A program made the translations under genes and the position numbers. A DNA stretch of 50,460 bases from an uncultured Cytophagales bacterium (GTDB lineage Bacteria; Bacteroidota; Bacteroidia; Cytophagales; UBA9547). Positions 1-50,460 of the stretch are shown in pieces (positions within the stretch are counted from its first letter, which is position 1; each line of letters begins with the position of its first letter). Under the pieces are notes generated by a model. That model did no database searches and was not told where the DNA came from. It saw only the letters and a program-made list of their open reading frames with translations. Location: assembly GCA_945957555.1 (NCBI GenBank), contig CAMFLX010000017.1, positions 1-50,460 of the forward strand, in the 5' to 3' direction.

Positions 1-57
1 CATAAACAAAAAGATATAAGCAATACATGTTTTTCCTTATCCCGAATTGAGGTTGAT

Positions 58-630
58 TTATGTATTCCTGTTCCAGTTGTACTCCATTCTATGCGCAATA
101 TCTTCTGCAACTCGGGTTTCATAATGGTCTTCCACAAAGCCTAAGGCCATGTCTATGCCAGCCGTTATGCCAGAAGAAGTATAGTATTTGCCATCGCGCA
201 CCCAGCGAGCGGCTCTTATCCACTTTACTTGATCGCCTTGCTCCTGCACCCAATCAAAAGCAAGCTTGTTCGAGGTCGCCCTTCGTCCATCTAGAAGGCC
301 CGTCTTTGCAAGAAGTGCGGCTCCTGTGCAAACGGTTAGAACATATTCAGAGTCATTAGCACTTTCCGTTATTTTACGAATCAATGCGTCATTATTGATC
401 TCTTTACGAGTACCCCAGCCTCCAGGTATGATAATTACATCTGATTTGCGCAATGCAAAAAAAGGAAGTGTCTCTATCTTTGTATTACCTGCCCCCTTTA
501 TGTTACCGCCATTTTCTGAGTAGAAATTAATCTTAACAGAGTCTGGCAATTTAGAAATCACCTCTACTGGACCAAATACATCCATTGGAGTATAGTCTTC
601 AAAAAGGACAATATTAAAGGATCTAGACAT
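58..630 (-). CDS. DJ-1/PfpI family protein
   Basis: A protein of about 190 residues with the class-I glutamine-amidotransferase-like fold of the DJ-1/ThiJ/PfpI superfamily. The nucleophile-elbow motif TVCTGA places the candidate catalytic Cys at residue 101, and DVFGPVEV near residues 17-24 resembles the region supplying the acidic partner residue. Members include isonitrile hydratases, chaperones/deglycases and AraC-linked regulators, so the exact reaction cannot be assigned. The open frame extends 12 codons upstream, but MSRSFNIVLFEDY at 630 fits family N-termini, so that start is used. It lies 60 bp behind the histidine kinase gene on the same strand and may be the last gene of that operon. 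Confidence 0.85.
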   Translation of the reverse strand: MSRSFNIVLFEDYTPMDVFGPVEVISKLPDSVKINFYSENGGNIKGAGNTKIETLPFFALRKSDVIIIPGGWGTRKEINNDALIRKITESANDSEYVLTVCTGAALLAKTGLLDGRRATSNKLAFDWVQEQGDQVKWIRAARWVRDGKYYTSSGITAGIDMALGFVEDHYETRVAEDIAHRMEYNWNRNT

Positions 631-689
631 AAGTGGATATTTTAAAGATGTTATATAAATATACAAAAAAATGAGGAGAATTCCTTGAG

Positions 690-2861
690 TTATTTGAGGC
701 TTTTATTACTAAAAATTGCTTTGTAGTTAGGTATAAAAACTGTAAAGTTAGTTCCTTCATTGACTTTACTGGCTACAGTGATTTTACCACCTAATGAATG
801 AATCTGAGTTTTTACAAGGTAAAGCCCAACACCAATGCCCTCAACTGTGTCGTTAAATCTTTTAAAAGCTTTGAAGAGTTCTGAACCATATTTCTCCAGA
901 TCGATTCCTTGTCCGTTATCTTGAAATATGAGCTCTACTCCTGTGGTCAGTTGATGAATGGTGATGTGTATGAGGGGGGCACAATCAGGACGTCTATACT
1001 TCAGCGAATTACTGATCAAATTATAAAATAAGTTATGCATATAAGCTCTGATGGTATCAAACCTCTCACATCCATTAGTTTCTAGTATGATTTGAGCATT
1101 ACTATCAGAAATCTCCTTTTGAAGTAAACTTTTCATTTCGTCTAATAATGGGTCGAAAAACACTGGGACTATCAGCTTTTCTATGGTATTCAAATCGGAA
1201 AGCATATTGTTCAAAGTCCTTACTACTATGTCAAGTTTTTTTACTGAGAGCTCTATGCGTTTTACTATTTCTTTCTCTAACTGCTCATTACCTATGTTCT
1301 CACTTGCAAGACTGGCTAGTCCTAAAAGTGAAGCAATAGGTGACCTCAGGTTATGTGCGGCCATGAACGAAAACTGCTCCATTTGCTTGTTTTTGAGCTC
1401 AAGTTCATCATTGGATTTTTTAAGCTCACTGGTACGTTCCTCGACCAGCTGCTCTAAATGGGTCTTATATTCCGAAAGTTCCCTATTGGCCATATTGATG
1501 ATCTTACTTTTTTCTTCTAGTAGTAGACCTTGCTGTTCCAAGACTTGCCTCTGTTGATAGAGCTCTTCGTTTTGCGTCATTATCTCTTCGTTTTGTGACA
1601 TGATGTCATCATTCAACTCTTGTAACTTTTGTGTCCGCTCCCTTACTTTCTCTTCCAACAGTGTATTCTGTTCATGAAGCAACTGTTCTTGGCCTTGTAA
1701 TAGCTCTATTACTTGGTTCTTAGCTCTAATTCCATCCTCCCTGAGTTGGTTAACACGATACAGTACTGTAACAAACATGACAGACATTTCAAATGCGGAG
1801 GCCAGTGGTATGATAAGACTGTAGGAGCCGTTATATTCCCAAAAACCCATGACAGCTGCTATATAGATTAAAATACCAATCAAATAAATACCCCAACCGC
1901 CTAAAAACAATAAATAGATCCGATCTTTTGAGTTTCGATAAATAGTGATACCTGAAATGATAATAAATACGGGCATAACCAATAACGCGTAGGTAAACCA
2001 CTGGATCGCAATCCTATAGTCAAACAAGCTTAAGAAGCCAAGGATCACAATGATGCCTATGAAGATCTGGTACAAAAGATGATGTAGCTTCGAATGTTTT
2101 TTGACTCCCAAAAAATGTATACAGAACAACAGAATAAAAACAAAGGAAGAATAAAATAAGACATTGTACTTGTTCAGATGAGGCCATTGAGGCCACAAAT
2201 ATTGAAAGGTTGTTTCTACATCTACAGACGAATAAATCAAGTTAGCAAACACATATAGACTGTAATACAGATAGACCTTATCCTTTAATGCAGCATAAAA
2301 AATAAGGTTCGCAATAAGTGCAATACAAGCTATTCCATAGAAAAACCATAAAACCATTTGGTTTGACCTATCATATTCAAAATATTGGTACAAAGTATGA
2401 GCACGCAGAGGTACCGAGAGCAATCCTTCCGTTTTCGCCTGAAAATATACTATAGATTCTCTTGGATACACTGTAAATGAAAACAGGTTGGAGTTAATAT
2501 CCCTAGTTGCAAAAACAGTATGGTCACCCGTATGGAATTTCCGGTAAGTATCTTTACCCTCTTCTTTAATATAGCAGGAAAGTTGGTCGATATGAGAATT
2601 TTCTACTGTGATGATGATAGGCCTTTCATGTTTTGGCAATTTCACTTTTACCCAGAGTGTCGCAGTGCTATTACCCATATTGGGCGCATGGCTTTGTATC
2701 GTTTGAAATTGTGGCTCTTGTTTTTGAATCTGTTCTACGCAAAGCTTGTTGCTACTATCTTGAAAGACAGACACCCCAAAGGGGACTTCTTGAGCATAGC
2801 ATACACATGATCCAAACAGGACAATCGAACAGAAAACAGTATATAGGTTAAAACGCGTCAT
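690..2861 (-). CDS. 7TM-DISM sensor histidine kinase
   Basis: A membrane sensor kinase of 723 residues. It has a signal peptide (residues 1-23), then an extracytoplasmic DISM-type beta domain to about residue 165, seven hydrophobic helices (about 170-370), a long coiled coil (about 375-490), a HisKA domain with phospho-acceptor His503 in FMAAHNLRSP, and a HATPase domain with N-box NLISNSLKYRR, G1 box DNGQGID and G2 box GIGVGLYLV. The HNLR form of the H-box is common in this phylum. No response regulator is encoded beside it, so its partner is elsewhere. Its start overlaps the end of the upstream barrel gene by 14 bp, implying translational coupling. The ligand is unknown; some relatives sense carbohydrates or small molecules through the DISM domain. 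Confidence 0.9.
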   Translation of the reverse strand: MTRFNLYTVFCSIVLFGSCVCYAQEVPFGVSVFQDSSNKLCVEQIQKQEPQFQTIQSHAPNMGNSTATLWVKVKLPKHERPIIITVENSHIDQLSCYIKEEGKDTYRKFHTGDHTVFATRDINSNLFSFTVYPRESIVYFQAKTEGLLSVPLRAHTLYQYFEYDRSNQMVLWFFYGIACIALIANLIFYAALKDKVYLYYSLYVFANLIYSSVDVETTFQYLWPQWPHLNKYNVLFYSSFVFILLFCIHFLGVKKHSKLHHLLYQIFIGIIVILGFLSLFDYRIAIQWFTYALLVMPVFIIISGITIYRNSKDRIYLLFLGGWGIYLIGILIYIAAVMGFWEYNGSYSLIIPLASAFEMSVMFVTVLYRVNQLREDGIRAKNQVIELLQGQEQLLHEQNTLLEEKVRERTQKLQELNDDIMSQNEEIMTQNEELYQQRQVLEQQGLLLEEKSKIINMANRELSEYKTHLEQLVEERTSELKKSNDELELKNKQMEQFSFMAAHNLRSPIASLLGLASLASENIGNEQLEKEIVKRIELSVKKLDIVVRTLNNMLSDLNTIEKLIVPVFFDPLLDEMKSLLQKEISDSNAQIILETNGCERFDTIRAYMHNLFYNLISNSLKYRRPDCAPLIHITIHQLTTGVELIFQDNGQGIDLEKYGSELFKAFKRFNDTVEGIGVGLYLVKTQIHSLGGKITVASKVNEGTNFTVFIPNYKAIFSNKSLK

Positions 2862-3966
2862 AGAATGCTAAATAATAATTGCTAGTTCCTTGTCCAAATC
2901 CATAATCGATCCTTAATTGTAAGTTATGCTTGGCCATAAGTTTAAACCTAAGTCCCATGCCATAATTGGGCCTTATGGGGCTTTCAGAAAATGTCGTTAT
3001 CTTATCTGCAGATTGGGACATTCCACCAAAGAATGAAGCTCCAAACCATTTCCATACTCTCAACCTATATTCTGCCTGTAACATATATACCAAGTTGTTC
3101 CTGTAGAGGTTCGGGTGATATCCGCGAGAGTATATATTGGGTAACCACCTAAGAGGGTGAGCACCTTCACATGCTGTAAAGAGCGATTGAACTGCGAAAA
3201 TATGATCTTTGTTAGGAATCACTTGCCAAAACTTCCTCAAATCAGCTCTATACAACGTAAATGCATAGTCACTCCCTAAAAACTTACCAAAACGTACCAT
3301 CGACAGCTCTATATATACCCCTCTCTTGGACGACAACAAATAATCCCTACTGTCATGTCTAAAAGACAGCCCCAAACCATTACAAAAATTTGAAGTTATA
3401 CCACTTGGTCTGTTTTGATCCATTATGCCCTGTATTGGGTAGACAATATCTCCCATACGTTCAAGATAATGTATGAGCCCCAAAAAATTGTTTTTAGAGA
3501 GTTTCCTCAAGAAAAAGGTTTCTGTGTGAAATACATGATAGGATATGAATTCGTTACGGTTGGGATTTGTGTTTTCACCAATACCAAAATATTTTTCTGG
3601 TAGATAACTCCCATAATACCAAAAATTGACAAAATATTTTTCAGATGGCGTAAAAATACTGCCCCCCAAACTGATACGCCACTGATGTAGTTGAGAATAC
3701 AAGGCATACAAATATATATTTGAAGCCCTTGTGGATGAATCTTTTAAGGTTGTTTTAAAAACACCCACAAGTCCACCTTGAATATAGTAACCATTTTCTG
3801 GAGATCGAGAAGGTAGGGCAATACCTGAATAATTAACACGTTTAGAGCTAGTGCTATCCAAAGCGCTACATTGATATGCAAGCAAATAACTAAAAATCAA
3901 ACCCCATCTAAGAAACGATTTTGTATAGCCGTTAGTATATTTTAGTAAAAAGTCCCTGCCCATCAT
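2848..3966 (-). CDS. BamA/TamA (Omp85)-type outer-membrane barrel without POTRA domains
   Basis: This 372-residue protein has an N-terminal hydrophobic segment (about residues 19-36) likely to act as a signal peptide, then alternating amphipathic strands to the C-terminal Phe typical of an outer-membrane barrel. The stretch GLGLSFRHDSRDYLLSSKRG, the later EYRLRVWKWFGASFFGG and the closing GMGLRFKLM...LRIDYGFG match the pattern of the Omp85/surface-antigen barrel. There is no room for POTRA repeats. Such short family members occur in Bacteroidota with unknown function. It overlaps the histidine kinase gene by 14 bp, so the barrel and the sensor are probably made together. Two adjacent ATGs start the frame; the first is used. 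Confidence 0.75.
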   Translation of the reverse strand: MMGRDFLLKYTNGYTKSFLRWGLIFSYLLAYQCSALDSTSSKRVNYSGIALPSRSPENGYYIQGGLVGVFKTTLKDSSTRASNIYLYALYSQLHQWRISLGGSIFTPSEKYFVNFWYYGSYLPEKYFGIGENTNPNRNEFISYHVFHTETFFLRKLSKNNFLGLIHYLERMGDIVYPIQGIMDQNRPSGITSNFCNGLGLSFRHDSRDYLLSSKRGVYIELSMVRFGKFLGSDYAFTLYRADLRKFWQVIPNKDHIFAVQSLFTACEGAHPLRWLPNIYSRGYHPNLYRNNLVYMLQAEYRLRVWKWFGASFFGGMSQSADKITTFSESPIRPNYGMGLRFKLMAKHNLQLRIDYGFGQGTSNYYLAFYDAF

Positions 3967-4188
3967 AAATGATCTAGCTTATTTTACAAAAAGTATTGAC
4001 TCAAAGGCATAGTAGACCAATTGAGTGTTGTTTTTCTTGAGAAGTAGGAAGAGAAGGGTTACACTAATATAAATCAAGTATTTCTCAATAAGCTAAGGTA
4101 CGGCTTAAGGGGCCTTTGGGTTATGTAGAATTTTTAAATACAATACCTAAGTCTAAATAGCTTATCTTTCTAAAAATCAGTCGCTTTT

Positions 4189-6096
4189 TTATCTTTTAGG
4201 AATCTCCAAGACCATACCTAACTTAAGGGCATTGCCTTCCAAATGATTTAACTCAATAATTGATGATACATTTACTCCGTATTTCTTAGAAATTCCATAC
4301 AAAGTTTCTTTGGACTGAACTATATGTTGAATGTTGCCACCATTTGCAACAGGATTTTGGACAGGTTCCACTTGTTTTTTCTCAGTAACAACTGCTGATA
4401 CCGGTTTTCCCTTTTTAACCAACAGGGCAGAGCCTATTTTGAGTCCGTTATCTTGCAATTGGTTCCAACTTCTGATACTGTCTATAGCGGTACCATACTT
4501 TCTAGATATAAAATACATGGTTTGTCCTTGCTCTACCGTATGGTATACATTTTCAATAGACTTAGGTTGATTTTCTGGTTCTTTATCCAGTTCCTCAATA
4601 CGTTTGTTTTCCAATACTTGTGGTTCTTTGGCGGTCTGCGAACTCGGATCTTTGGGTGCCGCTTTATGGAAAACTGTATCAATTTTCACTACAGTGTCTC
4701 GTATCACCTGTTGATTGACGAGCACCACTGTATCTCTAGGAGCCTCAGGTATCTGTATTTTCTCCACAATCATAGGCTCATTTTCAGGCCTATTGAACCT
4801 CAAATAGAGTTTTCTACCCAGAGCTAAAGCCTCTCCATCGTCCATTCTATTTTTGTCTTTAATGCTTTCGGTGGTGATCCCATATTTCTGGGCAATGTCC
4901 CAAAGACTCTCATTGGGCATTACAATATGAAAGAGCACTGAAGCATCTGATTTCTTGGCATCCAAATAATAAAACTTCCCTGGTATGAGCTCGTCAAAGG
5001 TGCGCATCTCATTAAACCTCAAGAATCTCTTATACCTAATCTCTCCTTGATTAGCCAACTTGTGTGAATTGTCGCCCGGCTTAGCCTGTATAGCCCTTAT
5101 TCCGTTGATATCTATAAATACAGGCACATCTGTACCGTTCAACTGATCCTCGTCCTTATCACTAAAAATCTGCCACCATTTTTTCTTGGAAGGTTTGGTA
5201 TCCTCTTCCTCCTCCTGCTTTGGGGTTTTTATTGTAGTTTCAGCTACCACTTCGTTGGCTTTGATGTTCAGTTTCTGCATTACGAGCGTGGCCCTGTCTG
5301 CCGGAATAGGCAAGATCACAGGATATATTCTATCATTAGGAATCCTTGAAACCGTTAACCAAAGGTTATAGCTCTTCAAGTCTTCCTTATTAAGTTCGGT
5401 CTGAGTCGCGATTTCGTCAAGGGTTTTGTTTTGTCCACCTTTGTATTCCAGAAGGGTAAGTGTTGGTGCACTGCTGGCTTGGTTTTGCTTAAAAAGCAGG
5501 ATATAGGCTAAAAACTTGATCACATATTCATGCGTACGGCTATCTATGGTCATCTTCTTCTCCCCAAACAGAGCATTGTCTACTGATCTCCTTGTGCCAC
5601 CTAAGCCAACGTTATACGACTGGCAAGTGAGCACCCAATTGTTAAGAACAGCATTACTTCTTTTGAGGTATTTACTGGCGGCTATTGTTGAAGCCACTAT
5701 ATTTTTACGCTCATCGATCTCATGATCTATCCTTAGGCCTACCTCTATGCCACTTTCCTTTTTGAATTGCCAGTACCCTACCGCATTTGAAGTAGATACC
5801 GCAGCAGGGTTGAGACTACTTTCCATCAAACAAAGGAATTTGAATTCATCAGGAACCTGATTTTCCGCCAAGGCCTTTTGGATAAGAGGCGCATGAAGTT
5901 CAAACTTGTTTTTGAGACCAGTGAAGAATTTGGTGTTGGCTGTGAGTTTTTTCATTCTTGTACGAATGATCTCCGCTGCATCGTCTTCGATCTTCAGCTC
6001 CATGTCAGCAAAGAGCATTTTGCGAGGAATCTCTTGGGCAGAGCCTATGAGTAAGGTTATAATTGAGAAAAATAATGTGAAGAACTTTAGCGTCAT
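4189..6096 (-). CDS. MltD-like lytic murein transglycosylase with LysM repeats
   Basis: A secreted peptidoglycan-cleaving enzyme of 635 residues. A signal peptide (1-20) is followed by an SLT/GEWL-like catalytic domain (about 65-210) with catalytic Glu92 in MESSLNP, then AVGYWQFK and the SYNVGLGG motif. Three clear LysM domains follow (about 392-440, 512-556 and 588-634), plus two degenerate LysM-like segments around 215-260 and 320-380 and a charged linker. It cleaves the glycan backbone forming 1,6-anhydroMurNAc, and LysM anchors it to the wall. Its ATG overlaps the stop of the upstream O-methyltransferase by one base (TAATG), so the two are translationally coupled, although no functional link between them is evident. 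Confidence 0.9.
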   Translation of the reverse strand: MTLKFFTLFFSIITLLIGSAQEIPRKMLFADMELKIEDDAAEIIRTRMKKLTANTKFFTGLKNKFELHAPLIQKALAENQVPDEFKFLCLMESSLNPAAVSTSNAVGYWQFKKESGIEVGLRIDHEIDERKNIVASTIAASKYLKRSNAVLNNWVLTCQSYNVGLGGTRRSVDNALFGEKKMTIDSRTHEYVIKFLAYILLFKQNQASSAPTLTLLEYKGGQNKTLDEIATQTELNKEDLKSYNLWLTVSRIPNDRIYPVILPIPADRATLVMQKLNIKANEVVAETTIKTPKQEEEEDTKPSKKKWWQIFSDKDEDQLNGTDVPVFIDINGIRAIQAKPGDNSHKLANQGEIRYKRFLRFNEMRTFDELIPGKFYYLDAKKSDASVLFHIVMPNESLWDIAQKYGITTESIKDKNRMDDGEALALGRKLYLRFNRPENEPMIVEKIQIPEAPRDTVVLVNQQVIRDTVVKIDTVFHKAAPKDPSSQTAKEPQVLENKRIEELDKEPENQPKSIENVYHTVEQGQTMYFISRKYGTAIDSIRSWNQLQDNGLKIGSALLVKKGKPVSAVVTEKKQVEPVQNPVANGGNIQHIVQSKETLYGISKKYGVNVSSIIELNHLEGNALKLGMVLEIPKR

Positions 6097-6740
6097 TATG
6101 TTAATTTCCTTAAAATCATAAGCCCATCCCTCACTGGCATCAATACATTCTGTACTCTAGGGTCTTGATGTAGTCTTTTGTTGAGCGCATGCAGATATAA
6201 AGTATCTTTATCGTTATCTTTGATAGGCTCTGCAACCTTGCCACTCCAGAGCACATTATCAAAAATGATAAAACCACCTGTAGCCACTTTGTCAAATACC
6301 AAATCATAGTAGGTGCCATAATTGAGTTTATCAGCATCTATAAATACAAGATCAAAACGCTCCTGCAGTGTGGGGATTATTGTCACCGCATTGCCTATTC
6401 TGTAATCAATCTGATTCGCATAAGCTGATGCATCAAAGTAGCCTTGTACCCTAGTTTGTAACTCTTCATTGATGTCTAAGGTTATAAGTTTACCATTTTT
6501 TTGCATACCTTCTGCCAAGCACAATGCCGAATAACCCGTATAGGTGCCGATCTCTAGTATGTTTTGCGGCTTAATCATGTGAGAAAACATAGACAAGATC
6601 CTGCCCTGCATGTGCCCTGAAAGCATGCGAGGTTTCATGACTTGCGCATGAGTTTCTCTATTGATTTTTGCCAAGAGGCTACTTTCTGACTCGGTGTGAA
6701 TACAAGCGTATTGATCTATATGCTCTGGTAGAAACTCCAA
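6096..6740 (-). CDS. SAM-dependent O-methyltransferase (COMT/CCoAOMT-like)
   Basis: A 214-residue class-I methyltransferase of the cation-dependent catechol/caffeoyl-CoA O-methyltransferase family. The SAM-binding loop EIGTYTGYSALCLA is at about residues 62-75. The metal-binding residues are in FIDADK and DNVLWSG, where the family has its Asp/Asp/Asn ligands. The substrate cannot be predicted; bacterial members act on catechols and related small phenolics. The start is a TTG: no ATG lies upstream in frame and the next internal Met is about 35 residues in, after conserved sequence. It is the first gene of a two-gene unit with the transglycosylase, behind a good Bacteroidota-type promoter at 6760-6790. 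Confidence 0.88.
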   Translation of the reverse strand: MEFLPEHIDQYACIHTESESSLLAKINRETHAQVMKPRMLSGHMQGRILSMFSHMIKPQNILEIGTYTGYSALCLAEGMQKNGKLITLDINEELQTRVQGYFDASAYANQIDYRIGNAVTIIPTLQERFDLVFIDADKLNYGTYYDLVFDKVATGGFIIFDNVLWSGKVAEPIKDNDKDTLYLHALNKRLHQDPRVQNVLMPVRDGLMILRKLT

Positions 6741-6759
6741 TGTGTATTGCTTTAATATA

Positions 6760-6790
6760 CAAAGGTATATAATTTACAAGGAAAAGGCAA
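6760..6790 (-). promoter_or_regulatory. Bacteroidota-type promoter of the O-methyltransferase/transglycosylase operon
   Basis: Read on the minus strand, TTG (6790-6788), 20 bp, then TACCTTTG (6767-6760). This matches the phylum consensus TTG-N(17-23)-TAnnTTTG. Predicted transcription would begin near 6753, about a dozen bases before the TTG start codon at 6740. Confidence 0.5.
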
Positions 6791-6910
6791 TTTGAACCAG
6801 ACTTAGAGTAATGTAATGCATTAATAAATGTGAAAGAAAATTATAGTTCTACTACAGTACAAAAGCAGAAAAACTATAGCCCTATCAATTTTTTTAAACA
6901 TTTTGGACAT

Positions 6911-6942
6911 AAAAAAAGGGGAAAACATGCTTCCCCCTTTCT
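6911..6942 (-). terminator. Terminator after the RNA helicase gene
   Basis: A G/C-run hairpin (AAAGGGG paired with CCCCTTT) around a short loop, lying 20-50 bp beyond the stop of the minus-strand helicase gene and ending in a T run on the minus strand. The A/T runs on both sides make it potentially bidirectional. Confidence 0.65.
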
Positions 6943-6962
6943 ATATCTTCATTTCCGATGGC

Positions 6963-8297
6963 TTATCTATCACCTCTTCCGAACCACTTTTTCTTAGGGG
7001 CTGCGGACCTTTCGTTATTGCTGCTTTTCGGAGCACTACCTGAGGAAGACGAAGTTCTACGGTCCCCGTTACGGTTGTCCCTAAAGTTGTTGTTGGATCT
7101 ACCTTGTGCTGCGGGTTTTGGTGCGGGCTTAAAGTGCCTGTCAAACGAAGGGGTAGGCTCCGCATAAGGATGACTTTCCACTACCGGAATAGGCTTGCCG
7201 ATCAGTTTCTGAATATCCTTTACATAAGGATACTCTTCTTCTTCGCAAAATGATACCGCTTTGCCCAATGCTCCAGCACGACCTGTACGACCTATTCGGT
7301 GTACATAGGTCTCTGGCACATTAGGGATTTCGTAGTTGATCACAAAGGCAAGTTGATCCACGTCAATACCCCTTGCGGCGATATCGGTAGCAACGAGCAC
7401 CCTGATGCTCTTACTTTTGAAATTGCTCAGTGCATTTTGTCTTGCGTTCTGCGACTTATTACCATGAATGGCTGCAGAAGTAATACCTGCAGCATTGAGA
7501 ACTTTACATACCGTGTCTGCACCGTGTTTAGTACGGGTAAAAACCAGAGCTGTTTCTATAGACTTGTCTTTCAGCACATCCAAAAGCAATCGCTTTTTAT
7601 CGGTTTTGCTCACGTAGTAAATACTCTGTTGTATGGTTTCTGCGGTAGATGATACAGGTGCAACTTCTATCTTCTCTGGTTGATTGAGAATAGAGTTTGC
7701 CAATTTCTGAATCTCAGGAGGCATAGTTGCCGAGAAAAACAAAGTTTGTCTCTGACGGGGAATGATGGTAATAAGTTTTTTAACATCATGTACAAAACCC
7801 ATGTCTAGCATGCGATCGGCCTCGTCGAGCACAAAAATCTCAATCTCCTTAAGGGATACAAAGCCTTGGTTGATCAAGTCCAACAATCTACCTGGTGTAG
7901 CTACCAAGATATCTACACCTCCACGGAGTGCGTCAGTTTGCCTCTTTTGGCTTACACCGCCAAAGATTACGGTGTTGGTTAATCCTGTATGTTTGCCATA
8001 AGCCTTGAAGCTTTCTTCGATTTGTATGGCAAGTTCCCTTGTAGGTGTAAGGATCAGCACCTTAATGGCACGCTTACCTCTTGTCTGGGGGACTTGTTTT
8101 CTATGCAACAACTCCAATATAGGCAAGGCAAAAGCCGCAGTTTTGCCAGTACCTGTTTGGGCGCAGCCAAAAAGGTCTTTTTGTTGTAATACGATGGGGA
8201 TGGCTCTTTCCTGAATGGGTGTTGGTTTGGTGTAGCCTTCTGCCGCCAATGCCTTAAGGAGCGGCTCCGAAAGGTTAAGATCTTGAAATGTACTCAT
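6963..8297 (-). CDS. rhlE: DEAD-box ATP-dependent RNA helicase, RhlE-like
   Basis: A 444-residue DEAD-box helicase that remodels RNA duplexes, likely in ribosome assembly or RNA decay. In order it shows the Q motif (YTKPTPIQ), motif I AQTGTGKT, PTRELA, GG, TPGRLLD, motif II DEAD, SAT, and in the second RecA domain VFTRTK, ATDIAARGID and HRIGRTGR. The C-terminal tail (about 380-444) is rich in Arg, Asn, Gly, Ser and Lys, typical of RhlE RNA-binding tails. An in-frame ATG exists at 8354, but it overlaps the predicted -7 promoter box at 8354-8361. MSTFQDLNL at 8297 matches family N-termini and is used as the start. Confidence 0.92.
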   Translation of the reverse strand: MSTFQDLNLSEPLLKALAAEGYTKPTPIQERAIPIVLQQKDLFGCAQTGTGKTAAFALPILELLHRKQVPQTRGKRAIKVLILTPTRELAIQIEESFKAYGKHTGLTNTVIFGGVSQKRQTDALRGGVDILVATPGRLLDLINQGFVSLKEIEIFVLDEADRMLDMGFVHDVKKLITIIPRQRQTLFFSATMPPEIQKLANSILNQPEKIEVAPVSSTAETIQQSIYYVSKTDKKRLLLDVLKDKSIETALVFTRTKHGADTVCKVLNAAGITSAAIHGNKSQNARQNALSNFKSKSIRVLVATDIAARGIDVDQLAFVINYEIPNVPETYVHRIGRTGRAGALGKAVSFCEEEEYPYVKDIQKLIGKPIPVVESHPYAEPTPSFDRHFKPAPKPAAQGRSNNNFRDNRNGDRRTSSSSGSAPKSSNNERSAAPKKKWFGRGDR

Positions 8298-8353
8298 TGA
8301 TGATGATGATGTGATTCTCCGAAATTTTTTCTTTTTGATGAGGAGAGTGGCCA

Positions 8354-8361
8354 CAAAGATA
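8354..8361 (-). promoter_or_regulatory. -7 box of the rhlE promoter
   Basis: TATCTTTG on the minus strand, a perfect TAnnTTTG box. It predicts a start of transcription near 8347 and a leader of about 50 bases before the helicase ATG. No convincing -33 TTG was found at the usual spacing. Confidence 0.45.
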
Positions 8362-8751
8362 CGATTATATTTGGGTCTTTTTCATTTTGACATATAGCTG
8401 TTTCGCTACCGATATCAGGTCGAGCCTTAAAATGGCGACTATAGTTGCAAATAGAGGTCATGGAAGGCAAAAAAAAGAGAGTTTTACATTTCATCCGACT
8501 TGATCAACAGTTCATCCAAATAGTCTTACCGCATTTATTGGGTTTAATTATTTTTGAGATAGATAGTTTAGCTATGAGATGAACAATTTTAGTATTATAT
8601 GATAAATCGAAAGTATTAATAACAGTTACCGCATTTTTTAATAATGGGCCTAAATTATACTGATTCCAAGCTGACAACATTGAATTTTATTTAAAACATA
8701 ACAAAGAAACCAGTATGCCTAAAAAGGCTAGCTAAAAATGTAAATACATTT
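8362..8751. other. Intergenic region between divergent rhlE and WGR genes
   Basis: About 390 bp of AT-rich sequence separating the two divergently transcribed genes. Apart from the rhlE -7 box at its left edge, nothing recognisable was seen: no RNA gene, no repeat and no credible small frame. It should also contain the promoter of the WGR gene, but no clear TAnnTTTG box was found for it. Confidence 0.5.
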
Positions 8752-10341
8752 ATGAAAAAAACACTTGTATACAAAGATGAGAAGTCCAACAAGTTTTGGG
8801 ACATTGAGGTAATGGGAAGCACGTTTACCGTCACTTATGGAAAGCTAGGTACTGCGGGCAGCAGTGCTACAAAAAGTTTTGGAAGTGAGTCTGAATGTCA
8901 AAAGGAAGCGCAAAAACTCATCAATGAAAAACTCAAAAAGGGCTATCAAGATGGTGGTGGAAGCTCAACTACCGTAACAAAGGATGCTTCTCCTAAAAAA
9001 GAAAGTACGTTAGGCATATCTGCACCCAATACTTACGTGTCTGACTTTGCCAAAAACATGCAGCACCCTTCGTTTGAGACGTTCGATCCACAGGACCTGA
9101 TCCGTTTTCAGCAAGGATTTCCAGAAATGGTGATCTTAATGGATAAACACCCACACAACAAAGCATGGGAGAAATGGGTGGTAGAAGCCGCAGGAGGCGT
9201 TGATCCTACCTATGAAACCGAATGGCCTTCTCGAGTGGCTTTGGCCTATGCCCACACATACCCGGTACACCCTGGTTTTGATGCTACAGGTAACCTTTCT
9301 ACACCTCAGGTCAAGGAATTTGCGGAGGATATGCAAAACTCGGCATTGCCTACAGTAGATACACTGCATAAGATGTTGAAGCGCTTCATGCCTGGTGATA
9401 AGGTTTATAGTAGTTGGAAAGCTCCTGCTGCGTTTTATTCCATGGAACATTACCTTGGCGCTGAAACGGTAGCACTCGCGATTGTAGAACGCTTTACTCA
9501 GTATACTAAAAAACAATGGGAAGCTACTGAAAATGATTATCATTCTCGTATCGCATTAGAAGCACTAGGGTATTTAATGTTGAGAGCTACAGATGAGGGC
9601 AGAAGTCGTATTCAGCAAGCTGTTGATCAGCTAAAAGCTTCAAAGTCTAAGTATGGTGAGGGGAGCATTTCTGAGTATTTGGATAACTTTCCTGATAGCA
9701 TGATTGGCGAAAGTGCTTATGGAGACCCTAATAAGTTCGAGGATCCAGAACTTATGGATCCATATCCTCGAACTTACTTCCTTCATGGTGCCGATATTTT
9801 GATGAAAATAGACCTCAATACTGCCAAGGGCCTAAGAAAGACAGTTTTACAAAGGTGGATAGATCAAGAAGGCCGAATCAAACATCCTGGTGTAGCAAGA
9901 GTGATACTGAGCTTTGGAAGGTTTAGGGCGGTGGTCAAAGATGTAAAAGCTTGGAAGGAAAAACATGCCGAATATGTGGACTCCATTATGCATCTCATAG
10001 AGAAAGATCCTTTGGTACAGCAAGGTCTACAGGGCCTCGAAGGAAAAGTGGTAGAACAAAAGAACATTAGTAGTGATAAGGCTTGGCAACTTACAGAAAA
10101 GCAGTACGATGTGCTCCGGAAAGGTCTCAAAGCATTGAAAAAAGAGAAAACACTTACGCAAGGGCATGTAAATAGTTTGATGCAGAAAGTAGTGGACGAA
10201 TGTCGAGAAATAGCACGTAGCGCTGGAGAAGACTACTTGGAGCTATTCTTTGTGGAGCTTTGGCCAGAAGCAGATTGGGATGACTTCCCTGAAGAAGTGT
10301 TTGACATGCTGAGCGAAGCTTATGAAGAGGTAGTTTGCTAG
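8752..10341 (+). CDS. WGR domain-containing protein of unknown function
   Basis: A soluble protein of 529 residues with no signal peptide or membrane segment. Residues 1-65 form a WGR domain ([10 protein letters not shown], then [10 protein letters not shown], the position of the W-G-R signature, here with YGKLGT), a module known from eukaryotic PARPs and from bacterial proteins of unclear role, where it binds nucleic acid or partners. After a polar linker (about 66-95), the remaining 430 residues are largely alpha-helical and not recognised. The C-terminus is acidic and rich in Trp/Glu/Asp ([14 protein letters not shown]). It is monocistronic, convergent with the glucan phosphorylase-like gene and closed by a strong terminator. 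Confidence 0.75.
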
Positions 10342-10462
10342 GTAAGGTTTGCTAATGAATGAAGAACTTGCCCCTATATTGGGGAACTGCGCATCGAACT
10401 TGATATTATAACTATTGGTTGCTCGACTGGTTCGCTAAAGATGGGAAAAGTTGGCGAATAAA

Positions 10463-10493
10463 GCGATGCCTTCGCTTCGAGCGAAGGCATCGC
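10463..10493. terminator. Bidirectional terminator between WGR gene and glucan phosphorylase-like gene
   Basis: A perfect 14-bp stem, GCGATGCCTTCGCT (10463-10476) paired with 10480-10493, closed by a TCG triloop and flanked by AATAAA on the left and TATTT on the right. It sits between two convergent genes and can serve both. Confidence 0.85.
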
Positions 10494-10506
10494 TATTTAA
10501 AATCCT

Positions 10507-12168
10507 TTAAATATACAACTTCTCATAGTACTCCCTTGCCATTCGAGCGCTATCAAAACCCTCCACCACTTCTAGCATGGCCTTTTTCTGGATTTGGGTC
10601 CATTGGAGTGGGTCGTTGTAATACATAGGGATGATCTCGTTTTCCAAGAGGGCCATCATCGTTTGGTATTCCTCTTCATCGCGCTGTTGTTCACTGAGCG
10701 ATTCATCTGCATGTTTTATCACAAAAGCGTTTTCATTATGTTTGGCAAACTCCGGCACCCAGCCATCGTCTACACTGAGATTGATGCTCCCATTCATAGC
10801 GGCAGTCATACCACTCGTACCCGAAGCCTCATGTAGGTATCTTGGGGTGTTAAGCCAAATATCTGAACCTTTCTTAAGCTTTGCAGACAGATCCAATTCG
10901 TAGCCTACCAACACCGCACAACGGGTCAAGCCCCTCGTCTCGTCTTGAATCCAGTGAAACTGGTCTATATCGTAATACGAACGTGGATAGGGCTTGCCAG
11001 CCCAGATCACCTGTATGTTCTCTTTTTCGCGAAGTACCAAACGGTGAAAACGTTCTATATCTTTAAGCAATAGCCAAGCTCTCTTGTAACCTGCAAATCG
11101 CCTCGCCCAGACTATGGTGAGCACCTCTGGATCGAACTTTTTACCTGTTTGAGCCTCTACTACTTTAAACAACTCCTTTTTAAGTTCCTTTTTACGTTCG
11201 GCCAATTTTGCATCGTCATTACTTTTCAATGCAAGTTTCAATACCTGATCTTGCCAGTAAGCACTATTCTGCGCATTGGTAATTGGGATCAGATCCAATT
11301 CTCCTCTCAAATGCCCGTACAAACGTTCCTGACATACCTTGGCATGAAGTTTTGAAACGGCATTTTCTCTCTTTGCAATCTTAAAAGCTGTTTCAGTATA
11401 TTTAAAAAGGCCATTGTAAACAATGGACACTTCATCCACTCTATTGCTAGGCACATTACCAAAGAAAGACATGTCCCAAAGCTGATGAACAGGCCTACTT
11501 TCATTGCCGGCCAACTCAGGCGTATGTGTAGTAAATACCGTCCTTTGTTTTACAGCCTCCCAGTTTTGGTATTTTTCATATAAACTATAGAGGACTGGCA
11601 AACCGTGTGACTCGTTTAGATGCCAGATCTCTGGCTCTATCTCTAGTGTGTCAAAAAGCTGTTTTGCCCCAGCACCCAACACTATAGAGGCCCCAATGCG
11701 TGCAAGATCTTCGGCATCGTACAGATTTATAGTAGTGGTACGCGCCAAATAATCATTTTCAGGCGTATCGGTACTCAACAGGAAAACGGGAACTGTATGG
11801 AACGTATCAGGTGCTAAAAGCCAAACCTTCACTTTAACAGGGCTCTTGGCAATAGTAACCGTAAGTATAATTTCTGTGTCTATGAGTCCTGCGTGTTCAT
11901 GTGGGGTAAACTGCACTTGCATTTTACCTTGTGCATCAAAAATCTGGTCATAGTAACCATTGGTCCACAAGATTCCTACACCTATCATATTATGTTTGAG
12001 TTCGTAGGCACTTCTCATGTGCGAGCCTGCCAAATAACCCAAACCACCAGAATAGATCTTGAGGGATTGGTCTATGGCAAACTCCATGGAAAGATAAACT
12101 ACCAACTTCTGATAAGCTGCATCTATTTGATAGTTACTAAGGATTGATTTAACTTTTTCTAATGACAT
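10507..12168 (-). CDS. Alpha-glucan phosphorylase-family protein (GT35-like) lacking the PLP lysine
   Basis: A 553-residue protein of the short alpha-glucan phosphorylase family, which normally degrades glycogen or maltodextrin to glucose-1-phosphate. Recognisable parts are EFAIDQSLKIYSGGLGYLAG (N-terminal domain), HLNESHG, the phosphate/glucan-binding VWARRFAGYKR, and EASGTSGMTAAMNGS. In canonical phosphorylases this last motif is EASGTxxMK, and its Lys forms the Schiff base with pyridoxal phosphate. Here Thr455 occupies that position (codon at 10804-10806), so classical PLP chemistry looks impossible unless the lineage has found another way. No glycogen synthase or branching enzyme is nearby. 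A -7 box lies at 12223-12230. Confidence 0.8.
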   Translation of the reverse strand: MSLEKVKSILSNYQIDAAYQKLVVYLSMEFAIDQSLKIYSGGLGYLAGSHMRSAYELKHNMIGVGILWTNGYYDQIFDAQGKMQVQFTPHEHAGLIDTEIILTVTIAKSPVKVKVWLLAPDTFHTVPVFLLSTDTPENDYLARTTTINLYDAEDLARIGASIVLGAGAKQLFDTLEIEPEIWHLNESHGLPVLYSLYEKYQNWEAVKQRTVFTTHTPELAGNESRPVHQLWDMSFFGNVPSNRVDEVSIVYNGLFKYTETAFKIAKRENAVSKLHAKVCQERLYGHLRGELDLIPITNAQNSAYWQDQVLKLALKSNDDAKLAERKKELKKELFKVVEAQTGKKFDPEVLTIVWARRFAGYKRAWLLLKDIERFHRLVLREKENIQVIWAGKPYPRSYYDIDQFHWIQDETRGLTRCAVLVGYELDLSAKLKKGSDIWLNTPRYLHEASGTSGMTAAMNGSINLSVDDGWVPEFAKHNENAFVIKHADESLSEQQRDEEEYQTMMALLENEIIPMYYNDPLQWTQIQKKAMLEVVEGFDSARMAREYYEKLYI

Positions 12169-12222
12169 TTTGAAAAAAGGGTTTGATAAAAGTATAACAT
12201 TGGGGCACTACTACTGATAACA

Positions 12223-12230
12223 CAAATATA
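12223..12230 (-). promoter_or_regulatory. Putative -7 box upstream of the glucan phosphorylase-like gene
   Basis: TATATTTG on the minus strand, fitting TAnnTTTG, about 55 bp upstream of the ATG. No -33 TTG was found at standard spacing, so support rests on the single box. Confidence 0.35.
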
Positions 12231-12312
12231 TAGATAAAGGATTAGAAGATGTTGTGATTTTGTGATTAAAGAAGTGTAAAATCTGTTGGGCAAGTTTAGA
12301 AAACTTAGTCAT

Positions 12313-12344
12313 AAAAAAAAGGCCATTCTATGTAAAACGGCCTT
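12313..12344 (-). terminator. Terminator downstream of the 12.4-12.8 kb hypothetical gene
   Basis: On the minus strand an AAGGCC/GGCCTT stem is followed directly by a run of eight T. It lies about 45 bp past the stop of the minus-strand gene ending at 12389. Confidence 0.7.
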
Positions 12345-12388
12345 CTTTGAAGTTATAAAGAAACCAATGATTTATATAATGACAACTA

Positions 12389-12847
12389 CTATTTATTTTC
12401 TTCAGCAGGAGTTACTGTCTCTTCCTTTTTATCCTTGGAAGGAATGATTCCATAAATACCCAAGGCCACTAGAAGTCCTACAATAAGTTTACCACCCAAC
12501 TTATCCCAGAAAGGGAGCGGGTTATCTGGCAAATCAAGTTTGTATTTTTCCTGATAAGCCTTAATCTCCTCTGCTTTGGCTTCAAAAAACACATCATCAT
12601 TATCCTTGATCATGAGGCAATACTGGCCATCGTAGTTCCAGATAGGTACCCAAACCAACCAAAACTGCTTGTATTTGTAGCCAATGTCCAAGTGTGCATT
12701 ATACTCAGGCACAGCGAAAAGACTATCATCAGGAAGTTCTGCTACAAATTTCATATACTCGCAATCACTACAGTAGGGAATACGTGCTTTTGCAAAAGCT
12801 GAAACGGAGATAAAACAAAAAACGGAGATCACGAGTAACTTTTTCAT
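12389..12847 (-). CDS. Hypothetical secreted/membrane protein with CxxC motif
   Basis: A 152-residue protein of unknown function. Residues 1-19 are a cleavable signal peptide (MKKLLVISVFCFISVSAFA). A CxxC pair follows at once (PYCSDCEY). The central part is rich in aromatic residues (YKQFWLVWVPIWNYDGQYC). Near the C-terminus is one hydrophobic segment (GGKLIVGLLVALGIYGIIP) followed by a short charged tail. The layout suggests an exported domain anchored by a C-terminal helix. It stands alone between terminators. No homologous family was recognised. Confidence 0.7.
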   Translation of the reverse strand: MKKLLVISVFCFISVSAFAKARIPYCSDCEYMKFVAELPDDSLFAVPEYNAHLDIGYKYKQFWLVWVPIWNYDGQYCLMIKDNDDVFFEAKAEEIKAYQEKYKLDLPDNPLPFWDKLGGKLIVGLLVALGIYGIIPSKDKKEETVTPAEENK

Positions 12848-12936
12848 CTTTAAAAATTAAGTTTAAATACCTCTAATTATCAATTATTTAAACATAAATA
12901 GTCAGAATAGGCGATACTTCCAATCAAACTGCATAA

Positions 12937-12968
12937 AAAAACCTGTAAGATTGACCTTACAGGTTTTT
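12937..12968. terminator. Bidirectional terminator after the argD-like gene
   Basis: A 13-bp perfect stem, AAAAACCTGTAAG (12937-12949) with its complement at 12956-12968 and a six-base loop. It has a T run in both directions and lies 22 bp past the minus-strand stop at 12991. Confidence 0.85.
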
Positions 12969-12990
12969 ATTTTATCTTAAAAACGGCTCA

Positions 12991-14124
12991 TTAAACCGCT
13001 TCCTTCTTAAGCACTTCAACCAGTTTGTATAGTAGTTCTTTTTCTATGTTCAGTGCAGGTAACAACCTGATCACATTTTTGTTAGAAGCATTACCAGTAA
13101 ACATTCTATGGGTAAACAAGAGCTTCTTTCTGAGGTCTTCGATAGGATACTCGTATTCTATACCGATCATCAGACCTTTGCCTCTCACTTCTTTCACACC
13201 TTTTATAGTTCTTAACTCAGCCATGATCTCGCTTCCAAGCGTACCTGCGTAGTCGATCAATTTGTCTTTAGCGATCACATCCAATACCGCTATAGCAGCT
13301 GCACAGGCCAAAGGATTGCCCCCGAAGGTAGTACCTAGGCTTCCATATTTGGCTTCAAACTTAGGAGAAATGGCAATACCAGCTACAGGGAAGCCATTGC
13401 CCATGCCTTTAGCCATAGTGTAAATATCTGCTTGCACCCCAGCATGGTCGTGCGCAAAAAACTTGCCCGATCTGCCATAACCACACTGTACGCTATCTGC
13501 AATATAGTAAGCACCATATTGATCACAAAGGCTTCTGATCTTCTTCAAAAATTCATCAGAGGCCACGTTGATACCTCCTACGCCTTGAATACCTTCTAAA
13601 ATTACCGATGAAATTTCGTTGCCTTGTTTCGCAAATGTAGCTTCTAAAGCAGCTACATCGTTGTAAGGGAGGAAGATTACATTATCAGTAGCATTTACTG
13701 GAGCTACGATAGATGGATTGTCGGTAGCAGCAACCGCCAAAGAAGTACGACCGTGGAAACTACCCTTAAACGCGATTACCTTTTTTCGACCATTGGTAAA
13801 CGATGCCAGTTTCAAAGCATTCTCGTTAGCTTCAGCACCTGAGTTTGCCAAAAACAAAGTATAGTCTTTCTTGCCTGAAAGTTCGCCAAGTTTTTCAGCC
13901 AACTCATATTGAATCGGCATTTTCACCGAATTGGAATAAAACCCAAGTTTGTTCAACTGTTCAGTAACTTTTTGAACATAATAGGGATGGGTGTGCCCGA
14001 TTGAAATCACAGCATGACCGCCATATAAGTCGGTATAGGTTTCCCCTTTGCTGTCCCAGAGTGTGGCTCCTTCCGCTCTTACTATTTCAATATCGTAAAG
14101 CGGATATACGTTAAATAAATTCAT
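12991..14124 (-). CDS. argD: Class-III aminotransferase, acetyl/succinylornithine aminotransferase-like
   Basis: A 377-residue PLP enzyme of fold type I, class III. Motifs are SGAEANENALKLA (phosphate-binding), FHGRT, the PLP-ring Asp in YIADSVQCGYGRSGKF, and Schiff-base Lys in MAKGMGNGFPVAG, then TFGGNPLACAAA. It most resembles ArgD, which makes N-acetylornithine (N-succinylornithine in some Bacteroidota) in arginine synthesis. The usual Asp-Glu pair after the third beta strand reads Asp-Ser here. No other arginine gene is next to it, so a different omega-amino substrate cannot be ruled out. It is monocistronic, with a putative -7 box just upstream. Confidence 0.82.
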   Translation of the reverse strand: MNLFNVYPLYDIEIVRAEGATLWDSKGETYTDLYGGHAVISIGHTHPYYVQKVTEQLNKLGFYSNSVKMPIQYELAEKLGELSGKKDYTLFLANSGAEANENALKLASFTNGRKKVIAFKGSFHGRTSLAVAATDNPSIVAPVNATDNVIFLPYNDVAALEATFAKQGNEISSVILEGIQGVGGINVASDEFLKKIRSLCDQYGAYYIADSVQCGYGRSGKFFAHDHAGVQADIYTMAKGMGNGFPVAGIAISPKFEAKYGSLGTTFGGNPLACAAAIAVLDVIAKDKLIDYAGTLGSEIMAELRTIKGVKEVRGKGLMIGIEYEYPIEDLRKKLLFTHRMFTGNASNKNVIRLLPALNIEKELLYKLVEVLKKEAV

Positions 14125-14141
14125 TCCTCAAAAAATTTACA

Positions 14142-14149
14142 CAAAAATA
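14142..14149 (-). promoter_or_regulatory. Putative -7 box upstream of argD
   Basis: TATTTTTG on the minus strand, a match to TAnnTTTG ending 18 bp before the ATG. This leaves only a very short leader. No -33 element was found at normal spacing. Confidence 0.3.
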
Positions 14150-14244
14150 CAGATTGTCCAGAAAATTCCATCACTATTTTCAAAAGGTAGGAAAATAGGT
14201 ATTCAGAGATTTGGACGATCCTAAGTTCAAAACGATCAAACTTG

Positions 14245-14421
14245 ATGTTGCAAGAAAAAATGAATACTATGTTTTTAGGAAGATTTTATGATCATAGAAT
14301 TGAAGTTCTCATCTCTCAACTGTGGTTTGATAACTCAAAACTTATTTTATTAGGTAAGGAACATGATATATCATCACAATATCCTAGCTCAAAAAATCCC
14401 TTCCCTGATCCTATTTATTAA
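14245..14421 (+). CDS. Possible small ORF of 58 codons in the argD-mscL gap
   Basis: The roughly 350-bp gap between argD and mscL holds an open plus-strand frame running from after a TAG at 14188-14190 to a TAA at 14419-14421. The first ATG is at 14245, giving 58 residues (starting MLQEKMNTMFLGRFYDHR and ending KNPFPDPIY). The mscL terminator starts four bases after its stop and could serve both strands. No ribosome-binding site is obvious and no family was recognised. A frame of this length can arise by chance in AT-rich DNA. Confidence 0.2.
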   Translation: MLQEKMNTMFLGRFYDHRIEVLISQLWFDNSKLILLGKEHDISSQYPSSKNPFPDPIY

Positions 14422-14424
14422 AAC

Positions 14425-14457
14425 AAAAAGGGCCCTCCTACTATGGAAGACCCTTTT
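14425..14457 (-). terminator. Terminator after mscL
   Basis: AAAAAGGG paired with CCCTTTT, with an imperfect inner stem (CCTCC with GGAAGA). It lies about 20 bp beyond the minus-strand mscL stop at 14478 and ends in T/A-rich sequence on that strand. Confidence 0.6.
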
Positions 14458-14477
14458 AATGTAAGCATATAAAGCTT

Positions 14478-14888
14478 TTATTTATTTCTCAATGCGTCTC
14501 TGATCTCTGTAAGCAAGATCTCCTCCTTGGTAGGAGCTGGAGGAGCTGGAGGTGTTGCAGGTTTCTCTTCAGCCATTCTTTTGTTGAGTGTATTCATACC
14601 TTTGATGATCATGAACATCACAAATGCAATAATGATGAAATTGATCAAAGACCCTACAAAATCTCCTACTTTGATCATATTTGGCTCTCCTTTGGCATTC
14701 ACTCCTATTTGCACAACATACTTGCTCAAATCCCCTACTTGGAACACCAAACCAACCAATGGCATAAAAACTCCATCTATAAACGCAGATGTTACTTTTC
14801 CGAATGCAGCACCGATTACAACCCCTATGGCCATATCGATCAAATTGCCCTTCATGGCAAACTCCTTAAACTCCTTTACAAATCCCAT
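14478..14888 (-). CDS. mscL: Large-conductance mechanosensitive channel MscL
   Basis: A channel of 136 residues that opens under membrane tension to release solutes during hypo-osmotic shock. The N-terminal amphipathic helix (MGFVKEFKEFAMKGN) leads into TM1 with the family signature DMAIGVVIGAAFGKVTSAF, a periplasmic loop, TM2 (LINFIIIAFVMFMIIKGMN) and a C-terminal charged bundle helix after a Pro/Ala linker. The open frame runs 15 codons further upstream, but the start at 14888 gives the standard family length and N-terminus. Confidence 0.95.
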   Translation of the reverse strand: MGFVKEFKEFAMKGNLIDMAIGVVIGAAFGKVTSAFIDGVFMPLVGLVFQVGDLSKYVVQIGVNAKGEPNMIKVGDFVGSLINFIIIAFVMFMIIKGMNTLNKRMAEEKPATPPAPPAPTKEEILLTEIRDALRNK

Positions 14889-14962
14889 ATCAACAAAAAA
14901 TAAACGTTTACCTGAAAAAATACTCTGTAGCAATTCTACTATTTTTTTTTTACTTTTACAAT

Positions 14963-15433
14963 ATGCCAGACATTAGGATATTACTTTTCATAGGATTTGT
15001 GCTTTTTCAAATCATCCGTTTCTTAGCCAAAAATTCTGCAGAGAAAAAGGCAAAGACGCCACAGGCTACACCCAGTACGATAGAGGAAATGATCGAGAAG
15101 ATGAACCAGCAATCTCAACAAAAACAAAAACCTCAAAACACTGGACAGATCAGCCAAAAGAAACGTGTGCCTATCATTGCGAGCGAAGTAGTCGAAGAAA
15201 CGCTCGAAAGGAATCCCAACAAGTATGTAAAGAAAGAGATATTGATCAATCAAAGCATCAATACGGAAGATTACGAAATCACTAGTCCCGTATTTTCAAA
15301 GGCCGACAAAGTTCCGTTTGATGAATTTGCCTCGAAAACAGAAAAGAACATCTATTTAGAGAAAATACAAAATCCCCAAAGCTTTCGCGAAGCCTTTGTG
15401 ATCAATGAAATCCTGAATCCAAAATATATTTGA
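14963..15433 (+). CDS. Hypothetical membrane-anchored protein
   Basis: A 156-residue protein with one N-terminal hydrophobic helix (about 5-21, RILLFIGFVLFQIIRFL), followed by a Lys/Gln-rich, probably coiled or disordered cytosolic stretch (EEMIEKMNQQSQQKQKP, about 43-65) and a charged C-terminal half ending SFREAFVINEILNPKYI. No enzymatic motif is visible. It is divergent from mscL, with only about 75 bp between start codons, and convergent with murA, sharing a strong terminator. Small proteins of this plan are common in Bacteroidota without known function. Confidence 0.7.
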   Translation: MPDIRILLFIGFVLFQIIRFLAKNSAEKKAKTPQATPSTIEEMIEKMNQQSQQKQKPQNTGQISQKKRVPIIASEVVEETLERNPNKYVKKEILINQSINTEDYEITSPVFSKADKVPFDEFASKTEKNIYLEKIQNPQSFREAFVINEILNPKYI

Positions 15434-15441
15434 TCCTCAAA

Positions 15442-15492
15442 AACATAAAAACGAGAAAGGCTCCCAATGGGAGCCTTTCTCGTTTTTATGTT
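15442..15492. terminator. Bidirectional terminator between hypothetical gene and murA
   Basis: A perfect 24-bp inverted repeat (15442-15465 and 15469-15492) with a three-base loop. The core is GAGAAAGGCTCCC flanked by A/T runs, so it works as an intrinsic terminator in either direction for the two convergent genes. Confidence 0.9.
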
Positions 15493-15503
15493 CAGATCCA
15501 CTG

Positions 15504-16811
15504 TTAGTCAATCCTTTTAATGTTGGCGCCAATTGCGTTTAATCTCTTATCAATGTTTTGGTATCCTCTATCGATTTGCTCTACATTGTGAATCACACTC
15601 TTGCCATGAGCAGAAAGTGCCGCGATCAGCAAGGCTTGTCCCGCCCTAATGTCTGGAGAAGTCATGGTAATTCCTCTTAACGGAACCCTCTTGTCAAGAC
15701 CGATCACGTTAGCACGGTGTGGATCACAAAGTATGATCTGCGCACCCATGTCGATCAGTTTATCTACAAAGAACAAGCGGCTTTCAAACATTTTCTGATG
15801 GATCAACACCGAACCTTTGGCCTGTGTAGCCACCACTAGTACGATACTCAAAAGATCGGGCGTAAATAAAGGCCAAGGACCATCAGCTATGGTCAAAATA
15901 GATCCATCAATAAATGTATCCAGCTCATATCTGTCTTGTGAAGGAATATAAATATCATCGCCTCTAAATTCCATCTTGATCCCCAATTTCTGGAAGATCG
16001 TAGGAATTTGACCTAACATATCTATTCTACAGTTTTTGATCGTAATCTCAGAGCCCGTCATCCCTGCAAGGCCTATAAAGCTACCAATCTCAATCATATC
16101 AGGAAGTATCGTATGCTCAGTACCTCCAAGGCTCTCTACACCTTCTATTTCTAATAGATTACAGCCAATTCCCGTGATTTTGGCACCCATGCGTACCAAC
16201 ATAGCGCACAACTGTTGTAAGTAAGGCTCACATGCTGCATTGTATATAGTGGTTTTGCCTTTGGCCAAGACGGCTGCCATCACAACGTTGGCAGTACCAG
16301 TTACAGAAGGTTCATCCAACAACATGTATGTACCTCTCAGATTACTCGCATCTATATGGTAGAACACATCTTTAGTATCGTAATTGAACTTCGCGCCCAA
16401 TTTTTCAAAACCTAAAAAGTGGGTATCCAATCTTCGTCTTCCTATTTTATCACCACCTGGTTTAGGCATCTTGGCCTTACCAAACCTTGCCAATAATGGT
16501 CCTAAAATCATAACCGACCCTCTAAGCGCCGCAGCTTTCTTCTTGAAAGTTTCAGTCTCTAGAAAATTGATATTTACATCTTTTGCAGTAAATCTATAAC
16601 TACTCTCACTAAGCTTCTCTACCGTCACCCCGAAATCGCCCAACAACTCTATGAGCTTGTTCACGTCCACTATATTGGGAATGTTATGAATCGTTACGGG
16701 TTCTGGTGTCAGTAACACTGCACAAAGTATTTGTAGTGCTTCGTTCTTTGCTCCCTGTGGGATCAAGTCCCCTTTCAATCTCGTTCCACCTTGGATTTCA
16801 AAAGATGCCAT
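15504..16811 (-). CDS. murA: UDP-N-acetylglucosamine 1-carboxyvinyltransferase with active-site Asp
   Basis: A 435-residue EPSP-synthase-fold enzyme that transfers enolpyruvate from PEP to UDP-GlcNAc, the first committed step of peptidoglycan synthesis. Conserved Lys22 is in the N-terminal GAKNEAL. The active-site loop reads PGGDKIGRRRLDTH, so the position of the usual fosfomycin-target Cys (PGGCAIG) is Asp121. Cys-to-Asp enzymes are known to stay active and to be insensitive to fosfomycin. Length and all other blocks are normal. The gene is monocistronic, with a -7 box at 16837-16844. Confidence 0.95.
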   Translation of the reverse strand: MASFEIQGGTRLKGDLIPQGAKNEALQILCAVLLTPEPVTIHNIPNIVDVNKLIELLGDFGVTVEKLSESSYRFTAKDVNINFLETETFKKKAAALRGSVMILGPLLARFGKAKMPKPGGDKIGRRRLDTHFLGFEKLGAKFNYDTKDVFYHIDASNLRGTYMLLDEPSVTGTANVVMAAVLAKGKTTIYNAACEPYLQQLCAMLVRMGAKITGIGCNLLEIEGVESLGGTEHTILPDMIEIGSFIGLAGMTGSEITIKNCRIDMLGQIPTIFQKLGIKMEFRGDDIYIPSQDRYELDTFIDGSILTIADGPWPLFTPDLLSIVLVVATQAKGSVLIHQKMFESRLFFVDKLIDMGAQIILCDPHRANVIGLDKRVPLRGITMTSPDIRAGQALLIAALSAHGKSVIHNVEQIDRGYQNIDKRLNAIGANIKRID

Positions 16812-16836
16812 TTTAAAAATTGTATTTATAAGGCTT

Positions 16837-16844
16837 CAAAATTA
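16837..16844 (-). promoter_or_regulatory. Putative -7 box upstream of murA
   Basis: TAATTTTG on the minus strand fits TAnnTTTG and lies 26 bp before the ATG. A TTG at the -33 spacing was not found. Confidence 0.35.
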
Positions 16845-16941
16845 TGATAATATTAAAACATAAAAAACTTTTAGAAGTACTTAGATAGATTTTAACACAA
16901 AACGAAGATATCAGATAAAGAAAATTGTACCTGTGTGCATA

Positions 16942-17110
16942 ACAGTACTCGCACGTGCATGGCTTGTCAACGCGGGGTGCGAACTGTCCCGATGAATCGG
17001 TAGTGGCTCTTGCAGCGTTGGCTTTGTGTGAAAACCAATCTTGTGGTTGGCCCGCGTTGTGCCCTTTTGTTTTGGTTCTTCATATTTTGGACGGCAAAAG
17101 CGAGAGCTTT
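16942..17110. repeat. GC-richer islet with inverted repeats in a 570-bp intergenic region
   Basis: The gap between murA and the 17.4-kb barrel gene is AT-rich at both ends but clearly richer in G+C from about 16930 to 17115. Inside are ACAGTACTCGCAC (16942-16954) facing GTGCGAACTGT (16977-16987), an inverted pair with a two-base bulge; the palindrome GCACGTGC (16951-16958); a small hairpin CCGAT-GA-ATCGG (16989-17000); and CCAATC...GGTTGG near 17033-17048. Frames through it look non-biological. It could be a dispersed repeat, the remnant of a mobile element or a structured RNA. The rest of the gap shows nothing recognisable. Confidence 0.35.
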
Positions 17111-17381
17111 TGAGCGAGTATTGTGGGTGGAAATAAAAGAACTACCAAACATCATAAAACTACCAATAAATTTATTTAACTCTTGGATGGACGATGACAA
17201 TCTTTGCAAATATTATTAAAACCTATCTAAGCAATTATAAAAACTTTTATACCATTATTGATCCATAGCGAAAAGCAAATGATTCCACTCTGAGCCCCAG
17301 AATCTACAATTATTGAATTTTTTCTTGTAAATATTTCCGCCACTTTAGATATTTACTACATAATACTAAGTCTGTATACCA

Positions 17382-18185
17382 TTGAAAACATCCCTATTGC
17401 TCATCAGTATTAGCATTTCAGCTTTTACGCAAACTCGAAACATATTATTCGGTGCCGAAAATGAAGGCGCTGGCAACATCATGTCTATTTCCCGCAATGA
17501 ATATGCGTCTATTGGCAACCCCTCAGGACTCGCTCTAGCTGACAGCACAACGGCATTGAGTGTTTCCACACAGCAGTATTTAAACATCAATACATTTGAC
17601 AAATACAGTGTAGCTGGCTATGTATCGATTAAAAGTGCGCGACTAGGCGTTGTGGTTCATAGGTTTGGCAACGAGATCTACAACGAACAACGAGCCAGTA
17701 TGGCATTTGCACATAAGATCAACACCATTAGTCTAGGCTTGACGCTAAATTACCACCAACTTTATGCGGAAGCTTACAGTGCAAAAAGAGCATTCAGTAT
17801 CGACTTTGGAGGGACAATTAAACTAAGTCCCCAATTAGAATTAGGCACATATATTACCAATATGAACCAAAGCCGAACTACAAGTTCTTCTAATGATATT
17901 ATAGCGACTTTAATGGCTGTAGGGCTGCGCTATCAAGTTTTCAAAAAACTGAGCATTGCTACAGAACTTGAAAAGCACACATATTATTCAATGAACATAA
18001 AAGTAGGTCTCAGATATAATATCAACAGAATCTTAGTATTATGTACGGGTGTGAATACAGCTAGTCAAAAGCTATTCCTTGGTGCGGGTATGAATTCCAG
18101 AAAAATATCATTTTGGTGTTCCTACTCATACAATTATTACTTACTTTCGGGAATTCAATTAACTTTAAAGTATCGATTTAGGTAA
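17382..18185 (+). CDS. PorV/PorQ-like outer-membrane barrel protein (hypothetical)
   Basis: A 267-residue exported protein with a signal peptide (MKTSLLLISISISAFTQT) followed by repeated amphipathic strands to the end (LTLKYRFR). The segment SISRNEYASIGNPSGLALAD resembles the N-terminal signature of PorV/PorQ/UPF0164-type barrels, where an N-P-A/S-G-L-A motif follows the signal. The role is unknown; relatives act as carriers in type IX secretion or are uncharacterised. The start is TTG at 17382, because the frame is closed by TAA at 17367 and contains no ATG before the signal peptide. It is followed 57 bp later by the phosphofructokinase gene. Confidence 0.65.
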   Translation: MKTSLLLISISISAFTQTRNILFGAENEGAGNIMSISRNEYASIGNPSGLALADSTTALSVSTQQYLNINTFDKYSVAGYVSIKSARLGVVVHRFGNEIYNEQRASMAFAHKINTISLGLTLNYHQLYAEAYSAKRAFSIDFGGTIKLSPQLELGTYITNMNQSRTTSSSNDIIATLMAVGLRYQVFKKLSIATELEKHTYYSMNIKVGLRYNINRILVLCTGVNTASQKLFLGAGMNSRKISFWCSYSYNYYLLSGIQLTLKYRFR

Positions 18186-18242
18186 TTTAATAGTTTTCTT
18201 GAATATTATACTTAAATTTAGAAACTAGATAAATTATTTTTT

Positions 18243-19583
18243 ATGGCACTTGACAAAATCGTATCCGAACTTTTATCTCTCGATTTATCCATCAAAAAAC
18301 TCGGGCCAGCACAATTTGATTCTTCTCTTAAAAACTCTGGCAACGTAGTATTTGTACCAGAGAATGAACGGATATTAGCTGTGATTGACAACAGTACAGT
18401 TGATGAGATTTTAAAAAATGAAAACAACAAGATTCCGGCTTTCGAAAAAGGAGGTCCAAGAGAAAAACTATACTTCAAGCCAGGCAAAACGGTATCCGCG
18501 GTCGTAACCTGTGGTGGACTTTGCCCTGGACTCAATTCTGTAATCAGAGCGATCGTAATGATGAACTACTACAGGTATGAAAAACAAATCACTTATGGTA
18601 TCAAATATGGCTATGCTGGCTTAGTAAAAGAACTGGGGCATGAAATAGATGTACTCACTGTAGACGACGTATCAGACATCCACACAAAAGGTGGGACTAT
18701 TCTTGGCTCCTCAAGAGGCAATCAAGATGCCAAAGAAATGGTGGATAGGCTTGAAGAATTAGGTGTGAATGTTTTGTACACTGTAGGTGGCGATGGTACT
18801 CAAAAGGGCGCTTTGATGCTCATGAAAGAAATCGAAAAAAGAGGTCTGGATATATCCGTAATAGGCATCCCCAAAACTATAGATAACGATATCAACTTCA
18901 TACAAAGATCTTTTGGTGTAGAAACTGCATTTTCTGAGGCATGTGAATCCATACATTCTGCTCACACTGAGGCCGATGGAGCGTACAATGGGATAGGACT
19001 TGTAAAACTCATGGGTAGAGAATCGGGCTTTGTGGCAGCCAATGCGGTACTTGCTACAGGGGAGGCCAATTTCTGTTTGATCCCAGAGGTTGACTTTGAT
19101 CTTGAGGGAGAAAAAGGACTGCTCAACCAAATAGAACAAAGGTTGCTCAGAAGGAATCATGTGGTGATTGTGGTAGCTGAAGGCGCTGGACAAAATTTCG
19201 TAAACGACCCTGCGAACTTACAGTACGACGCATCTGGAAACGTAAAACTGGGAGATATCGGACTTTTCATGAAAGACAAAATCAATGAATATTTCAAGAA
19301 AAGAGGTATCAATGTATCCACTAGATACATCGACCCAAGCTATAACATAAGGAGCTGTGCACCTACTCCAAACGACTCTATCTTTTGCTTTCAACTCGCC
19401 CAAATGGCAGTACACGCTGGAATGAGCGGACGCACTGGAATGGTCGTAGGTTATAACCATGGTCAATTCATACACTTACCCATGGAAGTTGCGACCTCAA
19501 AAAGGAAAAAAATAGATGTGCAAGGGCAACTGTGGCAATCGGTCCTAGAGGCTACAGGACAGCCCTCTAGTTTTAAAAATTAA
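18243..19583 (+). CDS. 6-phosphofructokinase, plant-like/group-X clade
   Basis: A 446-residue PFK-A family enzyme that phosphorylates fructose-6-phosphate in glycolysis. After an N-terminal extension of about 80 residues come TCGGLCPGLNSV (nucleotide loop, 89-100), GGDGTQKGA (182-190), PKTIDND with the catalytic Asp (210-216), LMGRESGFVAA and PEVDFDLEG. Gly in GGDGT points to ATP as phosphoryl donor (PPi enzymes usually have GGDD), while Lys in PKTIDND is shared with PPi and plant-type enzymes. The combination is that of the ATP-using long-chain clade. Donor choice needs assay. Confidence 0.9.
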   Translation: MALDKIVSELLSLDLSIKKLGPAQFDSSLKNSGNVVFVPENERILAVIDNSTVDEILKNENNKIPAFEKGGPREKLYFKPGKTVSAVVTCGGLCPGLNSVIRAIVMMNYYRYEKQITYGIKYGYAGLVKELGHEIDVLTVDDVSDIHTKGGTILGSSRGNQDAKEMVDRLEELGVNVLYTVGGDGTQKGALMLMKEIEKRGLDISVIGIPKTIDNDINFIQRSFGVETAFSEACESIHSAHTEADGAYNGIGLVKLMGRESGFVAANAVLATGEANFCLIPEVDFDLEGEKGLLNQIEQRLLRRNHVVIVVAEGAGQNFVNDPANLQYDASGNVKLGDIGLFMKDKINEYFKKRGINVSTRYIDPSYNIRSCAPTPNDSIFCFQLAQMAVHAGMSGRTGMVVGYNHGQFIHLPMEVATSKRKKIDVQGQLWQSVLEATGQPSSFKN

Positions 19584-19709
19584 AATTTTTGTCTATTCAT
19601 GTAACTATTGCAGTGTATAATTGTTAATAATGCGTAATTTGTGTTAGATAACATATCAAGTAATTACACTCAAAATTTCTATCGTTAATTTTTTTTAAAC
19701 ATTTTTAAT

Positions 19710-20315
19710 ATGGCATTCACATTACCAGCGTTACCATACGCAACAGATGCACTAGAACCACACATTGACAAAGCAACCATGGAAATCCACCATGGCAAAC
19801 ACCACAATGCGTACGTTACGAATCTCAACAACGCCATTGCAGGCACTGATGCTGAAAAACTTTCCATTGAAGAAATCAATAAGAACATCAGCAAATACCC
19901 AGTACCTGTAAGAAACAATGGTGGTGGTCACTTCAACCACAGCCTTTTCTGGACGATTATCGGTCCTAATGGCGGTGGCAAACCTACAGGCAAATTAGCC
20001 GAAGCCATAGACAAAGCTTTCGGTTCTTTTGATGCTTTCAAAGAAGAATTCACCAAAGCGGCAACTACTCGTTTTGGTTCTGGCTGGGCTTGGTTAAGTG
20101 TTAAGGATGGCGCTTTGTTCATCAGTTCTACACCAAACCAAGACAATCCTTTAATGGATGTTGACGGTATCAAAACAGGAACTCCAATACTTGGTCTTGA
20201 CGTGTGGGAACATGCATACTACTTGCACTACCAAAACAGAAGACCTGACTATATTGCAGCATTCTTCAATGTTGTAAATTGGTCAGCTGTTGAGGCGCTG
20301 TACGCTTCTGCGTAA
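19710..20315 (+). CDS. sodA: Superoxide dismutase, Fe/Mn family (Mn-like)
   Basis: A 201-residue cytosolic enzyme converting superoxide to oxygen and hydrogen peroxide. Metal ligands are His27 ([13 protein letters not shown]), His77 (NHSLFW), Asp164 and His168 (DVWEHAYY). Gly72/73 before the second ligand and Gln144 in TPNQDNPLM are the Mn-type pattern rather than the Fe-type Gln/Ala arrangement, so Mn or cambialistic use is likely. No signal peptide is seen. It is monocistronic, with a terminator behind it. Confidence 0.93.
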
Positions 20316-20339
20316 GCATCATTCGAGTTTAAAACTAAG

Positions 20340-20372
20340 GAATTAGCGGTCCAAAAGCCGCTAATTCTATTT
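20340..20372 (+). terminator. Terminator after the superoxide dismutase gene
   Basis: A perfect 10-bp stem, GAATTAGCGG (20340-20349) with CCGCTAATTC (20358-20367), loop of eight, followed by TATTTAT. It separates sod from the T6SS cluster. Confidence 0.8.
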
Positions 20373-20524
20373 ATAACCTATCCCATTTCTAAATACGCTA
20401 TGTTGCCTCAATTTAAAACCAAATCACAATCATAGTATTCAAAAAATGAATAAACATGCATGTTTTCTAAGTATTTTATTCTATTTTTGATTTTACGTAA
20501 GTACAAGTAATACTACCAGATATT

Positions 20525-20532
20525 TACTTTTG
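20525..20532 (+). promoter_or_regulatory. Putative -7 box upstream of tssE
   Basis: TACTTTTG, a TAnnTTTG match 14 bp before the tssE ATG, which would leave a very short leader. No TTG at the -33 spacing was found, so this is tentative. Confidence 0.3.
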
Positions 20533-20546
20533 AATAGATTTAAGAT

Positions 20547-20984
20547 ATGTTATCAGAATTCTATAAATACCCGCTGAAAATTTCCGACATATTTGAAGGG
20601 AGAGAACTCTCCAAATGTGAACTTGGAGAGTCCATATCTCAAAACCTTCAACTCATCATCACAAGTCATTATGGTGAGCATAGGTACAACCCTACCTTTG
20701 GCTGCGAAATCTGGGAAATGGACTTTGACTTGATCATGAGTATCCGAATCTGGGAGGAAAAGTTGCGTAAATCATTGGTTTCTGCTGTAGCTGATAACGA
20801 AAAAAGAATAGAAAACATTGATATAGAGGTACGTGTGTCAGAGGTAGAAAAGCAAAACCCATTTGACAAGTATATCGCTATCAAAAGAAGGGTCGATATT
20901 TTTGTAAAAGGTAACGTGGCCGAAACAGGGGAGAAATATCATTTCCACACCGATTTATTTTTAAGCCCCATTTCCTACAATTAA
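20547..20984 (+). CDS. tssE: T6SS baseplate protein TssE (gp25-like)
   Basis: A 145-residue protein of the gp25/lysozyme-like baseplate family. In T6SS it belongs to the baseplate wedge with TssF and TssG and initiates sheath assembly. The family core is visible as SISQNLQLIITSHYGEHRYNPTFGCEIWEMDF (about residues 32-63; E for GEHR-type loops) followed by the helix WEEKLRKSLVSAVADNEKRI. It starts a two-gene plus-strand unit, 25 bp ahead of tssF. Unlike many clusters, the sheath genes are not next to it. Confidence 0.85.
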   Translation: MLSEFYKYPLKISDIFEGRELSKCELGESISQNLQLIITSHYGEHRYNPTFGCEIWEMDFDLIMSIRIWEEKLRKSLVSAVADNEKRIENIDIEVRVSEVEKQNPFDKYIAIKRRVDIFVKGNVAETGEKYHFHTDLFLSPISYN

Positions 20985-21009
20985 TTCAGAACAATTTTCA
21001 TAGCTATAA

Positions 21010-22851
21010 ATGGATCAAACAGCTTACATCAACGAAGAACTTAAGGGCAGAATGCTTAGGCACGTTTCTGCAATATGGGGCGTACGCAATACCGACGCAT
21101 TAGACCCATTAGTCAGGTTACTAGTAGAGGCTATAGCAGGTGAGCTCCAAAAAACACATCATGAAATAGACAATTTCGAAAAACGAATTCTAGAGAAAAT
21201 CGCAATCCTCCTTACCCCTGGTATATTATCTTCTCCATATCCGGCTCATGCGGTAGTCCATGCACAACCCATCGAGTCTACCCACACCATAACCACAAAA
21301 ACGCACTTTTTCCATTCTAAGAAAATAGCTAACGAAAAGGAACCACCTCACGACTTGTTTTTCACACCAGTTGTAGACATGAAACTCTTCAATGGCTATG
21401 TGAAATACATTGTTTCTGGAAGTAAGGCATTTGTGATGGACAGCCCACTTCAAAAATCAATATATATCAACGGGCAACAGCGGACAGAGTACAACAATTC
21501 TATTTGGATCGGACTCAAACTTGATGACAACATTAAAAATCTAGAAAAGTTAAGTTTTTACATAGATTTCAAAAATACGGGATATAAACAACAACTCTTT
21601 GCGCTATTTCACTCCAGCCAATGGTTTGTAGATAAGCATCAATTGCAAATGGGCAAAGGTACCATGTACAATCATGCACTCAAAAAGGCTGAATTATTCA
21701 CCGATTTTGATACCATGCACTTGCTGGAGAAAGAGATTGCTCACTTATATGACGAACAATTCATCAGTATAGAAGACGCCACATTCCAAATTAACGAGCA
21801 GACGAGAACTCGTCACCCTAAGGAATTTGATGCAATTTTTAACAAAGGAGATCTTGTCAAATTTACAGAAGACCTCCTTTGGGTCAGAATCATAACGCCA
21901 AGTATTGTAGAAGAACGCATGCTTATAGACATGTTTGTATCTATTAATGCATTCCCTGTATTGAACCGAAAACTCAATAAACTTCACTATAGACTCAAGA
22001 GCATTACCAATATCATTCCTATAAAATCGTCTCAGTACGATTATTTTATAGCAGTAGACTCGCTTAAAGACGCATTTGGCAAGACTTACAAGCAAATCCC
22101 ATACTCAGAGGACGATAACGAACTTACTGGCACCTATTCCATAAGAAAAAGTGGTACCGAAAGAATTGATGCTCGTAGCTCCAAAGAATACTTAAGATAT
22201 TTGATCGAGTTGGTCAGGGATGAGTCCGTAGCATTTGCAAGCTATGGTCAAGACACGATCACTTCACTGTCTAAAGAACTAGACAAAATCTTAGCACAAA
22301 TAGAGCAGCGTGTAAAGCAAAGCAAAAGCCTACATACAGACTCGCACTACTATGTAACAGTAGAGTCTAGCAATAATACAGAGGTCTTTTTTATGGATTA
22401 TTGGACTACCAACAGCATCCACGCCAACAGTATACATGCTGGTGTGAAACTTCACCTTTATGAGGGTACTGAAATCAAGGCAGGATCAACGGTATTTTTA
22501 TCCACCACATCAGGAGGCAAGGGTGGCTTAGAACCTGCCAGACACGTAGATGCGTACAAATATGCAGTACTGAGCCATAACAAAATAGTAACCGTAGAGG
22601 ATATCAAAGCATTCTTCTATTATGAACTAGGTGACAAAATAGATCAAGTAAATGTACGAAAGGGGTTGATCAATAGCGAAAATCCAAAAGAGGGTTTAAT
22701 TAGATGCGTAGAAATTGAGCTTGTCAAGAAAAAAAATGGGGCATCGGATCTTGATCCTGCAGAATGGGAATCTCTATTAAATAGGTTAAAGTCCAAGATG
22801 GAACTCAGATCTTCATTAAATATGAATTTTGTACTTAAACTTTCCGAATAG
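21010..22851 (+). CDS. tssF: T6SS baseplate subunit TssF
   Basis: A 613-residue TssF/VasA-family protein, the wedge subunit that links the T6SS baseplate to sheath and spike. Family traits are the N-terminal helical block (KGRMLRHVSAIWGV, then LVRLLVEAIAGELQKTHHEIDNFEKRILEKIAILLTP at about residues 37-73), the long beta-rich middle, and the C-terminal segment with SLYDGTEI-like HLYEGTEIKAGSTVFLSTTSGGKG. Length is normal. It ends five bases before the stop of the convergent tssG with no terminator between, so the 3' ends of both transcripts probably overlap. Confidence 0.85.
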   Translation: MDQTAYINEELKGRMLRHVSAIWGVRNTDALDPLVRLLVEAIAGELQKTHHEIDNFEKRILEKIAILLTPGILSSPYPAHAVVHAQPIESTHTITTKTHFFHSKKIANEKEPPHDLFFTPVVDMKLFNGYVKYIVSGSKAFVMDSPLQKSIYINGQQRTEYNNSIWIGLKLDDNIKNLEKLSFYIDFKNTGYKQQLFALFHSSQWFVDKHQLQMGKGTMYNHALKKAELFTDFDTMHLLEKEIAHLYDEQFISIEDATFQINEQTRTRHPKEFDAIFNKGDLVKFTEDLLWVRIITPSIVEERMLIDMFVSINAFPVLNRKLNKLHYRLKSITNIIPIKSSQYDYFIAVDSLKDAFGKTYKQIPYSEDDNELTGTYSIRKSGTERIDARSSKEYLRYLIELVRDESVAFASYGQDTITSLSKELDKILAQIEQRVKQSKSLHTDSHYYVTVESSNNTEVFFMDYWTTNSIHANSIHAGVKLHLYEGTEIKAGSTVFLSTTSGGKGGLEPARHVDAYKYAVLSHNKIVTVEDIKAFFYYELGDKIDQVNVRKGLINSENPKEGLIRCVEIELVKKKNGASDLDPAEWESLLNRLKSKMELRSSLNMNFVLKLSE

Positions 22852-22856
22852 AGAGT

Positions 22857-23795
22857 CTATAACACGGCATTTACGCCCAAGAGCACAGAAGTATTGTCCA
22901 ATTTAAATTCACTGGTTTGTTTGTCAACAACAAACTCTTTGTAAACATAGTAATTGGCCGAAACAAAGTAATCCATCAAATCCTCAATGATTCCATTATT
23001 CTTGCCTCCTATCGAATAATCGACGAATTCGCTTGGAGTCAATGGCCCCAGTTTTACCAAAACATCTAATTCTCCATCATTGACTACAGTTCCTAAAGTT
23101 GTATTGATCCCCAACTGGGCTTCACCCACAGGAACAGGCTCGTATAAGTTTCTAGTAATATAATGTTTATAAAGACTCACCTCTACATCAATACCCAAAA
23201 TCAAACTTATACTCTTGGAGATAAGGTCAAAATCATTTCTAATCGCATGGATGAGAGGAATAATCCTTAAAAAAATGTACGCATGTCGTGTATCCAACCT
23301 CTTCAAAATTGGCCATCCCTCAGAAAATACACTAATGAGCTTAGAATTATCAATATTCTTTTCAAAATCTTCTTCTAAACTATAAAGAAGGGCTTTTACA
23401 TGATTGTATTCATATTCAAAGGGCAAAAAGAACTGACGCGCACTTTTTTCTTCACGTCTGTGCCTCTTGATTTCATCAATGACTTCATACTTATTCTTCT
23501 CGGTCTTGCCTCTTGTTGGTTGGTGAAAAATATTTTCAGGCAAAGCGTCATACAAACCATCTCGATGCGTATGTAGAAAAATATAATCTTTGTTGTCGTA
23601 ACTAAGAGAATCAATATGGAAACCTGAGACCTCCTTCCTGTAGGCCCGCTTGGACATACTCTCTGATTGTACTATAATTTGATCAGGATGTATCCCCTCT
23701 TTTACAAGTGCCGATACAAGTGCTTCAACACGGTAGTCTGTATCTAGATCTAATATGTTGTACCTAAGTCGCTCTAATGTTTCCTCTTTGATCAT
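22857..23795 (-). CDS. tssG: T6SS baseplate subunit TssG
   Basis: A 312-residue TssG/VasB-like baseplate protein. The N-terminal half is helical (TLERLRYNILDLDTDYRVEALV, then FFLPFEYEYNHVKALLYSLEEDFE). The C-terminal half carries the family's AQLGINTTLGTVVNDGELDVLVKLGPLTPSEFVDY block (about 225-258). Together with TssE and TssF it forms the wedge of the baseplate. It is the last gene of the seven-gene minus-strand operon, 11 bp behind tssR, and faces tssF tail to tail. Sequence similarity in this family is low, so the assignment rests on the C-terminal block and context. Confidence 0.75.
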   Translation of the reverse strand: MIKEETLERLRYNILDLDTDYRVEALVSALVKEGIHPDQIIVQSESMSKRAYRKEVSGFHIDSLSYDNKDYIFLHTHRDGLYDALPENIFHQPTRGKTEKNKYEVIDEIKRHRREEKSARQFFLPFEYEYNHVKALLYSLEEDFEKNIDNSKLISVFSEGWPILKRLDTRHAYIFLRIIPLIHAIRNDFDLISKSISLILGIDVEVSLYKHYITRNLYEPVPVGEAQLGINTTLGTVVNDGELDVLVKLGPLTPSEFVDYSIGGKNNGIIEDLMDYFVSANYYVYKEFVVDKQTSEFKLDNTSVLLGVNAVL

Positions 23796-23806
23796 TACAA
23801 ACAGAG

Positions 23807-26236
23807 TTATGGCAAATAATCCTCTGAAACCCAGTAATATGGAATACCATTGGAAATATAAATATACTTGTCGTTGTCACGGAGTGAATAATATTTCTGC
23901 AACTTCTTATTCATATTATCCAAAATGGACTTGAACTCTCCATCATTATTCGCCATCGGACTTGTAAGCTTGTTAATGTTAAATGCATTCATCGCATTAT
24001 TATCTGGAGTATAGCCACATACTTCATGAAAGAACCTAGCTAATGAAATATCCTTAGAGATTGTATTCTGTTTTTTAGCTGAATAAGTATCAATTACTTT
24101 ATTAATCGATCTAAAGCAGTTCATCTTGCCTGCATCATCGTATTGAGTAGCAAGAATATCAAACTTAAGGCTCTTAAACATATCATACAGCTCATTGTAC
24201 TCATCTCGAGAGAGCAACAAACTCTGCTTGTAGTATTTGGTTGCATTATTAGGATCTTTAGGAACAATGGTATAACCCGTTGCAAAATAATTATAGTTAA
24301 TGCTCTTCAAAGATGAATACGCATCCTTATTAACCATTTCTAAGGAACTATAGTATCTTTCAAACAGTTTATTAACATTGCTATTAAACACCGTTGGGCT
24401 ATTAAATACGCTACTAATGGATTTGATGAGGTTCTTATTATCGGTATCCACCTGTACGATTAGACTATCAATCGCATCATTTAAATACTTCCCTTCAGTT
24501 TTATTACCCACCGTAGGGAATACTATAAATCCTTGTGAAACAGAATTTTGCGGATAATCCAAACAATAAACGTTGTTAGCACCCGTAATCAACCCTTTAA
24601 AACTATTTGCATTCGCATTTTCAAGATTACTGCCGACCATTTTTTCACGTTTATAAACGGATATCTTCTCTGTCGATCTTTTGATGAGAGATTTGGCTTC
24701 CTGAACAAATGCAGAGTAATTATTGCCATTACCATTATAAGGTTGATAAAAAATCATCCTTGCGTTACTTTTGGCCAACTCATCAGTAATCTTCTCAGAT
24801 GCTCCCTTGTAAGTCGCATCTCCAAATCCTGCATCAGCCTGACTGCTGATTACTACAACAATATTCGTTTCTTTTTCTAAACCCTTAAATAATTTATTAG
24901 CGTTAGTAAGCCCATTCACTATACCTAAAGCAGCTGCTGTCTTTTTGTTTTCAACGCTACCTTTTGCCATATTAATGAGCTTTGGTAGTATATCCGAATA
25001 TTTATCTTTAAGTTCAGGCGTTTCTGAAAAAAAAGCAGAACAATTTACTGTTCCATACTTAAAATTATATTCATCGTTTTTAGAACTAAAAAAATTACTA
25101 AGCTCTTGGATCGTATTAGTAAGTGCATATAGATATTCCTTGGTGTCATTGTCCATATTGATGGCAAAAACAATGTTAATGTTTTTACTCTTGTCAATTA
25201 ATTCACAAAGCTTTGAATAATTCAATTTCGCGCCATTGATATTATAAATATAACTATCCGTCCTATCAAATGGATTAAGTACCACACCCGACTTAATGAT
25301 TTTATATTTACCATTATTATCATTAAAGTACTCTATATTAAACACAGGTGTCTTTGACCACAAATGCTCTTGCACATCGCACCCCAACCTTACCATAGGA
25401 TAACTGATGGCGCCATTTAATCTGAAAGTTTTGGCTTGTTCAATATTTGAATATAGGGCAGTCTGAGAAATAATTTTTGGCGAATTGTCTGCCGGCTCTA
25501 TACACAATCTAGCACCCCATGATTGAACCAACCCAGCATGGGTCCAACCTATAATCTGCTTTGAGGCGTCACTTGGCGAAAAACTACTTTTTTTACCAAT
25601 AAGTACACGGTCTTTATATTGCCTATACACGTATACTATTTGATCAAAATCTTGCGCACCAGTGTCAATCTTTGCTGTGAGTTCTGGATCAGAATAAATC
25701 TGAACCTTTGACCTGTCAGTAAATTTCCTCACATTATCAAAGATTTTACCACTAGTCAACATGGTTACATACTTCAATGGCCTTTTCGTTGCAGCATCAA
25801 CCAAACTATTATCGGCCAATACTAAATGTGAACGATCTATCCATCCTACTGTTTCAACTTTATCAGGCTCTATTATAGAATTAGGAAATTTAAGATTGCC
25901 AGGGTTATACTTTATCAATTCAAATGCATCACCCACAACATTTGCAACGTAAAAACTATCCAAAAATTTAACCTTGCCAATCGCCTTGGAAAACTTAGCA
26001 TCTGCAAATACTACATTCTCATTGCGATCAGAATACACCACCCATGGCTGATCCAAAGTGCTTTTATTATCCAACAATGGATTGGTTGGATATGCATATA
26101 TATATGGTTCCTTCTCAACCTTTTTTATTTTAGCAGAAGAAAACTTTGGCAATTGTGAATGAGCATTAAATACTACAAATAATATACAAACAGAACAAAT
26201 TATGCCCCTCAATGTCATATAACGCGTTTTTTCCAT
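23807..26236 (-). CDS. tssR: T6SSiii envelope component TssR
   Basis: An exported protein of 809 residues with a signal peptide (about 12-28, ICSVCILFVVFNAHSQ). The N-terminal third is beta-rich and SH3-like, with PWVVYSDRNENVVF and two VGWIDRSHLVLAD/IGWTHAGLVQSW blocks. The middle (about 345-530) looks like a von Willebrand A-type fold (NINIVFAINMDNDTKEYLYALTN, later TNIVVVISSQAD). The C-terminal third is helical. This plan fits TssR, one of the proteins specific to the Bacteroidota T6SSiii, which works with TssN, TssO, TssP and TssQ as the trans-envelope complex replacing TssJLM. It lies between the PKD protein and tssG with short gaps. Confidence 0.75.
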   Translation of the reverse strand: MEKTRYMTLRGIICSVCILFVVFNAHSQLPKFSSAKIKKVEKEPYIYAYPTNPLLDNKSTLDQPWVVYSDRNENVVFADAKFSKAIGKVKFLDSFYVANVVGDAFELIKYNPGNLKFPNSIIEPDKVETVGWIDRSHLVLADNSLVDAATKRPLKYVTMLTSGKIFDNVRKFTDRSKVQIYSDPELTAKIDTGAQDFDQIVYVYRQYKDRVLIGKKSSFSPSDASKQIIGWTHAGLVQSWGARLCIEPADNSPKIISQTALYSNIEQAKTFRLNGAISYPMVRLGCDVQEHLWSKTPVFNIEYFNDNNGKYKIIKSGVVLNPFDRTDSYIYNINGAKLNYSKLCELIDKSKNINIVFAINMDNDTKEYLYALTNTIQELSNFFSSKNDEYNFKYGTVNCSAFFSETPELKDKYSDILPKLINMAKGSVENKKTAAALGIVNGLTNANKLFKGLEKETNIVVVISSQADAGFGDATYKGASEKITDELAKSNARMIFYQPYNGNGNNYSAFVQEAKSLIKRSTEKISVYKREKMVGSNLENANANSFKGLITGANNVYCLDYPQNSVSQGFIVFPTVGNKTEGKYLNDAIDSLIVQVDTDNKNLIKSISSVFNSPTVFNSNVNKLFERYYSSLEMVNKDAYSSLKSINYNYFATGYTIVPKDPNNATKYYKQSLLLSRDEYNELYDMFKSLKFDILATQYDDAGKMNCFRSINKVIDTYSAKKQNTISKDISLARFFHEVCGYTPDNNAMNAFNINKLTSPMANNDGEFKSILDNMNKKLQKYYSLRDNDKYIYISNGIPYYWVSEDYLP

Positions 26237-26259
26237 TTACTGTAAATGTAATATATTAA

Positions 26260-27159
26260 TTAGTGCTGTACAATGATAATTTTGGATGCACAGTTTGTTT
26301 TAGGATTGATCTCTGGTGTTACCTGATCAATTTTAACCCCAGAATTAATCTGTAAACCCTGACAATAACTATAAAAATCTGAAGTAGTTTTTCCGTTTAC
26401 CAAAACAGGGACTTTTGAATTATTACACAAAAATTTACTCACTAAAAAGTTGTAGTGGACACTAAAGTTTGCACCATTCGCAAGCGCTTGCAACCTTGAT
26501 TTGAACTCATCAGTTTCCCCACCACCACCTCCACCACCTTTAGGAGCAGCTTTGGGTACAGGCACAACATTTTCAGTTACTTTATATTCTGGTGAAATAC
26601 TTACCTTATAAGTTACAGGCTTTTGAGGATTAAGATTGGTAATCAATTTAACACTGAATTCTCCTACCTTATTAAAAGCATAAAAAGCTTCATGACCACG
26701 AGCATCAATCTTTCCACTCTCACCAAAATACCACTCACACCACTCAATATTACCTCCCATAGCCCTGAAATGTATCTTTTGATTTACAATGCCTGACTTA
26801 TTAGCGTAAACATAGACTGTTGAGTCTCTTTTATAAACTAATGCCGGCTTATTTACAGTAACCATAAAGGTATCGTTCTTCTCATTATTCACAGTTACAC
26901 GCACAATATATCTGCCTGGCACTTTAAATTTGTATGAACCCTTACGCCTTGAAGACTTGCTACCATTACCAAACTCCCAAAGCGTACTGTTCGCATCACT
27001 TGTGCTGTCGGCAAAAAAAATCTCCTCATTTACCGAAATTACTCTTGGATATACCGAAGCTCTCATTGGCACCTGAGTAAAGGCCGAAATTATAAAATAC
27101 AGGATAGAGGCCAGCGCTATGTAAATGCCAAATGTTGTAAGTGCTAACTTATTATTCAT
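26260..27159 (-). CDS. PKD-domain membrane protein of the T6SSiii envelope complex (probable TssP)
   Basis: A 299-residue single-pass inner-membrane protein. One N-terminal helix (about 7-29) anchors a periplasmic part with two PKD/Ig-like domains: about 35-105, with STLWEFGNGSKSSRRKGSYKFKVPG, and about 110-195, with EWCEWYFGESG...AFNKVGEFSVKL. After a Pro/Ala and seven-Gly linker comes a C-terminal domain of about 80 residues with three Cys. By position in the operon and topology it is the best candidate for TssP, but that name is inference, since no TssP motif could be recalled with certainty. It has gaps of 4 bp and 23 bp to its operon neighbours. Confidence 0.6.
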   Translation of the reverse strand: MNNKLALTTFGIYIALASILYFIISAFTQVPMRASVYPRVISVNEEIFFADSTSDANSTLWEFGNGSKSSRRKGSYKFKVPGRYIVRVTVNNEKNDTFMVTVNKPALVYKRDSTVYVYANKSGIVNQKIHFRAMGGNIEWCEWYFGESGKIDARGHEAFYAFNKVGEFSVKLITNLNPQKPVTYKVSISPEYKVTENVVPVPKAAPKGGGGGGGETDEFKSRLQALANGANFSVHYNFLVSKFLCNNSKVPVLVNGKTTSDFYSYCQGLQINSGVKIDQVTPEINPKTNCASKIIIVQH

Positions 27160-27163
27160 GACC

Positions 27164-27685
27164 TTACTCGTTGTTTTTGTTATTATTTAATGCCTCTTGT
27201 AAAGTAATATTATTTTGTGTCTGCTGGAAACCAATCTCACAATCAGTCAAGTTCTTTTTCAACGAATTGCTGTTATTAGTGGATACCCATGTCGCCTTTT
27301 TATCAAAGTAATACATTTCAAATAAATCAGCAATTTGAAGATATACCCTATACCCTACATTGTTCTTCTTTTTCTCATAGGCCTTCCTCAACTCTGCTAA
27401 CTCATAATTAATTCCACTCTCCAGATATACTTGACTCGTTCCAGGATTGAATTGCATTAACATCCTATTGAGCGTATCTACATGTTTTTCATTAATTTTT
27501 TGCTCTTGGGCAATAATCTTCTGCTCCTCAAGCTGTTCCAAAACCACATGCATGCCACGGACTTCTTTAGTTTCAAACTTGTTAAAACATACAAACCAAA
27601 ACAAAATAGTTGTAAACACCCATAAAACTACCAAGTAAATGAGTTGAACATTTTTTTCCTCTGTACTAATTTTAAATAAATTCAT
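27164..27685 (-). CDS. Single-pass coiled-coil protein of T6SSiii (second TssO-like)
   Basis: A 173-residue protein with a short cytosolic N-terminus, one membrane helix (about 17-36, IYLVVLWVFTTILFWFV) and a periplasmic helical region with coiled-coil character (VVLEQLEEQKIIAQEQKINEKHVD, then ELRKAYEKKKNN). The C-terminal tail is rich in Asn. Size and topology copy the neighbouring TssO gene, but sequence similarity is slight by eye, so it may be a paralogue or a distinct envelope subunit. It lies 15 bp after tssO and 4 bp before the PKD gene and is surely cotranscribed. Confidence 0.6.
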   Translation of the reverse strand: MNLFKISTEEKNVQLIYLVVLWVFTTILFWFVCFNKFETKEVRGMHVVLEQLEEQKIIAQEQKINEKHVDTLNRMLMQFNPGTSQVYLESGINYELAELRKAYEKKKNNVGYRVYLQIADLFEMYYFDKKATWVSTNNSNSLKKNLTDCEIGFQQTQNNITLQEALNNNKNNE

Positions 27686-27700
27686 GATTTAAGATAGCTT

Positions 27701-28183
27701 TTAGCGATTTCTCAATTTGGCATTTGCTTGATTACACTCCATCAATTTCTTTTTATTAGCTTCCTCTTCATCTATAGTTTGGCTTAAAGTCTTTTTAGCA
27801 TCTAAGATGATTTCTACATTAGCCAAAACCTTCCTGTATAAAATAAAATCATTGATTCCCTCCGCTTCCAATGCCGTAAGATCGTCCATTGTATCATATT
27901 TAATTTTAAGGATTGCACGCTCCAATGCAGCATCGTTCTTCACCTGCTTAGTATTAAGTATTTGCATAAACATCGCCAAGCTATCTATCCTTGAGGAAAG
28001 TTCCGCCTTTTTCTTGATAAGAAACTCTATCTTGTCCTTTTTTTGAGTCAAAACTGTAACATACTTGTCGTAGGTTTGCAGATACAAAAAACGACATAAA
28101 ACCGTAAAAAATAAAAGAATGGAAAAATAGACGATAAAAAACCAATACCTTTTATATATGTCGTTACTATTTAATGCTTTCAT
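27701..28183 (-). CDS. tssO: T6SSiii transmembrane protein TssO
   Basis: A 160-residue protein with one N-terminal membrane helix (about 13-31, YWFFIVYFSILLFFTVLCRF) and a periplasmic part that is almost entirely helical (KKDKIEFLIKKKAELSSRIDSL, later VEIILDAKKTLSQTIDEEEANKK). This matches TssO, a component of the Bacteroidota-specific membrane complex that docks the baseplate to the envelope. It follows tssK by 15 bp. The assignment uses topology, size and its place directly after tssK; residue-level evidence is weak. Confidence 0.62.
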   Translation of the reverse strand: MKALNSNDIYKRYWFFIVYFSILLFFTVLCRFLYLQTYDKYVTVLTQKKDKIEFLIKKKAELSSRIDSLAMFMQILNTKQVKNDAALERAILKIKYDTMDDLTALEAEGINDFILYRKVLANVEIILDAKKTLSQTIDEEEANKKKLMECNQANAKLRNR

Positions 28184-28198
28184 ATAATACGTTTGTTA

Positions 28199-29359
28199 TT
28201 AATCCAAAATACTCCACTTCTTTTTGGGAGGTTCAACTACTGGCTGTACCGTTTCCTTAGCAACTACAATATTTTCTTTATGCTGTCCAATAAATTCAAG
28301 GGTATTTAGTTTTGTCCAAATCCCTTCGAACATATTTAAAAACTGCCTAATAGCTAATAGTGATTCAGCGATATTATAATGATTATAACGAACCTCAAGA
28401 GCACCCAATAAAGCTTGCTCCTGATCATTAGGAGTAATGTCACACCATTCAAATATATACTTAAGCAATTCCTCCTTTTCATCAGGATTTATACACTGCA
28501 GTGTTGTATAAAGAGTATTTGCCAAAGATGAAAAGCAACCAACCAAATAAATAGGAGACTGATGAGGCATCTCATTTTTGAAACTATAATATACATTTGA
28601 AGTATAAGCAGCCAAATCTTTGCACAAAATCATGAAATTTTTGGCTATACTCGATGGCTTATTTTTTTCATGGATCTTTCTTATAATCTTCAAAGAGATG
28701 CCCTGCAAATTTTGCAAACTACCAGCAAATGCCTCATAGTTTTGTATTAATGCAGGATGGCTTGTGATAGTTGTACAAGGTGGGATATAACTAGTCAAAA
28801 CTGACAAATTGCCTCCAGTATTTTTAATTCTACCCAAGACCATGTAATAAGCACCTAGTTCTCTTATATTCAATTGATCACTGGCTACAATTTGCACCGT
28901 ATATCTATTGTCGGAGTATGGATGCCTAGGCGGATTTTCCTCCAAAGATGGACTACCTACTGGCACTCGAGTATATGGATCTGCGATTAATATCACCTCA
29001 TACCATGAAACTTCATTATTATTTACAGAGTGATCTGAACTTCCTTTGATTGATGCAACAAATGTTGGCATGTCATATTGTTGAGCATCCACCGATATCC
29101 GAAAACCACCTGGAGTTATCGCATCACAATACCTTAGTTTCGCTTCAATTGTATTTGCAGCGTTCTCGTGAATCTGAATTTCAAACGTATTTTTCCCTGT
29201 GGAAGAGGGAAGCAAACCAAAATTATAATTGGTAAGATGAATGGAAGCATTATCCCTGATCAAATCATGAAAATGCCTATCTGAATCAACGAAATGGTCT
29301 TTAGAGATTTTCATCCCATCAACCCAATTAACTGGCAGATTTTTTACTGGAAATATCAT
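28199..29359 (-). CDS. tssK: T6SS baseplate adaptor TssK
   Basis: A 386-residue cytosolic TssK/VasE-family protein. TssK trimers connect the baseplate wedges to the membrane complex. The N-terminal shoulder reads LPVNWVDGMKISKDHFVDSDRHFHDLI, the counterpart of the conserved W-x-x-G-M-x-x-x-x-x-H-F segment, followed by the beta-rich domain with YNFGLLPSS and YCDAITPGGFRI. The middle is helical (about 215-350). The C-terminal tail ends in a Pro/Lys-rich linker (EPPKKKWSILD). It sits between tssN and tssO, as expected if it bridges to the envelope proteins of this subtype. Confidence 0.85.
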   Translation of the reverse strand: MIFPVKNLPVNWVDGMKISKDHFVDSDRHFHDLIRDNASIHLTNYNFGLLPSSTGKNTFEIQIHENAANTIEAKLRYCDAITPGGFRISVDAQQYDMPTFVASIKGSSDHSVNNNEVSWYEVILIADPYTRVPVGSPSLEENPPRHPYSDNRYTVQIVASDQLNIRELGAYYMVLGRIKNTGGNLSVLTSYIPPCTTITSHPALIQNYEAFAGSLQNLQGISLKIIRKIHEKNKPSSIAKNFMILCKDLAAYTSNVYYSFKNEMPHQSPIYLVGCFSSLANTLYTTLQCINPDEKEELLKYIFEWCDITPNDQEQALLGALEVRYNHYNIAESLLAIRQFLNMFEGIWTKLNTLEFIGQHKENIVVAKETVQPVVEPPKKKWSILD

Positions 29360-29378
29360 AGGGCAATCTTTTCTTTGT

Positions 29379-30245
29379 TCAATATTGTATCTTATCCACT
29401 CTCTTGCAAATTACTGATTGAGCATCGTCGTCAGCCAACCCATTTTCAGCAATTGTTTTTTCGAAATCAATATACCGCTTCCCTTGTATCAATGAGGGCG
29501 TGGTATAAAATATCCAACCATACATTTCACCATTATCTTGTTGAAAACAAATAGGACTCTCGTGATATTTGATATTGTAATCGTGAATGAACATTTGGAA
29601 CCAATCGCCAAAAGTGAAACCATGAGGAGCCCTCGCTTTTACTTTAATATAATCAGTATCCTCAGGTCGTTTACTCAATTCAACTTTTAGTACAACTATC
29701 TTTTCTGAAGTCTCAGAGGTAAACAATGGATCAACATAGTTCAAATCATATTTCCAAATTTTATAAATCTCAGCTGGTATATTAAGTAAAGCTGTATGAC
29801 TCCACTTAAACAACATTGGCAAAATCAATGTATAAGTGCATGTACTAGCCCATAAACCATAATCGAAATCACCCAAATAATTAAATATCAATGAAAATAA
29901 ATAACTTCCTAATGTGAGTATACACAGTGTTGTTAGAACAATCATAAATTTGTTCATTAATTCATTACTTCCAGAGAAATAATCAAAAATCTTTTCCATG
30001 TAAAAATACCCAAGTACGACGAAGACACATTGAGTAATTAAATAAAAGGTAGGCATGAAAGACAGGCCAGTAAGAGTTGCTATACCTGGTAAAGCCACAA
30101 TCAAACTTGAAATAAGTATAAAAATAATTAATGCCCTATTTGACAAAAAGTTATTCTTTTTGTTCATTATAAGCATAATCGTTACTAAAAGTAATGATAT
30201 TAAAGGGTACAGTAAATGGGAAACAAAGATGTCTTTTATTTTCAT
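29379..30245 (-). CDS. tssN: T6SSiii multi-pass membrane protein TssN
   Basis: A 288-residue inner-membrane protein with about six hydrophobic helices in the first 155 residues (YPLISLLLVTIMLIM, ALIIFILISSLIVALPGIA, FYLITQCVFVVLGYFYM, FMIVLTTLCILTLGSYLFSLIF, CTYTLILPMLFKW), followed by a cytosolic domain of about 130 residues (VVLKVELSKRPEDTDYIKVKARAPHG...). The plan is that of TssN, specific to T6SSiii and thought to anchor the envelope complex and contact TssK. It is the first gene of the minus-strand operon and diverges from clpV. Confidence 0.75.
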   Translation of the reverse strand: MKIKDIFVSHLLYPLISLLLVTIMLIMNKKNNFLSNRALIIFILISSLIVALPGIATLTGLSFMPTFYLITQCVFVVLGYFYMEKIFDYFSGSNELMNKFMIVLTTLCILTLGSYLFSLIFNYLGDFDYGLWASTCTYTLILPMLFKWSHTALLNIPAEIYKIWKYDLNYVDPLFTSETSEKIVVLKVELSKRPEDTDYIKVKARAPHGFTFGDWFQMFIHDYNIKYHESPICFQQDNGEMYGWIFYTTPSLIQGKRYIDFEKTIAENGLADDDAQSVICKRVDKIQY

Positions 30246-30593
30246 GTCTATGCACTAATCAACACTTAGGATTGTACTGCAATTTGAAAGTTATGAGGAG
30301 GAAGAATAGCTCAATTGCAAGGTATAAAGTGTAAAGTTATTTAAAAATATTTCACATATATCATTTTGCACACAAAATTAGTTTTTTTTTCCTTTCCAGC
30401 TAAAAAAACGTAAAAAAAACTTTTTTAAAGAAAAAAAAATCACAATATTGCATAATAAAATTGTTACTCAACAAATAACAAGAATGCGAGTAAATTGTTC
30501 TTAATATCATGATCAATACGGCAACAGGCTTTTACCCCTACCAATCGAATATGAATGTTATGACAAAAAACAACTTAAGTATTACATTATAAT
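30246..30593. promoter_or_regulatory. Divergent tssN/clpV promoter region with phased A/T tracts
   Basis: This 348-bp gap must hold the promoters of both large T6SS operons. A TAATTTTG (-7-like) box for the tssN side lies at 30373-30380. Just to its right are runs of T or A at 30382-30390, 30402-30408, 30412-30419, 30421-30426 and 30431-30439, with centres about one or two helical turns apart, the kind of spacing that bends DNA. No clear box was found for clpV. No gene or RNA was seen. Confidence 0.4.
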
Positions 30594-33137
30594 ATGTTTA
30601 ACGGTCTCAATATCAGCGAAAATCTACGCGACGCTATAAGAATAGCACAAGCATTTGCCAAAGAAAATAAAAATGAAGTTATTGGAGTGTCACACATGCT
30701 CAGGGCTCTCATGCACAAGGATGCAGGCTTACACCCATTTTTAAATGCAATTAATAAAGATATCGCTTATATTTCTGAATGGGCCGAAGTACGAATAGAT
30801 GAGTATAGTAAAGTAAATACTACTCCAGAAATTCTAAATGCCGATAATAAACTTGTAGGCATATTTGAAGAGGCAGAAAACATACGCCTAAGACTAGGCC
30901 TAGATCTTACAGATTGTATTTGTGTGCTTATTGCTTTGGTAAAACCAAATTATGGTTATAGTGTAGATCAACTTAAGTCTTTACCATTAAGGGAAAAAGA
31001 GATTCTAGATACATTTATTGACAATTCAAATGTAAAAAAAACATTTGCGTCATCCATATTACCCAATGAAGGTAATCAAAATCAACTTTCTGGAGCATTG
31101 TATAGCTACTGCATAGATAAAAATGCAAGGGCAAAAGAGGGTAAGCCTGATCCTGTAGTGGGGCGTGATAAAGAATTGATGATGATGATTGAAATACTAG
31201 GAAGACGTAGTAAGCCCAATGTCATCTTAGTTGGAGAGCCTGGAGTAGGAAAATCGGCATTAGTTGAGGGCTTTGTGCAGAAAATTATTTCGGGACAGGT
31301 ACCCACACTACTTAAATCATCCATTGTATTTGAATTAGAATTAGGTGCACTCTTAGCAGGGGCTTCATACAAAGGCGAGATCGAGGATCGTTTAAAAAAG
31401 ATCATAAAAGATCTCAAACAGTTAGATAAAGCCATACTCTTCATTGATGAACTTCACACACTATTGGACAGTAAAGGCTCTGTAGGATCAGGTGTGGCTA
31501 ACTTGCTCAAACCAGAATTAGCAAGGGGTGAGTTAACCATTATTGGTGCAACTACACAAGAAGAATTCCGGAAAATCATAGAACCAGATGCGGCTTTTAG
31601 TAGAAGATTCGAGACACTCAATGTCCCAGAACCTGATCACATCACTGCTACAAAGATGATCCAGTCCTTACTTCCTAAATACGAGGAGCACCATGGCATT
31701 AAAGCAAGTGCTCAAGTATTGAAAGAAGCAACTAGACTAGCTAAAAGGTATATAAAAGACAAAAGGCTACCCGACTCTGCAGTTGATCTATTAGATAGGA
31801 CTTTGGCAGCGGTAAAGATGATGAATGAAACATCACTAAACGAACTCAAGGAAGTAGAGGAATCCATTAGCAAAATTAATCAGGACGTAGAAATACCTGA
31901 AGAGGAAAAAATACAGGAGCTAAAATGGCAACACCATACACTTTTGAGCAAATTAAGTCCTGTCCTGCTAGGTCAAATTGAAAATACTGAAGATGTGAAC
32001 CAAATGGAAACATCTAACCAAGTATTAACTGAACTTCACAATCTTTTAGAGAAACTTAAATACTCATTAAAAATTGTCAAGAGTGAAATCACACCTCAAG
32101 ACATTGCTGCCATCATCGCACATAAAACAGGGATTCCAGTTGGCAAAATACAAACACAAGAAAGAGACAAACTGCTTAACATTGAACCGCACCTTAGAAA
32201 AAGAGTTATCGGCCAAAATCATGCGATAAAAATCTTGTCCGACACTATCGTCGAATCAAGAAGCGGTATTAATAAACAGGGCCAACCCATTGGATCTTTC
32301 TTTTTTCTGGGACCCACAGGTACTGGGAAAACTGAACTTACAAAAGCCATCGCCGAATTCCTATTCAATGATGAAAAGGCAATGATAAGATTTGACATGT
32401 CTGAATTTAAGGAAGAACACTCGGCGGCTTTACTTTATGGAGCGCCTCCTGGATATGTTGGATATGAAGAAGGAGGTATGCTCGTTAATAAAATAAGACA
32501 ACAACCTTATTCAGTTGTACTGTTTGATGAAATAGAAAAGGCACATAGTTCGGTATTTGACACCTTTTTACAGATTATGGACGAGGGAACTCTTCACGAT
32601 AAACTGGGTAAAGAAGGTGATTTCAGTAATTCTATTATCATATTCACTTCAAATATTGGAAGCGAATGGATTGCTGAACAAATCTCAAACGGAATACTGC
32701 CTACGTCTCAGCAACTTATGGAAATTATGAGTAAATACTTTAGGCCAGAGTTTTTGGCCAGAGTAAGCGAAATCATTCCATTTGCACCAATAAGTGAAAA
32801 AAATGTAGTGAAAATCTTAGAAATTCAATTGAAATCACTTCTTGATAGTCTTCAAAAGCTAGGCATAGAATTGGAACTAAGCAATGAAGCCAAGAGTGAG
32901 CTTGCTACTTCTGGGTTCACTCCAAAATATGGAGCAAGACAACTGACCTCTGTAATAAGAAACAGATTGAGGAGACCTATTGCAAGGATGCTTGTTGGCG
33001 GTGAATTGATCAAAGGAGATCATTTAAAGATTTACAAAACTGAAGAAAACAAAGAATTGACTTGGGAAATTGAAAGAGATAGCAAAACCTTTGTCATAAA
33101 TAAAGAAACTAAATTAGAAGAAGAAGTTAAACTTTAA
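30594..33137 (+). CDS. clpV: T6SS sheath-recycling AAA+ ATPase ClpV/TssH
   Basis: An 847-residue Clp/Hsp100 ATPase that disassembles the contracted TssBC sheath. The ClpN-type domain (about 1-145) precedes AAA1 with Walker A GEPGVGKS (214-221) and Walker B LFIDE (Asp285, Glu286), a middle coiled coil (about 405-500) and AAA2 with Walker A GPTGTGKT (573-580), Walker B VVLFDE (Asp645, Glu646) and the small domain ending PKYGARQLTSVIRNRLRRPI. Its placement directly upstream of tssB and tssC identifies it as ClpV rather than ClpB. It opens the plus-strand sheath/tube operon. Confidence 0.92.
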   Translation: MFNGLNISENLRDAIRIAQAFAKENKNEVIGVSHMLRALMHKDAGLHPFLNAINKDIAYISEWAEVRIDEYSKVNTTPEILNADNKLVGIFEEAENIRLRLGLDLTDCICVLIALVKPNYGYSVDQLKSLPLREKEILDTFIDNSNVKKTFASSILPNEGNQNQLSGALYSYCIDKNARAKEGKPDPVVGRDKELMMMIEILGRRSKPNVILVGEPGVGKSALVEGFVQKIISGQVPTLLKSSIVFELELGALLAGASYKGEIEDRLKKIIKDLKQLDKAILFIDELHTLLDSKGSVGSGVANLLKPELARGELTIIGATTQEEFRKIIEPDAAFSRRFETLNVPEPDHITATKMIQSLLPKYEEHHGIKASAQVLKEATRLAKRYIKDKRLPDSAVDLLDRTLAAVKMMNETSLNELKEVEESISKINQDVEIPEEEKIQELKWQHHTLLSKLSPVLLGQIENTEDVNQMETSNQVLTELHNLLEKLKYSLKIVKSEITPQDIAAIIAHKTGIPVGKIQTQERDKLLNIEPHLRKRVIGQNHAIKILSDTIVESRSGINKQGQPIGSFFFLGPTGTGKTELTKAIAEFLFNDEKAMIRFDMSEFKEEHSAALLYGAPPGYVGYEEGGMLVNKIRQQPYSVVLFDEIEKAHSSVFDTFLQIMDEGTLHDKLGKEGDFSNSIIIFTSNIGSEWIAEQISNGILPTSQQLMEIMSKYFRPEFLARVSEIIPFAPISEKNVVKILEIQLKSLLDSLQKLGIELELSNEAKSELATSGFTPKYGARQLTSVIRNRLRRPIARMLVGGELIKGDHLKIYKTEENKELTWEIERDSKTFVINKETKLEEEVKL

Positions 33138-33148
33138 ATATTAAGTGT

Positions 33149-33601
33149 ATGGCAATGTACAATTATGGTATAGGTGGCAATGAGGTAAAAGTAGATGCTT
33201 CCGAGGCGATATCAGAAATCGCTAACAATAAAACGATGCTAATACAAAAACTAACAGTTAATGATCCTCCCAAACCAGAAGCGGTTTACGATCTTAAAAC
33301 TGTAGAAGATGTATTCGCACATTACAAACCAGAAGTCGAGGTAGAATTCGAAACAAAAGAAGGCGCTAATAAAACTGAAAAATTTCAGTTTGCTAACTTA
33401 GGAGATTTTGGAGCAAAAAAAATAATCGAACATAGTAATTTCTTAACAGAACTCAACACTGAAGTTGATCAGTACAGTAGGATTTCAAAACAATTCAAAA
33501 GCAATAAAGTACTACAGTCTATAGCAAGCAACCCCGAAACAAAACAAGCACTTGCAGAAGCATTAGCGGCACTTTTACACGAATTAAACGCTCAAGATTA
33601 A
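33149..33601 (+). CDS. tssB: T6SS sheath small subunit TssB
   Basis: A 150-residue TssB/VipA-type protein that pairs with TssC to build the contractile sheath. Seen features are the beta hairpin region with KTMLIQKLTVNDPPKPEAVYDL (about 28-49), VEVEFETKEG, and the helical C-terminus that binds TssC (LNTEVDQYSRISKQF, then SNPETKQALAEALAALLHELN). It starts 11 bp after clpV and ends 7 bp before tssC, so stoichiometric coexpression is likely. The first of two closely spaced ATGs is used. Confidence 0.85.
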   Translation: MAMYNYGIGGNEVKVDASEAISEIANNKTMLIQKLTVNDPPKPEAVYDLKTVEDVFAHYKPEVEVEFETKEGANKTEKFQFANLGDFGAKKIIEHSNFLTELNTEVDQYSRISKQFKSNKVLQSIASNPETKQALAEALAALLHELNAQD

Positions 33602-33608
33602 GACAGAA

Positions 33609-34979
33609 ATGGCATCACAAAATAAAAATACTCAAGATTCCCAACAACTAGGTTTCAAGACTAAAGAGGAAGCCAGTTCAGCTTTGGAAAACAGTTTAAA
33701 TAAACTTGTAAAAGCTGGAGGATTCTCCTTTTTGGAAAATGTAATTGATGGTTTACCAAATTTAAATCCAGAAAGAAAAGCTCGCAAAAATATCTTTTTA
33801 AGTGATCCCGCAAAAGCAAACGAAAGGGAACAACTTAAAAAAAGACTTGGTATATGGCTTGAATTGCTCGGCGAATCAGAGTCGGTTGCTGACATTGTTG
33901 AAAAAAGTGAAAAGAAGGCTGAGGAATCGGACAAATTACTAAACAAAAACCTAGGTCTCGCACTAGATGTCGTAAGAGAGCTCGAACAAAATTATCGCTC
34001 AGTAGCCTTATTTTATAAAAATACCGAATCAGATAAACTGAAGAATGTAACTGTCCTTAACGCGTCATTAGATCAGGTAACGGATCTAGATAATTCAAGA
34101 TTTATTGATTACGTTGCTGAAGAGCTTAAACAAAATTACGATAGACTAGATCTTAGGGACAACTATTCACTACTTGTGATCCCAGGATATATGGGACCTA
34201 ATAAAGTGATTGAAAAATGGGCCAAAATTGCGCATGAGAACAAGGTAATGCTCGTGACGGATTTCGCAAACCTAGACACTCCTGACGATGTAATTGATCT
34301 TTTTACAGAAGGTAATTACACAGGAGGAGACGTTTACAGATCTAATGTGATCATGGCCTGCAATTGGTTAGTGGGTAGAGGCAAAGTAGAACAAGCTGGA
34401 GAAACAGAAGACCTATTTGTACCACCATCGGCAGCTCTAGCAGGCAAAATGTATTATACCATGATGTCGCAAGTGACAGCGGGTAAGAAACATGGTAGTA
34501 TGAATGAAGTTGATGCTGTTCACTTCGACCTTAAAAAAAGTGAAATTTCAAACCTTGAAAAATTGGGTCTAGTTCCAATGGTAAATGAATACGGTAAGGT
34601 AATGGCTTTCTCGGCAAAAACACTTTTCAACGGTGATAACCTTGGTTTGCAGACTTATTCAGTAGTACGTGTATTTGACTATATCACAAAAGTGCTTTTT
34701 GACTTCCTTAACAGACGCGCTTTTGAAAACTGGACATCAAAACTAGAAGCAGACTTGAGGAGTCAAATTGTTAAGTTTTTGGACGGCATACAAGGCCCCG
34801 ATAGACTTATTGAAAAATTTAAAATTTTAAAATTAGAACAAGATCCAAATCAAAAAGACAGGGTTTTGATCGACATACATATCACCCCATATTTCCCAGC
34901 CAAAAGCTTTGTTGTGAAGCTAGATGGACAAAAGGGAGATGATGGCACTGCATGGAACAGCGAGTACAAACAATCATAA
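33609..34979 (+). CDS. tssC: T6SS sheath large subunit TssC
   Basis: A 456-residue TssC/VipB-family protein, the large subunit of the contractile sheath. Recognisable blocks are NYDRLDLRDNYSLLVIPGYMGPNKVIEKWAKIA (about 176-208), the segment with VIMACNWLVGRGKV, and the C-terminal FDYITKVLFDFLNRRAFENWTS and VDIHITPYFPAKSF-type strand. The N-terminal 120 residues are helical and charged, as usual in the Bacteroidota version. It is followed by the tube gene tssD after a 40-bp gap. Confidence 0.88.
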   Translation: MASQNKNTQDSQQLGFKTKEEASSALENSLNKLVKAGGFSFLENVIDGLPNLNPERKARKNIFLSDPAKANEREQLKKRLGIWLELLGESESVADIVEKSEKKAEESDKLLNKNLGLALDVVRELEQNYRSVALFYKNTESDKLKNVTVLNASLDQVTDLDNSRFIDYVAEELKQNYDRLDLRDNYSLLVIPGYMGPNKVIEKWAKIAHENKVMLVTDFANLDTPDDVIDLFTEGNYTGGDVYRSNVIMACNWLVGRGKVEQAGETEDLFVPPSAALAGKMYYTMMSQVTAGKKHGSMNEVDAVHFDLKKSEISNLEKLGLVPMVNEYGKVMAFSAKTLFNGDNLGLQTYSVVRVFDYITKVLFDFLNRRAFENWTSKLEADLRSQIVKFLDGIQGPDRLIEKFKILKLEQDPNQKDRVLIDIHITPYFPAKSFVVKLDGQKGDDGTAWNSEYKQS

Positions 34980-35019
34980 ATCTTCTTCTTTCTTTTCAAA
35001 CATTTAAACATTTAGTATT

Positions 35020-35415
35020 ATGGCTTTTAGAGCAGAATTAACAATCTCAGGTAAGCAGTTCGATATCTTGAATTGCACATTTAGTATGAGTAGAGACACC
35101 GATCCAAAAGGAAGACCTTCTTCTAATGTATATGGTGGACGTATTTCTTTTGAAATCGAATCTACATCTGATACTACGATCATTGAAAGTATGGTTAATA
35201 GCCAATTCAAACCTTTCAGCGGAAACGTTATCTTCAAAAAGACTGACGAAGATGCTAAATTAAAAGAATTGAGTTTTGAAAACGCATACATAGTTCATTA
35301 CCAAGAAGGTATTGATGCAAATGGTGAAAACCCTATGACCATCAAATTTACCATCTCTGCAGAAACCATCAAGTTAGGAAATGCTGAGCATGACAACCGT
35401 TGGCCGAAGTCTTAA
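35020..35415 (+). CDS. tssD: T6SS tube protein Hcp (TssD), Bacteroidota type
   Basis: A 131-residue Hcp-fold protein whose hexamers stack into the inner tube. Family features of the Bacteroidota TssD are MAFRAELTISGKQFDILNCTFSMSRDTD at the N-terminus, the central KGRPSSNVYGGRISFEIEST, and ENAYIVHYQEGIDANGENPMTIKFTISAETIKLG near the end. There is no C-terminal effector extension, so this is a structural tube subunit rather than an evolved Hcp. It is the last recognised gene of the plus-strand operon and is followed by a long hairpin at 35433-35493. Confidence 0.92.
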   Translation: MAFRAELTISGKQFDILNCTFSMSRDTDPKGRPSSNVYGGRISFEIESTSDTTIIESMVNSQFKPFSGNVIFKKTDEDAKLKELSFENAYIVHYQEGIDANGENPMTIKFTISAETIKLGNAEHDNRWPKS

Positions 35416-35432
35416 TTTGAATAGTTTATAAG

Positions 35433-35493
35433 AATATTCCATAGTCAGGCATACCGCTGTAAAACGATTTATGACGCTTGGCTATGGAATATT
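35433..35493 (+). terminator. Long-stem hairpin behind tssD, possible terminator
   Basis: AATATTCCATAG (35433-35444) is the exact inverse complement of CTATGGAATATT (35482-35493). Pairing continues inwards for about eight more bases with G-U wobbles and one mismatch (TCAGGCAT with ATGACGCTTGG side). It starts 18 bp after the stop and is followed by TTGATTAT, a weak U-tract. It may end the operon or protect the 3' end of the abundant hcp message. Confidence 0.5.
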
Positions 35494-35523
35494 TGATTAT
35501 AAATGGCACTAGAACTCCACTAA

Positions 35524-35736
35524 GAAATACTGCTCCTTCAAATTATTGCAACACAAAATGAATTCATTCTAAATCCTTCCCAGATTATAGACACACTAAA
35601 TTCTTCTACAACTTTTTCTGGTTTGTATCAAGTATTGACGAGGCTAAAACTAGTTTCACCATCATTTGTTAAACAAAGGACGGGGGATTCCGCTTTGATA
35701 TGCTATTCCTCATTATCAGAAGCCACTTCTATTCAA
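35524..35736 (+). pseudogene. Open frame of 71 codons without start, possible gene remnant
   Basis: The 530-bp gap between tssD and the next terminator has no clear gene. One plus-strand frame is open from after the TAA at 35521 to a TAA at 35737, encoding 71 residues with ordinary composition (including IIDTLNSSTTFSGLYQVL and RTGDSALICYSSLSE), but it has no ATG, GTG or TTG before its middle. It may be chance, or what is left of a gene once carried behind hcp, where effector genes often sit. The rest of the gap shows nothing else. Confidence 0.15.
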
Positions 35737-35886
35737 TAAAATAATTGTACCTCCATTAAAAAGTAAACTATTATACCCAAAAATAGTAGGTAGTATACTT
35801 TATCCTTATCTATCCCAACTATTTATTTCGCTGAATCTTCTTCAAGTATACAATCATTGTACTCTATTCACTATACCAACATCTTA

Positions 35887-35927
35887 AAATAAAGGGGGCT
35901 GCCTTTCACAGGCAGCCCCCTTTATTT
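35887..35927. terminator. Strong bidirectional terminator
   Basis: A perfect 17-bp stem (35887-35903 with 35911-35927), loop TTTCACA, core GGGGGCTGCC, with A/T-rich outer ends giving a U-tract in both directions. It ends the minus-strand barrel gene (stop at 35948) and also blocks read-through from the T6SS operon. Confidence 0.9.
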
Positions 35928-35947
35928 AATAAAAAATCAATATTTTA

Positions 35948-36898
35948 TCAAAAATGGAATAACAAATTTAATGAACCATTTAGATTATCAATTGACAACC
36001 CATAATTGATCACACCAGAGCCACTGGGTTCGGTTTCTATTTCATCAACCGAATTAGTAGCAGGATTCCATCTTTCTGCCTTAACTACGCCTGTACCTCT
36101 AATACTTGCTCCAACATTATACCCGAATTCCCCACCAATGGACAATTTAGGTGCAAAGAAATATTCGACTCCCAAATAAGGTCTTACTCCCAATATAAAC
36201 CCTAAACCGTATGTTTCTTTTACAGTCCTTGCTCCATTATTGTATAAACCTGTGTTAGAAATTGTAGGTATAGGAAAATTCGCAGAGAATGGGTTCCCAT
36301 AGTTGTACGAATTAGAAGCACTAAAAATGCCTAAGTAGGCTTCAGCACCGTAAACACCTTGAACCCTATGCTTTCCCCTCCTATTTTCTTGGCCTAATGC
36401 TATAAGGAACCCAGTACTTTTCGAAGTTTGCTTATCGGTCACATATTTAGGATATGCATTATCGGGTGCTAGCTCGTCCTTCGCTACGTAAGAGGCACTC
36501 GTATTGGAATTCAACGCCAACTGCAATCTCAATCTGTATGCCTTTGTAGAGCTCACAAACTTTTTCAATAAGATTGGAGTGTAAAGTCCATCATAGTTGT
36601 TTTCAACGAATAGGTTACCACTATTCGCATATCCAAAAGGCCCATTCCCAGGAGTATTACCGTTACTAGTATTAAACATGTTTCCAAAATACCGTAGTGT
36701 TCCTGTAGCACTTATACCTAATGCGTACTCCCCTGCTTCTGGCAATATAGAAAATCCTCTTTTTGATTTTAAATCTGAAGTGGATGAAGGCTCTGTTGAA
36801 GTACCCCCAGTAGAATTATTATTAAAATCCTCCTGAGCATTCACAACATTTGGAATCAACATTAACAATGCTGAAGCGAAAAAAAATGATTTCTTCAT
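35948..36898 (-). CDS. Outer-membrane beta-barrel protein of unknown function
   Basis: A 316-residue exported protein with a signal peptide (MKKSFFFASALLMLIPNVVNAQ), a Ser/Thr/Asn-rich linker (about 23-45), and then alternating strands with aromatic girdle residues (GEYALGISATGTLRYFGN, AYRLRLQLALNSN, ETYGLGFILGVRPYLGVEYFFAPKLSIGGEFGYN). It ends in LNLLFHF, a C-terminal Phe typical of barrels. No family was recognised beyond a general porin-like/OmpW-like plan. It lies 30 bp behind a lipoprotein gene on the same strand and is closed by a strong terminator. A link with the neighbouring T6SS is only positional. Confidence 0.7.
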   Translation of the reverse strand: MKKSFFFASALLMLIPNVVNAQEDFNNNSTGGTSTEPSSTSDLKSKRGFSILPEAGEYALGISATGTLRYFGNMFNTSNGNTPGNGPFGYANSGNLFVENNYDGLYTPILLKKFVSSTKAYRLRLQLALNSNTSASYVAKDELAPDNAYPKYVTDKQTSKSTGFLIALGQENRRGKHRVQGVYGAEAYLGIFSASNSYNYGNPFSANFPIPTISNTGLYNNGARTVKETYGLGFILGVRPYLGVEYFFAPKLSIGGEFGYNVGASIRGTGVVKAERWNPATNSVDEIETEPSGSGVINYGLSIDNLNGSLNLLFHF

Positions 36899-36928
36899 AA
36901 TTTAAATTTATATCAGTCCTTCGTTAAA

Positions 36929-37393
36929 TTATAAATCAATATCTTTCACCAATACCGAACCGTCTTTTGCTGTTCCAGCATTAACACTTGTCTCACCAAA
37001 TACAGTTCTCAGCAACCCCCCAGAAGTTTGAACATTGTAAATAAATCCAGGCACTGTAACTGTAGCAGCAACACCATTTAATGGCACTTCAATCTCAAGT
37101 GAATAGTTCCCCTCGCCATCGGTTTTCGTCTCAAATCTTCTTAAAGGATAAACACCAGAACCAGGCGTCTTGGCGTATGCTTTAGAGTCTACAAAAATAT
37201 AAACTGTTGCATTTGGGTAAGGCTCTGGATCGGCATTAGTAGTGTTTAATTCTGCTCTAATTCTTCCTTTCACCGTTGCTTTACCAGTTTGAGCACTCCC
37301 TGTATTTTCTACTTTTTTAATACAACTGTTAAGGAGTAAAAGGGATGAAAGAGCAAACAAGGCTTTTGCTAGTGGTTTAAATGTGATTTTCAT
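36929..37393 (-). CDS. Lipoprotein with carboxypeptidase-regulatory-like (beta-sandwich) domain
   Basis: A 154-residue protein with a type-II signal peptide ending in the lipobox LLLNSC (Cys24). The mature part is predicted to be one beta-sandwich: TGKATVKGRIRAELN, YPNATVYIFVDSK, FETKTDGEGNYSLEIEVPLNG. The T-D-G-x-G-x-Y/F segment is typical of carboxypeptidase-regulatory-like or DUF4198-type domains in Bacteroidota surface proteins. It precedes the barrel gene by 30 bp, so the two probably form an outer-membrane pair. The function is unknown. Confidence 0.7.
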   Translation of the reverse strand: MKITFKPLAKALFALSSLLLLNSCIKKVENTGSAQTGKATVKGRIRAELNTTNADPEPYPNATVYIFVDSKAYAKTPGSGVYPLRRFETKTDGEGNYSLEIEVPLNGVAATVTVPGFIYNVQTSGGLLRTVFGETSVNAGTAKDGSVLVKDIDL

Positions 37394-37492
37394 GATTTTT
37401 TAAAAGTTTTAATGATATGCTAAATAAGGCAAAGTATGCTAAATTTTCAAACAAAACATAATAAATATTATTGTAAACTCCACTTACGTATA

Positions 37493-37525
37493 ATTAAAAA
37501 GCCCCTTTCGGGGCTTTTAATTATA
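37493..37525. terminator. Terminator after infB
   Basis: AAAAGCCCC paired with GGGGCTTTT around a TTTC loop, with further A/T pairing outside (TTAA on both sides). It lies about 20 bp beyond the minus-strand infB stop at 37544 and ends in a T run on that strand; it may also act in the opposite direction. Confidence 0.85.
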
Positions 37526-37543
37526 TCCATTTATAATACTATT

Positions 37544-40500
37544 TTACAGCTTACGTTTTACTTCTTTCTCTTCAAAGGCCTCTATAGTATCGCCCATCTG
37601 TATATCATTATAACCTTTCAGGCTCAAACCACACTCATAACCAAACTTAACCTCTGAAACATCATCTTTAAAACGCTTCAATGCCAATATTTCACCTGTA
37701 TAAACCACAATTCCATCTCTAATGAGTCGTACTCTATTGTTTCGTTTCACATTACCTTCGGTAACATAACTTCCAGCAATAGTGCCTACTTTAGAGATTT
37801 TGAATACATCTCGAACCTCAATAGTTCCAACAATTACCTCTTCAACTTTAGGGGCAAGCATTCCTTCCATTGCATCTTTAACATCATTGATAGCATCGTA
37901 GATGATAGAGTACAATCTTACCTCAATCTGCTCTGCCTCTGCAAGTTTTTTAGCGCTTGTAGAAGGTCTCACTTGGAAACCAACTATAATTGCGTCTGAA
38001 GCCGAAGCGAGCAATATATCTGTTTCAGAAATCTGCCCCACTCCTTTATGGAGAATATTAACTCCAATCTCTTCTGTTGAAAGTTTCAACAACGAATCGG
38101 AAAGCGCCTCCACAGAACCATCTACATCACCTTTAACTATAATGTTTAGTTCTTTAAAATTACCAATTGCCAAACGACGGCCAATTTCATCAAGTGTAAT
38201 ATGCTTCTTGGTACGAACACTCTGCTCCCTAATTAATTGCTCTCTTCTTGTTGCAACCTCTCTCGCTTCACGATCAGTATCCATTACGTTTACTTTATCG
38301 CCTGCAGTTGGAGCACCCCCTAATCCAAGCACCTGAACAGGCCTTGAAGGTTCAGCTTTATCGACCTTTTTCCCCTTGTGGTCAGTCATTGCTTTTACTT
38401 TGCCGAAGTGGGTTCCTGCAAGAATCACATCCCCCACCGATAAAGTTCCGCTTTGCACTAATATGGTGGCAACATATCCACGTCCTTTATCAAGAGACGC
38501 TTCAATTACTGTACCGACAGCTTTCTTATTTGGATTAGCTTTGAGATCTAGCATTTCCGCCTCAAGCAATACTTTGTCAAGCAGTTCCTGAATACCAGTA
38601 CCTTTCTTTGCTGAAATCTCTTGACATTGAAATTTACCACCCCACTCCTCAACGAGTAAGTTCATAGCAGCCAATTGTTCCCTTATTTTGTCTGGATTTG
38701 CACCTGGCTTATCAATTTTGTTTATGGCAAATACAATAGGAACACCAGCAACCTGAGCATGGTTAATTGCTTCTTTTGTTTGAGGCATTATACTATCGTC
38801 GGCAGCTATTACAACGATAACAACGTCGGTAACCTTTGCCCCTCTAGCTCTCATTGCAGTAAAGGCTTCATGGCCTGGTGTATCCAAGAACGTGATTCTT
38901 TTGCCCCCTTCGGTCTTTACACTATAGGCACCAATGTGCTGTGTTATTCCTCCAGCTTCAGACGCTGCAACTTTACTTTCTCTGATAAAGTCAAGAAGTG
39001 AGGTTTTACCGTGGTCAACGTGTCCCATTATAGTAACGATTGGCGCACGAGTGAATAAATCCTCCTCCTTATCAGCTACGTCCTGAATATCCTCCTCTTC
39101 TTTTGCTGAAATAAATTGAACAGAATATCCAAACTCCTCAGCAATGAGGCTAATTAATTCAGCATCAAGCCTTTGGTTGATAGACACAAACATCCCTAGA
39201 CTCATACAGGAAGCAATCACCTGATTCACAGATATATCCATCAGTGATGCTAAGTCGCTGGTAGACACGAATTCAGTTACCTTCAGAATCTTAGAATCCT
39301 CTTGCTCTTGAAGCAACCTTACCTCTTTTGCATCGGCCCTAAACTGACGTTTTTCTTTACGATACTTAGATCTATTAGCAAAATTGGTATTATCCTTCTT
39401 TGCGGCCCCAATCTTGGCTAAAGTATCTTTTAATTTATCTTGAATTTCTTTTTGAGAAACCTCAGGTTTGTCGAATCTCTTTGTTTTATCAAACCTATTA
39501 TTACTTGGTCCTCTATTCGCACTGTTTGTATTATTGGAAGTACCACCTGCTGTTCCTCCACTAGTATTAGTACCCTTATTAAACTGTGTCGGGTCCGCCT
39601 TTTGAGCAACTGGAACTCTTTTCCTTTTCCTCTTTTTGTCTTTATCAAAAGCAGACTGGGAATTGTTAGGAGTAATTGGAGTACCTATCCCGGTGTTTGT
39701 ATTAGTGGTATTAGAGGTATTACCATCCCTATTCTGATGCACTATTCTATCGCCACCTGTATTGGGCTTTCTAAAATCCTTCCTATAATCTTCCTTTTTC
39801 TTAGGTTTATTATCCGTTGGAATTTCGATTTTACCCAAAACCTTAAGTCCTCTTAACTGATCTGCTTCTGCCTTTACAACTTGTATCTCTGGCTCTGCCT
39901 CAACCACAGGTTTAGGCTTAACCTCTTCTACAGGAGGAACTACTTTGACGTCTGCAGGTTTTTCAATTACTTTTTCAACAATAGGAACAACTGGTATTTG
40001 CTCTTCAATTTTAACTTCCTTTATTTCAGGAGATTTCTCAACTTTGGCTGGCTCAACAAATTCATTAACGGAAGCCTTTTGTTCAACAATTTCTTCCTTC
40101 TGAGGTGGTGGAATAGTGATAGAATCTTCAATTGGTTCTGGTTTTTCAACTTTCCTTTTAGAGTCTAAGTCGATTTTATCCAACACCTTAAGACCGCTCA
40201 ATTGAACCTTTGTAGTTTCTATTTTTTCAGAAGCTGTTGTCTCTGGAGTACTTACATTTTTAATAAGTATCTCATGTTCATCTTCTTTTTTCTTAGTAGT
40301 ACCTGCAGAGCTTTCAGCTCTTAAAGTAATATTTTCGGTGTGTTTTTTCGCAATATTCAGACTAGACGCAACTGTCTTCTGATCTTTGTCTGTTTGGTAT
40401 TCCTTTTGGACAAGAGTCATTTGGTCCGAAGTGATTTTAGTGTTGGGGTTAGCCTCAACATCTTTAAAACCTTTGGACACTAAAAACTCGGCAATGGTGG

Positions 40501-40561
40501 AAATACCAACATTGATCTGTCTGGCTAATTGGCCTAATCTTACTGTTCTTTCTTCTGACAT
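37544..40561 (-). CDS. infB: Translation initiation factor IF-2
   Basis: A GTPase of 1005 residues that brings initiator tRNA to the small ribosomal subunit. An N-terminal IF2 helical domain ([21 protein letters not shown]) is followed by a long low-complexity, Glu/Lys/Pro/Thr-rich region, with two copies of a GLKVLxKI motif ([12 protein letters not shown] near residue 123 and [13 protein letters not shown] near 242). Then comes the G domain with GHVDHGKT (513), DTPGH (560) and NKID (614), followed by the C-terminal beta-barrel and fMet-tRNA domains. The annotated start is the ATG at 40561, which directly follows an in-frame TTG. Confidence 0.96.
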
Positions 40562-40587
40562 CAAAAGATATTTACTATACTTTATTA

Positions 40588-40617
40588 CAAAAATAAAACT
40601 AACAAGGAGTTGTGCAA
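40588..40617 (-). promoter_or_regulatory. Possible internal promoter for infB
   Basis: On the minus strand, TTG (40617-40615), 19 bp, TATTTTTG (40595-40588). Both boxes and the spacing match the Bacteroidota promoter consensus, and they fall in the short nusA-infB gap, so infB could be transcribed separately from rimP-nusA. Confidence 0.4.
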
Positions 40618-40633
40618 TCTAAAATGTACGAAA

Positions 40634-41890
40634 TTATTCTTCAAACTCTGATTTCAGAATACTGAACAAATCGTTAATAGTCTCTTCTTCCAACTCCGTC
40701 CTTCTCAAAAGATCTTCTCTGGAAAGTGCCAAAACGCTTTTTGCAGTGTCAAGACCAATTCTTTTTAATTCGTCTATCACCCAGCTATCAAGCTCATCCG
40801 CAAATTCTTCCAAATCTACATCCTCTTCAGAGACTTCATCAAGCTCTCTGTACACATCTATTTCTAAACCAACAAGCTTTCCTGCTAACTTAATATTCTG
40901 ACCACCTTTACCAATAGCCAAAGATACTTGATCAGGCTTCAGGTACACAGCAGCACGCCTTGTATCCTTATTGATTTTTATATTTAATATCTTCGCAGGA
41001 CTCAGTGCCCTTGAGATATACAGTTCTGTGTTTTCGGTAAAGTTGATCACGTCAATATTTTCGTTTTCTAACTCCCTTACAATACCATGAATACGAGCAC
41101 CTTTCATACCAACACAAGCGCCAACAGGATCAACCCTGTCATCAAAACTTTCCACTGCAACTTTCGCTCTTTCTCCAGGCTCTCTAACAACCTTTTTGAT
41201 GGCAATCAAACCGTCAAAAATCTCAGGCACCTCTGCTTCGAACAATCTTTCTAAAAACACTGGCGAAGTTCTTGAAAGTATAATTCTAGGATTTGAATTA
41301 TGCATCTCCACTCTGTGAATAATGGATCTTACATTCTCACCCTTTTTAAATCTATCCTTGCTTATCTGTTCACTTTTAGGCAAGATGAGTTCATTACCTT
41401 CGGAATCTATAAGCAATACTTCTTTAGACATTACTTGATACACCTCAGCAGTAATGATATCACCAACCAAATCCTTATATCGTTGAAACAACAAATCCTT
41501 CTCTAGGTCTTTGATCTTTTGCATCAAGGTCTGGCGGGCAGTGAGGACTAACCTTCTACCAAAATCTTCCAATTTAACTTCTTGAGAAAGCTCTTCTCCT
41601 ATTTCAAAATCTTTCTCTATTCTTCTGGCTTCAGCTAAAGCGATGTGTTTATTTTCATCGAAATCGAAACTATCTTCAGCAAACTCGTCGTCAACGATTT
41701 CGCGGAAACGCCAAATTTCCAAATCCCCCTTATCAGTGTTAATGATGATATCAAAGTTTTCATCGGTGCCATACTTTTTCTTGATCATAGTTCTGAATAC
41801 ATCCTCCAAAACCTTCATCATTGTAGGGCGATCTATGTTCTTAAATTTGGCAAATTCCTGAAAACTTTCAATTAAGACTGAGCTTTCCAT
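40634..41890 (-). CDS. nusA: Transcription termination/antitermination factor NusA
   Basis: A 418-residue NusA, an RNA polymerase-binding factor that controls pausing, termination and antitermination. The N-terminal polymerase-binding domain (VLIESFQEFAKFKNIDRPTMMKVLEDVFR) is followed by an S1 domain (about 130-200), two KH domains (VDPVGACVGMKGARIHGIVREL and VSLAIGKGGQNIKLAGKLVGLEIDVY) and a short C-terminal helix-hairpin-helix-like region. The acidic repeats of the proteobacterial protein are absent. It overlaps the end of rimP by 19 bp, consistent with coupled translation. Confidence 0.95.
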   Translation of the reverse strand: MESSVLIESFQEFAKFKNIDRPTMMKVLEDVFRTMIKKKYGTDENFDIIINTDKGDLEIWRFREIVDDEFAEDSFDFDENKHIALAEARRIEKDFEIGEELSQEVKLEDFGRRLVLTARQTLMQKIKDLEKDLLFQRYKDLVGDIITAEVYQVMSKEVLLIDSEGNELILPKSEQISKDRFKKGENVRSIIHRVEMHNSNPRIILSRTSPVFLERLFEAEVPEIFDGLIAIKKVVREPGERAKVAVESFDDRVDPVGACVGMKGARIHGIVRELENENIDVINFTENTELYISRALSPAKILNIKINKDTRRAAVYLKPDQVSLAIGKGGQNIKLAGKLVGLEIDVYRELDEVSEEDVDLEEFADELDSWVIDELKRIGLDTAKSVLALSREDLLRRTELEEETINDLFSILKSEFEE

Positions 41891-42339
41891 ACGATTAAAT
41901 AGTGATTATAACGTTTGCTTTTTTTATTTCTGAATACTTTACTTTTAACTTTTTCAAGTTTTTCATAGTAGAGTAAAATTCCCTCTGCGTCTACTGCTTT
42001 AAGCTCACCTTCTAGTTCCCTTCCAGATTCTAAAAGTACTTTAAAGCTTCGACCAATACTTTTAATGTATTGCCTGTTGTCCTTTATAGGCTTATCAGCT
42101 CCTGGAGAAGTAACTTCTAAAGAGTAATTGCCTTCGGCATATACTACTTCCTCCAAATACTTATTGAGTTTCCTTGACACCGTGGTGCATTCTTTTATAG
42201 TAACCCCCTTCTCAGAATCAATAATTACTGTAATTTTTGGTGTTTTAGGAGTTCCTCCTTGAACTACTTCAATTAGAAAAATCTGATTTTCTACAAATTC
42301 CCCAACTATTCTTTCTATTTCTGTTATCAATAGGGACAT
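41872..42339 (-). CDS. rimP: Ribosome maturation factor RimP
   Basis: A 155-residue protein needed for maturation of the 30S subunit. The N-terminal alpha/beta domain shows PKITVIIDSEKGVTIKECTTVSRKLNKYLEE and the hallmark YSLEVTSPGADKPIKD-type segment, and the C-terminal SH3-like barrel follows. It is the first gene of the rimP-nusA-infB operon, a gene order kept across most bacteria. Its leader contains a terminator-like hairpin and its own promoter. Confidence 0.93.
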   Translation of the reverse strand: MSLLITEIERIVGEFVENQIFLIEVVQGGTPKTPKITVIIDSEKGVTIKECTTVSRKLNKYLEEVVYAEGNYSLEVTSPGADKPIKDNRQYIKSIGRSFKVLLESGRELEGELKAVDAEGILLYYEKLEKVKSKVFRNKKSKRYNHYLIVWKAQS

Positions 42340-42354
42340 TTCAAACTATACAAA

Positions 42355-42382
42355 CAAAAAAGGGACTTGAGGCCCCTTTTCC
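42355..42382 (-). terminator. Terminator-like hairpin in the rimP leader (possible attenuator)
   Basis: On the minus strand AAAAGGGGC pairs with GUCCCUUUU across a five-base loop and is followed by further U residues. It ends about 16 bases before the rimP ATG. No minus-strand gene lies upstream for it to terminate, and the predicted transcription start is only about 10 bases ahead of it. It is therefore likely to act on the operon's own leader, as an attenuator or as a 5' stabilising stem. Confidence 0.55.
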
Positions 42383-42395
42383 GAAATTCATTTTG

Positions 42396-42427
42396 CAAAA
42401 ATACTAATATTATCTAAATAATTCAAA
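42396..42427 (-). promoter_or_regulatory. Bacteroidota-type promoter of the rimP-nusA-infB operon
   Basis: On the minus strand TTTG (42427-42424), 20 bp, TATTTTTG (42403-42396). Both elements and the spacing fit the phylum consensus closely. The predicted start is near 42390, about 50 bases before rimP. Confidence 0.6.
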
Positions 42428-42791
42428 TTTGTATTGAATTATTGTTGAAAATGATTGATTTACAAACTTTAGAATCATTGCTTCAAACTTGGAATCTATT
42501 TTAAATTAAGTCGAAAATCAAATCATACAGCCTATACCACTCCAATAAATACTATTTCAATGATCATTATTTGACGGATAAGTACTTGTTCATGTAGATT
42601 TTCCTGCGGCCTCTCAAAACTTGCAAAAACCATCATTCATAACTACGTAAAAAAGTTAATTCTCTTCTAATGTTATATAAATTATGAAAAGATGTCCAAA
42701 TGTTGGTTTATGATGAAAATTTAGGATGTCAAAAGATTAAAAAACACTGTTACTTTTCCAAAATTAATCTGTAGATGATACGAGGCACGTT
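42428..42791. other. Intergenic region upstream of the AraC-type regulator
   Basis: About 360 bp of AT-rich DNA between the divergent rimP operon promoter and the AraC-type gene. No RNA gene, repeat or credible small frame was seen. The regulator's own promoter should be here, but no full TTG-TAnnTTTG pair was found. Confidence 0.45.
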
Positions 42792-43958
42792 ATGGTACCA
42801 ACAAAACAAAGTAAAAGCACTAAATTACAGGCTCCTGTCAAAACTTATTTCTGGACAGACTTGACCACTATTTACACAAATACGATATGTGCACTTTTAT
42901 TGATGATTGGGTATTTGGTATTTTACAATAAAGCTGAAATGTCGTTTTATACCGCTCCTAACATTCCCTCAATTACTTTTTTTACTGATAAAGCCGATAA
43001 TGGGAACTCCTCTATAAATAAGACTTGGCAAAACGATACTTCAGTTGGTATAGAATGTACCTTAAGAAAGGGCTTTCTTTTTCCATATTCCGGTTTTGAG
43101 ATTCCAAGCCAAAACCATAAAGATCTAGACATATCAGTTTATAATAGGGTTCAAGTAGAGCTATCAGTTCGAAACATTGCGCATCTTTTCATGTACTTAA
43201 CACTGAAAGATAGTCAGGTAAAAGACACTTCAAATAGACTACTATTAAGACGAGTCCTAATAGATATTAGTGTTCGTGACTCTAATCAGACTTTGAGAAT
43301 AAATATTGAAGACTTTACAACTCCAGACTGGTGGTATACCATAGTGCACCAGCCTAAAACAGATTTCGGAGATCCAGAATGGGATAAACTCCAAAGTATT
43401 ATTTTCTCCACAGGTATAAATCCCAAACTCGACGAACCGTGTGCTTTCAGTATAAAACAAATAATTTTTAGTAGGGACAACTCTTCCGTGTTATTAGTGA
43501 TGATTGGCATACAAAGCCTAGTAATGCTTGCGTCTTTCCTTTTACACCATCAGAGAAGCAATCAATTAGATGTGCCCCAAATTATTATAGATATTAATTA
43601 TAAAGCCATTCATACCAAAGAAAACAGACTTGACCAATATAAGCACGACTTCTTGGATTTTATACATGAAAACTTTACCGATTCCGAATTAAGCCTTAAA
43701 CAGGTATCAAAAGCAACTGGGATTAATGAAAAGCTTATATCACAAACTATTGCTGAAAAATTTAATTGCAATTTCAAAACCTATATCAACCAGATCAGGA
43801 TCATCGAATCAAAAAGACTTTTGGTAGAATCAGATCTTAACATTGGCGAAATTGCTTACAAAACAGGATTTAATAGTCCAGCAAACTTCAATAGAGTTTT
43901 TAAAACATTTATGGGGATTACTCCTACCGAATTCATCCAGATGCATAAGACAAATTGA
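42792..43958 (+). CDS. Membrane-anchored AraC-family transcriptional regulator
   Basis: A 388-residue protein of unusual layout. A short cytosolic N-terminus leads into one membrane helix (about 28-46), then a periplasmic domain of about 185 residues rich in beta strands (VQVELSVRNIAHLFMYLTL, RVLIDISV, LRINIEDFTTPDWW) that looks like a carbohydrate-binding jelly roll. A second membrane helix follows (about 232-252), and last an AraC HTH domain (about 300-383: LSLKQVSKATGINEKLISQTIAEKF, then IGEIAYKTGFNSPANFNRVFKTFMGITPTEF). This suggests a one-component signal transducer that senses an extracytoplasmic ligand. Nothing adjacent reveals its regulon. Confidence 0.8.
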   Translation: MVPTKQSKSTKLQAPVKTYFWTDLTTIYTNTICALLLMIGYLVFYNKAEMSFYTAPNIPSITFFTDKADNGNSSINKTWQNDTSVGIECTLRKGFLFPYSGFEIPSQNHKDLDISVYNRVQVELSVRNIAHLFMYLTLKDSQVKDTSNRLLLRRVLIDISVRDSNQTLRINIEDFTTPDWWYTIVHQPKTDFGDPEWDKLQSIIFSTGINPKLDEPCAFSIKQIIFSRDNSSVLLVMIGIQSLVMLASFLLHHQRSNQLDVPQIIIDINYKAIHTKENRLDQYKHDFLDFIHENFTDSELSLKQVSKATGINEKLISQTIAEKFNCNFKTYINQIRIIESKRLLVESDLNIGEIAYKTGFNSPANFNRVFKTFMGITPTEFIQMHKTN

Positions 43959-44071
43959 ATTTCGTATACAAATGCACCTCCCTAAAGAGCTATTCAAATG
44001 AGTAGAAAACCGCTAATCAATGATTTTTATGGAAAAATGAACTCCACCCTTAGCTTTCCAGTTTCTTTAAT

Positions 44072-44079
44072 TAATTTTG
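44072..44079 (+). promoter_or_regulatory. Putative -7 box overlapping the upstream end of uvrC
   Basis: TAATTTTG, a TAnnTTTG match ending six bases before the ATG at 44086. If used, the uvrC message would be nearly leaderless. No solid -33 box was found. Confidence 0.25.
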
Positions 44080-44085
44080 CTACCA

Positions 44086-45885
44086 ATGAGTCTCGAATCC
44101 GACATAAAAGAAATTGTTGCCAAACTTCCAGATGCACCTGGTGTCTATAAATATTTCAATGGCGATACTATTGTATATGTTGGCAAAGCCAAGAATCTAA
44201 AGAAAAGGGTATCAAGCTACTTCAACAAAAATCAAATAAGTTACAAAACTCAACGTTTGGTCAGTCAGATTACCAACATAGAGTTCATTGTAGTCTCAAG
44301 TGAAAGGGATGCACTCCTACTTGAAAACAATTTAATCAAAAATTTACAACCACGATATAATATCAATCTCAAGGACGACAAATCATACCCTTACATTTGT
44401 GTGACTAAGGAGCGATTTCCAAGAGTTTTTCCAATAAGAAGGCGCGTAAAAGCACTGGGAACGTACTTTGGCCCATATACTAAAGTAAGTGATTTAAGGG
44501 AAACGCTAGAGCTAGTACAACGTTTGTACACTATTCGCACTTGTAGACTTAGCCTTTCAAAAGAAAATGTAGAATCAGGTAAATTCAAGGTTTGCCTTGA
44601 ATACCATATTCACAACTGTAAAGGACCTTGCGAAAATCTACAAACGGAAGAAGATTACAATGAAGACATTAAACAGGTAATAAATATCCTTAGAGGAAGA
44701 ATCTCAGAAGCAAAACACCGGCTCATTGAGAAAATGAATGAATTGGCCTCGAAATTGGAATTTGAGAAAGCACAACAGGTTAAGGAGAGTCTTGACAAAC
44801 TAGAAATGTTCAAGTCCAAATCTCAAGTGGTGAGTGAAAAATTCAAAGATCTGGAAGTATACAGCATTATTTCGGAAGAGAAAATTGCGTATATGAATTT
44901 CATAAAAGTAATTGAGGGCAGAATAATACACTCAGAAACCAAGTCCGTAAAGAAAGTTCTTGATGAAACTGATGAGGAGATTTTAGCGTTTTTTATCAAC
45001 TATATCCGCATAGAGACGCAAAGCGAGGCGGAAGAGGTAATTACAAATATTGTAATAGAAGAAACTGGTGGAATCAATTTTAGTATTCCTGATAGAGGAG
45101 AAAAAAAGGACCTACTGGATCTATCACTGAGAAATATACTCGAGTACAAACGCCATAAAATCGGTAAAGAGCAAGACGACGAAGAACAAACCAATACAAC
45201 GCTAAAACTCTTGCAGAAAGACTTGAGTTTGAAAACACTTCCTTTACATATAGAGTGTTTTGACAACTCAAACATTCAAGGTACCAATCCTGTAGCAGGA
45301 ATGGTCTGTTTCAAAAATGGCAAACCAGCAAAGAAGGAATACCGTCATTTTAATATCAAAACTGTTGTCGGGCCCGACGACTTTAGTTCCATGCATGAAG
45401 TGGTAGGAAGGAGATATTCTAGAATGATCTCAGAAAATCAGGCTTTGCCAGATCTTATTATTATTGATGGTGGCAAGGGACAACTAGGAGCAGCCGTTGA
45501 TGCACTCAAAGAAGTTGGGGCTTATGGCAAAGTAGCAGTAATCAGTGTGGCAAAAAGACTGGAGGAGATATACACACCAGGCGATGAGTTTCCCTTACAC
45601 TTGGATAAGAAATCTCCATCACTAAGACTTATTCAACAAATCCGTGATGAGGTCCATAATTATGCAATTACATTCCACAGAAAACAACGATCAAAGAATG
45701 CCAACATCTCAGAACTTGAATCCATCAAAGGTATCAGTAAAGAAACCATTAAAATTCTCTACAGAGAGTTTAAAACCATCAAAAAAATAAAGGCTGCCAC
45801 ATCGCAAGAACTTGTGAGGACTGTAGGAACCCGAAACGCAAACGTGCTACTCAAGTGGATTGACGAAACCAAAACCCAGAGCTAA
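44086..45885 (+). CDS. uvrC: Excinuclease ABC subunit C
   Basis: A 599-residue UvrC, the dual-incision nuclease of nucleotide excision repair. The GIY-YIG domain (APGVYKYFNGDTIVYVGKAKNLKKRVSSYF, near residues 15-44) makes the 3' cut. A UVR motif (MNELASKLEFEKAQQVKESLDKLE, about 210-235) binds UvrB. The RNase H-like endonuclease domain includes HIECFDNSNIQGTNPVAGMVCF and LIIIDGGKGQLGAA, and a C-terminal helix-hairpin-helix closes the protein. The open frame can be extended to a TTG at 44077, but the ATG at 44086 is preferred, since the TTG overlaps a likely promoter box. It ends only three bases before the convergent nhaA stop. Confidence 0.95.
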   Translation: MSLESDIKEIVAKLPDAPGVYKYFNGDTIVYVGKAKNLKKRVSSYFNKNQISYKTQRLVSQITNIEFIVVSSERDALLLENNLIKNLQPRYNINLKDDKSYPYICVTKERFPRVFPIRRRVKALGTYFGPYTKVSDLRETLELVQRLYTIRTCRLSLSKENVESGKFKVCLEYHIHNCKGPCENLQTEEDYNEDIKQVINILRGRISEAKHRLIEKMNELASKLEFEKAQQVKESLDKLEMFKSKSQVVSEKFKDLEVYSIISEEKIAYMNFIKVIEGRIIHSETKSVKKVLDETDEEILAFFINYIRIETQSEAEEVITNIVIEETGGINFSIPDRGEKKDLLDLSLRNILEYKRHKIGKEQDDEEQTNTTLKLLQKDLSLKTLPLHIECFDNSNIQGTNPVAGMVCFKNGKPAKKEYRHFNIKTVVGPDDFSSMHEVVGRRYSRMISENQALPDLIIIDGGKGQLGAAVDALKEVGAYGKVAVISVAKRLEEIYTPGDEFPLHLDKKSPSLRLIQQIRDEVHNYAITFHRKQRSKNANISELESIKGISKETIKILYREFKTIKKIKAATSQELVRTVGTRNANVLLKWIDETKTQS

Positions 45886-45888
45886 AGA

Positions 45889-47076
45889 TTACTTATGAAT
45901 AAACTTTAAGAATAAATATCCTACTAGTCCACTTAATGTGGATGTAACGATAATAACCAATTTGCTGTTATCAATCAATGCTGCATCTCCTGCAAAAGCC
46001 AAAGTTGTCACAAATATAGACATTGTAAAACCAATACCTCCCAAAAAGCCCATACCTACCACATCAGACCATTGGACTCCCGAGGGCAGTGCACTAATTT
46101 TTGTCTTTACCGCAAGATAGGTTGAACCAAAAATCCCTAATACTTTTCCTGCAAACAAACCCAAGAATATACCGAGACTTACCTTGACATTCATATCACC
46201 AATAGAAGAGGTATTGATACTAATTGCCGTATTCGCAATTGCAAATATTGGCATAATTACAAAATTGATAGGACGATGTAAGTGATGCACTAACCATGCT
46301 GGCAAAGTATATTTATCAGTATATTTTACATCAAATGGAATGGCTAATGCTAAAAGTACCCCAGCAATAGTAGCATGTACACCAGAATGCAGCATAAAAT
46401 ACCACAAAAATAGTCCACCAATCAAATACAAAGTCAAAGACCTGATCTTCAGCCTATTTAGCAACAGTAATAACAAAAAAGAGCCAAAACTCAATAACAA
46501 ATAACTTACATTAAATTCTCCCCCATAAAAGAGTGCAATTACTACGATAGCACCAAGGTCGTCGATCACTGCAAGTGCCATTAAGAACACTTTCAAATTA
46601 CTTGGAATCTTGTTTCCGAGAAGAGATAAAGCACCCAACGCAAAAGCAATATCAGTGGCCATAGGTATTCCAAAACCCCTCAAATCACCATTCACCAGAT
46701 TAGTACAAGTATAAAATAAAGCTGGTACAATCATTCCACCTAAAGCAACTAATAGAGGCAACAAAGCACCTTTTACACTAGAAAGCTCTCCGTCAATCAG
46801 TTCTCTTTTGATCTCTAGGCCTACAAAAAGAAAAAAAACAGCCATAAGACCGTCATTGACCCATTCTAGTAAACCATGTTTGAGCGACCAAGTTCCAAAT
46901 GATAGACCCAGTGGTGTTTCCCAAATATGAAGATAGTTTTCACCAAAGGAAGAATTAGCCAAAAATAGCGAGAGTAATGTACAAATAATCAATACAATAC
47001 CTGCTGACTGCTGCCCATCCAGAAACTCCTTGAAATTGAAAAAAAATTTTCTGTCCTTGTCGGTTTTGTACCCCAT
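45889..47076 (-). CDS. nhaA: Na+/H+ antiporter NhaA
   Basis: A 395-residue inner-membrane antiporter with about twelve hydrophobic segments, exchanging sodium for protons in pH and salt homeostasis. The family's ion-binding residues are present: the Asp-Asp pair 172-173 in LAVIDDLGAIVVIALFY, and TDIAFALG (141-148), the broken helix of TM4. VGLEIKREL and HLHRPINFVIMPIFAIANTAI are other family blocks. It begins right after the stop of the epimerase gene on the same strand, so they are probably cotranscribed. Confidence 0.95.
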   Translation of the reverse strand: MGYKTDKDRKFFFNFKEFLDGQQSAGIVLIICTLLSLFLANSSFGENYLHIWETPLGLSFGTWSLKHGLLEWVNDGLMAVFFLFVGLEIKRELIDGELSSVKGALLPLLVALGGMIVPALFYTCTNLVNGDLRGFGIPMATDIAFALGALSLLGNKIPSNLKVFLMALAVIDDLGAIVVIALFYGGEFNVSYLLLSFGSFLLLLLLNRLKIRSLTLYLIGGLFLWYFMLHSGVHATIAGVLLALAIPFDVKYTDKYTLPAWLVHHLHRPINFVIMPIFAIANTAISINTSSIGDMNVKVSLGIFLGLFAGKVLGIFGSTYLAVKTKISALPSGVQWSDVVGMGFLGGIGFTMSIFVTTLAFAGDAALIDNSKLVIIVTSTLSGLVGYLFLKFIHK

Positions 47077-47985
47077 TTATTTAATACTAAAACGACCCTT
47101 GATCTCCTTCAAGTTATTTACAAGGTCATGTTGATTGGAACGAAATTGAGTAATGGCATGGCTATTCTTAACTCTAATATGAGGAACCGTCAAATGATGA
47201 CTGGTAAATATAAATTCCATATCAGGATATAGCTCTTTAAGCACATCTATCAAATCTATCAGTGAAACAACATGGTCTGAAAGATTGTGGATTTGTGAAG
47301 AAACTTTTGGGGCCAACAGACCTTGTATACTTGCCACAATATTATCAATATGCACAAAGGATCTCTGTTGAAATCCCGTACCAAACAATTGGATTCTGTT
47401 GAAATAATGTGCATCCAGTACCAATTTGTTCAAAAAAGAATCAAATTTCAAAGATGGGCTATTCCCATATATAGACGACGCCCTCAATATATGTACATTA
47501 TAATCAGGCTTTCCTATAAATCTTTTCACATGCTCCTCCGCTCTAAGTTTTGATGAGCCATAAGCATCTGCTGGACTGGCATCAAAAGTATTTTCTATTA
47601 CTTCTTCTCCAGAGGTATATGGATATACTTTGGTGGTACTCAAGCTCACAAAATTCTTGATTCCTAAAGCTTCAATAGCATAGCAAAGTTCTGCTGTCCC
47701 CCAATGGTTGACTTGCTCCAATACATGTGGATGATCCAGATTTTTAGATTCAGCCAAATGTACGACTGCATCATGCCCAGCCATCGATTTTTTAAGGGTT
47801 CTGCTGTCTAAAATATCTCCTTTTACAAATTTTACGTTTTTTAAATTTTGGTTGATCATTAAGCCGAAATTATGACCCTCAAAATTATCGTAAACGGTTA
47901 TTTCTTCTGCTAAATTATTATCACTTAAGCTTTTTACCAAAGCCGACCCTACAAAGCCTGCTCCTCCAGTTATAAAAATTTTCAT
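47077..47985 (-). CDS. NAD-dependent epimerase/dehydratase (extended SDR)
   Basis: A 302-residue extended short-chain dehydrogenase. The N-terminal Rossmann motif is GGAGFVGSA (7-15). An acidic NAD-ribose-binding residue sits after the second strand (TVYDNFEG). The catalytic triad includes Ser/Thr in VSLSTTKVYPYTSGEEV and Tyr-x-x-x-Lys in YGSSKLRAEEH. Such proteins epimerise or dehydrate nucleotide sugars, but the substrate cannot be told. No glycosyltransferase or sugar-nucleotide gene is nearby. It lies upstream of nhaA without a gap, and 38 bp downstream of the cysH-type gene. Confidence 0.85.
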   Translation of the reverse strand: MKIFITGGAGFVGSALVKSLSDNNLAEEITVYDNFEGHNFGLMINQNLKNVKFVKGDILDSRTLKKSMAGHDAVVHLAESKNLDHPHVLEQVNHWGTAELCYAIEALGIKNFVSLSTTKVYPYTSGEEVIENTFDASPADAYGSSKLRAEEHVKRFIGKPDYNVHILRASSIYGNSPSLKFDSFLNKLVLDAHYFNRIQLFGTGFQQRSFVHIDNIVASIQGLLAPKVSSQIHNLSDHVVSLIDLIDVLKELYPDMEFIFTSHHLTVPHIRVKNSHAITQFRSNQHDLVNNLKEIKGRFSIK

Positions 47986-48023
47986 TTAAAAAGTTTTGTA
48001 TATTTAAAGATAGTGTACCAAAA

Positions 48024-48683
48024 TTATTTTTGAGTGATCAACTCTGTATTCAGACCACACTCTGTTTTATTCATTCCAAACCAGCGCCCTTCTCTCATGC
48101 TCCACTCAAAGTCAAATTTACGTGTACAAGGTTCACAACCTATCGAAAAATAACCTTTTTCTTCTAGAGGATGACTAGGAATATTGTTTTCCCTTAAATA
48201 TGTGGCAATCATTTTTTTATCCCAATCTAACATGGGGTGAAATCTGGTAACCCCATGTTTGCCACCTTGCTCTAAGCTGAAAGTTTTCCTTACAGAGCTT
48301 TGATCAGCACGCACACCATTAATCCAAATATCATATTCTCCCAAAATAGGCTCTAAAGGCACCACCTTGTTAAGATGACAGCAATAATCCGGATTACTTG
48401 TAAATAGAAAATTCCCATCAGCATCCTTTTGCAAGGTTTTAGGAGTTTCTGGGTGTACATCTATCGTCTTTAGGCCCAAAAGTGCTGTGATTTCATCTCT
48501 ATACTGAAGTGTTTCCGGGAAGTGGTACCCTGTATTGATAAAGTAAACAGGTATATTCCTATCTATTTTACTAAGCATATCGAGCAGGACAATACTGTGC
48601 GTTTGGAAAGACGAAGTCGTAAAAAGTTTTAAGCCTTTTGACTTATACTCTTCTATTTTGCTTCTAATTTCTTCAAAATTCAT
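48024..48683 (-). CDS. cysH: Assimilatory APS/PAPS reductase, iron-sulfur type
   Basis: A 219-residue phosphoadenylyl/adenylyl-sulfate reductase that makes sulfite for cysteine synthesis using thioredoxin. The PP-loop-like region is TTSSFQTHSIVLLDML. Cys101-Cys102 and Cys183-x-x-Cys186 are the two pairs that hold a [4Fe-4S] cluster, the mark of APS-using enzymes. Catalytic Cys209 is in TECGLN, where most relatives read ECGLH. No other sulfate-assimilation gene (cysD, cysN, cysI) is in the window. Tandem -7-like boxes lie at 48737-48752. Confidence 0.88.
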   Translation of the reverse strand: MNFEEIRSKIEEYKSKGLKLFTTSSFQTHSIVLLDMLSKIDRNIPVYFINTGYHFPETLQYRDEITALLGLKTIDVHPETPKTLQKDADGNFLFTSNPDYCCHLNKVVPLEPILGEYDIWINGVRADQSSVRKTFSLEQGGKHGVTRFHPMLDWDKKMIATYLRENNIPSHPLEEKGYFSIGCEPCTRKFDFEWSMREGRWFGMNKTECGLNTELITQK

Positions 48684-48736
48684 ATCATACTTTATACAAA
48701 AACCAATTATGGAAAACCATTAGTTCACATAAAAAG

Positions 48737-48752
48737 CAAAAATACAAAAATA
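48737..48752 (-). promoter_or_regulatory. Tandem -7-like boxes upstream of cysH
   Basis: Two back-to-back copies of TATTTTTG on the minus strand (48752-48745 and 48744-48737), each a TAnnTTTG match, in the 85-bp gap between the flavoprotein stop and cysH. They may give two alternative starts. No -33 box was identified. Confidence 0.3.
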
Positions 48753-48768
48753 CTTGCACTATATTGAA

Positions 48769-49977
48769 TTATATATGTTGAGATACAGCATAAGCCGTAC
48801 TCCATGCATTTTGAAAATTATATCCTCCTGTAACGCCATCAACGTTTATAACCTCCCCAGCAAAATATATACCTTCCACTATCTTACTTTGCATTGTCAA
48901 AGGATCTATCTCGGCCAAATCTACACCACCACATATCACAAACTCTTCTTTAAAAGTCGTTTTACCTTTAGCTTTATAGATAGAATTGGTGAGTAAATCA
49001 ACCAATTTGTTGAAAGATTTGGAACTCAAATCTGACCATTTTACCGAATCCGTAATACCCGACCCCTCACAAATGAATTCCCACAATCTCACAGGTAAGT
49101 CAAAAAGTGGATTTTTAAAAACATATTTCAGATAATGGTTTGACTTAAAAAACAAAAGTTGTTCTCGGACAAGGTCTTCGTTCTTAATATTTACCCAATT
49201 GATTTTCACCTCATACTCATATTCCATTTCATATAATTGTGATGCGGCGAATGCCGATAGTTTAATTACTGCTGGTCCACTAAGTCCCCAGTGGGTAATG
49301 AGCAAATCCCCCTTCTGTTCGAATGTAGTATTTAAAATCTTTATATAAACATCCTTGACTACAACCCCCATCAATTGAGTTATTTTTTTATCGATTAGAT
49401 TGAAAGTAAACAGCGACGGTATAGGCTTTATTATTCTATGACCTAAGGCCTCTATCAATTCATAATGTGAAAGTTGATTCCCTCCGCCAGAACATATCAC
49501 CAGCTTGTCCAATTTTATGTTTTCTACACCATTTAAAACAATTTTTATATTATTTTTAACTTTCCCTATAAAAGTACATTTGGCATTTGTTATTACCTTT
49601 ATTCCTAACTTATTACACATTCCTTCAAAGCAATCGATGATGCTTTGTGAGTCATCAGATACAGGGAAAACTCTTCCATCAGGCTCGATCTTTAATGCAA
49701 CACCATACTGCTTAAACCATGTAATAATACCATTATTATCAAAAGCATTATATATCTTTTTCAAATACTTTTCTCCTCTCGGATAACTTTTAAGAAAAAT
49801 GTTGGGTTTCGGTTCTCCATTGGTAACATTACATCTCCCCCCACCTGAAACCTTTACTTTTGAGAGTATTTTATGGGTTTTTTCGTATATACAAACCTCA
49901 TAACTAGGGTTTTTTATTTTTATATTTATTGCCGAAAAAAAACCAGCAGCACCCCCACCAATAATTCCAATTTTCAT
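48769..49977 (-). CDS. HI0933/YhiN-family FAD-dependent oxidoreductase
   Basis: A 402-residue flavoprotein. The N-terminal Rossmann dinucleotide motif is GIIGGGAAGFFSA (4-16), followed by the family-defining VSGGGRCNVTNG (about 44-55). Near the C-terminus are CGGVDLAEIDPLTMQSK and the FAD-contacting GIYFAGEVINVDGVTGGYNFQNAWSTAYA. The family is widespread but its reaction is unproven. There is no clear partner next to it. It diverges from the partial gene at the window's right edge. Confidence 0.88.
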   Translation of the reverse strand: MKIGIIGGGAAGFFSAINIKIKNPSYEVCIYEKTHKILSKVKVSGGGRCNVTNGEPKPNIFLKSYPRGEKYLKKIYNAFDNNGIITWFKQYGVALKIEPDGRVFPVSDDSQSIIDCFEGMCNKLGIKVITNAKCTFIGKVKNNIKIVLNGVENIKLDKLVICSGGGNQLSHYELIEALGHRIIKPIPSLFTFNLIDKKITQLMGVVVKDVYIKILNTTFEQKGDLLITHWGLSGPAVIKLSAFAASQLYEMEYEYEVKINWVNIKNEDLVREQLLFFKSNHYLKYVFKNPLFDLPVRLWEFICEGSGITDSVKWSDLSSKSFNKLVDLLTNSIYKAKGKTTFKEEFVICGGVDLAEIDPLTMQSKIVEGIYFAGEVINVDGVTGGYNFQNAWSTAYAVSQHI

Positions 49978-50074
49978 ACATATAACAAGTTTTATAAAAT
50001 ATGTAATATTTTAATTATTTTTATACAACTATAAAACTACTCTTACCGTAAAAATAGCTAAAAATAACTGGGAT

Positions 50075-50460
50075 TTGGGTAGAATTAACTTTTACTTATT
50101 AAATTATCTAAGAGTAGCTTTATTATTCATTGCAGTGAGCATCGTTATCTATTTGATTTTCAGACAAGATGACGAAAAGGGTGTATTTGCTATAAACCAA
50201 AGCAATGTTAGGGGGGACACAAGCATCCCTAACAGATACAACCATCTTGCTGAGAAATATTTAACTACTGAACTGGAAAGGGGTCACGAATTGGCTGCCA
50301 AAGCTGCCTTTTTTTCAAAATCAATTGGCTATCCTGAAGGCGAAGCCAAAGGCTATTTTATTTTGTCACAATATAACTTATCAAATAACAACGATGAAAA
50401 GGCTGTTGAATATGCCGAAAAAGCAAACAACATCTACATAAAAATAAATGATTACAAGGC
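50075..50460 (+). CDS. Membrane-anchored TPR protein, 5' part only
   Basis: An open frame that runs off the right edge. It opens after a TAA at 50012. There is no ATG, and TTG at 50075 gives the most sensible start, followed by a membrane helix (VALLFIAVSIVIYLIFR). About 95 further residues resemble tetratricopeptide repeats (HELAAKAAFFSKSIGYPEGEAKGYFILSQY, then EKAVEYAEKANNIYIKIND). This plan is common for the N-terminus of Bacteroidota TPR-containing sensor kinases or LuxR-type regulators, but the diagnostic part lies beyond the window. Confidence 0.6.
   Translation, partial: MGRINFYLLNYLRVALLFIAVSIVIYLIFRQDDEKGVFAINQSNVRGDTSIPNRYNHLAEKYLTTELERGHELAAKAAFFSKSIGYPEGEAKGYFILSQYNLSNNNDEKAVEYAEKANNIYIKINDYK

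Follow-up and report, generated by a model that had tools for sequence, protein, structure and literature searches.

A 553-amino-acid α-glucan phosphorylase homologue, encoded in the 50,460-nucleotide stretch of an uncultured Cytophagales genome analysed here (the window), is a member of the GT35 sequence family TIGR02094, yet it lacks the defining residue of pyridoxal phosphate (PLP)-dependent GT35 enzymes: the lysine that forms the PLP Schiff base is replaced by Thr455. The same position is occupied by threonine or serine in all 66 distinct members read of a well-supported clade, found in Bacteroidota and some Akkermansia, whose genes are publicly annotated as glgP. We tentatively read the protein as an active α-glucan phosphorylase that operates without Schiff-base PLP, a reading to which we give a little under an even chance and in which phosphorolysis is predicted from genome context. 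No lysine-less GT35 clade was found described in the open papers searched, subscription papers lying outside the scope of that search.

Threonine at the PLP-lysine position

The gene (10507..12168, minus strand; ORF 12168..10507) was assigned by profile searches, with scores of 374.9 bits against TIGR02094 (curated cut-off 191.7) and 54.8 against PF00343 (cut-off 27), compared with only 51 bits against TIGR02093 (cut-off 552.9) and 45 bits against the GlgA profile TIGR02095 (cut-off 328.45). Around the site, the ORF reads EASGTSGMTAAMNG. The motif runs from E447 (Escherichia coli MalP E638) through A-S-G-T-S-G-M to T455-A-A-M-N459 (10792..10830, minus strand), with E447, G450 and T451 kept in 65/65 sequences of the clade. 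Thr455 itself (codon ACT, 10804..10806, minus strand) was aligned to E. coli MalP Lys646 and E. coli GlgP Lys662 in two MAFFT alignments, unambiguously so because the alignment is gap-free from EASGT to the following Asn. A sequencing error does not explain the residue, because both lysine codons (AAA and AAG) are two changes away from ACT and 66 distinct relatives all carry threonine or serine. In MalP, Lys646 is the lysine of the PLP Schiff base (PMC11046441). The original prediction, which had placed threonine at the PLP lysine and described the HLNESHG (residues 183–189) and WARRFAGYKR (354–363) blocks as intact, was borne out on both points, and the neighbouring lysine that it had envisaged as a possible stand-in at the PLP site did not appear: alignment with relatives revealed no extra lysine inserted within the motif near Thr455. 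The PROSITE phosphorylase pattern likewise contains this lysine.

The clade resembles other TIGR02094 α-glucan phosphorylases (GT35; PDB 9l6i and 20yr; archaeal and bacterial GlgP/MalP) in profile, in sugar and phosphate residues, in the EASGTSGM-x-A-x-N motif and in its gene neighbours, but differs from the lysine-bearing members (Lys types) in having threonine or serine for the PLP lysine together with substitutions, fixed in the clade, near what is presumably the site of the cofactor ring, and from the 850-residue forms in its length (about 550 residues, without the extra domains). The two nearest solved relatives, 9l6i and 20yr, keep the lysine (GTSGEKAEMNG). Likewise, the window protein matches E. 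coli MalP and GlgP and animal glycogen phosphorylase at the equivalents of MalP H346, N450, R535, Y539, K540 and E638, but carries Thr455 in place of K646 and is approximately 250 residues shorter.

A monophyletic threonine/serine clade

When 29 relatives and 395 genomes from the phylum were searched, the matches formed a discrete group of approximately 550-residue proteins at 45–55% identity, followed by a gap down to 35%. Members from the phylum search all belonged to the same class or order, a scan of genome contigs added Akkermansia MAGs (47% identity), and two further members are plasmid-borne, one in Runella rosea and one in Pontibacter actiniarum; no relatives were found in three scans of viral contigs. 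The clade includes the proteins WP_114070759 of R. rosea and WP_025603925 of P. actiniarum. Among the 75 distinct proteins read at the PLP-lysine position (a reading that left out 5 of the 46 phylum-search matches of at least 45% identity), the 66 group members had threonine (51) or serine (15) and never lysine, and those outside the group had lysine in 9/9 cases. In a maximum-likelihood tree, this threonine/serine (T/S) group was monophyletic (support 100/100) and its sister was a lysine-bearing 575-residue protein (98/98), with the other Lys types and the E. coli enzymes branching outside both. The suggestion that the substitution might be a clade-wide trait rather than a single mutation, and might be conserved among close homologues, was thus upheld in 66/66 distinct members. 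Because the T/S clade is monophyletic beside lysine-bearing GT35 proteins, the simplest reading of the tree is that the PLP lysine was probably lost once, from a lysine-bearing ancestor.

Genes of the T/S clade are under strong purifying selection, with pairwise dN/dS (NG86) of 0.006–0.057 where computable, dS being saturated in several pairs. Among T/S branches of the tree, the one leading to the window copy is the longest (0.93, versus 0.1–0.6 for most others), and functional drift of this copy is possible; it also departs from otherwise clade-invariant residues at G94 (for Phe), Y284 (for Trp) and S397 (for Asp). The T/S genes of Akkermansia MAGs from animal guts (L022–L031) nest within the Bacteroidota T/S group in the tree, which suggests that Akkermansia acquired the gene by horizontal transfer.

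At the active site, eight residues (H215, N298, R357, Y361, K362, E447, G450 and T451, equivalent in that order to MalP H346, N450, R535, Y539, K540, E638, G641 and T642) were conserved with at most one exception each among 65 T/S sequences, and the window protein has the full set of GT35 sugar and phosphate residues (MalP H346, N450, R535, K540 and E638). By ORF reading and alignment, these and neighbouring elements, all on the minus strand, comprise the SGGLG glycine loop (12037..12051; G41/G42, MalP G114/G115), the HLNESHG block (11602..11622; N185/E186, MalP N307/D308), TTHTP with H215 (11518..11532; 64/64 T/S sequences) and the phosphate- and PLP-phosphate-binding stretch R356-R357-F-A-G-Y361-K362-R363 (11080..11103), which supplies the equivalents of MalP K534, R535, Y539 and K540. 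In MalP, K534 and K540 have phosphate or PLP-phosphate binding roles (PMC11046441); the K534 position is taken by R356 in the T/S clade, as by arginine in other TIGR02094 enzymes.

Beyond Thr/Ser455, 22 positions show clade-fixed differences from the Lys types. These include P393-Y394 (10987..10992, minus strand; within AGKPYP, where Lys types have AGKAHP), G422 and E424 of G422-Y423-E424 (10897..10905, minus strand; D/N-Y-D/N in Lys types), Lys432 (10873..10875, minus strand; the MalP I623 equivalent, V/T/I/L in Lys types), M458 and F474. From what is known of MalP and glycogen phosphorylase, the changed segments, G422-Y423-E424 among them, probably flank the ring of PLP. The T/S clade thus appears to keep its PLP-phosphate and substrate-phosphate residues, while the ring and aldehyde side of the cofactor site looks rebuilt. 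AF2 models of the whole window protein (pLDDT 45.8 from 10 rows) and of its C-terminal domain (pLDDT 54 from 9 rows) had unusable pockets.

Glycogen genes and gene neighbourhoods

In the window's genome (98.6% complete), the T/S gene is the sole PF00343 or TIGR02094 match, accompanied by a eukaryote-like GT3 glycogen synthase (686.9 bits), a GlgB-like branching enzyme and a GDE_C debranching enzyme (440.6 bits); a strong GlgC and a full GlgA were both sought there and neither was found. The second canonical GlgP for which a genome search had been proposed was found neither in this genome nor in the relatives tested. Across 119 genomes drawn evenly from the class, the T/S gene occurred in 12 (one of which, G125, has two copies) and a Lys-type GT35 in 10 others; none of the 12 carried another kind of GT35, nor did any of 8 Akkermansia genomes with a T/S gene that were examined. 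The two types were mutually exclusive in this sample (0/12 overlap), but not significantly so (P = 0.6). A branching enzyme was present in 12/12 T/S genomes versus 14/107 others (P = 1 × 10−9), and all genomes with a full-length eukaryote-like GT3 carried the T/S gene (6/6, P = 3 × 10−7), both tests ignoring shared ancestry; a GT3 or GT5 synthase was found in 11 of the 12 T/S genomes. Because T/S genomes make glycogen, mostly with their own dedicated synthase, and have no other GT35, phosphorolysis is the step left without an enzyme. One genome (G102; locus L105) combines the T/S gene with a branching enzyme and a GDE debranching enzyme, without GT3 or full GlgA. The window's genome also encodes a protein that corresponds to the N-terminal half of a GT5 glycogen synthase and lacks the rest (G000:C1:102813-103472, L101; approximately 270–300 residues), but such half-proteins occur in nearly every genome of the 119, independently of glycogen genes, and this candidate partner was dropped because it is present whether or not the T/S gene occurs.

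Most chromosomal T/S loci showed no operon conserved across the clade. The T-type gene of Pontibacter is preceded by a type II GAPDH and DUF1622, and partners of Lys-type glgP include GAPDH in Pseudorhizobium and DUF1622 in Methylophaga (with glgX nearby); a phosphoketolase lies near T-type genes at two loci (L061 and L063) and adjoins the Lys-type gene of Criblamydia. Because these neighbours are common to both, T and Lys types fill the same kind of gene slot. More broadly, gene sets that combine glgP with a phosphoketolase, a type II GAPDH or DUF1622 recur on plasmids and chromosomes across phyla (L061, L063, L118, L120 and L122). A PNPOx-family ORF beside the Runella glgP was set aside as evidence for PLP, PF12900 being a broad family and the pairing being confined to Runella and a single near relative.

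Candidate reactions of the T/S clade

Glycogen phosphorylase is the textbook case of PLP acting only through its phosphate. A widespread clade without the lysine but with the PLP-phosphate residues would open two questions to direct test: which part of the cofactor the reaction requires, and whether PLP replaced a nucleotide. The T/S protein likely runs a PLP-free or non-covalent-PLP reaction. As a phosphorylase, it would be a GT-B enzyme in the glycogen phosphorylase role, interconverting glucan plus inorganic phosphate (Pi) and glucose-1-phosphate plus a shortened glucan; with PLP absent, Pi would be held by R357, K362 and the glycine loop and would attack from the front face, while a second anion might fill the conserved site of the PLP phosphate. 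The model for such an attack is the GT4 retaining trehalose phosphorylase (for example, of Schizophyllum commune), likened here by mechanism alone, as it belongs to a different family and acts on a different substrate: its Pi-dependent phosphorolysis is PLP-free, with an R-x4-K motif (PMC12018205), and Pi itself is the proton donor (PMC8950772). In addition, phosphate analogues featured in early rescue experiments with pyridoxal-reconstituted glycogen phosphorylase, as cited in PMC12018205, which suggests that the phosphate in glycogen phosphorylase need not be tethered. A phosphorylase without Schiff-base PLP is favoured because PLP-free retaining phosphorolysis has this precedent and the tether may be dispensable. 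Within the phosphorylase reading, the form that we favour by analogy is the PLP-free one, with front-face attack by Pi and perhaps a second anion, itself a tenable if doubtful proposal; a form holding non-covalent PLP or pyridoxine phosphate seems quite unlikely.

We count in favour of the phosphorylase reading the Thr/Ser invariance, the low dN/dS, the kept catalytic residues, the presence of a single GT35 kind, the glycogen genes and the Lys-type neighbours. Against it, we count that GT35 alone among phosphorylase families requires PLP, according to reviews (PMC4336185), that the co-occurrence statistics ignore shared ancestry, that the gene content of G102 fits a synthase role, and that the window copy evolves fastest among its T/S relatives. 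The main rival, which we consider somewhat unlikely, is a reversion to nucleotide sugars: the PLP pocket would accommodate the nucleoside phosphate of a sugar donor (UDP-, ADP- or GDP-glucose), and the protein would act as an α-1,4-glucan synthase. Such a reversion would mirror the origin that a review proposes for GT35, with PLP replacing a nucleoside monophosphate in a proto-GT35 (PMC11046441), and G102, with no GT3 or full GlgA for its branching enzyme, would suit it. Clade-fixed G422, E424, P393, Y394 and F474 fall in the segments presumed to flank the PLP ring, and P393, G422, D151 and D307 are identical to E. coli GlgA at those columns, but identity at 4 of the 22 positions is weak, and TIGR02095 scores are no higher for T/S proteins (none to 45 bits) than for Lys types (none to 41 bits). 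The T/S protein shares the GT-B fold with GT5 GlgA (whose R300, K305, E377 and Y355 align to R357, K362, E447 and Y423) but keeps GT35 motifs; a synthase is, moreover, already present in nearly all T/S genomes, and the gene neighbours are those of Lys-type glgP. That covalent PLP was lost and NDP-glucose came to fill the pocket, so that a former phosphorylase again makes glucan from nucleotide sugars or catalyses both reactions, is in our estimate unlikely.

Retention of Schiff-base PLP through another lysine is improbable: Lys432 is the only new clade-invariant lysine (65/65), but it sits some eight residues along the helix that follows Y423, which probably places it far from the pocket (a topology argument, the models being of low confidence), and Lys392, invariant in T/S and Lys-type groups alike, is found in Lys-type enzymes too and is therefore no replacement. 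We give a similarly small probability to a non-catalytic glucan-binding regulator or pseudoenzyme, for which the missing cofactor lysine, the scarcity of conserved operons at chromosomal loci and the fast-evolving window copy would speak; the catalytic residues are, however, clade-invariant under strong purifying selection, and glycogen-making genomes would be left without any GT35. The original prediction, which had offered a PLP-free retaining glycosyltransferase, a glucan-binding regulator or a dead enzyme, was therefore partly right: its clade-wide trait stood, its dead enzyme found no support, since essentially the whole clade keeps every other GT35 catalytic residue and selection is strong, and its options had omitted the phosphorylase without a Schiff base that genome context favours. 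The name glgP, which such genes now bear in many Bacteroidota and in some Akkermansia, may accordingly not describe their function.

Elsewhere in the window, positions 21010-34979 hold a Bacteroidota-type type VI secretion cluster with TssF-like, TssR, ClpV-like AAA ATPase and TssC genes.
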